A stretch of DNA of 48,840 nucleotides from Bacillus marasmi (GTDB lineage Bacteria; Bacillota; Bacilli; Bacillales; Cytobacillaceae). The DNA lies in the NCBI RefSeq assembly GCF_902168435.1, contig NZ_LR656185.1, forward strand, positions 1 to 48,840, written 5' to 3'. The notes beneath the pieces were generated by a model, which worked only from the letters and a program-made list of their open reading frames with translations, searched no databases and was not told where the DNA came from. Shown here one piece after another: positions 1 to 48,840 of the stretch (position 1 is its first letter; the number at the start of each line of letters is the position of its first letter). A program made the position numbers and the translations under genes.

Positions 1-892
1 AACCTAACTCTTTCACATTTCTGGTTCGATCTTTTTTGGGGATCTTCTCAACAATTTCATATTGGGTAACGAACTTCCCATTAATCCTAGCAGTATATTT
101 CCTGACAATCTGCCCATTGTCAAAAACGTAAAAATCCCCACCATATTCCTCATACTCATCGATGATTTGAACTTGGTAGGCTAATTTATGCTGGATGTTT
201 ACAAACTCTTCTTTACTAATTGACCGAGGCTTTTTCGCCCGATATATTTCGCTGCTGTGATAGGCTTTCGTATTAAAATGAATCGGTGAAATACTGCCGT
301 TTTTCGTTGATGACTGTAATAACTGCTGAAATAGCATTTTCGCATAGGATTCGGCGGGTTGGGAATTTTGGTATCGATTGACTAGATCATAGTCCAGTTC
401 ATGAACCTTCTCAAGTGTATCCTTTCGCTCTTTCTCAGCTAGGTACATTTGATGGTCAAATTCAGCACTCGAGAATACATCTAAAGAAATAATATCATCA
501 ATGTTACGAAAAATCCTTTTTAGTTCTCTTTCCTTGTCGGATACAATCTCGTTAGATTTTTGTGCTGCTTTCGTTAAGGTTTCATCTAAAAATGGTACAT
601 GAACCAGTGTGTTTCCAGATAAATTACGTTCTGAGACGGCACCTTCAACACTAGTTAAAAATGAAAGATGTTGATCAATAAAATCTTCCCAGGCATTGAC
701 GACATCTATTTGAGCACGATAAAAACCTTTGATTGAATCGGCAGTCTTACCTTTAAAATCAGTCAGCTGGACGATTTCTTGAAAAGCTCCCTTTAAATCT
801 TCCAATTGTTTCTGTAAGTTTTGATAATCTTTGATTCTTTCAGTTATAGACGAAAGCAATGTGCTTGCTTCAAAGATTTTTAGATATGACAT
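1..892 (-). CDS. LXG-domain polymorphic toxin (type VII secretion substrate), 3' end outside window
   Basis: The frame opens with ATG at 892 and stays open to the window edge (297 codons), so the C-terminal toxin domain is not visible. The protein starts MSYLKIFEASTLLSSI and continues as a long helical region with repeated polar heptads, as in the N-terminal LXG domain that pairs with small helical partners for export through the type VII (Ess/Yuk) system. It lies 16 nt downstream of a YwqI-like gene and a YwqH-like remnant, the usual gene order for LXG loci in Bacillus. Known of the family: the C-terminal part is a variable toxin, often a nuclease, followed by an immunity gene. Which toxin this is cannot be told from the part present. 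Confidence 0.8.
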   Translation of the reverse strand, partial: MSYLKIFEASTLLSSITERIKDYQNLQKQLEDLKGAFQEIVQLTDFKGKTADSIKGFYRAQIDVVNAWEDFIDQHLSFLTSVEGAVSERNLSGNTLVHVPFLDETLTKAAQKSNEIVSDKERELKRIFRNIDDIISLDVFSSAEFDHQMYLAEKERKDTLEKVHELDYDLVNRYQNSQPAESYAKMLFQQLLQSSTKNGSISPIHFNTKAYHSSEIYRAKKPRSISKEEFVNIQHKLAYQVQIIDEYEEYGGDFYVFDNGQIVRKYTARINGKFVTQYEIVEKIPKKDRTRNVKELG

Positions 893-908
893 TCTTCTAA
901 TTCCTTCT

Positions 909-1184
909 TTATTTTGGTGTACCGTTTGCAATTGCTTCGTCTTGTTGTTTAATAGAATCTACATTTGAGCGGGTATCCTCAATATTTTGCGCGACAATTT
1001 CTATGTATGAAGCAATGTCAAACGCAATAGTGGTCTCCCTTGATGTCCACCGGTCAGTAAAATCAAGCTTATTATTGCCAAGTAACTGTTCGTTTGGATT
1101 GAGAAGGTTCAGAGCAGATAAAGCTTCTTTGACCTTTGTTAACCGTTTCATGACTTCATCATGTTTTACTTGAATCGTACTCAT
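909..1184 (-). CDS. YwqI/DUF5344-like LXG partner protein
   Basis: A 91-residue, all-helical, acidic protein (MSTIQVKHDEVMKRLTKVKE at the start) without a signal peptide. Size and position directly before an LXG toxin gene match the YwqI/DUF5344 family, small partners that bind the LXG domain for type VII export. The start is supported by AGGAGG about 9 nt upstream. Its ATG overlaps the stop of the preceding ywqH-like frame by one base (TAATG), so translation of the two was probably coupled. Family assignment rests on size, composition and context. Confidence 0.75.
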   Translation of the reverse strand: MSTIQVKHDEVMKRLTKVKEALSALNLLNPNEQLLGNNKLDFTDRWTSRETTIAFDIASYIEIVAQNIEDTRSNVDSIKQQDEAIANGTPK

Positions 1185-1423
1185 TAAGACAATTGCCTCC
1201 TGATTTGCTTGATTTTACGTTGCAAGTCTTCTGTTCCCTCTTCACCCTTTGTCAAAAGTCGTTCTGCTTCGCGGGTTAAGCCACTGGCAAAGGATAATCC
1301 TGATTTTTCCTGTTCCAAAATATAAAGTTTTGAATCTATCTTTTCAATATATCTATCGTACTCAGAATGAAAAATATGTTGCATTTCCCTATGTGCACGA
1401 GAACGGGATTCATCGAATGTCAT
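1184..1423 (-). CDS. C-terminal half of a YwqH/DUF5082-like LXG partner (gene broken upstream)
   Basis: The open part encodes 79 residues of helical, charged protein. Translating further upstream in the same frame gives AEWNTNLTLNLQAYWEGNRA directly before its first methionine, including a W-x-G turn as in WXG100-like proteins. This shows that the 79 residues are the C-terminal half of a roughly 140-residue YwqH-like protein. The upstream frame is interrupted by an amber stop (TAG) and a frameshift (see 1424-1609). GGAAGG lies about 9 nt before ATG 1423, so a truncated product could still be made. Known of the family: YwqH-like proteins act with YwqI-like proteins in LXG toxin export. A truncated product may not work. 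Confidence 0.6.
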   Translation of the reverse strand: MTFDESRSRAHREMQHIFHSEYDRYIEKIDSKLYILEQEKSGLSFASGLTREAERLLTKGEEGTEDLQRKIKQIRRQLS

Positions 1424-1609
1424 AGCTCGATTTCCTTCCCAATAAGCTTGAAGATTTAGGGTTAGATTGGTATTCCACTCTGCCTAGGCATTGTTTTGTT
1501 CCCTTTTATTTCTCTTTTTGCTTGTTCTAGCATGTTTATTTGATCTGCTAGATTAGCAGATTGATGTTTTATATATGAGGAAAGTTGCGTCAAAATTGCT
1601 GAAAATCAT
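1424..1609 (-). pseudogene. Decayed N-terminal half of the ywqH-like gene
   Basis: AGGAGGGG precedes an ATG at 1609, but that frame stops after 18 codons. A second frame (1462-1593) encodes ILTQLSSYIKHQSANLADQI and the following helical residues, typical of the N-terminal coiled coil of YwqH-like proteins. Around 1490 the sense shifts again into the frame EQNNA-stop-AEWNTNL that runs into the 79-residue gene below 1423. At least two frameshifts and one TAG therefore break the gene, while its ribosome binding site is preserved. Confidence 0.6.
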
Positions 1610-1796
1610 ATCCTTTTTCCCCTCCTCACATGCAATAATTTCCATATAGGTTATTATATGTCGAATTATGATAGCTGCTAAATAAGTAGTTATACCTATT
1701 TTACATACATTGGAAGGATGAGAAAGCTCAGTGATTTATTGTATTTAATCTTATTTCCAACAAGTTAAATTTCCGTCTGCCTTCTTGTTACTCAAG

Positions 1797-1843
1797 AAAA
1801 AAAGAGGCTTCCCAAAAGTTTTTTCAACTAATGAGAAACCTCT
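1797..1843 (-). terminator. Probable rho-independent terminator (minus strand)
   Basis: Read on the minus strand, AGAGGTTTCTC and GGGAAGCCTCT form an imperfect stem followed directly by seven T residues. It would stop transcription arriving from the defence operon that ends at 2270. Confidence 0.5.
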
Positions 1844-1856
1844 ATTGTATATCTGA

Positions 1857-2070
1857 TGTTAGCATTTTGTTAGCAACAAGGACATAAACCCTTATGTATC
1901 AAGGGTTTCGCCGGCTATTACATCATGCCGCCCGTGAGCTTTGAGAGTGTAATATCGTTAACGAGAGGTGCAAGAAACGCGGTAAATCAACGTTTTGGAT
2001 ATTGCTGGTTGTAATATCTTTAACGTCGATTTACCGTTTTTTATGGGATTGCGTTAGCAAAATGTTAGCA
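1857..2070. other. Attachment-site-like repeat region with a groEL 3'-end-like segment
   Basis: On the minus strand GGCGGCATGATGTAA (1918-1932) resembles the Gly-Gly-Met-Met-stop end of groEL. It is followed by an AAACCCTT/AAGGGTTT hairpin (1886-1908). Around it are four same-orientation copies of GTTAGCA (1858, 1869, 2053, 2063), two copies of GTAATATCKTTAACG (1949-1963 and 2011-2025), and a 15-bp inverted repeat with one mismatch (CGGTAAATCAACGTT at 1980-1994 against 2022-2036). Short core plus repeated arm-type sites is the organisation of tyrosine-integrase attachment sites. The groEL reading is from memory of Bacillus groEL ends. From 2071 to 2269 I see nothing further. Confidence 0.45.
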
Positions 2071-2269
2071 TTTAGGTGTTCTTTAAAAGAACTGCAATTT
2101 AATCTCATTTAGTAGTGCAAATACATTTACAGAATTTTATTGGTACTATTAAGTCTGGAATAGGGAAATGTCATTGGGTGTATTTTGTTTAAAGCTGTTA
2201 AGAATTAAGAGAAATTGCAATCATCTGTTGAACTAGAATCTTATGGTATGAAAGTTTTTATTATTTGCT

Positions 2270-3304
2270 CTAAAAATCTCTACCCGCTTCACTAATAGCA
2301 ATTTCGTTTTCATGAGAAGAAGAAGATTTTGATTTTGCTGATTCTGGATTAATATTTAATATATATTGGAATTCATCTAAAATAATTGCCTTCTCAATAA
2401 AATTATGTCCACAGTACAAAAACTTTTCACATGAATGAAGTTTAATTTCAAGGTATTTTTTCATTAAATCATTGCCCTCATGTAATTGTAACTCTGTGTA
2501 GTTTGACATAATTGCAGCTTTATTTTGTTTTATATAACCTTCAATTCTGCTATTAACTTCAAATATTTTATCCCACGACAAGATTTCTTTTTTAAACCTT
2601 TCACTACTAATATGTACTTTAGTTCCACGAACACTTAAAGATACATCGTTATTACCCTTCTCAAAAGGGTAAAATACTTTCCTTAATGATATATCTTTTT
2701 CTTTTTTATAATCTTCATTACAATCATGACACATTGGTACTAAATTATTCCTAATAAGCGAGACAAATGGATACTGACTCCTAAGAAGATAATGATCAAA
2801 AGGCTCCCTTCGCCTTTCAAAGGTCGTCTTCATGGGCTTTATCCCACAAAATGGACATAATGTATATCGGGAAAAGTTCCCCTCATAAAATTGATTATAG
2901 TAATCTTTGAAACTCCCTAAAGTATCTTTAAAAAATTTCACACTAGGGAAATCATCATATAAATAATTAAAAATTTTTCTTAGGTCATTAGCAATCTCAG
3001 AGGGGAGCTGGGTATATTTAACCGGCTTAAATACTGATGAGCATACATTTTCAATTGCAGTATTCCTTCTATATGCTTCTCTGACTTTAATCTTATCCCG
3101 TTTACTAAGTTCATTATATTTTTGATGAAAGTCTTTTAAAAACTCTTTAACTAAATTAGTCCGCTTTAATTTAGTGAAAAATTCTGAGTCAATTGAGTGA
3201 TTAAAATCCTCTCCATTAAACGTTTTGCCAAAAAAACTTTCCATACTCGATATATAGTAATCTAAATGTTCATTTTTAAAGTTAATATCATAAAAAAACC
3301 ACAT
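2270..3304 (-). CDS. HNH endonuclease, PtuB-like, last gene of the RM operon
   Basis: A 344-residue protein with a zinc-bound HNH domain in the middle: C150 and C153 (CPFCG), then PFDHYLLR with D170/H171, then LVPMCHDCNEDYKKEKD with C192, C195 and N196. The flanking halves are helical and charged without known motifs. It begins 3 nt after the stop of the upstream ATPase gene, so the two are made together. An ATPase followed by an HNH nuclease is the composition of the Septu (PtuA/PtuB) anti-phage system, where the HNH subunit cuts DNA. Direct membership is inferred: the protein is longer than the PtuB proteins I recall, and it could instead be an RM-associated HNH family. Confidence 0.75.
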   Translation of the reverse strand: MWFFYDINFKNEHLDYYISSMESFFGKTFNGEDFNHSIDSEFFTKLKRTNLVKEFLKDFHQKYNELSKRDKIKVREAYRRNTAIENVCSSVFKPVKYTQLPSEIANDLRKIFNYLYDDFPSVKFFKDTLGSFKDYYNQFYEGNFSRYTLCPFCGIKPMKTTFERRREPFDHYLLRSQYPFVSLIRNNLVPMCHDCNEDYKKEKDISLRKVFYPFEKGNNDVSLSVRGTKVHISSERFKKEILSWDKIFEVNSRIEGYIKQNKAAIMSNYTELQLHEGNDLMKKYLEIKLHSCEKFLYCGHNFIEKAIILDEFQYILNINPESAKSKSSSSHENEIAISEAGRDF

Positions 3305-3307
3305 AAA

Positions 3308-4852
3308 TCAGACCCTTTGCTTTTTATAAATCTTATTCAAAAGCATCATTCTCTCTGCAGAATTTCCAAAATTCTCAGCTACCTCTTGTTCAATCTGTAA
3401 TAGCTTTTGTATATCTTCTTCTCTTTCTATTAATCCTAAATATCTTTTATATGCCTGCATAGCAATTTCGGAAACCGTATCACTCTTATTAAAAATACTA
3501 CTAGCTATAATATTAGGGTTTGTCCCAAATGTATGAATATCAATTGTTTCTACAATTCCATTTTTAATAAATATTATATCTTCACTTCTAATGTCTGTTA
3601 AAACTTCAGGGTTATGAGTAGTAAAAAGACATTGTGAGTTTTGACTTTTTATCATTGATATTATAGAAAGGAATTTTGATTTCCATTCAGGATTAAAGTG
3701 AGTATCAGGTTCATCTAATATAAATAATGTATTTGGACTATCATGTATTAATAATAAAGACGATATTAGTAAGAGTTGAAATTCTCCATCAGATAAATCT
3801 AATATGCTTACAATAGATTTATCTGACTTAGTAATTAAACAATCTCTCAAACTAAAAACCTTTTTTTCTGTTGAAAAATAGGAATGAATATCCTTAATTG
3901 CATAATGTAATTCTTGTTCTATTAACTTTCGCTTCTTTTTAGAGATCTTCAATAAATTTAAATTCTCTAAGAATTCGAAAGTCCTATAAATATTTGTAGG
4001 GTTATTCAAATAATGGTCCTCTAAACGCTCATAATTATTTTGGAAAATTATATCATAATTACCTTCCATTTTTGAATCTTCTATTTCATTAGAAAAGCTA
4101 AGAAGCTTTCTAACTTCAAGCGATTCCATACTTGGCAGCTCAATTTGCTTTCCGCGATAAGAAAAATTTATATCTACCTTTATGAACGATATCCTTTCTA
4201 AATTAAGTAAATCCTTTAACCTTCTTATTTTCTCACTATTAAAAAGTAACATAGAAGTTATTAACAAGGCACGATAACTTTCATGCACATACTCTAATTT
4301 CATATTATTTATATCAGTAATGATTTGATTATACATATTATCTAAATATCTATTCTGATTGTAAAACCTATATCTCAATAACTCATTACTAATAGTTTCA
4401 TTTTCTCCAGATGAATAAACAACTAATGCATTAGGAAGAAAATGCTTTAACTTCTCTCTTTCTACTTTCAGAGGAACTAGTTCACTTGAACGAAGTTTAA
4501 TAAAAATATTAAATGAAAATAATTCATCACTCTTAACCTTAGCTTTTACAATAATTTCATTAATATCATCATACTTTAAGTTCTCGTTATCTTTGTTGGC
4601 AATTAATGAATAAGTTTGAGGTGTAAGTGCAAGTAAATAATCTAATTCAAAATCTAATTGCTCATAAATCTTATAATTGTTTAATCTTGCATATAAATTT
4701 AGAAAAGCATTAACAATCATTTCTTGAAATTTAGACTTTCCACTTCCATTAACACCTACTATAGCTAAGATTTTCGAATTATTAAAATAAAAATCAGCAC
4801 CTTTAGAGAATATCGAATAATCACTTAATAATTTTAACTTTAATAAATTCAA
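3308..4852 (-). CDS. ABC/SMC-type AAA ATPase, PtuA-like
   Basis: A 514-residue ATPase with Walker A GVNGSGKS near residues 33-40, an ABC-like signature LSDGE near 353, Walker B LFILDEPD near 376, and a switch histidine in FTTHNPE near 411. This is the head-domain architecture of AAA_15/AAA_21 defence ATPases. There is no TOPRIM domain in its C-terminus, which separates it from OLD nucleases. The start is TTG 4852, with GAGGG 9 nt upstream. It follows hsdR by 56 nt and precedes the HNH gene by 3 nt. In Septu the ATPase controls the HNH nuclease by nucleotide state, and the same role is inferred here. Confidence 0.78.
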   Translation of the reverse strand: MNLLKLKLLSDYSIFSKGADFYFNNSKILAIVGVNGSGKSKFQEMIVNAFLNLYARLNNYKIYEQLDFELDYLLALTPQTYSLIANKDNENLKYDDINEIIVKAKVKSDELFSFNIFIKLRSSELVPLKVEREKLKHFLPNALVVYSSGENETISNELLRYRFYNQNRYLDNMYNQIITDINNMKLEYVHESYRALLITSMLLFNSEKIRRLKDLLNLERISFIKVDINFSYRGKQIELPSMESLEVRKLLSFSNEIEDSKMEGNYDIIFQNNYERLEDHYLNNPTNIYRTFEFLENLNLLKISKKKRKLIEQELHYAIKDIHSYFSTEKKVFSLRDCLITKSDKSIVSILDLSDGEFQLLLISSLLLIHDSPNTLFILDEPDTHFNPEWKSKFLSIISMIKSQNSQCLFTTHNPEVLTDIRSEDIIFIKNGIVETIDIHTFGTNPNIIASSIFNKSDTVSEIAMQAYKRYLGLIEREEDIQKLLQIEQEVAENFGNSAERMMLLNKIYKKQRV

Positions 4853-4908
4853 TAATCATTACCCTCTTTATTAGGATTTCATAGATATTTTATTATATAG
4901 AAGAACAC

Positions 4909-7900
4909 TTACGAACCAGTATTAGTAACCTCTATTGAATTCTTATTTATTTCATCAATAATTCCAATAATCTTCCGAGCATCATCCATATTATCTTTAA
5001 ACAGTTCAACAATACTTCCAACCGACTTAAACGGATCTTGTTGTAAGACTTTCTTATCCATTACTCCGTTCTTCACGACATAATCGACAATAAGTTTTAC
5101 AAACCTACTTTGATAAATGTTAAGCTTCTCGTTAGATAAAAACTCTGAAAAGGCCTCATTTGCTGCCTGTGGGTCTAATCCAACAATTTGGCGTACAAGC
5201 TTTGTGACCGGGGTATCACCAAAGTCCTTTTCGTAATCGTCTTTAGTCCCTAATTCATTCCAAAGGATCGTTTCCAATGTTCGTAAATCTTGCTCAGTCA
5301 GTTGCTTATTATTTCTAAGTTTATGGATTGCTAGTTGATCTCGGTGTTCTTGTAAGTAGTGATGTACCTTCTTCTTATAATTCTGTAGGTCATTTGAATG
5401 GAAAATTGGTCCGTTTTCTTTTACTTCCAGTACTTCATCTTTGAAGTTTGTGAAGTAAATTTTTTGCTTTTCTTTTTCAATGAACTTGATAAGGTCACGT
5501 AGTGCTTCACGGACAGTCTCTAGTTCAAAGATGTCAGCACCTTCCCAGAACTCTTCAATCAAAACTTTATCAATAATAGGCTTTTGTGCAACTACTTGTG
5601 GTATTGTTCCTAATTTTGATAAAGATTCTGCTGTCGTAACAACGCTGCGAATAGGTTTAGTAGCATTTTTTGTTTGTAATTTAGCTAGTTCAATCGTATA
5701 CATGACTAAATCAAACCGTTTGGCAAATTCGTCATCATTAAATGGCACGATGATTGGTGAAACATGCTCTTTAATTTCATTTACATTCATTACCGTTAAT
5801 GAATTCCAATTTGCTTTATTTTTATATTTATGGACATGTTGTATATGTTGGCGGACACGGAAGTTTTCATCATCCAACGCATTTATATCTGCAAACACAT
5901 CATTAATGAGCTCGTTACGATGTGTAATATAATTATCTGTTTGATAATCCATGCCTTGAAGCTCTTTAATAATTTCTACCTTCGAGTTAAATAGCTTTTC
6001 TGTTAAACTTTCAGTAGCTTTTCCTTCCATTCCTTTTGGGTTTTCTCTAAAAAATTCAAAGTTCCCGCAATAATCAAATATTAGGAAATGTGTTTTATCC
6101 TGTCCTATACCAAACAAATCCGGACATAATCGAGTGCCACGACCAATCATTTGCCAAAACTTTGACTTAGATCGTACCTTTTTGAAAAAAACTAGATTCA
6201 CTGCTTCTGGAATATCGACACCTGTATCTAACATATCAACAGATACAGCAATTTGTGGCATCTTCTCTTTTGTAGAAAAGTCTTCGATTAGTGTTTGGTA
6301 GTAGTTAATGCTATAATCGATTACCTTCGCAAAGTCACCACCATACTCAGGGAATAAGATATCGAATCGCTCAACAATTTTAAGAGCATGTTGATGGTTT
6401 TTGGCAAAAACAATCGTTTTACCGAGCTTATCTCCACCTTCTACGTGAATGCCATTCTCCATTAAATTCTTGAGAACGGTATCAATTGTGTCTGCATTAA
6501 ATAACCATTCATTTAATGCACCACTATCTATATCTTCTCCGACTTCATCATCAAATGTCTCTTCGTATATTTCCTTTTCTTCATCTGTTAAATCGTCATA
6601 TCGAATACCTTCTTCCAGGAACTTCATTTTTGTTTCAATTGTCCTGTAATCAACAAGATATCCGTCTTCTACGGCCTTCTCCAACTCATAAGCATAAGTT
6701 GGCGCACCACTTTCTAAATTAAATACTTCATAAGTATTTTTATCAATTTCGTCTTTTGGTGTAGCAGTGAGCCCAAGCAAAATACCATCAAAATAGTTGA
6801 AAATCGAGCGATATTTTTTGTATATACTACGATGAGATTCATCAATAATAATTAAATCAAAGTGACCAATCGTGAATAGTTTTTTTCCATCTTTCCGTTT
6901 TGTATCATCGATTGCATTCATCATCGTCGGATAAGTGGAAAAGACCATCCGACTTTCTTCAGGATTATCTTTATTATCCAACAGATTACATAACGATAAG
7001 CTTGGTAGAAGATTATTAAAATTTTTCTTTGCTTGCAGTAGGAGAGTTTTGCGGTCTGCAAGAAACAATACATTCTTAATCCAATTATGACGAGAAAGAA
7101 CATCTACAATCGAGATTGCAACCCTTGTTTTCCCACTACCAGTAGCCATAACTAATAACATTTTACGTTGGTTGTTTTCTAGAGCATCACAAACTGCTAG
7201 AATGGATTCTTTTTGATAATAGCGATTCGTAATATCATCGTTTATCTCGATATTTTCAAATTTACGTTTCATCGTGAGACGATCGATAACTAGTTTTAAA
7301 TCCGCTTTATTGTAAAATCCAGATACTTTTCTCGGTGGGTAGGGTTGATGCCAAATATAAGTTTCAAAGCCGTTTGTATAAAAAATAACGGGACGTTGGC
7401 CATGCATTTGTTCAATGCAATCTGCATATAGTTTTGCTTGTTGCTTACCAGCATTAGGATCTTTTGATGTGCGTTTTGCTTCGATAACAGCAAGAGGCTT
7501 TCCATTATCCCCAAAGAGTACATAATCAACAAAACCAATGCCCTGATTATTAGGCATCCCTGTCACTTCATACTCTCTCACAACATCTTTACCAAATTCC
7601 CATCCAGCAAGTTTCAAATCAAGGTCAATATATTTTTGTCTCGTTTCAAATTCGTTTAGTTCATCAACTTGAAATTCATATTGTTCCGTATTTGATTCAC
7701 GTTTCGCTGTATTTGCTTTACGCAGCTCTTCGTTTTCCTTCATCATTTCTTCTAAACGTCGGTCTTTTGAGCTTAATTGCTCGTATAAATCTTGTAATTC
7801 TTTCGGTCGAACTCGCTTTTCTTCACCTTGTTGTAGCAATGACTCATCAAATTCTTTTGCCGTGTATTCATCCGAATAACAATAATCAATCCAGGCTACA

Positions 7901-8253
7901 AACTGATGGAGGTTATGTAAAGAAAGAATCGCTTCATCACGACCAATATTCGCATTAGAATGAACCGAAACATTTCCTAGCTTAACGATATACTTTAACA
8001 ACGGGAGAAAATCTTCATCTATAATAGCTAGAAAATTAGAATCATGAATTAAACTTGATAAATTATCTTGATAAGGGACTTTTAATTCACTGTCTGAACT
8101 ATAAAGCCATTTTACAGCAAGCTCAAGCGCGCGACGTGCCAAAATCGCACACGTCGCTGGACTCACAATTAGAGCCTTTTCCGCTTCTAAACAAGCACTT
8201 GTAAAGTTTATATATTGAGTTTTTTCTTTAAGAAAACCAAAGTTTGTCGTCAA
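4909..8253 (-). CDS. hsdR: Type I restriction enzyme, endonuclease/translocase subunit HsdR
   Basis: The 1114-residue protein has, in order: a DUF4145-like helical N-terminus (about 20-130); a PD-(D/E)XK nuclease domain (FVDYV near 241 and EAK near 258); and superfamily 2 helicase motifs MATGSGKT (359-366), DESH (461-464), TATP (486-489) and QMIGRGTR, with a helical C-terminal domain that joins the methylase. Together with HsdM and HsdS it would bind DNA, pull unmethylated DNA through by ATP hydrolysis and cut at a distance. The start is TTG 8253 with GGAGGG 6 nt upstream, and 17 nt separate it from hsdS. All catalytic motifs look intact. Confidence 0.95.
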   Translation of the reverse strand: MTTNFGFLKEKTQYINFTSACLEAEKALIVSPATCAILARRALELAVKWLYSSDSELKVPYQDNLSSLIHDSNFLAIIDEDFLPLLKYIVKLGNVSVHSNANIGRDEAILSLHNLHQFVAWIDYCYSDEYTAKEFDESLLQQGEEKRVRPKELQDLYEQLSSKDRRLEEMMKENEELRKANTAKRESNTEQYEFQVDELNEFETRQKYIDLDLKLAGWEFGKDVVREYEVTGMPNNQGIGFVDYVLFGDNGKPLAVIEAKRTSKDPNAGKQQAKLYADCIEQMHGQRPVIFYTNGFETYIWHQPYPPRKVSGFYNKADLKLVIDRLTMKRKFENIEINDDITNRYYQKESILAVCDALENNQRKMLLVMATGSGKTRVAISIVDVLSRHNWIKNVLFLADRKTLLLQAKKNFNNLLPSLSLCNLLDNKDNPEESRMVFSTYPTMMNAIDDTKRKDGKKLFTIGHFDLIIIDESHRSIYKKYRSIFNYFDGILLGLTATPKDEIDKNTYEVFNLESGAPTYAYELEKAVEDGYLVDYRTIETKMKFLEEGIRYDDLTDEEKEIYEETFDDEVGEDIDSGALNEWLFNADTIDTVLKNLMENGIHVEGGDKLGKTIVFAKNHQHALKIVERFDILFPEYGGDFAKVIDYSINYYQTLIEDFSTKEKMPQIAVSVDMLDTGVDIPEAVNLVFFKKVRSKSKFWQMIGRGTRLCPDLFGIGQDKTHFLIFDYCGNFEFFRENPKGMEGKATESLTEKLFNSKVEIIKELQGMDYQTDNYITHRNELINDVFADINALDDENFRVRQHIQHVHKYKNKANWNSLTVMNVNEIKEHVSPIIVPFNDDEFAKRFDLVMYTIELAKLQTKNATKPIRSVVTTAESLSKLGTIPQVVAQKPIIDKVLIEEFWEGADIFELETVREALRDLIKFIEKEKQKIYFTNFKDEVLEVKENGPIFHSNDLQNYKKKVHHYLQEHRDQLAIHKLRNNKQLTEQDLRTLETILWNELGTKDDYEKDFGDTPVTKLVRQIVGLDPQAANEAFSEFLSNEKLNIYQSRFVKLIVDYVVKNGVMDKKVLQQDPFKSVGSIVELFKDNMDDARKIIGIIDEINKNSIEVTNTGS

Positions 8254-8270
8254 GATTTTCCCTCCTTTAT

Positions 8271-9458
8271 TTAGGCATTCGGGAGTTTTTCTTGGGTGAA
8301 TAATTCTCCTTTGAAGGCACGTTGCTGCAAAGAATTATAAAGATTTTGCATTTCAATTAAATTCTTTTTTAAGAATGTCATTTTTTCTTGAACTTTATCT
8401 ACATGTAAAGAGAATTTATTTTGTAAATCTAAAGGTGGAATCATTAATTTAACTTTTTTTAATGAAAATATCTTCAATTCGGCAAATGTGGTACCAGAAG
8501 CTATATTTAAATAATCTCTAATTAGTTTATCCTTTAAAGCATATTGAATATATATTGTGTTAATATCATTAATGGTAAAATGGATCCACAGTACTCGACC
8601 ATCTTTGAAATAAAAAGGAGTGTTATCTCGCACTCTCCAAATCCTACCATCTGGACATATTGAGGGCATTAACAAATCCCCAACCTTAGGAATTCCACTA
8701 GATTGTGATAAATTTCTATAATGTTCTTTAGTTATAAAGAGAGTTGGTGAAATATCTTCTCCTAACGCTAAAGACCCAATTTCAGTTCCTCTATAAAAAG
8801 GAACTCCCTCACCCACTAATTCTTCAACAAAAACTCTTTTACTAGACCCTACTGTGGCAATATCACCAAGAGATTTAGAAGGGAAATCTTTGTCATTTGT
8901 TAACGGATCCCCAAACATCTCCCAAAACACACTTTGCGTTAATTGGTCTAATTCTTCAATTTGGGCTTTGCGTTTGTTAATGATAGATTCTGATAATTTA
9001 AGTACGTTAATTATTTTTTCCTGCATTTCTAGTCCGAAATTAGGTATTTGAGCAAGTAGTATATCTTCCCTTGTAATTCCGGGAATCATTCCTTTTGCTT
9101 TTTCTTTTAGCTTTTCTATATAAAATGCTAAAAAGTATTTAATGTACTCATTTAAATATCCATTTTTTACCCTCAACGCCATAACTTGCCTGCTTAAATG
9201 AGCTTCTTCTTCTAATATGAAAAACTCACCGACGGTTCCTTTTACAGATAGAATTATATCCCCTTTCTTACCTATAACTGTTGGGGTATCTGTCCATCTT
9301 TCGATAATAAACCTTCCATTATTTATATTGCTAGCCCCCATAATATATGGTATACCTTTTTCTTCTGCATTGTACTGCGACTTCTGAAGATCCCGTCCTG
9401 AAATTAGTTCAATTGCCTCTTGTAGTAAAATTGTACTGATTGAATTTTTCATTCTCAT
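8271..9458 (-). CDS. hsdS: Type I restriction enzyme specificity subunit HsdS
   Basis: A 395-residue protein with the usual two target-recognition halves, each ending in a long helical spacer. The first ends in a segment containing IINKRKAQIEELDQLTQSVF and the second in a segment containing MQNLYNSLQQRAFKGEL. The two recognition domains define the split DNA target that HsdM methylates and HsdR protects. Its ATG overlaps the hsdM stop by 4 nt (ATGA), so the two are translationally coupled. Length is normal and both halves are complete. I saw no second hsdS or partial copy nearby that would allow recombinational switching of specificity. Confidence 0.93.
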   Translation of the reverse strand: MRMKNSISTILLQEAIELISGRDLQKSQYNAEEKGIPYIMGASNINNGRFIIERWTDTPTVIGKKGDIILSVKGTVGEFFILEEEAHLSRQVMALRVKNGYLNEYIKYFLAFYIEKLKEKAKGMIPGITREDILLAQIPNFGLEMQEKIINVLKLSESIINKRKAQIEELDQLTQSVFWEMFGDPLTNDKDFPSKSLGDIATVGSSKRVFVEELVGEGVPFYRGTEIGSLALGEDISPTLFITKEHYRNLSQSSGIPKVGDLLMPSICPDGRIWRVRDNTPFYFKDGRVLWIHFTINDINTIYIQYALKDKLIRDYLNIASGTTFAELKIFSLKKVKLMIPPLDLQNKFSLHVDKVQEKMTFLKKNLIEMQNLYNSLQQRAFKGELFTQEKLPNA

Positions 9459-10912
9459 TTAATAAGCACCCTTAAGTCATTAATACCTTCTAATATCTCT
9501 TTTTCTAAAAATTCTATCCTATCGAGTATTTTTTGGGGACTCTCATACTCCACTTCCTCATACTCAATTTCTTTATACTTGTTAATTGACAAGTCATAGT
9601 CATTTTCACGTAACTCATCAACTGTTACAAAGAAGGATTGTTCTGTACGTTTTCTTTCTTTTTCAACTTTTAAATCTTTAAATCGAGTAATGATATCAGG
9701 AATATCATTTTGTTCTACTGGAATTCGTTTATCATCAAGAGAGTATCCATCTGCTTTCATGTTGTAGAACCACACAAGATCTGTACCACCTGCACCTGTT
9801 TTTGTAAAAATCATGATTGCAGTAGAAACACCTGCGTAGGGTTTAAATACGCCACTGGGCATAGAAATAATAGCTTCAAGTTTATGGGTCTCAATTATCT
9901 CTTTTCTGATTTGTTTATGTGCTTTTGAACTTCCAAATAGAACACCATCTGGAACAATAACAGCCGCTCGTCCACCAGCTTTAAGAATACGGATGAATAG
10001 AGCTAAGAAAAGCAATTCTGTTTTCTTTGTTTTGGTTATTTTTAATAACTCGTTTGAAACTCCTTCTTCATCTAATGAACCTTTAAACGGAGGATTGGCA
10101 AGTACTAACGTGTATTGATCTTTATCTTTATTTACTTCTGCAAGAGAATCACGGTAATCGATATTCGGATTGTCAATACCGTGAAGCATCATGTTCATTG
10201 CTCCAATACGTAACATCGTTCTGTCCATATCATTTCCGTAAAACATTGTGTTGTTATAATGCTCTTTTAAACTTTGAACTAAGAACAAATCACTATGGTT
10301 TTTACGTAAATACTCTGATGCAGACACAAGGAAACCAGCTGAACCCATAGCTGGATCAATGATGACATCTTCAGGAGTTGGTTTCATGAGTTCCACCATC
10401 ATATCAATAATATGGCGTGGCGTTCGGAACTGGCCATTTGTCCCTGAAGTAGCTACTTTTGATAGCAAGTACTCATATAAATCTCCTTTTGTATCACGGT
10501 CTTTCATTGGGATGTTATCAATCCCATCAATAATCTTTGAAAGCATATTGGCAGTCGGTATCATAAACATCGCATCACCCATATATTTGGAGTATGCTGA
10601 ATCCTCTTTACCATGTATGTTCTTAATAAAAGGAAATACTTCTTTGGATACAACTTCATACATTTCCTCAGCTGAACCAAGTTGTTTAAACTTACTCCAA
10701 CGTAAATGCTGCTTATCTTTAGGAAACAAGCCCTGATGTTCCATTCCAAGAAATTCAGCTTCCTGCTCTTTCGTTGTTTCTGTTTCATCTAATCCTTTTA
10801 TAAATAATAGATATGTAAATTGTTCTATCACTGTTAATGGGTTCGTAATTCCACCAGTCCAAAACGTTTCCCATATTTTATCAACTTTATTTCTAATTTC
10901 ACCAGTAATCAA
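9455..10912 (-). CDS. hsdM: Type I adenine methyltransferase subunit HsdM
   Basis: The 485-residue protein has an N-terminal HsdM_N helical domain, then the N6-adenine methylase domain with SAM-binding motif DPAMGSAGF (186-194) and catalytic motif LANPPF (271-276). It methylates adenine in the HsdS target on both strands. It is the first gene of a five-gene minus-strand operon (hsdM, hsdS, hsdR, ATPase, HNH). Translation starts at TTG 10912, with AAGGAGG 9 nt upstream. The order M-S-R with coupled M and S is typical of Bacillus type I systems. Confidence 0.95.
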   Translation of the reverse strand: MITGEIRNKVDKIWETFWTGGITNPLTVIEQFTYLLFIKGLDETETTKEQEAEFLGMEHQGLFPKDKQHLRWSKFKQLGSAEEMYEVVSKEVFPFIKNIHGKEDSAYSKYMGDAMFMIPTANMLSKIIDGIDNIPMKDRDTKGDLYEYLLSKVATSGTNGQFRTPRHIIDMMVELMKPTPEDVIIDPAMGSAGFLVSASEYLRKNHSDLFLVQSLKEHYNNTMFYGNDMDRTMLRIGAMNMMLHGIDNPNIDYRDSLAEVNKDKDQYTLVLANPPFKGSLDEEGVSNELLKITKTKKTELLFLALFIRILKAGGRAAVIVPDGVLFGSSKAHKQIRKEIIETHKLEAIISMPSGVFKPYAGVSTAIMIFTKTGAGGTDLVWFYNMKADGYSLDDKRIPVEQNDIPDIITRFKDLKVEKERKRTEQSFFVTVDELRENDYDLSINKYKEIEYEEVEYESPQKILDRIEFLEKEILEGINDLRVLIK

Positions 10913-11302
10913 TTAATATTCCTCCTTAAAAACAATAACTCCAAATTCAATTATACAGATATTAACAACCTTAATGAAATGATATTATTAACAACCTATT
11001 TCCATTATCCTATTAATCAAAACCACACTTACCATTTCTTTTTGATAACCCTTTTTGCATTATCTTTGTTCTGGACAGATAATTTCTAAATCTACATAGC
11101 TACCCTAGAACATTTATTAATAGGAATTTACTAATACCCTCTTTCAAGAGACCACAATATCAGTTAATAGCCTATTTTTATGTACCTCCAATTCAGCAAA
11201 CTGGAATACCACTACAAGCAATTAATCTAATAATTGCAAATAAGGAGACGCATTTGCATCTCCTTTTGTTAAGTATTAAAAACCAATAACCTTGATCACA
11301 GA
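10913..11302. other. Intergenic region upstream of the RM operon
   Basis: A 390-base AT-rich stretch carrying the hsdM ribosome binding site and presumably its promoter. I could not single out one convincing -35/-10 pair. The only clear structure is the hairpin at 11242-11265, listed separately. Confidence 0.4.
11242..11270. terminator. Hairpin terminator between integrase and RM operon
   Basis: AAGGAGACGC and GCATCTCCTT pair (one mismatch) around an ATTT loop, followed by TTGTT on the plus strand and TATTTG on the minus strand. It lies about 35 nt past the stop of the minus-strand integrase gene, so it probably ends that transcript. The U tracts are weak on both sides. Confidence 0.5.
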
Positions 11303-12457
11303 CTAATCGTTATTTTTCTCATCATTTCCAAAGGCATGAATTAAGATTTTTGGGTCCAGAAATTGAGGTCCTAAAAAGTTAATGGCCGCTTCAATATTCT
11401 TATAACCCAACTGATACATTACTAGATCAGGTGAAACACCTGATTTAATAAGCAAGGCAGCATATGTTTTCCTTAAATCATGAAATGAAATTCTGCGAAT
11501 ATTTGCTTTATCAACTAGCCGATTAAATCTAGCACAAACGGTTGATGGCTTTTGGATTCCTCCATCTTTATTTGGAAAAACAAGGTCAAGCTCGTTATGA
11601 TACCCATCACCAAGGTCCTCCTTCCTCAACTTTTGTTCATTTTTGTGTTCTTGCAACATAGGTAATAAAGACTCCGGCATATTTACCCTTCGATATCCAC
11701 TATTCATTTTGATGATGTTGTGGTTGCCATCCCCACCGAAAAGAACAATATTTTTAACATTTATCGTCTTTTGGTCAAAATCAATATCTCTCCAAGTAAG
11801 TGCCAATAATTCTGCTAGTCGTAGTCCAGTAGATAGTGTAAATTCGTACATCTTTCCTTCACCTCCTTCTTTTGCTTTTTCTAGCAACCTTATTATCTCT
11901 GAATCACTTAAAATGATTGGATTACGATTCGGAACTTTTATCTTCTTAATAGAACTCATAGGGTTTTTATTAAGAAACCCTTTTTTAACAGCTGAACGAA
12001 ATAGGGTGGCTAAAAAATTCTTGATACCATTGATTAAGCCTTCTGAGTAGCCTTCACTCATTTTCTCAGTAAATAGTCCAATGACATCCTTTTCAGTAAT
12101 TTCATAGAGGTACATATCTCCAAAGTAAGGCGCAATATGCTTATCTAATAATGCTTGTCTTACTTTGAAAGTCTGTTCTGTAACCAATTGAGACTGTTCA
12201 CCGTAAAACCACTCTTTGGCAAATTGATTGAAAGGGATTTGAGTATTTTCTTCCTCAACCTTTTGATCCAATGTCATTTGATTTCGCACATCTTCTTTAA
12301 CACTTCCTAGTTCTTCAAGAAATACATCAGCTTCTTCACTAGAGTTAAACATCATTTGCTTAATATGGAGCCTACCAGTTCGAGGGTCTTTTCTCTCATC
12401 AAAAATCACTGCATATCTTTCTTGCTTTCCAGTTTCGATTATTACTTTTTTAGCCAT
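11303..12457 (-). CDS. Phage-type tyrosine integrase, catalytic tyrosine apparently lost
   Basis: A site-specific integrase of 384 residues from ATG 12457, chosen because GGAGG lies 8 nt upstream; the frame is open 14 codons further. It has an N-terminal arm-binding domain, a SAM-like core-binding domain, and a catalytic domain with Arg I in TGLRLAELLALTWRD and HxLR in SFHDLRKTYA. The last conserved box reads MYQLGYKNIEAAINFLGPQ. Aligned with the family pattern LGH-x9-Y, the nucleophilic tyrosine position holds leucine, and no other tyrosine follows. The protein would therefore not be expected to cleave DNA. It lies beside the type I operon and may be what remains of the element that delivered it. 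Confidence 0.85.
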   Translation of the reverse strand: MAKKVIIETGKQERYAVIFDERKDPRTGRLHIKQMMFNSSEEADVFLEELGSVKEDVRNQMTLDQKVEEENTQIPFNQFAKEWFYGEQSQLVTEQTFKVRQALLDKHIAPYFGDMYLYEITEKDVIGLFTEKMSEGYSEGLINGIKNFLATLFRSAVKKGFLNKNPMSSIKKIKVPNRNPIILSDSEIIRLLEKAKEGGEGKMYEFTLSTGLRLAELLALTWRDIDFDQKTINVKNIVLFGGDGNHNIIKMNSGYRRVNMPESLLPMLQEHKNEQKLRKEDLGDGYHNELDLVFPNKDGGIQKPSTVCARFNRLVDKANIRRISFHDLRKTYAALLIKSGVSPDLVMYQLGYKNIEAAINFLGPQFLDPKILIHAFGNDEKNND

Positions 12458-12651
12458 TACCATAACCTCCGAATTCAAGTAGGTAAGATACCCAGTCATT
12501 ACCCATACTTGTTTGTTTTTTTGTATTACTTACCTTTTAGTTCTATTACCGTTTAACTTGTAAACTTGTGATTGCTTCTAACTCCTTAAAAATTTATTTA
12601 TTTTACGTGAATCACTCCTTTCATATCCTATACAAGCACAATTTGGCAAAT

Positions 12652-12693
12652 AAAAAAGGGCAGACGGATAGTGAAATCACTAATCCATCGCCC
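12652..12693 (-). terminator. Rho-independent terminator after the recombinase trio
   Basis: On the minus strand a long imperfect stem (GGGCGATGGATTAGTG against CACTATCCGTCTGCCC around a short loop) is followed by TTTTTTATTT. It lies about 140 nt past the stop of the last recombinase gene. The rest of the 12458-12834 gap holds the integrase start region and AT-rich sequence without recognisable genes. Confidence 0.75.
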
Positions 12694-12834
12694 TAGTCCT
12701 TCTAGCCACAATGCATTTACATAAGGTAACATATTGAATTATTTAAATTATATAAAAAGTTTAATTACCATTTCAATTACAAGCGATAATATTTTTATAT
12801 ACATTAAAGCCCTTAACCCTCTCCGATGATTTTA

Positions 12835-13752
12835 CTAATCCAGATACCCATTTAATTCAACATGAATAGGTAAGTAACCGAGCGTAGTTTTCAATTTCTT
12901 ATGCCGAAGTTGTTTTTGAATTGACTTATAATCGTTTCCCTCTTTATACAATAGATAGGCCATTGTTGCTCTTAAATCGTGGTTAGTTACTTTCCGTGTT
13001 ATTTTTGCCTTCATTCTAAGATTATTCAACAACTTATTAAGATCCGTCGGAGTGAAAGGCTTGTTTTTCCAAAAAAACAACTCCTTATCTTTCCCCTTTG
13101 TCCAAGCTATAAAAAAAGGATGATTCATATACTCCCTAAGCTTCTTTTGTAGGGCATCTGTCATTCGAACCGTACCAATTTTGGTTTTCCGCCCATTATC
13201 AATGACAATGACATTATGTTCAAAATCTATTTGAGAAACAGTAAGCCTACATAATTCCGTTGCTCTTAATCCACAAGTGGTTTGAAGCAAAAGAATTAAG
13301 TAGTATTGTTGAAAAAAAGGATCCAGTTCATAGGCTGCCTTTAGAAGGTTTAAACACTCTTCTTCGCTTAACGCACGGTTTCGAAACGATTCGTAATAAA
13401 ATGGATTCTTATAATGTCTCAGTGGATTAAATTCTATCAAATCATAATCCACTAATAGATCCATAAAGCTTTTTAAGGCTATAAAACTACATTTTGCTAT
13501 TGATCTGGTTTTATTGTCGCGAAGATACTCAATATATCCATCCATAAAATCGAGGTCTATCGGGGCATACTTATCATGGATCTTGCTGTAATAAAACTTG
13601 TCAAAGTCAAGCTCTCCCTCCCATCCCACTAATCCTAAATAGTCCTCAAAAAATTTTAAACGGCTAATATACGATTGAACAGTATTGGGTTTTAATCTAT
13701 TTAATTCCTTCCACTTTTGAAAGTAAAAAGACGAAAAGAGAATCCCATCCAT
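12835..13752 (-). CDS. Tyrosine recombinase, third gene of a recombinase trio
   Basis: A 305-residue tyrosine recombinase with an N-terminal SAM-like core-binding domain and a catalytic domain: Arg I in TTCGLRATELCRLT, HxLR in TNHDLRATMAYLL, and the tyrosine in LRHKKLKTTLGYLP. All catalytic residues are visible. Its ATG overlaps the stop of the upstream recombinase gene by one base (TAATG). Three adjacent, different tyrosine recombinases in one operon is the layout of RIT (recombinase-in-trio) elements and partly of Tn554. Which of these it belongs to cannot be told without comparison. Confidence 0.85.
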   Translation of the reverse strand: MDGILFSSFYFQKWKELNRLKPNTVQSYISRLKFFEDYLGLVGWEGELDFDKFYYSKIHDKYAPIDLDFMDGYIEYLRDNKTRSIAKCSFIALKSFMDLLVDYDLIEFNPLRHYKNPFYYESFRNRALSEEECLNLLKAAYELDPFFQQYYLILLLQTTCGLRATELCRLTVSQIDFEHNVIVIDNGRKTKIGTVRMTDALQKKLREYMNHPFFIAWTKGKDKELFFWKNKPFTPTDLNKLLNNLRMKAKITRKVTNHDLRATMAYLLYKEGNDYKSIQKQLRHKKLKTTLGYLPIHVELNGYLD

Positions 13753-14933
13753 TAAACATCAACTCCCAAGTGTTTTAATTGCTCGATTTCTAGCTGTGCA
13801 AATGGGTGTTTATCCATCGCATTTTGGTACTGTTCATCAAATAAATTTAAATAAACCTCTGTGGATTCAATAGATTTGTGTCCCAAAAGTTCCTTGACAA
13901 TATAAATATCCATCCCGCTCTCAAGTGCATAAATCGCAAACGAGTGCCGGAAAGAATGGGTCGAATAGTTCACTTGAACCTCTGCTCCACGATCACTGTC
14001 CCACACTTTATCCTGAATCACGTTATCCTCAATAGCTCTATCAATCAATCCCCTGACCATTTTTTGAATAGCCCGATTAGACAGGGTGTTTCGTCCATTG
14101 TCATCTGAAAAAACGTAAAGACGCTTGTAGTCCGTCTCACTTAAAACGCTCTTTAAGTGAGAGTAAGTGAAAATAATATAGTATTTAATTGCCTTAATGG
14201 CCCCTTTTGTCATGAACCTTTTCACTTTTCCTCGTTCTTTCCGTCCTTTCGCTTTTACTTTTATCCAACCTTTTTCAAGATTCACATCACCAATTTGAAA
14301 ATGCAACTCGTCCACTCGAATCCCTGTTCCCACGAGTGTCCAAAGTATCGTATAGTTTCGAAGGGAGCATCGTGTTAAGCGGGACAAATTTAGTAAATAA
14401 TCAATTTGTTCTGCAGTAAAGGCTCGTGGAGGCTGTGGATCTGGGTCATCCAGGTGTAGTGCCCTTTTATTTAATTGATTGATTTTTTTTTCGCTTAGCA
14501 GATCTCTTGCTACTGAATCAATAAAGGTCCTTAAAAATGCTGCCTTTTTTCTTCGAGTCGACTCTGCTAAATTTGGCTGTTGGATATATTCCTCTAACTT
14601 TTCAGGGGTTAATACCTCTTTTAACAAAACATCCGTTGATATATCAGTATCAATATTTACTTTAAAATACTTACAAAAACTTCTCATTTCACTTTTATAG
14701 GATGACTGTGTAGAAGGGGAAACATTTTGGTAGGTTGAAAATTCATCATCTAAAAAGTGATGTGCTGCCTCCAACAACGTTATCTCCTTATTGATAGGGT
14801 TCTTTTGTTCCGTTAAAAGAAGTCCTATGGATCCAAGTTCTTTTTCCACTTGAACCTGCCCATATTTTTCTAAAAGTGCTTGTACTTCACCTTTGATGTT
14901 AAATTGAGAATGGTCCTCACTTTCAAGTGCCAC
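13752..14933 (-). CDS. Tyrosine recombinase, second gene of a recombinase trio
   Basis: A 393-residue recombinase with an N-terminal extension, a core-binding domain (about 60-150) and a catalytic domain: Arg I in GTGIRVDELHFQIGD, HxxR in STHSFRHSFAIYAL, and the tyrosine in LLGHKSIESTEVYLN. All are intact. It starts with GTG 14933, one base after the stop of the 560-residue recombinase gene, and its stop overlaps the next start. This tight coupling implies fixed stoichiometry of the three proteins. It probably acts with its two partners on the ends of the same mobile element. Confidence 0.86.
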   Translation of the reverse strand: MALESEDHSQFNIKGEVQALLEKYGQVQVEKELGSIGLLLTEQKNPINKEITLLEAAHHFLDDEFSTYQNVSPSTQSSYKSEMRSFCKYFKVNIDTDISTDVLLKEVLTPEKLEEYIQQPNLAESTRRKKAAFLRTFIDSVARDLLSEKKINQLNKRALHLDDPDPQPPRAFTAEQIDYLLNLSRLTRCSLRNYTILWTLVGTGIRVDELHFQIGDVNLEKGWIKVKAKGRKERGKVKRFMTKGAIKAIKYYIIFTYSHLKSVLSETDYKRLYVFSDDNGRNTLSNRAIQKMVRGLIDRAIEDNVIQDKVWDSDRGAEVQVNYSTHSFRHSFAIYALESGMDIYIVKELLGHKSIESTEVYLNLFDEQYQNAMDKHPFAQLEIEQLKHLGVDV

Positions 14934-14934
14934 T

Positions 14935-16617
14935 TTAATTCACCTCCCACGGAAACGAAATCTGTTTTGCTTTATCTTCAACTTCCCCGTCCGATCGATG
15001 GATATAGAGGGAAGTTGTGGCTAGATCGTCGTGTCGAGCCAAACGTTTAAGTGTTTTAGGTGTTACGTCCTTCTCAGTTAAACGCGTGATATAAACGTGG
15101 CGTAACTGATGGGGGCCACTCGCCTCTTTCCATTCTGCTATCAAGGTGAATATTCGATACTTTAAAGACAATAAGGCTCTTAGTTGTTTATCCTTCATAC
15201 CAAACACTAACCCGTCCACTTGTTTTTCCATCTCCTGTAAGTGATTCATAAGGGGTGAAGGTATTGGTAATGAGTGTACCTTTCCTCCCTTGGCTGTAAA
15301 CTTTACATCCTTAATGCTCCAATTGATGTTTTCCCATCGTAATTTTGCTAGTTCACATGAGCGAAATCCAAGATAGAGCATAAAGCCGAATGCTAGTTTA
15401 TCTAGTTGTGGCGTATCAGAATATTGTTCTACGGCGGTAAAGAACGCTTCTATTTCCTTATCCGTTGGCATGTAACGAGATTGATAATCATCACCTTCAA
15501 TATTCCGTATGCCTCTAGTGATATCGTTTTTAATAAACCCCATATGATAGAGGGTTCTAAAAAATGTTTTGATATTTTTAAAATGTTTCATAGAACCATT
15601 TTCTGCAAACCGGCCACTTTGTACTCCTTTGATGAGAAAGGTTTTATATGTCTTTAGGTGTTCTTGTGTAAACAATGTAATGGGTACTTTATCAATTGGA
15701 TAGGAACTAAAGACATTTAAAACATTGCAGGACCAACGTAAGTACCGATGCAGTTCATATCGAAACTTATTTAAGCGGTCTGGTTTCGTTCCTTGCCTCA
15801 TTTTATAAGTCAGAAAGGATTGCACGCCCGGTGGTAATGCCACCTCTTTCCGTTCTTTGGGTGTATACGTTAAAGACGATTCTGTAAAGGGATTCATCTG
15901 TTTATAAAACAAAGCAAAGTTTTGATAATAAAACTGGCTCGTGATTACCTCGTCATATAGTTCCTGATTTAGAAAGTCTTCTCGCACAAGATCGAATGGT
16001 TTTTTTCGTGTTGCCTTACTGACTAATGACTCAAATTCGGTAAATCGTAAAATGAGCAAAAACACTGATTTATAATTGAGCAGTTTCGACCGCTTTACTA
16101 AAAACTGTCGAATCGGTTTGGCCTCTAGCTTACTGATCATATTGTCAATGAACCACTGCTTTAATCCTTCCTCTCCTAAAGGAATCATGTTCTTTTGATG
16201 AGAGGTATTAAATAAGCTTTCCATAATGGAGATCAACTCTTCCTTTGAAAATTTATCTCCATTATGAGCAAGCATATTAGATTTTATACCGAGTTCCTGC
16301 GAACTTTTAGTCAGATAACTCCCGGACCATGCACTTTTGTTCTCTATTCCAGTTCCAAAAATATACTTGTTCAACAGCTCTTCAACACTGCTTATTCCAT
16401 CAAATTCAGAAATTGTCTCTATTTCTTCTTGGATTGATTGCATCTCTTCCTTATCGCAGCCATTCCATTCAAGAATTTCATATTGAGAAGAGGCATTCAC
16501 TTTTTCAGAACAAATTAAATCTTTTTGCGAAAACAGTTCATCTTTGCTGTTCATTTGATTAGATTCATCGAAATGAGAATCGAATAAGGATAACTGAATA
16601 GAATCTTGGTTTTGCAT
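14935..16617 (-). CDS. Large tyrosine recombinase, first gene of a recombinase trio
   Basis: A 560-residue recombinase whose first 200 or so residues are an extra acidic/helical region without known motifs. Core-binding and catalytic domains follow: Arg I in LYLGFRSCELAKLRWE, HxLR in GPHQLRHVYITRL, and the tyrosine in ARHDDLATTSLYIHR. It is first in the trio operon. A 66-nt near-palindrome lies 65 nt upstream of its start (16682-16747). The TnpB protein of Tn554 is similarly enlarged, but the gene order here (large, medium, small) differs from the Tn554 order I know. Confidence 0.85.
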   Translation of the reverse strand: MQNQDSIQLSLFDSHFDESNQMNSKDELFSQKDLICSEKVNASSQYEILEWNGCDKEEMQSIQEEIETISEFDGISSVEELLNKYIFGTGIENKSAWSGSYLTKSSQELGIKSNMLAHNGDKFSKEELISIMESLFNTSHQKNMIPLGEEGLKQWFIDNMISKLEAKPIRQFLVKRSKLLNYKSVFLLILRFTEFESLVSKATRKKPFDLVREDFLNQELYDEVITSQFYYQNFALFYKQMNPFTESSLTYTPKERKEVALPPGVQSFLTYKMRQGTKPDRLNKFRYELHRYLRWSCNVLNVFSSYPIDKVPITLFTQEHLKTYKTFLIKGVQSGRFAENGSMKHFKNIKTFFRTLYHMGFIKNDITRGIRNIEGDDYQSRYMPTDKEIEAFFTAVEQYSDTPQLDKLAFGFMLYLGFRSCELAKLRWENINWSIKDVKFTAKGGKVHSLPIPSPLMNHLQEMEKQVDGLVFGMKDKQLRALLSLKYRIFTLIAEWKEASGPHQLRHVYITRLTEKDVTPKTLKRLARHDDLATTSLYIHRSDGEVEDKAKQISFPWEVN

Positions 16618-16673
16618 AAAGAAATTCCCTTTCTTGATTTTTTTTCAAAAATCACTTTTTCTACTTGTATAGA

Positions 16674-16747
16674 ACAAAAAAAGCACTGCCCTTATATCTA
16701 TAGAAGACACACGTATTGTGTACTTCTATAGATATAGAGACAGTGCT
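16674..16747 (-). terminator. Long palindrome with T tract upstream of the recombinase trio
   Basis: AGCACTG...CAGTGCT closes a 66-nt near-palindrome whose inner arms share the 14-bp TATATCTATAGAAG. On the minus strand the stem is followed by TTTTTTTGTTC, so it has the form of a rho-independent terminator. No minus-strand gene lies upstream of it, so it would act as a leader terminator, protecting the trio from outside transcription or attenuating it. It could instead be a recombinase-binding site. The remaining 16748-16960 sequence is AT-rich with no gene. Confidence 0.6.
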
Positions 16748-16964
16748 TCTGCTCTAGATCTATTAAAATGAAAAAATAGATTTATTCGATTTTTAAATGA
16801 ATTAATTTTTTAAACATAAATAACTTATTGCTATTAACTAAACATTACTATAACCCACATTTTCCTGTCAAACACGAAGGATTAATAAGATAGAATTGTT
16901 GTTAAAAAATGTGGTCATCTAAATTTCTTATCTTTTCTAGTTTTTTTCGATCGCGAATTTCTGC

Positions 16965-16994
16965 TTGACAATTCAACATATTACAATATATATT
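16965..16994 (+). promoter_or_regulatory. Sigma-A-type promoter for the leader RNA and xis-int
   Basis: TTGACA (16965-16970) and TATATT (16989-16994) are separated by 18 bp. Transcription would begin near 17001 and run through the structured leader into the excisionase-like gene. Confidence 0.55.
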
Positions 16995-17040
16995 TTGTAA
17001 CATAATCAAAATTCAATAAAAAATACAGTCATAGTTGGGT

Positions 17041-17171
17041 AAACCCCACAGATTTGGACAGGAAGGACCTGCCAATCCAAGACTAAAAGATTATTTGTAT
17101 AAAACTTATAATCTTTATTCTATGGATGCAGTCTGTCTTTCTTTCCATATCTGTGGGGTTTTTCTTTTTTG
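17041..17171 (+). ncRNA. Multi-helix structured leader RNA with closing terminator helix
   Basis: A perfect 13-bp helix pairs 17041-17053 (AAACCCCACAGAT) with 17149-17161 and runs directly into a U-rich tail. Enclosed are a hairpin at 17054-17080 (TTGGA/TCCAA outside, CAGG/CCTG inside, AAGGA loop), a 9-bp hairpin at 17086-17116 (AAAGATTAT/ATAATCTTT) and a possible fourth helix (TATGGA/TCCATA, 17121-17149). A multi-branched RNA closed by a terminator stem, between a promoter and the xis gene, could be an attenuator, a ligand-sensing leader or a short independent RNA. I do not recognise it as a known riboswitch class. Confidence 0.55.
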
Positions 17172-17192
17172 ATTTAACTGGAGGTAACAATT

Positions 17193-17426
17193 ATGAAAAA
17201 TTCAAAAAAACACACTACTTGGGAGTCACTCCCTTGCGTTTTGACAGCACAACACATTTCTGAGTTTTTAGGGATTTCCCGAAGAAGAGTTTATGAGTTA
17301 TTTCAAGTTCAAGTGAGTCATGGAGGAATTCCTTCATTTCAGATTGGGACCTCCAAAAGAGTTGATAAAAATGATTTTGAACTATGGATTAAAGAGTTAA
17401 AAGCAAAGGACAACAATTTAAACTAA
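17193..17426 (+). CDS. Small helix-turn-helix excisionase-like protein
   Basis: A 77-residue basic protein with a MerR/excisionase-type HTH: LTAQHISEFLGISRRRVYEL, followed by a short wing with PSFQIGTSKRVDKNDFELWI. Proteins of this size and pattern just upstream of an integrase direct excision or repress the promoter. Translation starts at ATG 17193, with GGAGG 8 nt upstream. It follows the structured leader by about 30 nt and precedes the integrase by 41 nt, so all three are probably one transcriptional unit. Confidence 0.8.
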   Translation: MKNSKKHTTWESLPCVLTAQHISEFLGISRRRVYELFQVQVSHGGIPSFQIGTSKRVDKNDFELWIKELKAKDNNLN

Positions 17427-17467
17427 TTATTCCTAAAAATTTTAATCCATTCAGGAGGTTATTTAAC

Positions 17468-18709
17468 TTGAAAGGTCATTATAAGAAGAGAGGTTGCACT
17501 TGCCCTATTGATAACTGTACCTGTGGTAAGACCTGGAGTTACACCATTGACATTGGACGGAATCCTAAGAACGGAAGAAGGAAACAGGCAACAAGGGGAA
17601 GATTTAAAACTAAGGAAGAAGCTCAGTTAGCTGCAGCAGCTCTACTTAACGAAATAAAACAAGGTTCTTATATTAAAGAATCGAATATTCTATTTAAGGA
17701 TTTTGCTCAAGAGTGGCTCAAAACATACAGTGAAAGAACTGGGTGCAAACCTGGAACGATTCGTCTTAGACAATATAGCATTAATAAGCTTTTACCCTAC
17801 TTTGCTCACCTAAAACTGAAGGTTATTACAGATGATATGTATCAAGCAGCATTAAATGATTTAAAACAACAGGGTCTTTCCAAAAGTACAATGGAAGGTT
17901 TCCACGTGACTGGAAAGATGATTTTCAAATTTGCACTCAGCAAACGAATGCTTAAAGTTAATCCGACTGAATTTGCTTATATCCCAAAAGACAATAAGGC
18001 CATTATTGAGTCTGAAGAAGATGAATGCACAGTTGAAGATGAACTTCCAAAATACTTTGAAAAAGAGGAACTCGCACAATTTCTAGATATCGTTAATGAA
18101 AAAGGGCTTTATATGGATGAACCTATCTTTATTACGTTAGCTTATACAGGGATGCGTGTAGGTGAGTTGGTGGTACTCAAGTGGAAAGATATTGATTTTA
18201 ATCAACGAACAATTAGTATTACTAAAACGTACAACAATGATAAAAACAACACAAAAGACTATTTGTTAGTTGCTCCTAAAACAATTTCATCAAAACGTAA
18301 AATCTTTGTAGATGAAATTGTGATTGAAGCACTTAGAAAACACAAATTACAACAAGAGAAATTCATTAAACTATTTGGCAAATCATATTATGACAAAGGT
18401 TTTATATTTGCAAACTTTAACCGTCATCCCGGGTATCCAATTTTAACAAAACTTGTTCGAACTAGGATGACCAGGCTATTAAAATTCTTAGAGTTTCAGT
18501 CAAAAAAATATAATCCTCACGCTCTTCGCCACACACATACTTCCCTGCTTGCCGAAGCTGGAGTTGATATTGAAGAGATTATGGAGCGATTAGGCCATAG
18601 TGATGAAAAAACAACAAGAAAAATTTATCTTCATGTGACAAAAGTAATGAAAACAGAGGCTTCTGATAAATTCGGAAAATTAATGCGTGGAGTAATTAAA
18701 AAATTATGA
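17468..18709 (+). CDS. Phage/ICE-type tyrosine integrase
   Basis: A 413-residue integrase starting at TTG 17468, with AGGAGG 9 nt upstream. The N-terminus carries four closely spaced cysteines (CTCPIDNCTC), perhaps a metal knuckle, followed by an arm-binding AP2-like domain, a SAM-like core-binding domain (about 75-165) and a catalytic domain. Arg I is in TGMRVGELVVLKWKD, HxLR in PHALRHTHTSLLAE, and the tyrosine in RLGHSDEKTTRKIYLH. All are intact, unlike the integrase at 11.3-12.5 kb. With the upstream excisionase-like gene it forms the mobility module of an integrative element whose boundaries I could not place. Confidence 0.92.
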   Translation: MKGHYKKRGCTCPIDNCTCGKTWSYTIDIGRNPKNGRRKQATRGRFKTKEEAQLAAAALLNEIKQGSYIKESNILFKDFAQEWLKTYSERTGCKPGTIRLRQYSINKLLPYFAHLKLKVITDDMYQAALNDLKQQGLSKSTMEGFHVTGKMIFKFALSKRMLKVNPTEFAYIPKDNKAIIESEEDECTVEDELPKYFEKEELAQFLDIVNEKGLYMDEPIFITLAYTGMRVGELVVLKWKDIDFNQRTISITKTYNNDKNNTKDYLLVAPKTISSKRKIFVDEIVIEALRKHKLQQEKFIKLFGKSYYDKGFIFANFNRHPGYPILTKLVRTRMTRLLKFLEFQSKKYNPHALRHTHTSLLAEAGVDIEEIMERLGHSDEKTTRKIYLHVTKVMKTEASDKFGKLMRGVIKKL

Positions 18710-18740
18710 GAGCAAATATATTTTGCTCTCATTCTTTTCT
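18708..18740 (+). terminator. Terminator after the integrase
   Basis: GAGAGCAAA and TTTGCTCTC form a perfect 9-bp stem that overlaps the integrase stop codon and is followed by ATTCTTTTCT. The convergent gene ending at 18770 may use it from the other side. Confidence 0.7.
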
Positions 18741-18769
18741 CGCACAAATGGTTGTGTAGTCGTTCATTA

Positions 18770-19516
18770 TTATAGTAAACCTTCTTCAGTCTTTGCATTG
18801 AAATTTCGCTCCTCAATGCTAACGCCAATATTACTATTGGAGGTCGCCTCTTGCAAAAGACTCAATAAACTATTGCCATTTATCAATTCGATTTTTTTAT
18901 CTTTTGAATATTCAATAGCTGTTTTGGTGAATTCACCAGTGGTAACAAAGAAGCCCTTTTTCGCTTTCATATCAATTAATGCACTATGGAATTTTTGGAT
19001 TTCAGGGCGGGTTACTTTTTTCGAATTATATCGCTTACATTCAACAAGTAATGTGTCGGATTCCTTTTTTAATATGATATCTTTTCCACCATCGCCGGTT
19101 TTGGACGTAAGTATCGCTTTGTATCCCATCATTTCATACAACCCTTTTACAAACTTTTCAAATTCAAAAGGATCCATCTTTTTAAGTTGATCTAGCTGAT
19201 TCTGCGCTTTTATTCTTTCAATTTGCCCCAATCGATTAAGTTCTTCCATATTTTTTAAATGGACCTTTTTTCGGGCTAACTCTTGCTTCTCCCTTACCCT
19301 TGATAAGTAATATAAGAAAAATAAAAAAGCACAAAAAAGAATGGTATACCCCCACTCTACGAGATTTAAGCCCCGAAAAAAGGACAGAAATCTCCAGATT
19401 GCCTGATTTAATGATACTATTAGTCCAACCAAAATAATCGAAAGGGTCGCAATTAAAATTAATACTCCTTCTATTCTAAATCTCCTGTTAAACCTATTAC
19501 CTCTTTTTCTTCCCAT
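18770..19516 (-). CDS. Membrane-anchored Mrr-type restriction endonuclease-like protein
   Basis: A 248-residue protein: a basic N-terminus, two membrane helices (about 17-40 and 52-72), a charged coiled segment, then an Mrr_cat nuclease domain. The domain shows DPFEFEKFVKGLYEMMGY, the catalytic GDGGKDIIL and LLVECKRYN (the D...E-x-K pattern), and FVTTGEFTKTAIEYS. Soluble Mrr enzymes cut methylated DNA. Proteins with this domain behind two membrane helices are common in Bacillus, and their substrates are largely unknown. It stands alone between an integrase module and a protease gene. Confidence 0.85.
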   Translation of the reverse strand: MGRKRGNRFNRRFRIEGVLILIATLSIILVGLIVSLNQAIWRFLSFFRGLNLVEWGYTILFCAFLFFLYYLSRVREKQELARKKVHLKNMEELNRLGQIERIKAQNQLDQLKKMDPFEFEKFVKGLYEMMGYKAILTSKTGDGGKDIILKKESDTLLVECKRYNSKKVTRPEIQKFHSALIDMKAKKGFFVTTGEFTKTAIEYSKDKKIELINGNSLLSLLQEATSNSNIGVSIEERNFNAKTEEGLL

Positions 19517-19661
19517 TATTTAACCGCCACCCGTCAATGAAAAAATTCACCTTAATAGGATGCCCTAAACAACGCTTACCTTAACAATTTTTTCCTTATT
19601 GTAGTTCATAAGTACCTTAGCTCGGACATATATTTAATATGGTTAAATTGGAGGTGATTAG

Positions 19662-20702
19662 ATGTACTTTCTGATGGTTGCTGTGATTTCTTTAGCTTCA
19701 ATTGGAATGGTAATCAGTGCTGTTATATTAATGATAAAAGTAGTAATAGGCAGAAATTACAAAGCAAACGATATAGATAAAGTATTACAGCTTTCTCTTT
19801 ATGGGATATTTTTAGGGGCATTAGCAAGTTACCTTTTGAATTCTCCACCCCTAACATTTGTGGAGTTCATATTAATTTTAAAACTAATTTTTACACTTTT
19901 TTTAGTTGTGACTCTCCATGAAATGGGGCACTACCTAGCAGCACGATTATTTAATGTCTCAGTATCTACCTTTTCTGTTGGAGTCGGTCCTAAACTATTA
20001 AGCTTTAAATTTTTAGATACTAATTTTCAATTTAATACTATTCCAATAATGGGATATGTAAAATCAGATTCATCAAAGGAACAAGAACTTCCTCTTATTA
20101 AACAATGTATTTTTTATTTAGCTGGAATATTTATTAATATTGTCTGCTTTTTTATTGGCATGACCGTTTTCTTTATCCAACAAGGTCAATCCATATATGA
20201 TTCCTTTGTTATTGTTTATAATAAGTTTGTTTCTTTAATACCGATGTTTTACTCATTCATTGCCAATCTGAAGTTTTCGGATATCATCACTCCAGAGCAT
20301 GATTTAGAAAATACCATTGGCGTATATATCTCTATAGCAAACATTGCTCAAGAATTTTGGCTAGGTTTTGCCGTTTTAAGCATTATGGTTGCATTATTTA
20401 ATATGATTCCTATTCCAGTATTGGATGGCGGACGTGTTATCTTAGCAATTCTTGGATCCCTATTCGCTCTTATTGGGATACCTAAAAAATACATTAACGT
20501 AAGCTTCACTTGGTTATTTATCCTTGGAGTAATCATTTTGTATAGCCCAGCGATAATTAACAACCTTTGGGCTACTAGTATCGACGTAGGAATGACATTA
20601 CCTGAATATTTGTTATGGATGGGGATCATTCTAACAGGGATTATTAATATCCAAATCTACTTAGAAAATAGAAGGAATAATAACACAACCCCTGTTGAAT
20701 AA
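19662..20702 (+). CDS. M50 (site-2) membrane metalloprotease
   Basis: A 346-residue polytopic membrane protein with the M50 zinc site HEMGH near residue 87 and, in a later helix, the third-ligand motif PVLDGGRVI. The motifs sit within predicted membrane helices, with at least six segments overall. The usual PDZ domain of RseP-type enzymes is not evident between the two catalytic helices. Such proteases cut membrane-embedded substrates such as anti-sigma factors or signal peptides. Its substrate here is unknown, and the nearest sigma/anti-sigma pair lies 11 kb away. The start at 19662 follows GGAGGTGATTAG. Confidence 0.85.
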   Translation: MYFLMVAVISLASIGMVISAVILMIKVVIGRNYKANDIDKVLQLSLYGIFLGALASYLLNSPPLTFVEFILILKLIFTLFLVVTLHEMGHYLAARLFNVSVSTFSVGVGPKLLSFKFLDTNFQFNTIPIMGYVKSDSSKEQELPLIKQCIFYLAGIFINIVCFFIGMTVFFIQQGQSIYDSFVIVYNKFVSLIPMFYSFIANLKFSDIITPEHDLENTIGVYISIANIAQEFWLGFAVLSIMVALFNMIPIPVLDGGRVILAILGSLFALIGIPKKYINVSFTWLFILGVIILYSPAIINNLWATSIDVGMTLPEYLLWMGIILTGIINIQIYLENRRNNNTTPVE

Positions 20703-20710
20703 ACAGGGGT
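20688..20710 (+). terminator. Hairpin at the end of the M50 gene
   Basis: ACCCCTGTT and AACAGGGGT form a perfect 9-bp stem that spans the stop codon. The following sequence is only weakly T-rich, so termination is likely but not certain. Confidence 0.4.
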
Positions 20711-20887
20711 AAGTTTAAATATTAAAAAATAGTGCCCTATTGTTGAAGATAATTTTCTATTGCAGAGTATCGTTGTACTACGCATCAAACCACTTCATAT
20801 TTGGGTTACTTCCATCATTATGTAGATGAAATATTATCGACAATATATTGAGTAGAGCATATCAATAAGCTTCATAATTATTCCGCT

Positions 20888-20920
20888 GCCTCCATTAGAG
20901 TTTCACACTCTAATGGAGGC
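20888..20920. repeat. Perfect 14-bp inverted repeat
   Basis: GCCTCCATTAGAGT and its exact complement flank a 5-nt loop in the 257-base gap between the convergent M50 and 366-residue genes. It may be a bidirectional terminator, although the flanking T runs are poor. TTTTTT lies about 14 nt to its right. Confidence 0.5.
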
Positions 20921-20959
20921 ACAAATGTTCGCTTTTTTGCTGGATCTCAACATTAATGT

Positions 20960-22060
20960 TTAACAGAGTCTAAAATAAAGAGCCTCGCAAACTATATCAA
21001 GAATTTTATCATCAAACTCATTCTTCGAGATATTCATTGATGATAAGAACTTCTTGTTCTTTTTAAATGACTTCCACAAAATTTTTTTATCCTTATCATC
21101 TAATTTAATTTTATATAAAAGATTTGATAATGCGATTATCAAATCTTTATGTGAGGAACATAAACCTTCATTAGCTTTTCCGTTACCTTCAGAAATAAAT
21201 TTGCTGAAGTCTTCTTCATTATATTTTGATTGCAAACCTAATATCGGATTTACAAGCAATTGTGTTGATGCTGACATCAAATTCACATAAGCTCCTAATT
21301 CATACTGCTGAGCTTCGGTCATTTGAGTATAATCCACTCCAAATGATTCTATCTTTTCAATCGCATCGTTGAGTTTAACACTTTCGTCCTTTATACGAGA
21401 TATGCGTTCATTAAGCTCGACAATTGCAAGTTCATATGATTTTTTATCTCGCTTACTTATCAATGTAAAAATGTTTTCAAGTCGATTCTGATCGCTTTTA
21501 GTCTTCCAAAAAAGAAGTCCACTACCCAAAAGTGCAATGCCTGCAATTGCCCAACCAACAGGTCCAGCAAGTGCTAAGAAAGCATTTCCGGCTGCCATAC
21601 CGCCACCACCTGCGGCAAGTGCTCCACCACCTAACCACGCTAATGCAGCATTAGTGGCTGCAGCACCACTCAAAGTGGATATAGCCGTACCTGTTGATGC
21701 AAGACCGAAAGTTGTAGCTATTCCCATTGCTGCAGTAGGACCAAGGGCGACTACTGCAACACCTGCGCCAACACCTGTTACACCTTTTCCAGCATTCTTG
21801 GCGACAGCATTTTTATAATCTGACTGGATTGTTTCAACCTGTTGTTTCCAATTCAAACGAACTTCTTTTAGTTTTTTATATTCCAAATGTTTCTGACTTG
21901 GCACGTTTCTAATTTTATCAAATAGCTCCTGAATATCGTTTAATGCAGTATAAAGATTGCTAGTATATTTTCCAAGCTCCTCTATTTTATCATTTGTCCT
22001 TTTGATGGTAGATTCAGCTTGTTCTTGAGCAATCTGTAAATTTGATCTCTTCTTACTCAC
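20960..22060 (-). CDS. Unrecognised protein with Gly/Ala-rich hydrophobic core between coiled coils
   Basis: I do not recognise this 366-residue protein. Residues 1-90 are charged coiled coil. Residues about 92-185 are extremely Gly/Ala-rich and hydrophobic (for example GVGAGVAVVALGPTAAMG and ALAWLGGGALAAGGGGMAAG), ending in a likely membrane helix before FWKTKSDQ. The rest is again coiled coil and helical. A long glycine-zipper-like stretch between coiled coils is seen in proteins that insert into membranes, so a membrane-acting effector is conceivable, but this is inference. It begins 28 nt after the 472-residue gene and is probably co-transcribed with it. The central segment is richer in GC than its surroundings, as its amino acid content requires. 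Confidence 0.7.
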   Translation of the reverse strand: MSKKRSNLQIAQEQAESTIKRTNDKIEELGKYTSNLYTALNDIQELFDKIRNVPSQKHLEYKKLKEVRLNWKQQVETIQSDYKNAVAKNAGKGVTGVGAGVAVVALGPTAAMGIATTFGLASTGTAISTLSGAAATNAALAWLGGGALAAGGGGMAAGNAFLALAGPVGWAIAGIALLGSGLLFWKTKSDQNRLENIFTLISKRDKKSYELAIVELNERISRIKDESVKLNDAIEKIESFGVDYTQMTEAQQYELGAYVNLMSASTQLLVNPILGLQSKYNEEDFSKFISEGNGKANEGLCSSHKDLIIALSNLLYKIKLDDKDKKILWKSFKKNKKFLSSMNISKNEFDDKILDIVCEALYFRLC

Positions 22061-22088
22061 GTTTTACTTCCTCCCCCAAAATAAGAAT

Positions 22089-23507
22089 CTATTTCCATCT
22101 TTTTTTTAATATTTCATTAATTGGCACATTTCTCTTTTTAGCTAACATAACAGATTTTTCAAAAGCGTGTATATACATATCACTATTCTTGAAATCAGTT
22201 ATAAAGTTCAAAAGACTTTTATCTTCATATAATTCCGATAATAGTTCAAGTCCCTCAATATAATTATCTACAACTAATTTTTCTTTTCTCGCAAAGATTA
22301 TTTCTCTTTCTGCTTTTTGTATGCCAATTTCACGCTTAACTTCACCATATAAGGAAATAGTAAGTCGTCCAACCCCTACGATGTTAAGACGCAAGAAAAA
22401 CTCAGTCGGATTAAAAGATCCTGCACCTGTTACAAAACCACGAACAGTAGCATCACCTATATCTATAAGGCAAAACGTCCCATGTGCTACAGTCAACATT
22501 CTTTTAACAGTTGGATTTGAAAAAGGCTTACACTTTTTCCACATAAGTGAAAACGAACGAGTTTCTTTATCGGTTTCAGCAAAATATTTTATAAGTCTTC
22601 TGATAGCAAAAACAAGTCGAACTAACATCTCGTTTATAAAAACTGGAATGGCTTGAGTCGACTGGAATCGAGCATCATATCCTTCTTTATATATATTTAT
22701 AGCTAGCTCGTTTATTGAGTTATCAAACTGTGACACAGGAATATTCAAAGACCTTTTTAATGCAATAATATCATTTGTCCATATCCATAAAGGAGAAGGA
22801 ATCCCCATTCCACGGCCCTTGCTACCTGATGAGCCTGACATATCAGATATTAAATGACCAAACCAATTAGCAAATGCACAGAACAATTTGCTTGGTATGT
22901 TGTTTCCTCTTAACTCGAATTTCCCATCTGCATCAGCTAAAGATATAAGTTCACCACCGGAAATAAAATGCGAAGAATTAGTAAACTGGTCTAATATTGA
23001 AAAAAACAAACCAAGCAAACTAGGATTATGTGCGAGTGATTTAAAATGATGATTTGTCGGAGTTAAATCAAAAACAAAACTTGCAGCGTCACCAACTCCA
23101 CGCTGGTCATATGGAATCTTAAACTTTTTTTCAAGAAAACGGATTGCTGAAGACAAAGAGTTCTCTCCTTTATCTTCCCATCCGCACAATTTAGCAAAAT
23201 CAGTTGTTCGATTAGCAAACCATTTATCAGTAATATCTCCGAGAGGTGATTCTCCAGGTTTACCAACCAAGAAAATATCAATGATGCCACACAATGCACC
23301 TGAACTCGCAGCTAATATATAGTCCAATTTATCACAATTAGGCTTTAAGCATTGAATTGACTCTATTGTTTCATCTAAATTATGTATTTCTAATTCTGCT
23401 TGATTTAGTGCTGCGACAATAGACGATGTGAAGTCATATTCACCATCCACAAGGCTCATCTCAAGCAACAATTTTGTATTTTGCTTTTCTCTAAGTATCT
23501 CACCCAC
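22089..23507 (-). CDS. Unrecognised 472-residue protein paired with the Gly/Ala-rich protein
   Basis: I do not recognise this family. It starts at GTG 23507, with GAGGTG 7 nt upstream. A hydrophobic helix lies near residues 62-80 (ILAASSGALCGIIDIFLVG), followed by a mixed region with conserved-looking turns (LFCAFANWFGHLISDMSGSS) and a charged C-terminus containing many Glu/Lys helices. No nuclease, ATPase or protease motif is visible. It forms a two-gene unit with the following 366-residue gene. Position between an M50 protease, an Mrr-like nuclease and decayed fragments suggests accessory function, perhaps defence or toxin-like, which cannot be shown from sequence alone. Confidence 0.7.
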   Translation of the reverse strand: MGEILREKQNTKLLLEMSLVDGEYDFTSSIVAALNQAELEIHNLDETIESIQCLKPNCDKLDYILAASSGALCGIIDIFLVGKPGESPLGDITDKWFANRTTDFAKLCGWEDKGENSLSSAIRFLEKKFKIPYDQRGVGDAASFVFDLTPTNHHFKSLAHNPSLLGLFFSILDQFTNSSHFISGGELISLADADGKFELRGNNIPSKLFCAFANWFGHLISDMSGSSGSKGRGMGIPSPLWIWTNDIIALKRSLNIPVSQFDNSINELAINIYKEGYDARFQSTQAIPVFINEMLVRLVFAIRRLIKYFAETDKETRSFSLMWKKCKPFSNPTVKRMLTVAHGTFCLIDIGDATVRGFVTGAGSFNPTEFFLRLNIVGVGRLTISLYGEVKREIGIQKAEREIIFARKEKLVVDNYIEGLELLSELYEDKSLLNFITDFKNSDMYIHAFEKSVMLAKKRNVPINEILKKRWK

Positions 23508-23524
23508 CTATGAACACCTCATTA

Positions 23525-23757
23525 TCACTTGTTTTTGTTCTTCCTAAGATAGTGATATGTAATTTTAACCTCTGCATCCAACCGGAATACATCGTTAGAA
23601 TTAATTTTCTTCTCACCATAAATAGTGACTGATTCTACTTCACCCCCATCGGTTAGCCAACCAACCAGTAATCATAATCCATATTTACCGTAAATGTTTG
23701 TATATCCAGCGTCTTCAAAAGATTTTACTACATCTTCATAGTTTATCCATCTTGCCT
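23525..23757 (-). pseudogene. Decayed C-terminal fragment of a small accessory protein
   Basis: One frame reads NYEDVVKSFEDAGYTNIYG, then a TGA stop, then GWLTDGGEVESVTIYGEKK and a C-terminus ending VKITYHY. This resembles a PASTA-like tail I associate with small Bacillus proteins carrying a SHOCT domain. No start codon remains in frame and an in-frame stop interrupts it. Confidence 0.5.
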
Positions 23758-23759
23758 CC

Positions 23760-23874
23760 TTAAATGGACTCCATTACTGCGTGATGTTTAATCCCTTCAC
23801 GTACAGTAATTTCTCTCATCGAAAGGCCATTTACCAACATAAGCAGTCCTCTCTGCTGAACTTCAGTTAAATGT
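23760..23874 (-). pseudogene. Fragment of a helix-turn-helix gene
   Basis: The frame reads LTEVQQRGLLMLVNGLSMRE, then ITVREGIKHHAVMESI and a stop. This is a recognisable sigma-region-4/LuxR-like HTH, cut off soon after its recognition helix and lacking a start codon. It overlaps the next fragment upstream by a few bases, as in a former operon. Confidence 0.5.
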
Positions 23875-24124
23875 CAAAGGAGGATTGTAGGTTTTCTAAT
23901 AAATACTTTAATAAAGCCGTATCATCAATATAATAATACATTTGCGGTACTACAAATCCCGGAATATCCCTTCCTAATATTTCCAATGGCATGTGTTTGG
24001 CAAGGTTCTATGAATAATTTGGTTGCCGTTTTATACTTGTCAAACACAAACTAACAATATTACCGGATTCCAGATGTCCAGAGTGTATATGGCAACACAT
24101 AAAATGTTTGGTGAGTTTACATTC
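23867..24124 (-). pseudogene. Decayed gene fragment with Cys/His motif, interrupted by TAG
   Basis: One frame reads ECKLTKHFMCCHIHSGHLES, runs to a TAG stop, and continues as HMPLEILGRDIPGFVVPQMY to a TAA at 23867. It belonged to a protein I cannot name. The remaining 24125-24360 sequence shows no gene. A degenerate copy of the dispersed repeat may lie near 24250. Confidence 0.4.
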
Positions 24125-24360
24125 GTTTTAAATGCTAGCAAAAATATTCAATGTCGTTCATAAAATGCCCGATAATTGAATAACGTTCTGCTTCTATTAT
24201 AAAAAATTAATATACTTAAATTTTTTTACACAAGCTCTTTTCTTAAAATAAACACGCCCTTATGGAATATGAAATATATAGTCAGTCCCAAATTTACTCC
24301 CAGTTCTTATTTCCTAATGTCCTCGTTACCATACAGAATACAAAGTAAATTTCAAAAACT

Positions 24361-24564
24361 TTACTTGAGTTTACCAATACGTGTATGTCTTTTATCAGCA
24401 GCACTTAGTATAAATATGGTGGCAACACCCCAAACACTTGCTTGAATAGTTGCAGCCCATTTACCTAATGACAAAAAATATAACACTATTGGACTAAATA
24501 ATGTTAAAGAAAAGCCTATTGAAAATGCCAATTTTTCAGGTAATGCTTTAATTTTATTTAACAT
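24361..24564 (-). CDS. Small two-helix membrane protein
   Basis: A 67-residue protein with two membrane helices (about 12-33 and 37-57) and short basic ends. The start has AAGGTG 6 nt upstream. No family is recognised, and it stands alone. Confidence 0.55.
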   Translation of the reverse strand: MLNKIKALPEKLAFSIGFSLTLFSPIVLYFLSLGKWAATIQASVWGVATIFILSAADKRHTRIGKLK

Positions 24565-24676
24565 TTTTTCACCTTTTCCTAGATTTTACTTATCATTTCC
24601 TTCTGAAACATTCCTGCTTTATAACCCAAAAACAATCATTACAAATTTCTGTATTTTTTACAATTTTTTACACTAA

Positions 24677-24741
24677 AATCTGGAACAAAAACGAAAAAAG
24701 AGCACTATTCTCGCAAGAAAAGCACCCGATTGTTTAATAAC
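24677..24741. repeat. Dispersed palindromic repeat, copy 1
   Basis: Left arm AATCTGGAACAAAAACG, variable middle, right arm AGCACCCGATTGTTTAATAA. It belongs to a family found at least a dozen times in gaps of this window. The general form is TGGCCC-N-AAAACGT, an AGCGC...GCGC hairpin, then CCGATTGTTGAATAAC. Confidence 0.6.
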
Positions 24742-24777
24742 AAGTGCCGTTTATTTGATAAAATTTTCTACTTATTT

Positions 24778-25077
24778 CTACAAAACGAATAAATTAAAAC
24801 TTTGTATGACTAAAGATATAAACATAAAAGATAACACAAAACAGAAGATTGAAAACAATTTCTTTTTAAGAAGTAAATGTTCTATCCCCATTAGGAACCA
24901 AAATCCTGCAATAACTATTTGTCCAAGCCCATTATAAAAATAATTAACACTATTATCTTTAAAGGTATATACACTAATAATTATATAAACAATTAGAAGC
25001 ATTAAATAAATTACTAAAAAAGGTTTAATCCTATCTTTAAATATTTCACGTCCAATTTTTTTCATAAGTGATCTCAT
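24778..25077 (-). CDS. Small three-helix membrane protein
   Basis: A 99-residue protein from ATG 25077 (MRSLMKKIGREIF), chosen because GAGGTG lies 7 nt upstream; the frame is open 13 codons further. It has three hydrophobic helices (about 19-38, 48-63, 71-92) and positively charged cytoplasmic loops. Family not recognised. It lies between two copies of the dispersed repeat. Confidence 0.6.
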   Translation of the reverse strand: MRSLMKKIGREIFKDRIKPFLVIYLMLLIVYIIISVYTFKDNSVNYFYNGLGQIVIAGFWFLMGIEHLLLKKKLFSIFCFVLSFMFISLVIQSFNLFVL

Positions 25078-25171
25078 AATTTTCACCTCACTTGCGATTT
25101 GTCCTAATATTACCATTTATTAGTAGTTTCATCTTTAAAAATTTATCTATTTTTTTTCCTTTTCACAATTA

Positions 25172-25262
25172 ACCTGGCCAGTAATTGATTAACAAATAAG
25201 AAAATGGACTGCTATAATTCACAGTCCATTTTCTTGCGTTTTTGCGCCCGATTGTCTTAATG
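25172..25262. repeat. Dispersed palindromic repeat, copy 2, with 14-bp hairpin
   Basis: AAGAAAATGGACTG (25198-25211) pairs perfectly with 25222-25235. The right arm GCGCCCGATTGTCTTAATG matches the family, while the hairpin sequence differs from other copies, so stem pairing is kept but stem sequence is not. Confidence 0.55.
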
Positions 25263-25327
25263 TTAGGATTCGGATATATGTAAATCGTTTATTTTATTTT
25301 TAAAGGTCCCTATTATGGCCTTTAACA

Positions 25328-25744
25328 TCACTCTCTATTATCTAATGAATTCACACAATCCTTTTCAAGGTGTTTTGATTTATTCCTTTTATCATAATAA
25401 TCAACGGGCTCTACCCCCGTAGCACCATTCCAGTCCCTCTCACAAAACTGTTTCACTTTTTTACTTTTTTTCAATATCCCATAGTAATAATTCATTTCAG
25501 GCTCATCTTGGAATCTAACCAGATAATGACCATGATAAAAATCCTTATTTATCAAGTTTTTTGGATCTACATAATGTGCTTCAAGTATTTCGTCATTCGA
25601 ATATCCATTGTTCTTTAAATATTTCGGAACATATCTGTTTGCAATAAATTTATCAATAGGATTTCCATAGTTCAACCAATAAAATCCTCCAATAGGTATA
25701 AAGACTAGAACACAAATCAAAATTCCATTGATCCATTTGGTCAT
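25328..25744 (-). CDS. DUF3139-like small secreted/anchored protein
   Basis: A 138-residue protein from ATG 25744 (AGGAGGGAGG upstream) with one N-terminal membrane helix (about 4-22). A short extracellular domain follows, with NPIDKFIANRYVPKYLKNNG and a Tyr-rich stretch ending in a charged tail with two cysteines. The layout and YGNP motif after the helix resemble DUF3139 proteins of Bacillus, whose function is unknown. The match is by eye. Confidence 0.55.
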   Translation of the reverse strand: MTKWINGILICVLVFIPIGGFYWLNYGNPIDKFIANRYVPKYLKNNGYSNDEILEAHYVDPKNLINKDFYHGHYLVRFQDEPEMNYYYGILKKSKKVKQFCERDWNGATGVEPVDYYDKRNKSKHLEKDCVNSLDNRE

Positions 25745-25747
25745 CAA

Positions 25748-26063
25748 CCTCCCTCCTTTTAGTGTAATTTTACACTATTTTTCATTCAAATAACCACTTA
25801 TTTATATTTTTGTATTAAAGCTCTTTGTAATTTAATAGTAATATCCATCGAATTTTGTATCTTGTATATGAGCAATGCATATATTATACAAGTAAGATTG
25901 TTTCTTTTTTCCTTGGCTATCATGTGTTAGTAAAAAGCGTCTCTATACGACAATGAAAAGGGTCCAAACTTTAAATTAGCGCCGATCCTTTTTACAATAG
26001 GGAATCTCCATAAAATAAATAAGACGCATTTCTTAGCGAAAAGCGCCATTTAGCTGAAGAAAC
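25748..26063. other. Gene-free gap with repeat copies
   Basis: No coding sequence is evident. The right half (25935-26060) contains pieces of the dispersed repeat: a partial arm with TAGCGCCGATCC near 25978, and copy 3 (26003-26060), with CGCATTTCTTAGCGAAAAGCG as its hairpin portion. Confidence 0.45.
26003..26060. repeat. Dispersed palindromic repeat, copy 3
   Basis: AATCTCCATAAAATAAAT left arm, GACGCATTTCTTAGCG core, and right side AAAGCGCCATTTAGCTGAAG. The ACGCATTTCTTAGCGAAACGC type of core recurs at 27590 and 48692. Confidence 0.5.
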
Positions 26064-26612
26064 TCAATCAATTTTATTCCATTCTTCCGCCAAAACCCCA
26101 TATACAACATGGTCTACATAGTGGTCATATAACCACTCAGCATGTCTAATACACCCTTCATTTACATAGTTCAATCTCTCAGGAATACTTCTACTTTTCT
26201 TGTTGCCAACAGCGGCCCTAATTTCAACTTTATGTAAACCCAATCCAACAAAAGCATAATCAGTTAATGCTTTTGCCACCAAGGTCATTATCCCATTTCC
26301 TTGAAATTCTTCACCAAGCCAATAACCAATATATGCGGTCTTATTTGACCAATTAATGCTATTGTAGCCTGCAACTCCAACAATTTCTCCTTTAAATAAA
26401 ATAACCGAATTTAAGCTCTTATTTTCATCAAATCCTTTTAAACACCCTTTGATAAACCCAGTGGTATCTTCGGGTTTTGTAGTAATGTCTAACCAAGGCA
26501 ACCATACCCTTAAATGAGCCCTAGACTTATCTGTTAATTCAAATACCCTTTCGCTATCCTTTAATTCTATTAATTTTAAGGATAAGTCGTCGTTTATTTT
26601 ATGTATGAACAA
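26064..26612 (-). CDS. GNAT acetyltransferase, RimJ/RimL type
   Basis: A 182-residue protein of the ribosomal-protein-serine acetyltransferase type (YdaF/RimL). It has an N-terminal strand IHKINDDLSLKLIELKDSER, the acetyl-CoA loop in YWLGEEFQGNGIMT (Q/R-x-x-G-x-G/A variant), and LGLHKVEIRAAVGNKKSRSI with the Asn-x-x-Ser signature. It transfers acetyl groups from acetyl-CoA to an N-terminal or small-molecule amine; the substrate is unknown. Translation starts at TTG 26612, with GGAGG 7 nt upstream. Single gene between repeat copies 3 and 4. Confidence 0.88.
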   Translation of the reverse strand: MFIHKINDDLSLKLIELKDSERVFELTDKSRAHLRVWLPWLDITTKPEDTTGFIKGCLKGFDENKSLNSVILFKGEIVGVAGYNSINWSNKTAYIGYWLGEEFQGNGIMTLVAKALTDYAFVGLGLHKVEIRAAVGNKKSRSIPERLNYVNEGCIRHAEWLYDHYVDHVVYGVLAEEWNKID

Positions 26613-26686
26613 TCTGACCCCTCCAATCTGTTTATTCCGTATCTTAACACACGAGTTTGAGGCTTTCAGTAATCAAAGTTACTCCA

Positions 26687-26755
26687 CAATCTTGCCCAAA
26701 ACGTAAAAGGACGCTTATCCTGGATATGGATAAGCGCCCTGATTGTTGAATAACG
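26687..26755. repeat. Dispersed palindromic repeat, copy 4
   Basis: CAATCTTGCCCAAAACGTAA left arm, GACGCTTATCC/GGATAAGCGC hairpin, right arm CCTGATTGTTGAATAACG. One of the two copies nearest the family consensus. Confidence 0.7.
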
Positions 26756-26844
26756 TTATTAAAATAACTGCCCTATCTGAAAATGCGGTGTGTAAAAAAT
26801 CCGCAAAAATGGAAAGATGTTTCATCATTGATAACAATCATTTA

Positions 26845-27408
26845 TTATACTTTCCCTCGGAAAATGGGCTTTTCAATTAAAAGTTCTGTAATTTTCAACT
26901 TAAATAAAATGTAATGAGTAAATAATGCAACCATCAATCCATTTAATATTCCAGCAACTACATCTAATGGATAGTGCACACCTACCCAAATTCTTGAAAA
27001 TGCTATTCCAAATGCAAGCCACACCCATAAATGCTTAAATCGAAGTGAAGATAACCACAGTGTAAAAGCTATCACAATTGCCGAAGTAGCATGGTCACTT
27101 GGAAAGGATGAGTTTGCAGCATGCTCCACAAGTTGGTTCACGGCATGGGATACAAAAGGTCGCTCCCGAAAAATGAATAATTCAATCAATCTATTTATTG
27201 AATAGGCCAAAGTAAAGGAAACCATAACTTGAAAAGCTATAACACGAAAATTACTTTTATTTAAAAGCCATAGAATCAATATTAAAAATACAAAAACATA
27301 TTGAACATATTCCGCAAACAAAATCATAATGTTATCAAAAAATGGAGACTGAAGTACTTGACCGTTAATAACATTGAACCAATTGTAATCTACTTCTGTA
27401 AAACTCAT
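26845..27408 (-). CDS. PAP2-family undecaprenyl-diphosphatase (BcrC-like)
   Basis: A 187-residue membrane protein with five or six helices and the three PAP2 phosphatase motifs: RERPFV, NSSFPSDHATSAI, and SRIWVGVHYPLDVVAG. These residues form the active site that dephosphorylates undecaprenyl pyrophosphate at the outer membrane face, recycling the wall lipid carrier and giving low-level bacitracin tolerance in BcrC homologues. Length and motif spacing match BcrC. GGGGAATATTA precedes the ATG at 27408. No cell-wall genes are adjacent. Confidence 0.85.
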   Translation of the reverse strand: MSFTEVDYNWFNVINGQVLQSPFFDNIMILFAEYVQYVFVFLILILWLLNKSNFRVIAFQVMVSFTLAYSINRLIELFIFRERPFVSHAVNQLVEHAANSSFPSDHATSAIVIAFTLWLSSLRFKHLWVWLAFGIAFSRIWVGVHYPLDVVAGILNGLMVALFTHYILFKLKITELLIEKPIFRGKV

Positions 27409-27570
27409 TAATATTCCCCTTTAACACTTACTTTTCATAACACCAATAAATATTAACAAAAAATACCATGCTTTCCTAGCTATTTTATAAAGATGTAAAT
27501 TAAAACGCACCAGAATTTGAAAAAAAGACTAGTTCCATTGCTCATAAAAAAATCGCCTTTCTTTAAGGAG

Positions 27571-27630
27571 GGCACTCTTAAATAAAATAGACGCATTTCT
27601 TAGCGAAACGCGCCCGGTTTGTTATGTAAC
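27571..27630. repeat. Dispersed palindromic repeat, copy 5
   Basis: AAATAGACGCATTTCTTAGC with GAAACGCGCCCGGTTTGTTA as the right arm. A partial second unit (TCGCC...GGAGGGC) lies just left at 27553-27573. Confidence 0.55.
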
Positions 27631-27701
27631 AAATGTTTATTAAATTTATAATTTCAGTAGTAATCTATATTTAGTTTAATTCTCCCATGTTGTAAATGAT
27701 A

Positions 27702-28142
27702 TCACCACTCTCTAATACATCTTGCACACAAAAATAGACCGGCAAAAGGAATTAACGGCATCATAGTATCCCTTCTGCAATTTGAACACTCGCCAAATTT
27801 CACTACATTAAATTTAATTTTACCACTGTCAATTGGCATAACTAGTGAGGCGTGACCTTCCAAAAGGAGTATTGGAGCAATATAAGAAGCTATAGCTGTT
27901 TTTGTAATATTATTCATTAGCCATTCCCCAAGACTATCTTTTGGAGGATTTGTTCTTGAAGTCCCGATTGTAACTGTTCGTCCTTTAAAGGTATCAAGTA
28001 GCTTCATATATTGTTCGTTACTTAATTTAACAGGTGTACTAGATTTCCCCAAAAAAATCTCCCTATCTCCATTTGAAATATATTTATATTTAAATGGTTT
28101 CTTTTTCATGATCGTTTTCATGTCATGCATAATTTCAAACAT
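27702..28142 (-). CDS. Unrecognised protein with C-terminal CxxC...CxxC knuckle
   Basis: Family not recognised. From ATG 28142 (MFEIMHDMKTIMKKK), chosen because GAGGAG lies 9 nt upstream, it has 146 residues; the frame is open to TTG 28211, where no ribosome binding site is seen. The body is mixed alpha/beta and the end reads CSNCRRDTM...FLCARCIREW, two CxxC pairs that could hold zinc. A hydrophobic stretch around AIASYIAPILLLEGHASLVM may be buried or membrane-associated. Confidence 0.6.
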   Translation of the reverse strand: MFEIMHDMKTIMKKKPFKYKYISNGDREIFLGKSSTPVKLSNEQYMKLLDTFKGRTVTIGTSRTNPPKDSLGEWLMNNITKTAIASYIAPILLLEGHASLVMPIDSGKIKFNVVKFGECSNCRRDTMMPLIPFAGLFLCARCIREW

Positions 28143-28218
28143 TAACAAACTCTCCTCATCAACTTTGACATCCTTAACTAACTTCTTCAACAGGGTAAGA
28201 AAATCCTTCAACTACTAA

Positions 28219-28282
28219 ATGGCCACAAAACGATAAATAAACGCTTATCCTTGCTATGGATAAGCGCCCAATTACGGAAAAT
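28219..28282. repeat. Dispersed palindromic repeat, copy 6
   Basis: ATGGCCACAAAACGATAAAT left arm, ACGCTTATCC/GGATAAGCGC hairpin around TTGCTAT, and right arm CCAATTACGGAAAATC. Its edge coincides with the stop codon of the OLD-family gene. The hairpin may double as that gene's terminator. Confidence 0.7.
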
Positions 28283-30075
28283 CAATTGAGAAGAGTAATG
28301 GATTTGATTTTATCAATCTCCAAAAATTTAATTAATTTTTTGGGAATTAAATCTTCGTCAAAAGTCTCAATTCTATTTAATGTCTCCCAAATCCCGAAGC
28401 TGTCTTTATCATTTTTATTATATCCAATCACATTCTCTAATTTCGGTAAATTAAAATGAATTTGGTCAGGTTTAGACTCCTTTATTAACCTCCAATTAGT
28501 TGTAATCATTGCTTTTTTTGTCTTAACACTTAATTCTTCACCTTTAATGTCATATGCTTTGATATTGCTAATTTCATTTTTGTAAAAATTGCTACTTTTA
28601 TATTCATCTTCAGTTTCAAAATCTAGTTTACTGATGAAATCCTCAGTAAAATCAAAATCATTAATTACAAAAAAATCTAGGCCTAAATGCTTACACAAAT
28701 TTATAAGTACTAGTGCAGTTATCTTACCGTGATGTGGAATTATTGCGATATTATTAAAGTTAAGATACGTATCAGCAAATTTAGGATCACTTGTTATTTC
28801 TAGCACTTTTTTTCTAATAACTTCCTTGTATACCAACATGTCATTTGGACCTTCAACAAGTAACACTTTTCTACTAAAAATTATCTTATTTAAATTAGGT
28901 TCGATAATCTTAATGTAATTATTATAGTCTCTAACTTTATCTACTAACTCATTATCTTCAATCTCTGAAACTGTAACTTTTGATGAAAAATCTAATCCAG
29001 CCTTATTATATTTCACTTCGGTTTGCTTCTTATTTTCATCAAATTCTAATCTAATCAATCCTTTTGTGTCGAAAATATCAATCATCTTATCTGAATGTGT
29101 AGTATAAATAACTTGATGATTATTTTCTGCTAATCCACATAATACAACTTTATAAAAATACTCTTGATGATTTTCATGTAAAAAACTTTCAGGCTCTTCA
29201 AATAAAAAAAGACATTTATCTTCAGCATTAGTTTCTGCGATTGCTTGTATAACAGCCATTACAAACATTGATATGTACCCGTCACCCAAATGTTCGATTG
29301 GTATTAAATTGTCAGTATTACCATTCAATCCAATTTTGAATATCATTTCTAAAAAAATTTCTTCATAGTCTGGCAAACTAAACTCAATATTACAATTATT
29401 ATTTCTAAGATTTTTTGAATAATTTGATTGAATTCGTTTAATAAATGCATTTAATTTGGAATTTGTAAGGATATCTTCAGTAGATTGCTTTATTTCATCT
29501 TTAAAAGTACTTTTTTTCTTTAGCATATCTTTATCTGAATCAACAGTACTTTTAATATGCTTTGCGAGGAATGAGGTGAGATTCCCCCAACTGGTTTTTT
29601 TAGTAGAAATCTCTTTTTTTATCTCATGAAAATTTATATAGAATATCTTATAGTATTTTGAAGCTCCAAATGCATTCCAATTTTTATCCTGTTTCTCCGG
29701 ATCTTTGAAAGATTCGATTTTTGCGCTTTCTATCTCTGTTCCATCTAAATCAATATTTAGAAAATGATACCCTGTTAAATTAGCATATTTACCATCAACT
29801 TTTAATTCTTCACTGCTTTCTATACCTGTAATAATTTTTGGCACATTATTAAAATTTCTATTATGGAAATCATCTCTAGTAAAAGTGTTCTTACTGATGT
29901 ATCTCTCAGTAATACCATATAATATAGCGTTTAATAAGTTAGTTTTTCCTGCATTATTATAACCAACAATTGCTATAGGTTTTTTATAATCGTCTTTTGG
30001 AAATACAATATTTTTTCTTTCTCCAAACGAACGATAATTTTCAATTGATATTCCTTTTATTCTAATACTACTCAT
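28282..30075 (-). CDS. OLD-family ATP-dependent endonuclease (AAA + TOPRIM), stand-alone
   Basis: A 597-residue protein from ATG 30075 (GGAGG 7 nt upstream). The N-terminal ABC-type ATPase half has Walker A GYNNAGKT (about 38-45), a signature region LGDGYISMFV, Walker B LFLFEEPES, and the switch histidine in VIYTTHSDKM. The C-terminal half has the TOPRIM nuclease motifs LLVEGPNDMLVYKEV and FVINDFDFTEDF. OLD enzymes nick or degrade DNA in an ATP-controlled way. GajA of Gabija is a relative, but no UvrD-like GajB helicase lies next to it, so class 1 stand-alone OLD is the better call. The reverse-strand frame over its end is a shadow. Confidence 0.88.
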   Translation of the reverse strand: MSSIRIKGISIENYRSFGERKNIVFPKDDYKKPIAIVGYNNAGKTNLLNAILYGITERYISKNTFTRDDFHNRNFNNVPKIITGIESSEELKVDGKYANLTGYHFLNIDLDGTEIESAKIESFKDPEKQDKNWNAFGASKYYKIFYINFHEIKKEISTKKTSWGNLTSFLAKHIKSTVDSDKDMLKKKSTFKDEIKQSTEDILTNSKLNAFIKRIQSNYSKNLRNNNCNIEFSLPDYEEIFLEMIFKIGLNGNTDNLIPIEHLGDGYISMFVMAVIQAIAETNAEDKCLFLFEEPESFLHENHQEYFYKVVLCGLAENNHQVIYTTHSDKMIDIFDTKGLIRLEFDENKKQTEVKYNKAGLDFSSKVTVSEIEDNELVDKVRDYNNYIKIIEPNLNKIIFSRKVLLVEGPNDMLVYKEVIRKKVLEITSDPKFADTYLNFNNIAIIPHHGKITALVLINLCKHLGLDFFVINDFDFTEDFISKLDFETEDEYKSSNFYKNEISNIKAYDIKGEELSVKTKKAMITTNWRLIKESKPDQIHFNLPKLENVIGYNKNDKDSFGIWETLNRIETFDEDLIPKKLIKFLEIDKIKSITLLN

Positions 30076-30452
30076 ACAAGGACCTCCATAAAATCTAGGA
30101 TAATTATTAACTAAATCCTTTAAGTAAAAAATGTAGTGCAACAAAAGAATTCATTCATTTGAAAATAATGGTATTATTATAACATAATTTTACGGACATC
30201 CTTTATTCTAGACTCAAGTTTTAAAAGTACGACGATTAGAAGGTAATCTTAATAGTGATAATAACAAATTCATTAAACAATCTTGCCCAAACATGAAATA
30301 AGCGCGTTCATCTTTTTGATAAATGCGCCCGATTGTTGAAAATTAATACTAGAAAATTGTTATCTACAGTATATTAGTCCTTTCTTTCACAAACGCACTC
30401 GTTCGTGTTGATACGAGGTTTTGAAAGGAAACTTTTTGGTGCAGCCTCTTTT
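30076..30452. other. Gap holding a repeat copy
   Basis: No gene is seen. It contains dispersed-repeat copy 7 (30277-30345) and AT-rich sequence, including the presumed promoter of the OLD-family gene. Confidence 0.35.
30277..30345. repeat. Dispersed palindromic repeat, copy 7
   Basis: AACAATCTTGCCCAAACATG left arm and right arm GCGCCCGATTGTTGAAAATT. The hairpin part (GCGCGTTCATC...GATAAATGCGC) is shifted in sequence but still pairs. Confidence 0.65.
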
Positions 30453-30752
30453 TTACCATAAAGGTTCATCTTTATCAGTTAATTTCAGAAATAATGGCAT
30501 AATTAATAGAGATAAAAAAAACAAGGGAATATCCAATAGAAATATAGAAATAAGGGATAAATCAAATAATACTGTAATTGGTATAGTGATAAGGGGAAAT
30601 AAAATTACTAAAGATGTAGTATTTCTCGAAGATGCACTTTGATATTGAATTTTCCCACAATGACTACATTTCATACTTTTGCGAAACGTCAATAATTTCT
30701 TTATAGAACTAAACCAAGACCATTTTGTTCCACAGTTTTGACAAATCGGCAC
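30453..30752 (-). CDS. CxxC-20-CxxC membrane protein (TIGR04104-like)
   Basis: A 99-residue protein from GTG 30752 (GGAGG 8 nt upstream; the frame is open 11 codons further). It shows CQNCGTKWSW and, 20 residues after the first CxxC, KCSHCGKIQYQ, followed by two membrane helices. This is exactly the pattern of the cxxc_20_cxxc family of Bacillus: a zinc knuckle preceding membrane segments, function unknown. It is not in an operon. Confidence 0.8.
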   Translation of the reverse strand: MPICQNCGTKWSWFSSIKKLLTFRKSMKCSHCGKIQYQSASSRNTTSLVILFPLITIPITVLFDLSLISIFLLDIPLFFLSLLIMPLFLKLTDKDEPLW

Positions 30753-30830
30753 AACAAATTCCTCCCATCCTTTTTCGCCATCCACAAATACATATTACCA
30801 TAAATATACATTTATTGTTTTCGACCAAAT

Positions 30831-30890
30831 GATCCTTAAAAAAATAGACGCATCTCGTGTTTGAGATTTGCGCCCGATTGTGGAGGATTA
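30831..30890. repeat. Dispersed palindromic repeat, copy 8
   Basis: GACGCATCTC...GAGATTTGCGC hairpin with right arm CCCGATTGTGGAGGATTA. The left arm is diverged. Confidence 0.55.
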
Positions 30891-30991
30891 ATTCTTTTAA
30901 AGAAATTACGCTCCATCTGTAACAAGTTGTTATCTTCTTTTTAATAATCATGGAGTATACGCCAGTTTTTATATTTCATTGCTTTGTAAAA

Positions 30992-31021
30992 CAAAAACGA
31001 CCATTCACAATGAATAATCGT
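30992..31021 (-). terminator. Terminator of the sigma/anti-sigma operon
   Basis: On the minus strand ACGATTATTCA pairs with TGAATGGTCGT (two G-U pairs) and runs into TTTTGTTTT, about 35 nt after the anti-sigma stop. Confidence 0.65.
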
Positions 31022-31057
31022 TCATGTTCATCCTATTTATCATTCGTCACATGCATT

Positions 31058-32137
31058 TTAAAATTTATCTGTAATGACACCTATTGATGATGCTTTAATA
31101 AAAGGTAACCCTTCCAGTCCCTTCAAACTTTCGGCATCTCCAGTAACTACTACCCCAAATACCTTAATATCAGCTTTAGTCAATTTTCCATCCTGTCCAA
31201 GCAAATTGTTATAAAGCCGATCAAACTCCCCCTTATATCTAGTATCGTATTTTCTTCCATTTTTTAATGCCCAAATAAAATGTTGTAATGGATTTTCTAA
31301 CCTTTGATTGCTGGCATCTAGCGCTTTTATTCCATAGACTGTTTTCTCAGACCGAATCCTTGAAAAGTCAGCCTTTTCGGTTTTCTGTTCTCCATTATCA
31401 TCTAAATGAGTGATCGTAATAGATTCACTTTCTTCTTTTTCTTCATCGTTTGAGTCATCAATCCAATACCATGATAATGTAACACCATCAGGCAGCTTAT
31501 CACGAACAGCATCCATACTATAAGCTTGGTCAAATGACAAGGCGATCTCCATAATTTTATTTGCTTCAATCTGGTCTAATAACTGTAAATCATTTTTATA
31601 TTGATAATAATCAATGTAAGGATAAAAGAATATCATCTCTCTTTGTCCCAACTCATTGTACTTTTGTCTATCAAGATCCTCGGTGTCATAACTTGTACCT
31701 ATAATGCTTGGTGATTCAGTTCCAATTCGATTGCCATAATAGTCTTGAAATAACCCATAACTATATTCACTCTCACCTGTATATACTACTTTACCTTCGA
31801 TAATTTTATAGGTTGTAAAGCTATTGTTACCACCGAGAATACCATGGTACCGATCCATTTTCCCAATATATTCATTAGGTGCTGAAATTTCATTAAAGGC
31901 AGATACGGCAATTTGAATCGGTGTTTCCAACTTGTAAACTAAGGATCTGTTAGCTATTGAACCCCCAATGAAAACAACTACTAAAACTACAAAACTGATT
32001 AACACATTTCTTAGAATAGAGTGCCTTTTTGCTTTTTTTATTGCTTTATTAAGTTTATTTTTCTTTAGATTATCAAATAAATCATCCAGTTCTTGTTCAT
32101 CTTTTACGTCCTCATTTTTATTATCCTTGTTATTCAT
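31058..32137 (-). CDS. Membrane anti-sigma factor with Sigma_reg_N/C domains
   Basis: A 359-residue single-pass membrane protein from ATG 32137 (GGAGGGG 7 nt upstream). It has a charged cytoplasmic part that should bind the sigma factor, a membrane helix near residues 40-62 (SILRNVLISFVVLVVVFIGG), then a large extracellular region with the Sigma_reg_N and Sigma_reg_C pattern. Its start overlaps the stop of the sigma gene by 8 nt, so the pair is coupled. Known of such pairs: the anti-sigma factor holds the ECF factor at the membrane until an envelope signal releases it. No HAXXXCXXC zinc motif is present. Confidence 0.85.
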   Translation of the reverse strand: MNNKDNKNEDVKDEQELDDLFDNLKKNKLNKAIKKAKRHSILRNVLISFVVLVVVFIGGSIANRSLVYKLETPIQIAVSAFNEISAPNEYIGKMDRYHGILGGNNSFTTYKIIEGKVVYTGESEYSYGLFQDYYGNRIGTESPSIIGTSYDTEDLDRQKYNELGQREMIFFYPYIDYYQYKNDLQLLDQIEANKIMEIALSFDQAYSMDAVRDKLPDGVTLSWYWIDDSNDEEKEESESITITHLDDNGEQKTEKADFSRIRSEKTVYGIKALDASNQRLENPLQHFIWALKNGRKYDTRYKGEFDRLYNNLLGQDGKLTKADIKVFGVVVTGDAESLKGLEGLPFIKASSIGVITDKF

Positions 32138-32633
32138 TATTTTTCCCCTCCAAAATGTGTCTGAACGTATTTCTTGCACGGTAAAGATAAACTTTTACAT
32201 TTTGTTCACTTGTCTCCAAAATACTCGCCATTTCTTTATAAGATAAATCCATGTAATACTTCAAAATTAACAAGTTTTTATATGCTGGTTTTAATTCATT
32301 TAAAGCCCTCATTAACTCCTTCTTATTTTGTTCGGTCAAATATATTTCTTCTGTGCTATTACTTGAGGGCTTTATCATCTCAAATTCCTCAGAAGTAAAA
32401 TGAACCATAGTCTTCTTTTTACTATAAAGATTATAAAAATTATTAATGGCAACCTTAAAAAGCCATGCTCTGACCTTATCTACATGGATAGAATCAATGT
32501 TTTTTATAGTTCTATATAAGGTATCTTGCACAATGTCTTCAGCATCTTCTTTGGAGGCTCCCATTTTCAAAAGATATTTAAAAACAAGTTTAGTTTCATC
32601 TATTAAAAGATCTTCTATGGTCCCATTTTTCAT
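32130..32633 (-). CDS. ECF-type RNA polymerase sigma factor
   Basis: A 167-residue extracytoplasmic-function sigma factor with region 2 (ASKEDAEDIVQDTLYRTIKN and RAWLFKVAINNFYNLYSKKK) and region 4 (ALNELKPAYKNLLILKYYMD and LSYKEMASILETSEQNVKVY), the second being the -35-binding helix-turn-helix. It directs RNA polymerase to a small regulon when released by the co-encoded anti-sigma factor. It is the first gene of the two-gene operon. I did not find a convincing autoregulatory TGAAAC/CGTC promoter on the minus strand upstream. Confidence 0.92.
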   Translation of the reverse strand: MKNGTIEDLLIDETKLVFKYLLKMGASKEDAEDIVQDTLYRTIKNIDSIHVDKVRAWLFKVAINNFYNLYSKKKTMVHFTSEEFEMIKPSSNSTEEIYLTEQNKKELMRALNELKPAYKNLLILKYYMDLSYKEMASILETSEQNVKVYLYRARNTFRHILEGKNNE

Positions 32634-32923
32634 GTTTCACCAACTTTTTCTACAATGCATTTTAAACTAGTTAAAAATAACGTTATTAATTAACTTACAT
32701 ATATAACAAATGAAACGTCAAAAAGTATACAATTTTTTAAAAAGAATTCTAGATTATTTATTATATTGCCTTTTTATAAATGATTTTTCCGCAATTTATA
32801 GAAGATGAAATATCTCATATTCTCATATCATTATGAATGAAGTTGAAAAATAACGATAAACTTCGAGAATTGTCATACAGATTTTATCTAAGGCCTTATT
32901 TGTATAAGCCCACCGTTTTTAGT

Positions 32924-32954
32924 ACAAAAAGGAGATCGCCGAAGCAATCTCCTT
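32924..32954 (-). terminator. Hairpin terminator, minus strand
   Basis: AAGGAGAT and ATCTCCTT pair around a 10-nt loop. On the minus strand they are followed by TTTGT. It could stop transcription leaving the transposon. The motif ending CTTGAATAAG also recalls the right arm of the dispersed repeat. Confidence 0.5.
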
Positions 32955-33017
32955 CTTGAATAAGCCATCCGTTTCTTTACTTATTTAGCTAACACTATTA
33001 GACAAGCTCCCTCCATT

Positions 33018-33084
33018 AACTGGCCCCAAAACGTAAAATGAGCGCTTATCCTTGCTATGGATAAGCGCCCGATTCTGGAATAAG
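33018..33084. repeat. Dispersed palindromic repeat, copy 9
   Basis: AACTGGCCCCAAAACGTAAA left arm, GAGCGCTTATCC/GGATAAGCGC hairpin around TTGCTAT, and right arm CCGATTCTGGAATAAG. Nearly identical in its hairpin to copies 4 and 6. Confidence 0.72.
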
Positions 33085-33274
33085 TAATGTATTTTCTTCT
33101 TTCACTATCGCCCACTTAGTTTAATTGTTGTAAACGAGCACATTATTCCAGTCGCTGTTTTTCAATTTAATCCGGTGAAAAATCTGAAATAATGTGCATA
33201 TTTTTTCACAGTATTTCGGAATATACAAATCTTTGTTCAAATTATTCCAGCCAAAATTCCAAAAAATGAAACCC

Positions 33275-33535
33275 CTAAAAAGGGGCATCTACTCGAAAAT
33301 ACTCATTTATGTTTATACGAATCTTATACACTTCTTGGGTGTGAAGGACAAAAACTACATGATCTTCCAAAGTCACAATCCAATCCACATCTTTTTCCAA
33401 AGAAGCTCGAAAGTATCGATTATTGATTCGTACCTCAAATGTATACCCCTGGTCGATCCAATAAGGGGTCTGTCCAATCCAAACTCTCCATTCTTGGCTG
33501 CGCTGATCAAATACTAAAATTCCACTCTTAATCAT
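33275..33535 (-). CDS. DUF5348 transposon accessory protein
   Basis: An 86-residue, beta-rich protein with GILVFDQRSQEWRVWIGQTP and later VRINNRYFRASLE and YKIRININEYF. This is the strand-rich pattern of DUF5348, small Firmicute proteins of unknown role found beside this transposase type. Its ATG overlaps the stop of the ATPase gene (ATGA). It may help target choice or DNA binding, which is a guess. Confidence 0.7.
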   Translation of the reverse strand: MIKSGILVFDQRSQEWRVWIGQTPYWIDQGYTFEVRINNRYFRASLEKDVDWIVTLEDHVVFVLHTQEVYKIRININEYFRVDAPF

Positions 33536-34332
33536 AGTGTACTATCCTCAATGGCCAATCTTACGATTTCCTCATCAATCAGTTCCTTATTTAGCTGAGA
33601 TCCAAACAAAAGACTGTTGACCGTTATAGTATTAATTACACGTGGCCATCCCTGAGATCGTAATGCTATAGCTTCCTTGGCGGCTTCAGTGAATATAGGC
33701 ATTTTTGCTCCAGCTATCTTTAAGTGGTGGTCTACATAACCTGATACTTCCTCTTTTGTTAAGGCCTGAATCTCATACTTCATTATGACCCTTTGGGTGA
33801 GTGGTCGATGATGATTTAAGGCTAACCGAGTTTTCAAATGGGGTAATCCAGATAGCACTAATATAAATGGGTTCGTAGAATCCATCTGAAAATTAAATAG
33901 TAGGGCAATATCCTGCAAAAATGCATCTTTTGCCATATGCATCTCATCCAAAATAAAAACTGGTGTTATCTTTCGATCCTGCGCTAATCGTTCAATTCCT
34001 TGTTGAATTTGCCTAAAGAGGTCTACTTTACGGAACTTTGGTTCTTCTCCCAAGCCGTAGGCTAATCCACGATAAAAATCCATCACTCCTCCTGTGGAGA
34101 GAGGGAAATAAATAACTTGATATAGTGATGGGCTTAGAGAGTCCTTAAATGTGCGCAGGGTAAACGTTTTTCCTGCACCGGGATCTCCAACAAGTAGACC
34201 AATTCCTTTTGATTTTTGTAAGTATTTTAATGCATTCGTTGCCCCTTTATAGTCAGTAGAGGAGAACGCATCTGAAGGACGTAAGTCTTTTGTGAAAGGA
34301 GTTTGAGCTAACGAATAAAAGGATTTATACAT
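33532..34332 (-). CDS. TniB/ExeA-like AAA ATPase of the transposon
   Basis: A 266-residue ATPase from ATG 34332 (MYKSFYSLAQTPF, the usual start of this family); the frame is open 11 codons further. Walker A is GLLVGDPGAGKTFT, Walker B is VFILDEMHMA, and the arginine sensor region is VLSGLPHLKTRLALNHHRPL. Such ATPases (TniB, TnsC, MuB relatives) bind target DNA and activate the partner transposase. The gene overlaps the transposase stop by 8 nt. Confidence 0.88.
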   Translation of the reverse strand: MYKSFYSLAQTPFTKDLRPSDAFSSTDYKGATNALKYLQKSKGIGLLVGDPGAGKTFTLRTFKDSLSPSLYQVIYFPLSTGGVMDFYRGLAYGLGEEPKFRKVDLFRQIQQGIERLAQDRKITPVFILDEMHMAKDAFLQDIALLFNFQMDSTNPFILVLSGLPHLKTRLALNHHRPLTQRVIMKYEIQALTKEEVSGYVDHHLKIAGAKMPIFTEAAKEAIALRSQGWPRVINTITVNSLLFGSQLNKELIDEEIVRLAIEDSTL

Positions 34333-35587
34333 GCTCTGCACCCTCTCTATTTTCATTTGAGTCATTTAATAAAAAAGGTGATTGAACCCTCTTCGCATGT
34401 GCATTCACTTCAAATGAAACTGGTCTTGCCTCAGCCACTTTTTTATCATTTTCGAAGATAAAGACTCCTTGTTCATCAAACCTGACATCTACGGAGGTTC
34501 CTATAAATCTTGGTGGTACTTCATAAAGTTGCTTATCCAATGAAATTGTTCCATCTGACTTTACTTTCCGTTTTTCCCGTTTTAGAAAGACTGTTTCAAG
34601 AATGGAGGTATCCTCTAAAAATTCCACTTCATTCATTTGAGAGTGAAAGACTTCATGAGGGGTTTTCCCGTCTAGGGAAGCATGGATCCTACGGTGGTAA
34701 TTTTCCTCCAGCCAGCGCCAAAATCGTTCGTTTAACTCTTCCAAGGAATCGACAGGATCAGTTTGTAAAAGTGGGTAAAACCGCGTTTGAATAGTCTTAA
34801 ATAGCCGTTCTATTTTCCCTTTCGCACGTGGATCAAATGGGGCTGTGTGAGCCAATGTAATTCCCAGTCTCGCACAAGCATATTGAAGTGTTTCAGAACG
34901 GTAAATTTTACCGTTGTCCGAATAAAGTAATTTCGGCTTTCCCCTGCGAATAAGAGCTTCCTTCGTTACGACCCTTAGTCCATCAAACTTCTCATCAGAA
35001 AAAAACTGGGCATATGGAACAAGGCGTGAACAATCGTCAATATAAGCAATTAAAAATGTCTTTTTTGCTTTTCCATTAGCTCGTATATAGGGCCCGTGAG
35101 ACAAGTCCCCTTGCCAAACTACATTCACTTTTTCATGGGCGAACCGTTTTCTCTCGGGAATCGCAACGAATTTTTTCCCTACTAGATTGTGTTTTTTTAA
35201 TAATCGATTTATAGTAGAGTATGATATTTGATTTTTTTGTATTTCTCCACTCGCCAATAGTTGTTCGTAGAACACACTAACTGGCATATGGAGATTTTTT
35301 TTTCGAATTTCGATGATTTGATCCCGATCATCAGGTGATAGTCTTCTAGAATCCCCACGATCCGCACGATTCTTCGGTTTTAAGGCCTCAAACCCATTTC
35401 TGCGATAGTGAAGAAGCCACTCTTTTATTGTTTTTACGGCAATTTTGCGTTCCCCATAGTAGGGTACTGAATGAATCTTTCCTTCTAATTCATTAAGATA
35501 CGTTTTGGGATCCACTTGACCATTAAACAATGGGGCTATGAGTCCAAAACGAAATAAAGCAATCTGTTCACGTTCTTTTTCATTCAT
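34325..35587 (-). CDS. DDE transposase, TniA/IS481-like with rve core
   Basis: A 420-residue transposase from ATG 35587 (AAGGAGGAG 7 nt upstream). N-terminal helix-turn-helix domains (VKTIKEWLLHYRRNGFEALK and a second around SYSTINRLLKKHNLVGKKF) are followed by an RNase-H-like rve core with the acidic triad: D in VVWQGDLSHGPYI, D in KLLYSDNGKIYRSE, and E in KGKIERLFKTIQTR. A Mu-type beta-barrel tail follows. With the co-encoded ATPase this is the catalytic pair of a Tn5053/Tn7-like transposon. All catalytic residues are present. Confidence 0.9.
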   Translation of the reverse strand: MNEKEREQIALFRFGLIAPLFNGQVDPKTYLNELEGKIHSVPYYGERKIAVKTIKEWLLHYRRNGFEALKPKNRADRGDSRRLSPDDRDQIIEIRKKNLHMPVSVFYEQLLASGEIQKNQISYSTINRLLKKHNLVGKKFVAIPERKRFAHEKVNVVWQGDLSHGPYIRANGKAKKTFLIAYIDDCSRLVPYAQFFSDEKFDGLRVVTKEALIRRGKPKLLYSDNGKIYRSETLQYACARLGITLAHTAPFDPRAKGKIERLFKTIQTRFYPLLQTDPVDSLEELNERFWRWLEENYHRRIHASLDGKTPHEVFHSQMNEVEFLEDTSILETVFLKREKRKVKSDGTISLDKQLYEVPPRFIGTSVDVRFDEQGVFIFENDKKVAEARPVSFEVNAHAKRVQSPFLLNDSNENREGAEHV

Positions 35588-35719
35588 GGAATTCTCCTCC
35601 TTATTGTAGAAGGACAACCGGTTATCCATGTATTTATTCTACTTTTATTGTCATTTTCTGACGATGAAAAAGGTGTGTGGGACAAATAATATTTTTGTAT
35701 CATCACTAATATGGTAGAA

Positions 35720-36250
35720 TTAATTTGCCATAAAGTACGTTGATAAATGACCCCAGCTCCTTCGTAAGAAGGAGGATTCGCCAAAATCACGGATCATTTT
35801 CAAATATTTTATGGCCTCTTTTTTTCGATCGCTAGATAAGCCATTAGAATAACCGATATCGATAAAAAAACTATGCACCCAATTCAAATTCCTATCATAC
35901 CTAACAAGATAAAATCTTAGTAATTGGCGGCTGTGATTGGTTTTCCTTTTTTGAATTAAGTCCTGCATAAGGTCTAACACGGTTCTGATAGTGTGCTGAA
36001 AATAAGGGATTAAGAAATCAGGTAAGATTGATATACTCACTCTACAATTCAAACACCTAATTCGACATATCGGAATCTTTATGGTTATATCCTTCGTAAT
36101 TCCAAACCTCCAATAGTACCCATTCCTATGAAGATTTCCATGTGATATACACTTGCATTTGGGGCAACAATCTAGCATAGGAAAGCTATTATTCTTACCT
36201 CTATTTGCGTATTCTTTTAAATCGATTCCAAAATCAAAAGAAACAATCAT
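35720..36250 (-). CDS. DUF6431 zinc-ribbon protein of the transposon
   Basis: A 176-residue protein from ATG 36250 (GGAG 6 nt upstream; the frame is open 47 codons further without a binding site). It begins MIVSFDFGIDLKEY, then has CCPKC...HGNLHRNGYYWR and RIRCLNCRVSISILPDFLIP, a zinc ribbon typical of DUF6431 proteins. I associate this family with the same transposase/ATPase/DUF5348 set, and it is likely a DNA-binding accessory. It is the first gene of the transposon operon, 132 nt upstream of the transposase start. Confidence 0.75.
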   Translation of the reverse strand: MIVSFDFGIDLKEYANRGKNNSFPMLDCCPKCKCISHGNLHRNGYYWRFGITKDITIKIPICRIRCLNCRVSISILPDFLIPYFQHTIRTVLDLMQDLIQKRKTNHSRQLLRFYLVRYDRNLNWVHSFFIDIGYSNGLSSDRKKEAIKYLKMIRDFGESSFLRRSWGHLSTYFMAN

Positions 36251-36503
36251 AAAAAACTCCACCCCCATAATATGCAAAAAATTTAGCATATTATTTCGGT
36301 GAAGTGTAGACTTTATTCCGAAGGAATTTGAAAAAAAGGGGATATTTTCTGCAGAAAAAAAGTGACTGTTTACATAATTGTAAACCTTCACAAATACAGA
36401 TTAATTTCCTATTTGGTTCATACTAAATCCCCAATTCTTTAATGTAACGATGCAGACTATCAAAAACCAGATGTTTAACTTCCATCTAGTTTTTGATAAA
36501 TCT

Positions 36504-37104
36504 TTATTTGTAGATTTTCACACGGTCTTCAACTGGTTTAAATTCCTTTTCACCAGGTGAAGAAGTTGGATTACCAAATGGCATTTGAGCGATTAATTTC
36601 CAGTTGCCCGGGATAGTCCATTCTCTTTTCACTTCATCATCAATTAGTGGATTATAGTGTTGTAAAGATACTCCTAATCCCTCTGCTTCCAATGCTGCCC
36701 ATACTACTAATTGGTGCATACCTGATGCTTGGTTTGACCATATTGGAAAGTTTTCAGCATATGATGGAAATTGTTCTTGAAGAGACTTAACAATTGCTTG
36801 GTCTTCAAAGAATAATACTGTTCCGTATCCAGCTTTAAAGGAGTTCATTTTTTGTTGAGTTCCTGTAAAATACACCATCTCCAACCACTTTTCTCAACGT
36901 TTCAGTTGTAATGTCCCATAATTTATCGTGGGCTTCTCCTGTTAATACAACAAGACGTGCTGTTTGAGAGTTGAAGGCAGATGGAGTATATTTCACAGCA
37001 AATTCTACAATTTCTTTAATTCTTTCTTCTGATACTTGTACTTCTTTATTAATTCCATAGTAAGAACGTCTTTCTTTAAGTGCTGTGTAAAAATCTTTTG
37101 TCAT
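36504..37104 (-). pseudogene. Nitroreductase-family gene split by a frameshift
   Basis: The first frame (37104 down to about 36885) encodes MTKDFYTALKERRSYYGINK and continues through FAVKYTPSAFNSQ, the FMN-binding N-terminal part. The second frame (to 36504) continues with GTQQKMNSFKAGYGTVLFFE, WSNQASGMHQLVVWAALEAE and LQHYNPLIDDEV. The two frames join near 36880-36895, where one base is gained or lost in GTTGGAGATGG. Together they match a full-length NAD(P)H nitroreductase of about 200 residues. A sequencing error is possible. Good AGGAGG precedes the start. Confidence 0.8.
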
Positions 37105-37516
37105 TACATTACTTCCTCCTAAATTTGATTTACTTCGAAGTGATATATCTCAAATTGGATACAATTTTACATTAATAAATATTTATTATCAAACTAATTG
37201 TATTTTTCTTTTGGGGAATCAGATTACCCAATCTGATGCTACACCTATAATAATATTTCCCTTATTTTTGAAATTAATTCTCCTATTGGCCCTTAATATA
37301 AAGAAAGAGCGCAATCCTTGTTATGGAAATACGCCCGTTCGTAATATAAAATTAGCAAGATTATTCTGGTGAACTTTTTCTATATGGCCGTATAATTATG
37401 GTAGTCTGGGTAGAACGTGCCACCGTGGGACTCGATCCCGTTAACAAGCGAACCATGAGATTACAAGGAGTTTTAGGGGATACCAACTAATATTATATTT
37501 CTAGGAGGATAAATAA
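37105..37516. other. Gap with repeat copy and IS110 remnant
   Basis: Between 37105 and 37285 is the presumed nitroreductase promoter region. Dispersed-repeat copy 10 follows (37286-37346). From about 37405 it holds the left-end segment of an IS110-type element (listed separately). Confidence 0.35.
37286..37346. repeat. Dispersed palindromic repeat, copy 10
   Basis: TTGGCCCTTAATATAAAG left arm, AGAGCGCAATCC...GGAAATACGC hairpin, right arm CCGTTCGTAATATAAA. Shares the AGAGCGCAAT core type with copies 11 and 12. Confidence 0.55.
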
Positions 37517-37548
37517 TTATGAATTTAGTGGTTGGTCTGGATGTTTGA
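37405..37548 (+). pseudogene. Left end of an IS110-family element with truncated transposase start
   Basis: ATG 37519, preceded by AGGAGG, opens MNLVVGLDV, stops at TGA, and continues in frame as KGERQDQAF. This is the start of an IS110-type DEDD transposase (MNxVVGLDVSKG) with the serine codon changed to TGA. Homology ends about 30 nt later inside the oppositely directed methyltransferase gene. The GC-richer segment before it (37410-37480, with GTGCCACCGTGGGACTCG) lies where IS110 elements encode their guide (bridge) RNA. The rest of the element is gone. Confidence 0.6.
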
Positions 37549-38185
37549 AAAGGGGAAAGACAAGATCAAGCTTTTTTCTGATTATTATTCTTCGATACAT
37601 CCCTTTGAGCAAGACTGGCTGATCCTCCATAATTAGTAAATTTTGATTATTGCTTTGGAACAAATCTTCAAAACTCACTCCAATATCTGTTCCTAAAACT
37701 CTAATTAGAGGTCTAAAGGTTTTTTTAATTGGTGACAATTCTTTATTTTTTGTAGAAAATTTATCAAAAATTATTATTTCTCCTTCTGGTTTTAAAACTC
37801 TTGTCATTTCTAGAAAACATTTTTTTGCATCAGGAACTACCGAAATAATTAGACTGGCAATTATATAATCAAAAGAATTATTGTTAAACTCTAAATTTTG
37901 TGCATCCATTTCTAAAAAATTTATCTTAGAATTTTTAAATTTTGTTCGAGCTTTTTCAAGCATAGCTGGTGAGTAATCAATTGCTGTTATATCCAAACCG
38001 GAAAAATCAATAAGCTCTAAATCCGCACCCGTTCCTACTCCAACAAATAGAATTTTTTGTTTACGATTCATTGTTATATCTTTAAATATTTGTTTTCGTG
38101 CATATAAAAAAATACCCGAATTAAAAATCTTATCATAAAATGGAGACCAGATTTTATAAATCACTTTATTCCAAGCATTAATCAT
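37517..38185 (-). CDS. Class I SAM-dependent methyltransferase (UbiE-like)
   Basis: A 222-residue methyltransferase with motif I ILFVGVGTGADLELI, the acidic DITAIDYSPAML loop, and DYIIASLIISVVPDAKKC in the position of motif IV. Substrate unknown. Genes of this type near metal-resistance loci can methylate metalloids or membrane quinones, neither of which can be shown here. GGAGGATAAAT precedes the ATG. A perfect ATTCAAAT-N4-ATTTGAAT palindrome lies 26 nt upstream. The last 10-15 residues (FKHPDQPLNS) are encoded by the antisense of the IS110 remnant, so the native C-terminus was replaced. Confidence 0.82.
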   Translation of the reverse strand: MINAWNKVIYKIWSPFYDKIFNSGIFLYARKQIFKDITMNRKQKILFVGVGTGADLELIDFSGLDITAIDYSPAMLEKARTKFKNSKINFLEMDAQNLEFNNNSFDYIIASLIISVVPDAKKCFLEMTRVLKPEGEIIIFDKFSTKNKELSPIKKTFRPLIRVLGTDIGVSFEDLFQSNNQNLLIMEDQPVLLKGMYRRIIIRKKLDLVFPLFKHPDQPLNS

Positions 38186-38210
38186 ATTTATCCTCCACCA
38201 ATAGTTTTAT

Positions 38211-38230
38211 ATTCAAATAAGCATTTGAAT
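38211..38230. promoter_or_regulatory. ArsR/CadC-type operator before the methyltransferase
   Basis: ATTCAAATAAGCATTTGAAT is a perfect 8-bp inverted repeat with 4-nt centre, the same motif as the operators before cadC at 48.1 kb. Confidence 0.65.
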
Positions 38231-38274
38231 ATTATATATTATATATTATATTTTATATCTTTATCAAAATATAG

Positions 38275-38290
38275 TCAAACGTTTATTTGA
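38275..38290. promoter_or_regulatory. Half-conserved operator-like palindrome
   Basis: TCAAACGTTTATTTGA repeats the TCAAA...TTTGA arms of the CadC-type sites, in the divergent region between the methyltransferase and copC. Confidence 0.35.
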
Positions 38291-38343
38291 TTGTTTGAAC
38301 GTGTGCTAATGAAGGCCTTATTTTATATATTACGATTAACTAT

Positions 38344-38363
38344 ATTCAAATAATCTTTTGAGT
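38344..38363. promoter_or_regulatory. CadC-like operator before copC
   Basis: ATTCAAATAATCTTTTGAGT matches the ATTCAAAT-N4-ATTTGAAT pattern at six of eight arm positions and lies about 58 nt before the copC start. Confidence 0.45.
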
Positions 38364-38420
38364 ATTATTTTGTACTTTGATATAATAATTTCAATTAATA
38401 CTATTTGGAGGTTTTTTATA

Positions 38421-38987
38421 GTGAAAAAGATTCTTTTGTTTACACTTATGTTCTACCTCACATTTATTAATAGCGCCTTGGCACATACTGGATTAGAAAG
38501 CTCTGTACCACAAAACGGAGACATTATTAAGGAAGAATTGAAACAAATCACAATGACATTTGAGACAAAGGTGGAACAAGGTAGTATATTTGAACTTCAA
38601 ACCTCTATTGGAGAGCCTGTAATAGTTGAAAACATTGCTTTATCAGAAAATCAAATGGTTGGAACTTTTTCAAGCCCGTTAAAGAATGGGGTATACTTAG
38701 TAAATTGGAAAATTATTGGAGCTGATGGTCATCCAATTGAAGGTGAATTTTCTTTCTCTGTAGACATGCCTGTATCTGAAGCACCTGTTGAAGATCAGGT
38801 TGAGCCACAAGAGGAAGCACAGCCCCAACCAAAAGGTGAAGATAAAAAAATAGATTCCGTAAATGAAACAGAAACTGAAGAAATTCAACAAAACAAAATC
38901 CCATCATATGTAATTCCAGTCATTTTAGGTATTTTACTCGTTATCGTTGTTGGAAGTTTCTTATTTATTTTGAAAAGGAAGAGATAG
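38421..38987 (+). CDS. CopC-domain copper-binding protein with C-terminal anchor
   Basis: A 188-residue protein from GTG 38421 (GGAGG 9 nt upstream). A signal peptide ends at ...SALA, so the mature protein begins HTGLESSVPQNG with the N-terminal copper-ligand histidine of CopC. The CopC beta fold continues to WKIIGADGHPIEGEFSFSV with the second histidine. An acidic Pro/Glu linker (about 118-155) leads to a C-terminal membrane helix and KRKR. It delivers or holds copper outside the membrane for the CopD protein encoded 3 nt downstream. Together they equal the YcnJ type of copper importer split into two genes. Confidence 0.88.
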   Translation: MKKILLFTLMFYLTFINSALAHTGLESSVPQNGDIIKEELKQITMTFETKVEQGSIFELQTSIGEPVIVENIALSENQMVGTFSSPLKNGVYLVNWKIIGADGHPIEGEFSFSVDMPVSEAPVEDQVEPQEEAQPQPKGEDKKIDSVNETETEEIQQNKIPSYVIPVILGILLVIVVGSFLFILKRKR

Positions 38988-38990
38988 CAC

Positions 38991-40082
38991 ATGATTTTCG
39001 TGGGCACTGTTACTCAAGCACTAATATATCTTTGTTTTGCTATTCTTCTAGGGAGCTTTATTTTATCTCTTGTGCCACAAACCTATCGACCTACTATTTC
39101 AGTCCCAAAAGGAGTTATGATGACGGCTGTAGGTGGCATAGCCATCTTTTCATTTATACCGGTTTTGGAATTGATCTTATATCTATCTCCTGGAATTGGC
39201 TTTATACAAACAATGCAATCTGTTTTGTTTACGTTTGAAGTTGGAAAAGCATGGATCTTTACTTACATTTTATCGAACATTTTATTTATTTTTGTCATTT
39301 GGTTTGATTATCGAAAAAATAAATCATATGCTTACATTGGAATTACCATCGTTTTTATTTTGATTTTAGCATTAGGTTGGTCCAGTCATGCCAGCTCCTA
39401 TGACAAGGTTTTAGGATTTTTCAGTCATACAACCCATTTTACCGCTGTTAGTGTTTGGGTAGGAATTCTTCTTGTGGTTAGTTGGTTCTCAAAAGATTAT
39501 TCTAATTGGACAAATTTTTTGAAATGGTTTACACCTACTGCGATTATTTGCTTTGTAAGTACCATCATAACCGGACTTATTCTTATGACTTTTGTGGTTG
39601 AATTCAAAGATTACACTAATTCTTGGATGCTCCCATATGGACAAGCATTATTAATTAAACACTTATTGATTATTCCATTACTTATATATGCAAGCATTAA
39701 TAGCATCTTTCTAAGAAAGAAACTTAAAAACAATACACACTTTAATCCAAAACCGTGGACAAGAATGGAAACTATCATCATTCTCCTGATCTTTTCTGTA
39801 ACGGCTGCATTAGGACAACAATCTCCTCCGCATGAAACGATTGTAACAAATGAAGAAGTTTCATACTTCTTTACTCTTTTTTATCAGGGGCAGTTTCAGC
39901 CGGAAATGACAGTAAAACTAATTATGAACGCGACAAGTATTTCACTATTAGGTTTAGCTATCATTTTCCTAGCCTTAATTATTTTTTCATTTATAAAAAA
40001 AGCGCCTGCAATAGTATCATTCCTAATGAGTGTTCTATTGGTTTTATGCTTATATTTATCATTAATACTAAGTATTAAATAA
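38991..40082 (+). CDS. CopD-family copper transport membrane protein
   Basis: A 363-residue protein with eight or so membrane helices and the CopD region in the middle (FSHTTHFTAVSVWVGILLVV, with the histidine-rich copper path, and later LLIKHLLIIPLLIYASIN). The ATG lies 3 nt after the copC stop. In YcnJ and PcoD the membrane part moves copper across the membrane with the CopC domain as donor. Here it probably feeds copper to cytochrome oxidase assembly, given the SCO gene that follows. The direction of transport is inferred. Confidence 0.87.
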   Translation: MIFVGTVTQALIYLCFAILLGSFILSLVPQTYRPTISVPKGVMMTAVGGIAIFSFIPVLELILYLSPGIGFIQTMQSVLFTFEVGKAWIFTYILSNILFIFVIWFDYRKNKSYAYIGITIVFILILALGWSSHASSYDKVLGFFSHTTHFTAVSVWVGILLVVSWFSKDYSNWTNFLKWFTPTAIICFVSTIITGLILMTFVVEFKDYTNSWMLPYGQALLIKHLLIIPLLIYASINSIFLRKKLKNNTHFNPKPWTRMETIIILLIFSVTAALGQQSPPHETIVTNEEVSYFFTLFYQGQFQPEMTVKLIMNATSISLLGLAIIFLALIIFSFIKKAPAIVSFLMSVLLVLCLYLSLILSIK

Positions 40083-40114
40083 GATTCACCAAATAAAAAA
40101 GTAACAACAATATT

Positions 40115-40160
40115 AAAGCCCAATTCTTCATATATCATGAGGAATTAGGCTTTTTCCTTT
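40115..40160 (+). terminator. Terminator of copC-copD
   Basis: AAAGCCCAATTCTTCAT pairs imperfectly with ATGAGGAATTAGGCTTT and runs into TTCCTTTTT, 33 nt after the copD stop. Confidence 0.75.
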
Positions 40161-40260
40161 TTCCGTATACTTATCATTCAAACCTTCAATTAAATATTCA
40201 CACAATATCCATATGATTCGATTGCAATTTTCTTTATTTTAAGGAAGAGGAGGGAGAAAT

Positions 40261-40869
40261 ATGAAGGAACAAAGGAAACAAATAATTACAGTTGGTATTC
40301 TTGTTATTATTTTAATGTCCGCCGGTATATCATTCTTTCTCATCAGAGACGCTATGGCAAAAATTCCGGATGATATCTGGTTTATTACACAGGATGGGAA
40401 AGAATACAGATTTGGTGATTCTGAGAAAAAAATTAAACTGGTTGAATTTATGTATACTACTTGTCCAGAAATTTGTCCAACCACTACTCAAAAAATGAAT
40501 TTATTAAAGAAGGATTTGGAAAAAGAGGGGGTTTTCGGGGATAAGGTTCAATTTTTATCCATTACATTTGATTTATATAAGGATACACCTGATGAATTAA
40601 AAACATATATGAAAAATTTTGATATTAAAAATGACGGAAACTGGATTTTTTTAACTGGTGATAATGAACGTTCGCAGGAAAGTATTGATAATTTAAAGCG
40701 AACAACTAAACCGTTCAACTTTTATTATAAAGATCCAGGTGATGGATATTACATGCACACTACCCTTGTCTTTTTATTGGATGAAAATAATCGGTTTATC
40801 AAAAAGTTCCCAATGGGTACTGATTTTAATAAGGAGGAAGTTTTCAAAGAAATAATGAGCGAAATATAA
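40261..40869 (+). CDS. SCO1/SenC-family copper chaperone
   Basis: A 202-residue thioredoxin-fold protein with an N-terminal membrane anchor (about 10-28), the copper-binding CxxxC in YTTCPEICPTT, and the third ligand histidine in YYMHTTLVFLL. SCO proteins load or reduce the CuA site of cytochrome c oxidase on the outer membrane face. GAGGAGGGAG precedes the ATG. It follows copC-copD after a terminator, so it has its own promoter. A second SCO gene lies at 44.9 kb, and this copy lacks a lipobox. Confidence 0.9.
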   Translation: MKEQRKQIITVGILVIILMSAGISFFLIRDAMAKIPDDIWFITQDGKEYRFGDSEKKIKLVEFMYTTCPEICPTTTQKMNLLKKDLEKEGVFGDKVQFLSITFDLYKDTPDELKTYMKNFDIKNDGNWIFLTGDNERSQESIDNLKRTTKPFNFYYKDPGDGYYMHTTLVFLLDENNRFIKKFPMGTDFNKEEVFKEIMSEI

Positions 40870-40892
40870 ATGGATAACGGTAGATTACACAA

Positions 40893-40926
40893 AAGAAGCG
40901 TGAATTATTTACACGCTTCTTTCTTA
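40893..40926. terminator. Bidirectional terminator
   Basis: AAGAAGCGTG and CACGCTTCTT form a 10-bp stem followed by TCTT on the plus strand. It lies between the convergent SCO and YtkA-like genes and can serve both. Confidence 0.75.
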
Positions 40927-40939
40927 GCAATTTTATAAT

Positions 40940-41380
40940 TTAATGTTTCATAAATTTACTTTTTGGTTTTCCTTCCTCCGGCTCACTAGGGGTACCTACT
41001 ACAAATTCCTTCGTCGGCATATTATGCATATCCTTTGCTGTAACATGCGCGAATACATAATAAGTTCCTTCAACATCAAAGATTTTTTCAATCTGATAAG
41101 CACCATTAGTCGCTTTCTTTATTTCAATTTTTTCATGGTTTTCATCCTTCGCGCGCCAGATTTCAAAACTGAAATCTTTTACATCTGTTATTACCTCACC
41201 ATCATAAGTCACTTCAGCTTTGAAAGTAACTGGTTCATTTGGTTGTGGTTTTTCTGGATTGATAGTAACATCAACTTCTACCCATTTTAGTTCATCATCA
41301 CTGTTTTCAGAACTTGAACATGCTGCTAGACTCATAACCAATATCAGAAAAAACGCCAAATAAGCACACTTTTTCACCAT
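40940..41380 (-). CDS. YtkA/FixH-like lipoprotein
   Basis: A 146-residue lipoprotein from ATG 41380, with lipobox LAAC near residue 20. The mature part is an Ig-like beta sandwich (VEVDVTINPEKPQPNEPVTF, GTYYVFAHVTAKDMHNMPTK). The YtkA-like family is linked to copper handling and cytochrome oxidase assembly, and the conserved His/Met in FAHVTAKDMHNM could bind copper. GGGGAG lies upstream. It ends in a Lys-rich tail. Confidence 0.78.
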   Translation of the reverse strand: MVKKCAYLAFFLILVMSLAACSSSENSDDELKWVEVDVTINPEKPQPNEPVTFKAEVTYDGEVITDVKDFSFEIWRAKDENHEKIEIKKATNGAYQIEKIFDVEGTYYVFAHVTAKDMHNMPTKEFVVGTPSEPEEGKPKSKFMKH

Positions 41381-41500
41381 TTCCCCCACTTCTCCCCTAA
41401 AAAAATGCGAATATTTTTATAAAGCACAATAGTATTTTACACTAAATCTTTTATGGTATGGAAATCTAATTTTTTGAACTTACTGTACTTAAGCCAATAC

Positions 41501-41548
41501 AAAAAAGGCTGAAAAATAATCCATATTTTTATGGATTGTTCTTCAGCC
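41501..41548 (-). terminator. Terminator after the PCYCGC operon
   Basis: On the minus strand GGCTGAAGAACAATCCAT pairs with ATGGATTATTTTTCAGCC and is followed by TTTTTT, 16 nt past the 71-residue gene. Confidence 0.8.
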
Positions 41549-41563
41549 AGACAAATAACCTGT

Positions 41564-41779
41564 TTAGTCTAAGAGACTATCTTCATTTTCACAAATTTCG
41601 GATTCTGATGATGTATTAGTTGGATTCACTATATGATTCTCTTTGACCTCATGTTCTATTACACATGAATCTTCCAACTTTGCTGCTTTTTGATTAGGAC
41701 CAAAATAATTTACTACACCAACCCCAACTGTACCAAAAAAACAGAAAACAAGAAAATAAATTAATATCTCTTTTTTCAT
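41564..41779 (-). CDS. Small membrane-anchored protein, coupled to the PCYCGC gene
   Basis: A 71-residue protein with one N-terminal helix (about 6-26) and an acidic Cys-containing exterior tail (two cysteines). Family not recognised. Its ATG lies 2 nt after the TAA of the full-length PCYCGC frame (41782-41784) and has no ribosome binding site of its own. It would therefore be translated only by ribosomes that finish the full-length upstream frame, past the internal TGA. Confidence 0.6.
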   Translation of the reverse strand: MKKEILIYFLVFCFFGTVGVGVVNYFGPNQKAAKLEDSCVIEHEVKENHIVNPTNTSSESEICENEDSLLD

Positions 41780-41781
41780 GA

Positions 41782-42225
41782 TTATTTTGGTACCGGTGTT
41801 GGAGTTGGTTCACCGTAATCAGCGTATTTTTCGGTAATGTATTTGTTAATGTCTTTTAATTCTTTTCCATCTTGCTTCATTTCAACCGCCTCACGGGCGA
41901 TTTGTACACAGATGTCTCAAGATACTCCCATTGCATCCCATTCAGTAACATTCATATCTGAGCCAAAACTATCAACAAAGCAATCTAGATTACTTACGTG
42001 ACCATCTTCTGCATAGCAACCACAATAGCACGGTACAGAAGCCAAAGCTTCAGGGTAGGTTGCAGCCATAATATAGGTTTCTTTTATTTGATCAGAGGAA
42101 CTAACTACAAAATCAGGCAATTCTTTATGTTTAGAGTCTAAAGCTAATTCTTCTTTAGATCCGCACCCTGCTAGAAATACCATGAAAAGTACAACAATTA
42201 GTGCAAATCCTTTGTATTTTCTCAT
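41782..42225 (-). CDS. PCYCGC-motif lipoprotein with in-frame TGA at a cysteine position (candidate selenoprotein)
   Basis: The frame runs 148 codons, with a single internal TGA at codon 103 (41917-41919). It begins with a lipoprotein signal (VVLFMVFLAGCGSKEE), then has VPCYCGCYAEDGHVSN, the family's name motif. The TGA stands in WDAMGVS-TGA-DICVQIARE, where related proteins, as I recall them, have MSCDIC. Forty-four intact sense codons follow, ending TPTPVPK, a normal family C-terminus. Stopping at the TGA gives a 102-residue protein lacking the second cysteine motif. A 7-bp hairpin begins 14 nt after the TGA. The start is ATG 42225. Role: metal-binding lipoprotein in a copper/zinc gene cluster. 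Confidence 0.7.
41884..41902 (-). promoter_or_regulatory. SECIS-like hairpin after the TGA of the PCYCGC gene
   Basis: In the mRNA AATCGCC pairs with GGCGGTT (one G-U) around the loop CGTGA. The loop starts 21 nt after the TGA and has G in its second position. As I recall, bacterial SECIS elements have a stem with G in the first two loop positions, 16-37 nt from the UGA. Confidence 0.45.
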
Positions 42226-42301
42226 CTAGTTTAATTCACCTCATGTCTATTAGATAAAATTGAACATTTTTATTTTAACATAATTCGAAGTTAGTTAACG
42301 T

Positions 42302-42314
42302 GTTAATTATTAAC
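42302..42314. promoter_or_regulatory. 13-bp palindrome in a divergent promoter region
   Basis: GTTAATTATTAAC is a perfect palindrome between the divergent PCYCGC and arsR-family genes. It is a candidate operator for the repressor encoded 85 nt to its right. Confidence 0.35.
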
Positions 42315-42398
42315 GATTGATGACATAGAATAACTATGAAATACTATGATTTTCCTTTTATCTAATTATCGTTATAATGAGTACAGGAGGTAGATCTA

Positions 42399-42719
42399 AT
42401 GGAACAAGATAAAAAACCGGCAATGACAGAATCCATAGATGAAGAAACACTCTTTATCGTTTCACAAACCTTTAAAGCCCTTTCTGACCCCACTCGAATA
42501 CGAATTTTGCATTTATTATTCCAGGGAGAGCATTCAGTTAATGAGATTGCGGAAAAACTATCGTTACTCCAATCAACCGTTTCACATCAACTACGTTTTC
42601 TTAAAAACCTACGCCTGGTCACATTTAGAAGAGAAGGTACAACATTATACTACATCCATGACGATGAACATGTAATGAGTATATTAAGACAGACTATTGA
42701 ACATGCCCTGCATCATTAA
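42399..42719 (+). CDS. ArsR/SmtB-family metal sensor, CzrA-like
   Basis: A 106-residue winged-helix repressor with [20 protein letters not shown], recognition helix [18 protein letters not shown], and wing [10 protein letters not shown]. The C-terminal helix reads [19 protein letters not shown], placing Asp/His residues as in the alpha-5 zinc site of CzrA/SmtB. It has no CxC in alpha-3, so zinc or cobalt rather than cadmium or arsenic is likely. The ATG is preceded by AGGAGG. It is convergent with the CDF exporter gene, whose promoter carries a matching palindrome (43648-43671). Confidence 0.9.
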
Positions 42720-43630
42720 TTACAAACTCCATGATGACTAGGGCATCCTGGTTCCTGTTGTTCTACCTGAATGGTGCTATGTTCAATACCAAAATCGTCA
42801 TGAAGAATGGATTGCGCCTGATGAAGAACCTTATCATGCATTCCTTCACCTTCAATGGCAATATGACAGGTAAGCATAGGCATCCCGGATGTAATGGACC
42901 AAATATGCAAATCATGAACTCCTTTTACATTTTGGATTCCCATTAAAGTTTTCTTTACCTTCTCTACTTCAATTCTAATTGGGGCACCCTCCATTAAAAT
43001 ATGAAGCGAATCTTTTGTTACTCTCCAACCACTTATCAAAACAAGAACTGCCACAATGACACTGGCAATTGGATCAGCTATTCCCCATCCAAAGAAATAG
43101 ATGAATAATGCTGCTAAAATTGCACCTACTGAACCAAGCATATCACCAATTACATGAAGAAAAGCACTTCTTACATTCAAATTTTCCTCTTTATCGCCTT
43201 TCATCAAAATCCAAGCTGCAATAATATTAACAAGTAAACCGATAACTGATATTGTCAGCATTCCCATACTATTTATCACAGGGGGATTGAAAAAGCGATG
43301 GTATGCCTCAATAAAAATGTAAAGAGAAATCCCAATTAGAGTTAAACCATTTAAGGCAGCAGCAATAATTTCAAACCGTTTATATCCATACGTTTTATTT
43401 TCTGTTGCTTTCCGTTCACCTAATTTTATTGCAAAGAAACTTAATCCCAAGGCAACTGAATCGCTTAACATATGTCCGGCATCTGATAGAAGTGCCAGGC
43501 TATTAGTTAAAAAGCCTCCGATAACTTCTACAACCATAAATGCAGTAATTAATAAAAATGAAGAAAATAGTGCCTTCTTATTCCCTGTATGGCTATGTCC
43601 ATGTGAATGACCATGGTGATGATGCCCCAT
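42716..43630 (-). CDS. czcD: CDF-family zinc/cobalt exporter, CzcD-like
   Basis: A 304-residue cation diffusion facilitator with a histidine-rich N-terminus ([14 protein letters not shown]), six membrane helices, and transport-site motifs [12 protein letters not shown] and [11 protein letters not shown]. The cytoplasmic C-terminal domain has [20 protein letters not shown]. It exports zinc, and in relatives cobalt or cadmium, in exchange for protons. The start follows GGAGGAG. Its stop overlaps that of the convergent arsR-family gene by 4 nt. An ArsR-type palindrome lies 18 nt upstream. Confidence 0.93.
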
Positions 43631-43647
43631 AATATATCTCCTCCTAA

Positions 43648-43671
43648 ATATATGAATATATGTTCATATAT
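43648..43671. promoter_or_regulatory. CzrA-type operator of the CDF gene
   Basis: ATATATGAA and TTCATATAT form a perfect 9-bp inverted repeat with 6-nt centre, in the ATATGAA form known for CzrA sites. It lies just downstream of a possible promoter on the minus strand (TTGAAC, 17 bp, CATAAT). Confidence 0.7.
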
Positions 43672-43782
43672 ATTATGTGCTATCATATTTAAATGTTCAA
43701 GATATTTTTTAAATTATATTTCTTCTTAATACCTTGTCCTGAAAAGGATCTTTTTATTAGCAGGGCAGTGAATCATCTTATA

Positions 43783-43805
43783 AAGAAAACTCGCCGATTT
43801 GCGAG
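43783..43805 (-). terminator. Hairpin with T tract
   Basis: CTCGC/GCGAG stem with a 6-nt loop, followed on the minus strand by TTTTCTTT. Second of two terminator-like structures after the ZIP gene. The 43672-43980 gap otherwise shows no gene. Confidence 0.5.
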
Positions 43806-43920
43806 CCTATTAAGGCGAAGACATAGGCGTAGTTGATCTTAAGCTTAATTCCTTAAATTGGCCTCTACACTCTACAACGAATCAGCTCCACCGCTACTAA
43901 TTTATACTTTCCTAAAGAGT

Positions 43921-43951
43921 AAAAAAACCAAGTATTTTATTAAATACTCGG
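43921..43951 (-). terminator. Terminator of the ZIP gene
   Basis: On the minus strand ACCGAGTATTT pairs with AAATACTTGGT (one mismatch) and is followed by TTTTTT, 30 nt after the stop. Confidence 0.75.
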
Positions 43952-43980
43952 TCAGTCCTCTATCATTATTTAAACTAAAC

Positions 43981-44713
43981 TTAATGACCAAAATGGGAAA
44001 AAATAAAATATATTCTTATAAAAATTAATCCTGATAAAGCGCTCATAATCATCTTGGGTGTTAAGTGATTCTTTAATCCTTTCCACAAAATTTCGTAAAA
44101 AGCAACGTACCCTAGTGACCCTGCTATTCCCATAATAATAGTACGAAGTTTTAAGGAATTGAAATCAACTGCAATTCCCATATAAGTATTTACCCCAACG
44201 GTGAAAGCCAATAAAAAACTTATTAACAGAAATATTTTTAGTTTCATTTTGGAATATATAACGGAAACCATCATAATCATTCCTTCTGGAACATGGTGTA
44301 TCAAAATCGCACTTAATAAAGAAGGATCTTGGAAATGATGATCAGTAAAATTTAAACCTAAAGCTAACCCTACTGGTATACTATGAAAGAATAATGCCAA
44401 GAATAATAAAAAAAGGTTTCAGTATGCACAATTTGAACACTCTTTGTGTTATGTAAAAATTTATCAATTATCAAAACGAAAAATATCCCTAAAGATATCC
44501 CTATGAAAATCCCAATTGGCTGATAACTATTAATAACATCAGGAATCAGCTCGAAACCTAATAAGCCAGCTAAAACTCCTCCACAAAATACGATTAAAAA
44601 GAAATGGTTTTGATTAATTACTTTAGTAATTAATACTGCAACCCCCCACCAAAAGCTGTTCCTATAAAAATATATACACATATTAAAATACTTATTTCGA
44701 TTGCTTCAATCAT
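43981..44713 (-). pseudogene. ZIP-family metal transporter gene with two homopolymer frameshifts
   Basis: From ATG 44713 the frame reads MIEAIEISILICVYIFIGTA and shifts at a run of six G near 44641-44646. It continues as VAVLITKVINQNHFFLIVFC...FELIPDV, then shifts again at a run of seven T near 44410-44416. It ends with LALFFHSIPVGLALGLNF and SAILIHHVPEGMIMMV, the ZIP metal-path motifs of helices 4 and 5. Rejoined it gives a normal-length zinc permease of about 243 residues. Both breaks are in homopolymers, so sequencing error is a real alternative to true inactivation. Confidence 0.75.
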
Positions 44714-44926
44714 TGGTATCCCCCGGAGTGTCATTTGTACATTATATTCAAGCTTCCGGTACACATGCCTTTGATGAGAGTACAGATTTTCTAATAAAAC
44801 CCCGGAATAGTAAAACCTTCATCAACTTTTAATCTTATTTATCTATGACTTTTCCTTTTATCTTTTTTCTTTGTTTGCTAGAATAATATGGGAATCATAA
44901 TACGTTAGGAAAAGTAGGGGTAATAA

Positions 44927-45511
44927 ATGGCTAGAAGGAAAAATTTCTTTTTACTAATTTTACTTTTAATGAGTTTCATTCTATCTGCATGTGGTCCAAA
45001 GGAAATACCTAATGCCAAAAACTGGGCAATCACTGATTTTACTTATACAAATCAAGATGAAAAATCGTTCGGTTTATCAGATTTAAAAGGAAAAGTATGG
45101 GTAGCCGATTTTATCTTTACCTCCTGCGCGGATGTCTGCCTACCTATGACAAATAATATGGCTAAACTACAAAAAATGCTTAAGGACGAAGGCATCAAAG
45201 ATGTCGAGCTTGTTTCATTTAGTGTTGACCCAGCAGTTGATACTCCTGAACGCTTGAAAATGTTTGCCGATAATTTTGAAGCCGACTACAGTAATTGGAA
45301 CTTCCTAACAGGATATACACAACAGGAAATTGAGCAAAAAGGGGTAAAAGATTTTAAAACTGTAGTAAAAAAACCTGAAGACCAAGATCAAGTTATTCAC
45401 GGCACCGATTTTTATCTTATAAATCAAGAAGGTAAGATTGTTAAGTATTACGATGGATTGGACGAGATTCCATATAAAGAAATCATAAAAGATATTAAAA
45501 CGATCCATTAG
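44927..45511 (+). CDS. SCO1/SenC-family lipoprotein (BsSco/YpmQ-like)
   Basis: A 194-residue lipoprotein with lipobox ILSAC (Cys near 22), thioredoxin fold, copper-binding CxxxC in FTSCADVCLPMT, and the ligand histidine in DQVIHGTDFYLIN. Closer in form to Bacillus Sco than the copy at 40.3 kb, which has a membrane helix instead of a lipobox. It acts outside the membrane in CuA assembly of cytochrome c oxidase. The start at 44927 follows AGGGGTAATAA. Confidence 0.92.
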   Translation: MARRKNFFLLILLLMSFILSACGPKEIPNAKNWAITDFTYTNQDEKSFGLSDLKGKVWVADFIFTSCADVCLPMTNNMAKLQKMLKDEGIKDVELVSFSVDPAVDTPERLKMFADNFEADYSNWNFLTGYTQQEIEQKGVKDFKTVVKKPEDQDQVIHGTDFYLINQEGKIVKYYDGLDEIPYKEIIKDIKTIH

Positions 45512-45530
45512 AATGATATCAATCTATTGA

Positions 45531-45564
45531 AAAGGGCTTTCCGTGAGTAATCGGAAAGCCCTTT
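45531..45564. terminator. Bidirectional terminator between sco and cadA
   Basis: AAAGGGCTTTCCG and CGGAAAGCCCTTT form a perfect 13-bp stem with 8-nt loop between the convergent genes. Confidence 0.85.
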
Positions 45565-45568
45565 AACT

Positions 45569-47698
45569 TTATTCCTTCACTCGCAAAAGTCGCAAGCTGT
45601 TTAATGTTACGATTAGAGTAGCACCCATATCAGCAAAGATTGCTATCCACAATGTTAACCAACCTGGTACTACTAAAAGTAAGGCAATTGCTTTAATTGC
45701 TAATGAGAAGGTTATATTTTGTTTAATAATCGCTAATGCCCTACGGCTTAATTTAATCGTGTAAGGCAACTTGCTTAAATCATCGGACATTAAGGCAATA
45801 TCAGCCGTTTCTAATGCCGTATCAGTTCCAGCACCACCCATTGCTACACCAACAGTTGAAGCTGCTAAAGCTGGTGCATCGTTCACACCATCCCCTACCA
45901 TAGCCACACTGTGATGTTTTGCGCGGAGTTCTTTGATGAAGTTTAGTTTATCTTCTGGAAGTAAATCTGCTTTAATATCTGAAACTCCGACTTCATTTCC
46001 AATTGCTTCAGCGGTTCGCTTATTATCTCCAGTAAGCATCACTGTTTTTTCAATTCCAACTTGGTGAAGTTTACGGATAACTTCTTTTGAAGTTTCTCTC
46101 ATTTCGTCAGCTACCGCAATTAATGAAAGGATTTCTTTTTCCGTTCCTAAAACCATAACGGTTTTCCCTTGTGTTTGAAGAGTTGCAATTTGTTCTTTCT
46201 TATCTTCTTGAATATTATTCGGAAGTATTTCCTCAAAAAGATTTGGACTACCGACATAATAGAATTCATTATTTACTCTTGCTTTTACACCTTTACCGGT
46301 GATGGATTGGAAATCTTCCACCAATACATCCTTAATATTTAGACCATTTTCCTCTGCCTTTCGCATAATGGCTGAAGCAAGTGGATGCTGTGATCCATTT
46401 TCAATGGCGGCTGTGATCGTCATTAATTCTTTTTCATTTCCACCATACATTATGATGTCAGTAACAGCAGGTACCCCTTTTGTTAATGTACCTGTTTTAT
46501 CAAAAGCAATGACTTTTAATGCTCCTGCCTCTTCTAAATGAATACCACCTTTAATTAATACCCCATTTCTTGCTGCGTCCCCAACCGCATTAACAACCGC
46601 CACTGGTGTCGAAACAACAAGGGCGCAAGGACAACCGACAACTAATACGGCTAATCCTTGATAAATCCATTCGCTCCAATCGCCTCCAAATAATAGAGGT
46701 GGGATTATTGCGATAAAAAACGCTAAAACAATGATTGCAGGAGTATAGTATTTCGCAAATTTATCGACAAACGCCTGTGAAGGTGCACGCTCAGCTTGTG
46801 CCTCTTCAACAAGATGAATGATTTTTGCTATTGTGGTATCTTCTGCCAGTTTTGTTACTTTTACTTCAAGTAATCCTTCTTCATTCAACGTTCCTGCAAA
46901 TACTTCATCATAAATCGTTTTTGCTACAGGCACACTTTCCCCTGTAATGGCAGCCTGATTTATCGTAGATGTGCCCTTAACTACAATTCCATCCATAGCT
47001 AATTTTTGTCCAGGCTTCACAATCATAATATCGCCAATTTGAATATCTTCAACTGGAATCATCATTTCTTGTTTTCCACGTCGAATTAAGGCATCTTTCG
47101 GAGCAATATCCATTAATGATTGAATCGATTTACGTGCTTTATCCATTGAGTAAGATTCCAGAGCTTCACTTATTGCAAACAAAATAACAACAGTGGCTCC
47201 TTCACCCCATTCCCCAATAAATGCTGCACCAATAACCGCAATGGTCATTAAGGTTTTCATATCGAATTGGAAACGGACTAAATTCATTAATCCTGCACTA
47301 AAAAGCCTATATCCACCAATTAGAATAGACATTCCATAAGCTAATATAGAAGAAATACTTTCTTCACCATTCAATTGTCCAGATAACCATCCCATTAGTA
47401 GAAAGACGAACGAGACGATCACAGTTGCATGTTTCTTCAAAAACGGTTCTTTTGTTTCTTCAAATCGTTGTTTTTCAGGAATCACTTTTAAATTTTCAAA
47501 TGCCCCTGCTTTTTCAAGTTCTTCTATTGTTGTTTCCCCATAAACAGTAAGTTTCGACGCACCAAAATTAACACTTGCATTAGAAACACCATCCAGGTGT
47601 TTTACGTTCGTTTCGAACTTTTTTGCACAGCTCGCTCAAGAAAAGCCTTGAACACGGTAAACATTTTTATTCATTGATTGCTCTAGAACGTCACTCAT
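45569..47698 (-). CDS. cadA: Cadmium/zinc P-type ATPase CadA with TGA in the HMA metal-binding motif (candidate selenoprotein)
   Basis: From ATG 47698 the frame runs 710 codons with one TGA at codon 21. The N-terminus reads [20 protein letters not shown], which is the HMA domain of CadA (GFTCxxC) with the first cysteine codon replaced. The HMA sequence continues intact ([20 protein letters not shown]). P-type ATPase motifs follow: TGES in [15 protein letters not shown] in [29 protein letters not shown], and [11 protein letters not shown]. It exports Cd, Zn or Pb. The longest TGA-free frame starts at GTG 47485, which has no ribosome binding site. ATG 47698 overlaps the cadC stop by 8 nt, the normal cadCA junction. 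Confidence 0.85.
47606..47618 (-). promoter_or_regulatory. Small hairpin after the cadA TGA (SECIS-like candidate)
   Basis: GTTCG and CGAAC pair around AAA, or GTTC/GAAC around GAAAC. The loop starts 21-22 nt after the TGA, as in the PCYCGC gene. The stem is short, so this is weak on its own. Confidence 0.3.
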
Positions 47699-48059
47699 GA
47701 ACTTTCACCTCCATTTGATGTGTAAAGGCAATCTGAATTAACTGTCTTACGTGATCATCATCTAAAGAATAATAAACTAATTTGCCTTCTTTACGATATT
47801 TCGCTAATCCAAGGTTGCGTAATAGTCTTAAATGATGGGAAGCAGTTGCCGTAGTGGCTCCAACAATATTAGCTACATCACATACACATAATTCATCTTC
47901 TTCACTTAATGCTAAGGCAATTTTTATTCTTGTGTCATCGGATAACACCTTAAATATTTGAGAAACAGCCAAAGTATTTTTTGAGTTAATTACTTCCTTT
48001 ACCCGTTTAACTTTTATGTCATCGACACAGGTTATTTCACACACATCATCATGCTTCAA
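47691..48059 (-). CDS. cadC: CadC, ArsR-family cadmium/lead/zinc-responsive repressor
   Basis: A 122-residue repressor from TTG 48059 (AAGGAG about 11 nt upstream), the same length as staphylococcal CadC; the frame is open to GTG 48071, which overlaps the AAGGAG. It has all four cysteine ligands of the CadC site: CEITC near residues 7 and 11, and ELCVCD in the alpha-3 helix. The winged helix contains TTATASHHLRLLRNLGLAKY and YRKEGKLVYYSLDDDHV. Binding of Cd, Pb or Zn releases it from the operators upstream. Its stop overlaps the cadA start. Confidence 0.92.
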   Translation of the reverse strand: MKHDDVCEITCVDDIKVKRVKEVINSKNTLAVSQIFKVLSDDTRIKIALALSEEDELCVCDVANIVGATTATASHHLRLLRNLGLAKYRKEGKLVYYSLDDDHVRQLIQIAFTHQMEVKVHE

Positions 48060-48078
48060 CTGGTAACCCACTCCTTAT

Positions 48079-48094
48079 TCAAATATCTATTTGA
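48079..48094. promoter_or_regulatory. CadC operator, downstream site
   Basis: TCAAATATCTATTTGA is a perfect 7-bp inverted repeat with a 2-nt centre, lying between the -10 box and the cadC ribosome binding site. Confidence 0.7.
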
Positions 48095-48099
48095 TTATT

Positions 48100-48128
48100 A
48101 GTATAAGTTTAATTATTAAAATGGTCAA
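48100..48128 (-). promoter_or_regulatory. Promoter of cadC-cadA
   Basis: On the minus strand TTGACC (48123-48128) and TATACT (48100-48105) are separated by 17 bp. The -35 box lies inside an operator-like palindrome, so the repressor would block polymerase directly. Confidence 0.7.
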
Positions 48129-48140
48129 ATGAATATTTGA
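48125..48140. promoter_or_regulatory. CadC operator, -35 site
   Basis: TCAAATGAATATTTGA is a 6-bp inverted repeat with 4-nt centre that overlaps the -35 box of the cad promoter. Confidence 0.65.
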
Positions 48141-48187
48141 ATATGAATTTTAGTTTTTTCACTGACGCTTGTAGATCTCATTAATAA

Positions 48188-48235
48188 CATAAAAAGAGCG
48201 TCAATCCTTTATGAATTAACGCATACTTAAGTTTC
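48188..48235. repeat. Dispersed palindromic repeat, copy 11 (partial)
   Basis: CATAAAAAGAGCGTCAATCC with ATGAATTAACGCATACTTAA. The arms are diverged and the right arm CCCGATTG is missing. Confidence 0.4.
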
Positions 48236-48625
48236 ATTTACGAAATAAAAAATAATTTAATAACATTAATTACCACATTGTTTCATACTCGAATGAATTG
48301 AGTATCCGGTAAAGATATCTTCTTTAAGCTGAAGCAATCCTCATTATCATGCTTAAAATGTATCAAATCTAATAAGCTTCTTCCTTAATCAAAATTCGCA
48401 AGTACGTCGAGATCGGTAGAAGCTCCATCTTCATTCCTTTCCACTGAAACCCGCACGCGCCGATTTACAAAAGTAACCAAAAAAACCATAATATATCGCA
48501 GTATGGAACTACTATATATTGTAGTAATTCAGTCGTTTTCATTTCACTTAACTGCTCCACGAGTATAAGTATAAACCTTCACACGCTCTCTACTCATATC
48601 AATTTTCTTTAAACACTTTGTTTAA

Positions 48626-48734
48626 TAATCTGGCCCTAAACATATAGAAAGAGCGCAATTTCACTCGAGAAAAGCGCCATTAAATGAAAACAGACGTATT
48701 TTCTTAGCGAAACGCGCCCGTTTACGGAATAAAA
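48626..48734. repeat. Dispersed palindromic repeat, copy 12 (double unit)
   Basis: AATAATCTGGCCCTAAACAT left arm, a first hairpin AGAGCGCAATTTC...GAAAAGCGCC, then a second unit GACGTATTTTCTTAGC with right arm GCGCCCGTTTACGGAATAAA. Two core types are joined under one pair of outer arms. Confidence 0.6.
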
Positions 48735-48739
48735 GTTAT

Positions 48740-48840
48740 TTATGTTAAACCTTTGATAAAGGCTGTTACGTTTCCTAAACAACAACTGCCTTGTGGATTG
48801 TTCACCTCACAACCACAACGATTCTCTTTAATGTTTTGAC
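48740..48840 (-). CDS. CopZ-like [2Fe-2S] metallochaperone, C-terminal end only
   Basis: The frame is open from the window edge to TAA 48740-48742 and encodes the last 32 full codons: [20 protein letters not shown] and then AFIKGLT. The CxCxVxNPxGxCCLGxV pattern is that of the cysteine-rich [2Fe-2S] domain of Archaeoglobus-type CopZ and related iron-sulfur metallochaperones. These normally carry an HMA copper-binding domain at the other end, outside this window. It fits the surrounding copper/cadmium gene group. Confidence 0.65.

Follow-up and report, generated by a model that had tools for sequence, protein, structure and literature searches.

The cadA gene of Bacillus marasmi very probably encodes a genuine selenoprotein, in which the UGA at codon 21, under the direction of a conserved two-hairpin RNA, would specify selenocysteine (Sec) in place of the first ligand cysteine of the HMA domain. 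The gene lies in a stretch of 48,840 nucleotides (henceforth the window) from a genome of 4.64 Mb in 46 contigs. Our reading draws on the Sec machinery of this genome, on a UGA and an RNA structure that are both conserved, and on an association of the UGA with the machinery, all seen at the level of sequence.

The cadA frame and the metal site of its HMA domain

On the minus strand, the frame that opens with ATG 47698 contains a single TGA, at 47636-47638, and stops at 45569 (cadA, 45569..47698). Translated with TGA as U, it yields a protein of 709 residues comprising an HMA domain and a P1B-type ATPase, with U21 inside GFSUASC. Profile searches with this product gave 614.5 bits for TIGR01525 (cut-off 346.25) and 536.1 bits for TIGR01512 (cut-off 313.5). 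Immediately upstream on the same strand lies cadC (47691..48071), an ArsR/SmtB-type metalloregulator gene (NF033788, 95.4 bits, cut-off 55), whose stop ends at 47691 and is overlapped by the cadA ATG. With TIGR01512 above its cut-off and an ArsR-type gene directly in front, the cadA product is a predicted P1B ATPase of the Cd/Zn/Pb type, CadA, carrying an HMA domain and encoded behind a CadC regulator. Elsewhere in the window (43981-44681, minus strand), the coding sequence of a membrane protein that resembles ZIP transporters on visual inspection is divided between two overlapping frames close to a T run, through a frameshift, a programmed slip or an assembly error.

The best solved match to cadA is structure 2aj0 (4.2e-23), a CadA HMA whose entry is named probable cadmium-transporting ATPase and which we take to come from Listeria. 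It aligned to cadA residues 10-73 with the first cysteine of its CxxC motif on U21; where the presumed Listeria domain has Cys, window cadA would have Sec, within U21-A-S-C24. The UGA codon (47636..47638, minus strand) thus takes the place of the first metal ligand in the CxxC motif of the HMA domain, and it aligns with Cys in homologues as well. A TIGR01525 score above cut-off and the U21-A-S-C24 motif together place the product among predicted UxxC selenoproteins. The first-pass annotation of this DNA had proposed that, from ATG 47698, the HMA domain is intact except for GFS-TGA-ASC, and both the translated frame and the structural alignment bear this out.

The choice of ATG 47698 as the start also held up: it overlaps cadC and is directly preceded by GGAGGTG, and no ribosome-binding motif was seen in front of GTG 47485, the frame start after the HMA domain (both judged by eye). 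This bears on the idea that the UGA is an ordinary nonsense mutation and that a shorter, HMA-less pump is made from a downstream start. A frame of 638 residues does begin at GTG 47485, and such a product could still function, since pumps of this type can often do without an HMA domain. However, GTG 47485 lacks a visible ribosome-binding motif, and the HMA protein sequence is conserved on both sides of the UGA. Decoding of the UGA as tryptophan or some other amino acid, whether through an altered genetic code or a suppressor, would equally account for a cadA frame that is open when UGA is sense. Here, the upstream cadC gene itself ends at TGA, the UGA is aligned with a ligand Cys and not with Trp, and the genome encodes the full Sec machinery (see below), which leaves this reading exceedingly improbable.

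Sec machinery, distribution of the UGA and exchange with cysteine

The first-pass annotation had called for a check of the Sec machinery, and this turned out to be complete: the genome has a tRNA-Sec of 62.2 bits (above the Rfam gathering score) as well as SelA (562.3 bits), SelB (361.5 bits) and SelD (392.5 bits), each above its curated cut-off. The selD gene is about 0.6 kb from selA and contains one TGA, for which a regular expression located no UGA site. The genome also holds a second CadA match with one TGA (G000:C21) and two formate-dehydrogenase-type matches with one TGA each, one of them above the model cut-off; the RNA following the UGA of the latter pair has GGUCU at +19 to +23 (by eye). 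Three further matches with one TGA each resemble the CYCXC family, and one of them lies in the window, outside the cadA operon. This gene (41782..42225, minus strand) has one in-frame UGA at 41917-41919, followed by one hairpin whose loop spans +22 to +26; its closest model is NF041379 (CYCXC family (seleno)protein), which it matches at 73.7 bits, below the cut-off of 90. Its UGA is present in most of the relatives listed, and the RNA consensus, read in 15 of 30 loci, is a single hairpin, which the single-sequence fold forms incompletely at some of the loci read (e.g. L299, L302). In four other genomes (G001, G002, G024 and G026), a UGA-containing CYCXC match and a UGA-containing cadA match are no more than about 1 kb apart, a proximity hinting at a functional link between the two predicted selenoproteins. 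As both UGA genes of the window resemble predicted selenoprotein families, their co-occurrence reflects a genome that contains a number of genes of this sort.

We surveyed 193 genomes of the same family, 183 of which have a cadA match. At least 154 of these 183 have a TGA inside the matched stretch, in at least 21 of 25 genera (one of them solely via the odd genome G171, below); the exact place of the UGA codon was read in 91 rows, the other genomes being represented by a stop count only. The first-pass annotation had judged TGA in both genes unlikely to come from random nonsense mutation; for cadA, conservation across same-family genomes and genera excludes chance. It also weighs directly against a nonsense mutation in cadA. 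The same UGA in independent genomes, named RefSeq records included, makes a sequencing or assembly error a negligible explanation, the least probable of those considered. We rejected all three of these readings of the UGA: a nonsense mutation, a changed code and a sequencing error.

The presence of TGA follows that of the machinery. SelA occurs in 172 of the 193 same-family genomes, and SelB scores above its cut-off in 170. Among the matches listed, 154 genomes have a TGA-bearing cadA match and 152 of these have SelA; of the 29 genomes with a match and no TGA row among the matches listed, 15 have SelA and 14 have none (Fisher 2.4e-11, genomes being counted as independent regardless of relatedness). 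Without five genomes that have only a weak match (26-31% identity), the latter group comprises 13 genomes with SelA and 11 without, and the Fisher value is 1.6e-9. Since 13-15 SelA-positive genomes have a match and no TGA row among the matches listed, Sec is not required for the pump. The two exceptions on the other side differ. G179 lacks SelA in an assembly that is 81% complete, yet a tRNA-Sec scores above cut-off there and SelB is strongly matched (2.3e-92). The real exception is G171, with a UGA-CadA, no SelA, and no SelB or tRNA-Sec above cut-off; its UGA copy (L089, G171:C28) has an altered hairpin II loop. G171 also has UGA-free CadA copies, one of them about 6 kb from L089 on that contig. 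The UGA copy may have been acquired recently, be decaying or stem from contamination.

In a wider sample of the phylum, 50 of 398 genomes have a cadA match, 14 of them with TGA, and 11 of these 14 are outside the family of the window. We also scanned a public collection with a hairpin pattern built from the UGA alignment, keeping its matches out of the pair counts given below. The scan returned at least 118 matches; among the matches listed, 116 have TGA at the right place and two have TGT, and they include Mesobacillus, Neobacillus, Cytobacillus, Halalkalibacter, Aquibacillus, Virgibacillus and others. Cytobacillus plasmids carry close cadA copies, two of which share one protein accession, the UGA being read in one. 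Predicted Sec-CadA is a frequent feature of Bacillus relatives. Three Desulfoscipio MAGs and Sporotomaculum (L180, L218, L228 and L252) also have the Bacillaceae-type element together with TGA, which suggests horizontal transfer. Records titled Chryseobacterium sp. ISL-80 and Paenibacillus sp. BSR1-1 contain a Bacillaceae-type UGA-CadA (L167 and L192) and are probably misnamed or contaminated. One UGA-CadA (L053, G124:C1) has an additional TGA directly upstream of the HMA domain.

Exchange of UGA and Cys codons among CadA homologues had likewise been put forward for checking, and both forms are indeed present, in 91 UGA rows and 30 Cys rows. On a tree of 120 rows, with the U/C residue masked, a plain count gives five changes of the Sec/Cys label. 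One genome, G108, has TGC at the site and a broken hairpin I pair. SelA is missing from it, and neither SelB nor tRNA-Sec scores above cut-off, in a genus in which at least 58 of 61 genomes have TGA. Two others, G124 and G190, have retained the machinery and have in addition Cys copies with remnant hairpins. Cys-coding CadA with UGA-type hairpin sequence was observed at L143 (G108), L021 (G124), L112 (G190) and L215, as if Sec had recently changed to Cys at these loci. Three other Cys-CadA loci (L123, L124 and L125), in three genomes of two genera, have an identical N-terminal protein stretch, as if they had recently been mobile.

These exchanges also bear on the purpose of the UGA. If Sec is real, the UGA might be kept mainly as a selenium switch, so that scarce selenium stops translation at codon 20 and leaves less pump or an HMA-less one. 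The available text of PMC4513850 describes a Sec-UGA as competing with termination, with recoding of 30-40% and a need for selenium, and the genome keeps two UGA CadA copies; both speak for a switch. On the other hand, no good internal start was seen, and five label changes over 120 rows indicate that Cys can serve. These observations fit a switch and a ligand role alike, and we consider a switch as the main reason for the UGA rather unlikely.

A conserved two-hairpin RNA downstream of the UGA

The first-pass annotation had placed a hairpin 21-22 nt after the cadA UGA. There is indeed a hairpin there, the loop of which covers +22 to +26, and behind it comes a second that is better conserved. 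Hairpin I (47606..47618, minus strand) spans +18 to +30 after the UGA and reads GUUC-GAAAC-GAAC; hairpin II (47585..47601, minus strand) spans +35 to +51 and reads AACACC-UGGAU-GGUGUU, with its loop at +41 to +45. Seven of 128 loci (L049, L050, L126, L130, L137, L140 and L141), all TGA-free rows from SelA-positive genomes, lay outside the motif expressions that served to read the HMA, and one further row was dropped for its short flank. The set used comprised 91 UGA rows (90 distinct) and 30 Cys rows (25 distinct).

All nine core pairs of the two hairpins (core II, +36 to +50) are kept in all 90 distinct UGA rows. Hairpin I contributes four pairs, two of which show changes on both sides, and hairpin II its inner five, its outermost pair being present in 51 of 57 non-redundant rows; CUGGA in the hairpin II loop is near-invariant among UGA rows. 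Across the 90 rows, both-side changes convert C-G to U-A in three, G-C to A-U in two, A-U to G-C in six and A-U to U-A in one. For the statistics we used 57 of the 90 rows, one per distinct +16 to +54 stretch, and one extra outer pair. Here 98.9% of cells are paired and 10 are double-change cells. None of 500 shuffles matched either the paired fraction or the double-change cells, and 6 of 500 did so for the counts of pairs with double changes and of pair types, while slides that keep relatedness gave 36-57% paired and at most five double-change cells. Among Cys homologues, by contrast, the hairpins are largely broken: pairing equals that of shuffles in the 21 of 24 Cys rows tested, with the remnant-bearing L021, L112 and L143 left out, the core pairs being counted in all 25.

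Codon usage points the same way. At codons -8 to -1 of the UGA rows the amino acid is kept at 0.86 and the top synonym at only 0.50, a constraint on the protein rather than on the codon. Inside the hairpins (codons +6 to +10 and +13 to +17), UGA rows use the favoured synonym at 0.96-0.97, as opposed to 0.73 and 0.63 in Cys rows. Codons elsewhere in UGA rows have a top synonym of 0.50-0.72, and the freezing of the hairpin codons gives a Mann-Whitney value of 3.2e-6 (0.66 in Cys rows). At the protein level, Sec pumps mostly read HLDG at a place where Cys pumps mostly read xLPG. Ten distant UGA-ATPases from the phylum sample again have a hairpin loop at +22 to +26, on a longer stem, and a second hairpin at +43 to +57, in a different register; one of them (L330) fits less well.

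The two-hairpin reading comes from the alignment, not from a single-sequence fold. In the window's own sequence a fifth hairpin I pair is possible, reducing the loop to AAA, and in the minimum-energy fold of that sequence alone (75 nt) the hairpin I stretch has other pairing partners and hairpin II sits inside a longer stem. Hairpins specific to UGA rows, together with the machinery, the family-wide TGA and the association with SelA, make a nonsense mutation very unlikely.

Proposed mechanism and relation to known systems

In the pathway that we propose, metal would cause CadC to release the operon, and ribosomes would decode UGA-21 as Sec by means of SelB and Sec-tRNA, the two-hairpin RNA downstream in the HMA coding sequence directing the insertion. 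The resulting selenolate-thiolate UxxC site would bind a soft metal and tune the ATPase. We infer Sec insertion itself, the hairpins as the target of SelB and a selenolate that, by binding soft metal, loads the pump or regulates it; the altered soft-metal affinity through Sec that the first-pass annotation suggested is putative and chemically reasonable. Many known selenoproteins are redox enzymes. Here Sec would instead stand where a metal pump binds its metal, and in Bacillus relatives that can be cultured, which would make the benefit of selenium to a metal-binding domain directly testable. The metal-pump gene would then depend on selenium supply, and annotation that halts at the UGA would strip such pumps of their HMA domain.

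The Sec-containing cation-transporting ATPase family was reportedly first described in 2007. A cation-transporting ATPase E1-E2 (TIGR01525/COG2217; e.g. ABB15669.1) is listed as a predicted selenoprotein in the portions available of PMC13188914, PMC9312934 and PMC2398784, and the available text of a 2016 survey counts 32 Sec heavy-metal ATPases in 25 organisms (PMC5029168). These proteins have the Sec of a UxxC motif in a heavy-metal P-type ATPase, as window cadA would. The available portions of the published accounts of E1-E2 ATPase selenoproteins leave Bacillaceae members and a two-hairpin RNA undiscussed, and searches of the open-licence PMC literature showed neither a description of Sec-CadA from Bacillaceae nor one of a bacterial SECIS with two hairpins. 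A close named record, WP_082919471.1 from plasmid pBO1 of Cytobacillus oceanisediminis 2691, has U21 in the same motif and an ATG that overlaps an ArsR-type gene, and its CDS in the public gene table, displayed without a transl_except note, runs across the UGA, as we propose for cadA; it is a plasmid copy, 71.4% identical to the cadA product over 133 residues. Sec-CadA is thus already known at the family level as a kind of predicted selenoprotein, and what is apparently new here is how frequent it is in this family, how it goes with the machinery, and the tandem hairpin.

The CYCXC family (OS_HP4), listed among selenoprotein families in the accessible part of PMC13188914, is nearest to the window's other UGA gene, and there too UGA and hairpin recur in relatives. 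Its protein is unrelated to CadA, and it has one hairpin where cadA has two.

The bSECIS model, as given in the available part of PMC13188914, assumes one hairpin, with a loop 16-37 nt from the UGA and a G in the first two loop places, most elements having G followed by G or U. Taken as the four-pair consensus, hairpin I (loop GAANN, spacing 21 nt) fits both the G rule and the spacing, whereas with the pair added in the window's own minimum-energy fold its loop is AAA, without a G. The combination of G followed by G or U within 16-37 nt is absent, since the hairpin I loop begins with GA and hairpin II is 40 nt away; the UGGAU loop of hairpin II matches the pattern, at a spacing beyond the modelled range. 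Folding of hairpin I would take up 13 nt and shorten the path to hairpin II to about 27 nt. We tentatively suggest that the tandem hairpin of Sec-CadA might be a distinct class of bacterial SECIS, in which hairpin I folds the spacer and brings the GG-loop hairpin II within reach of SelB, and in which the RNA also dictates protein sequence.
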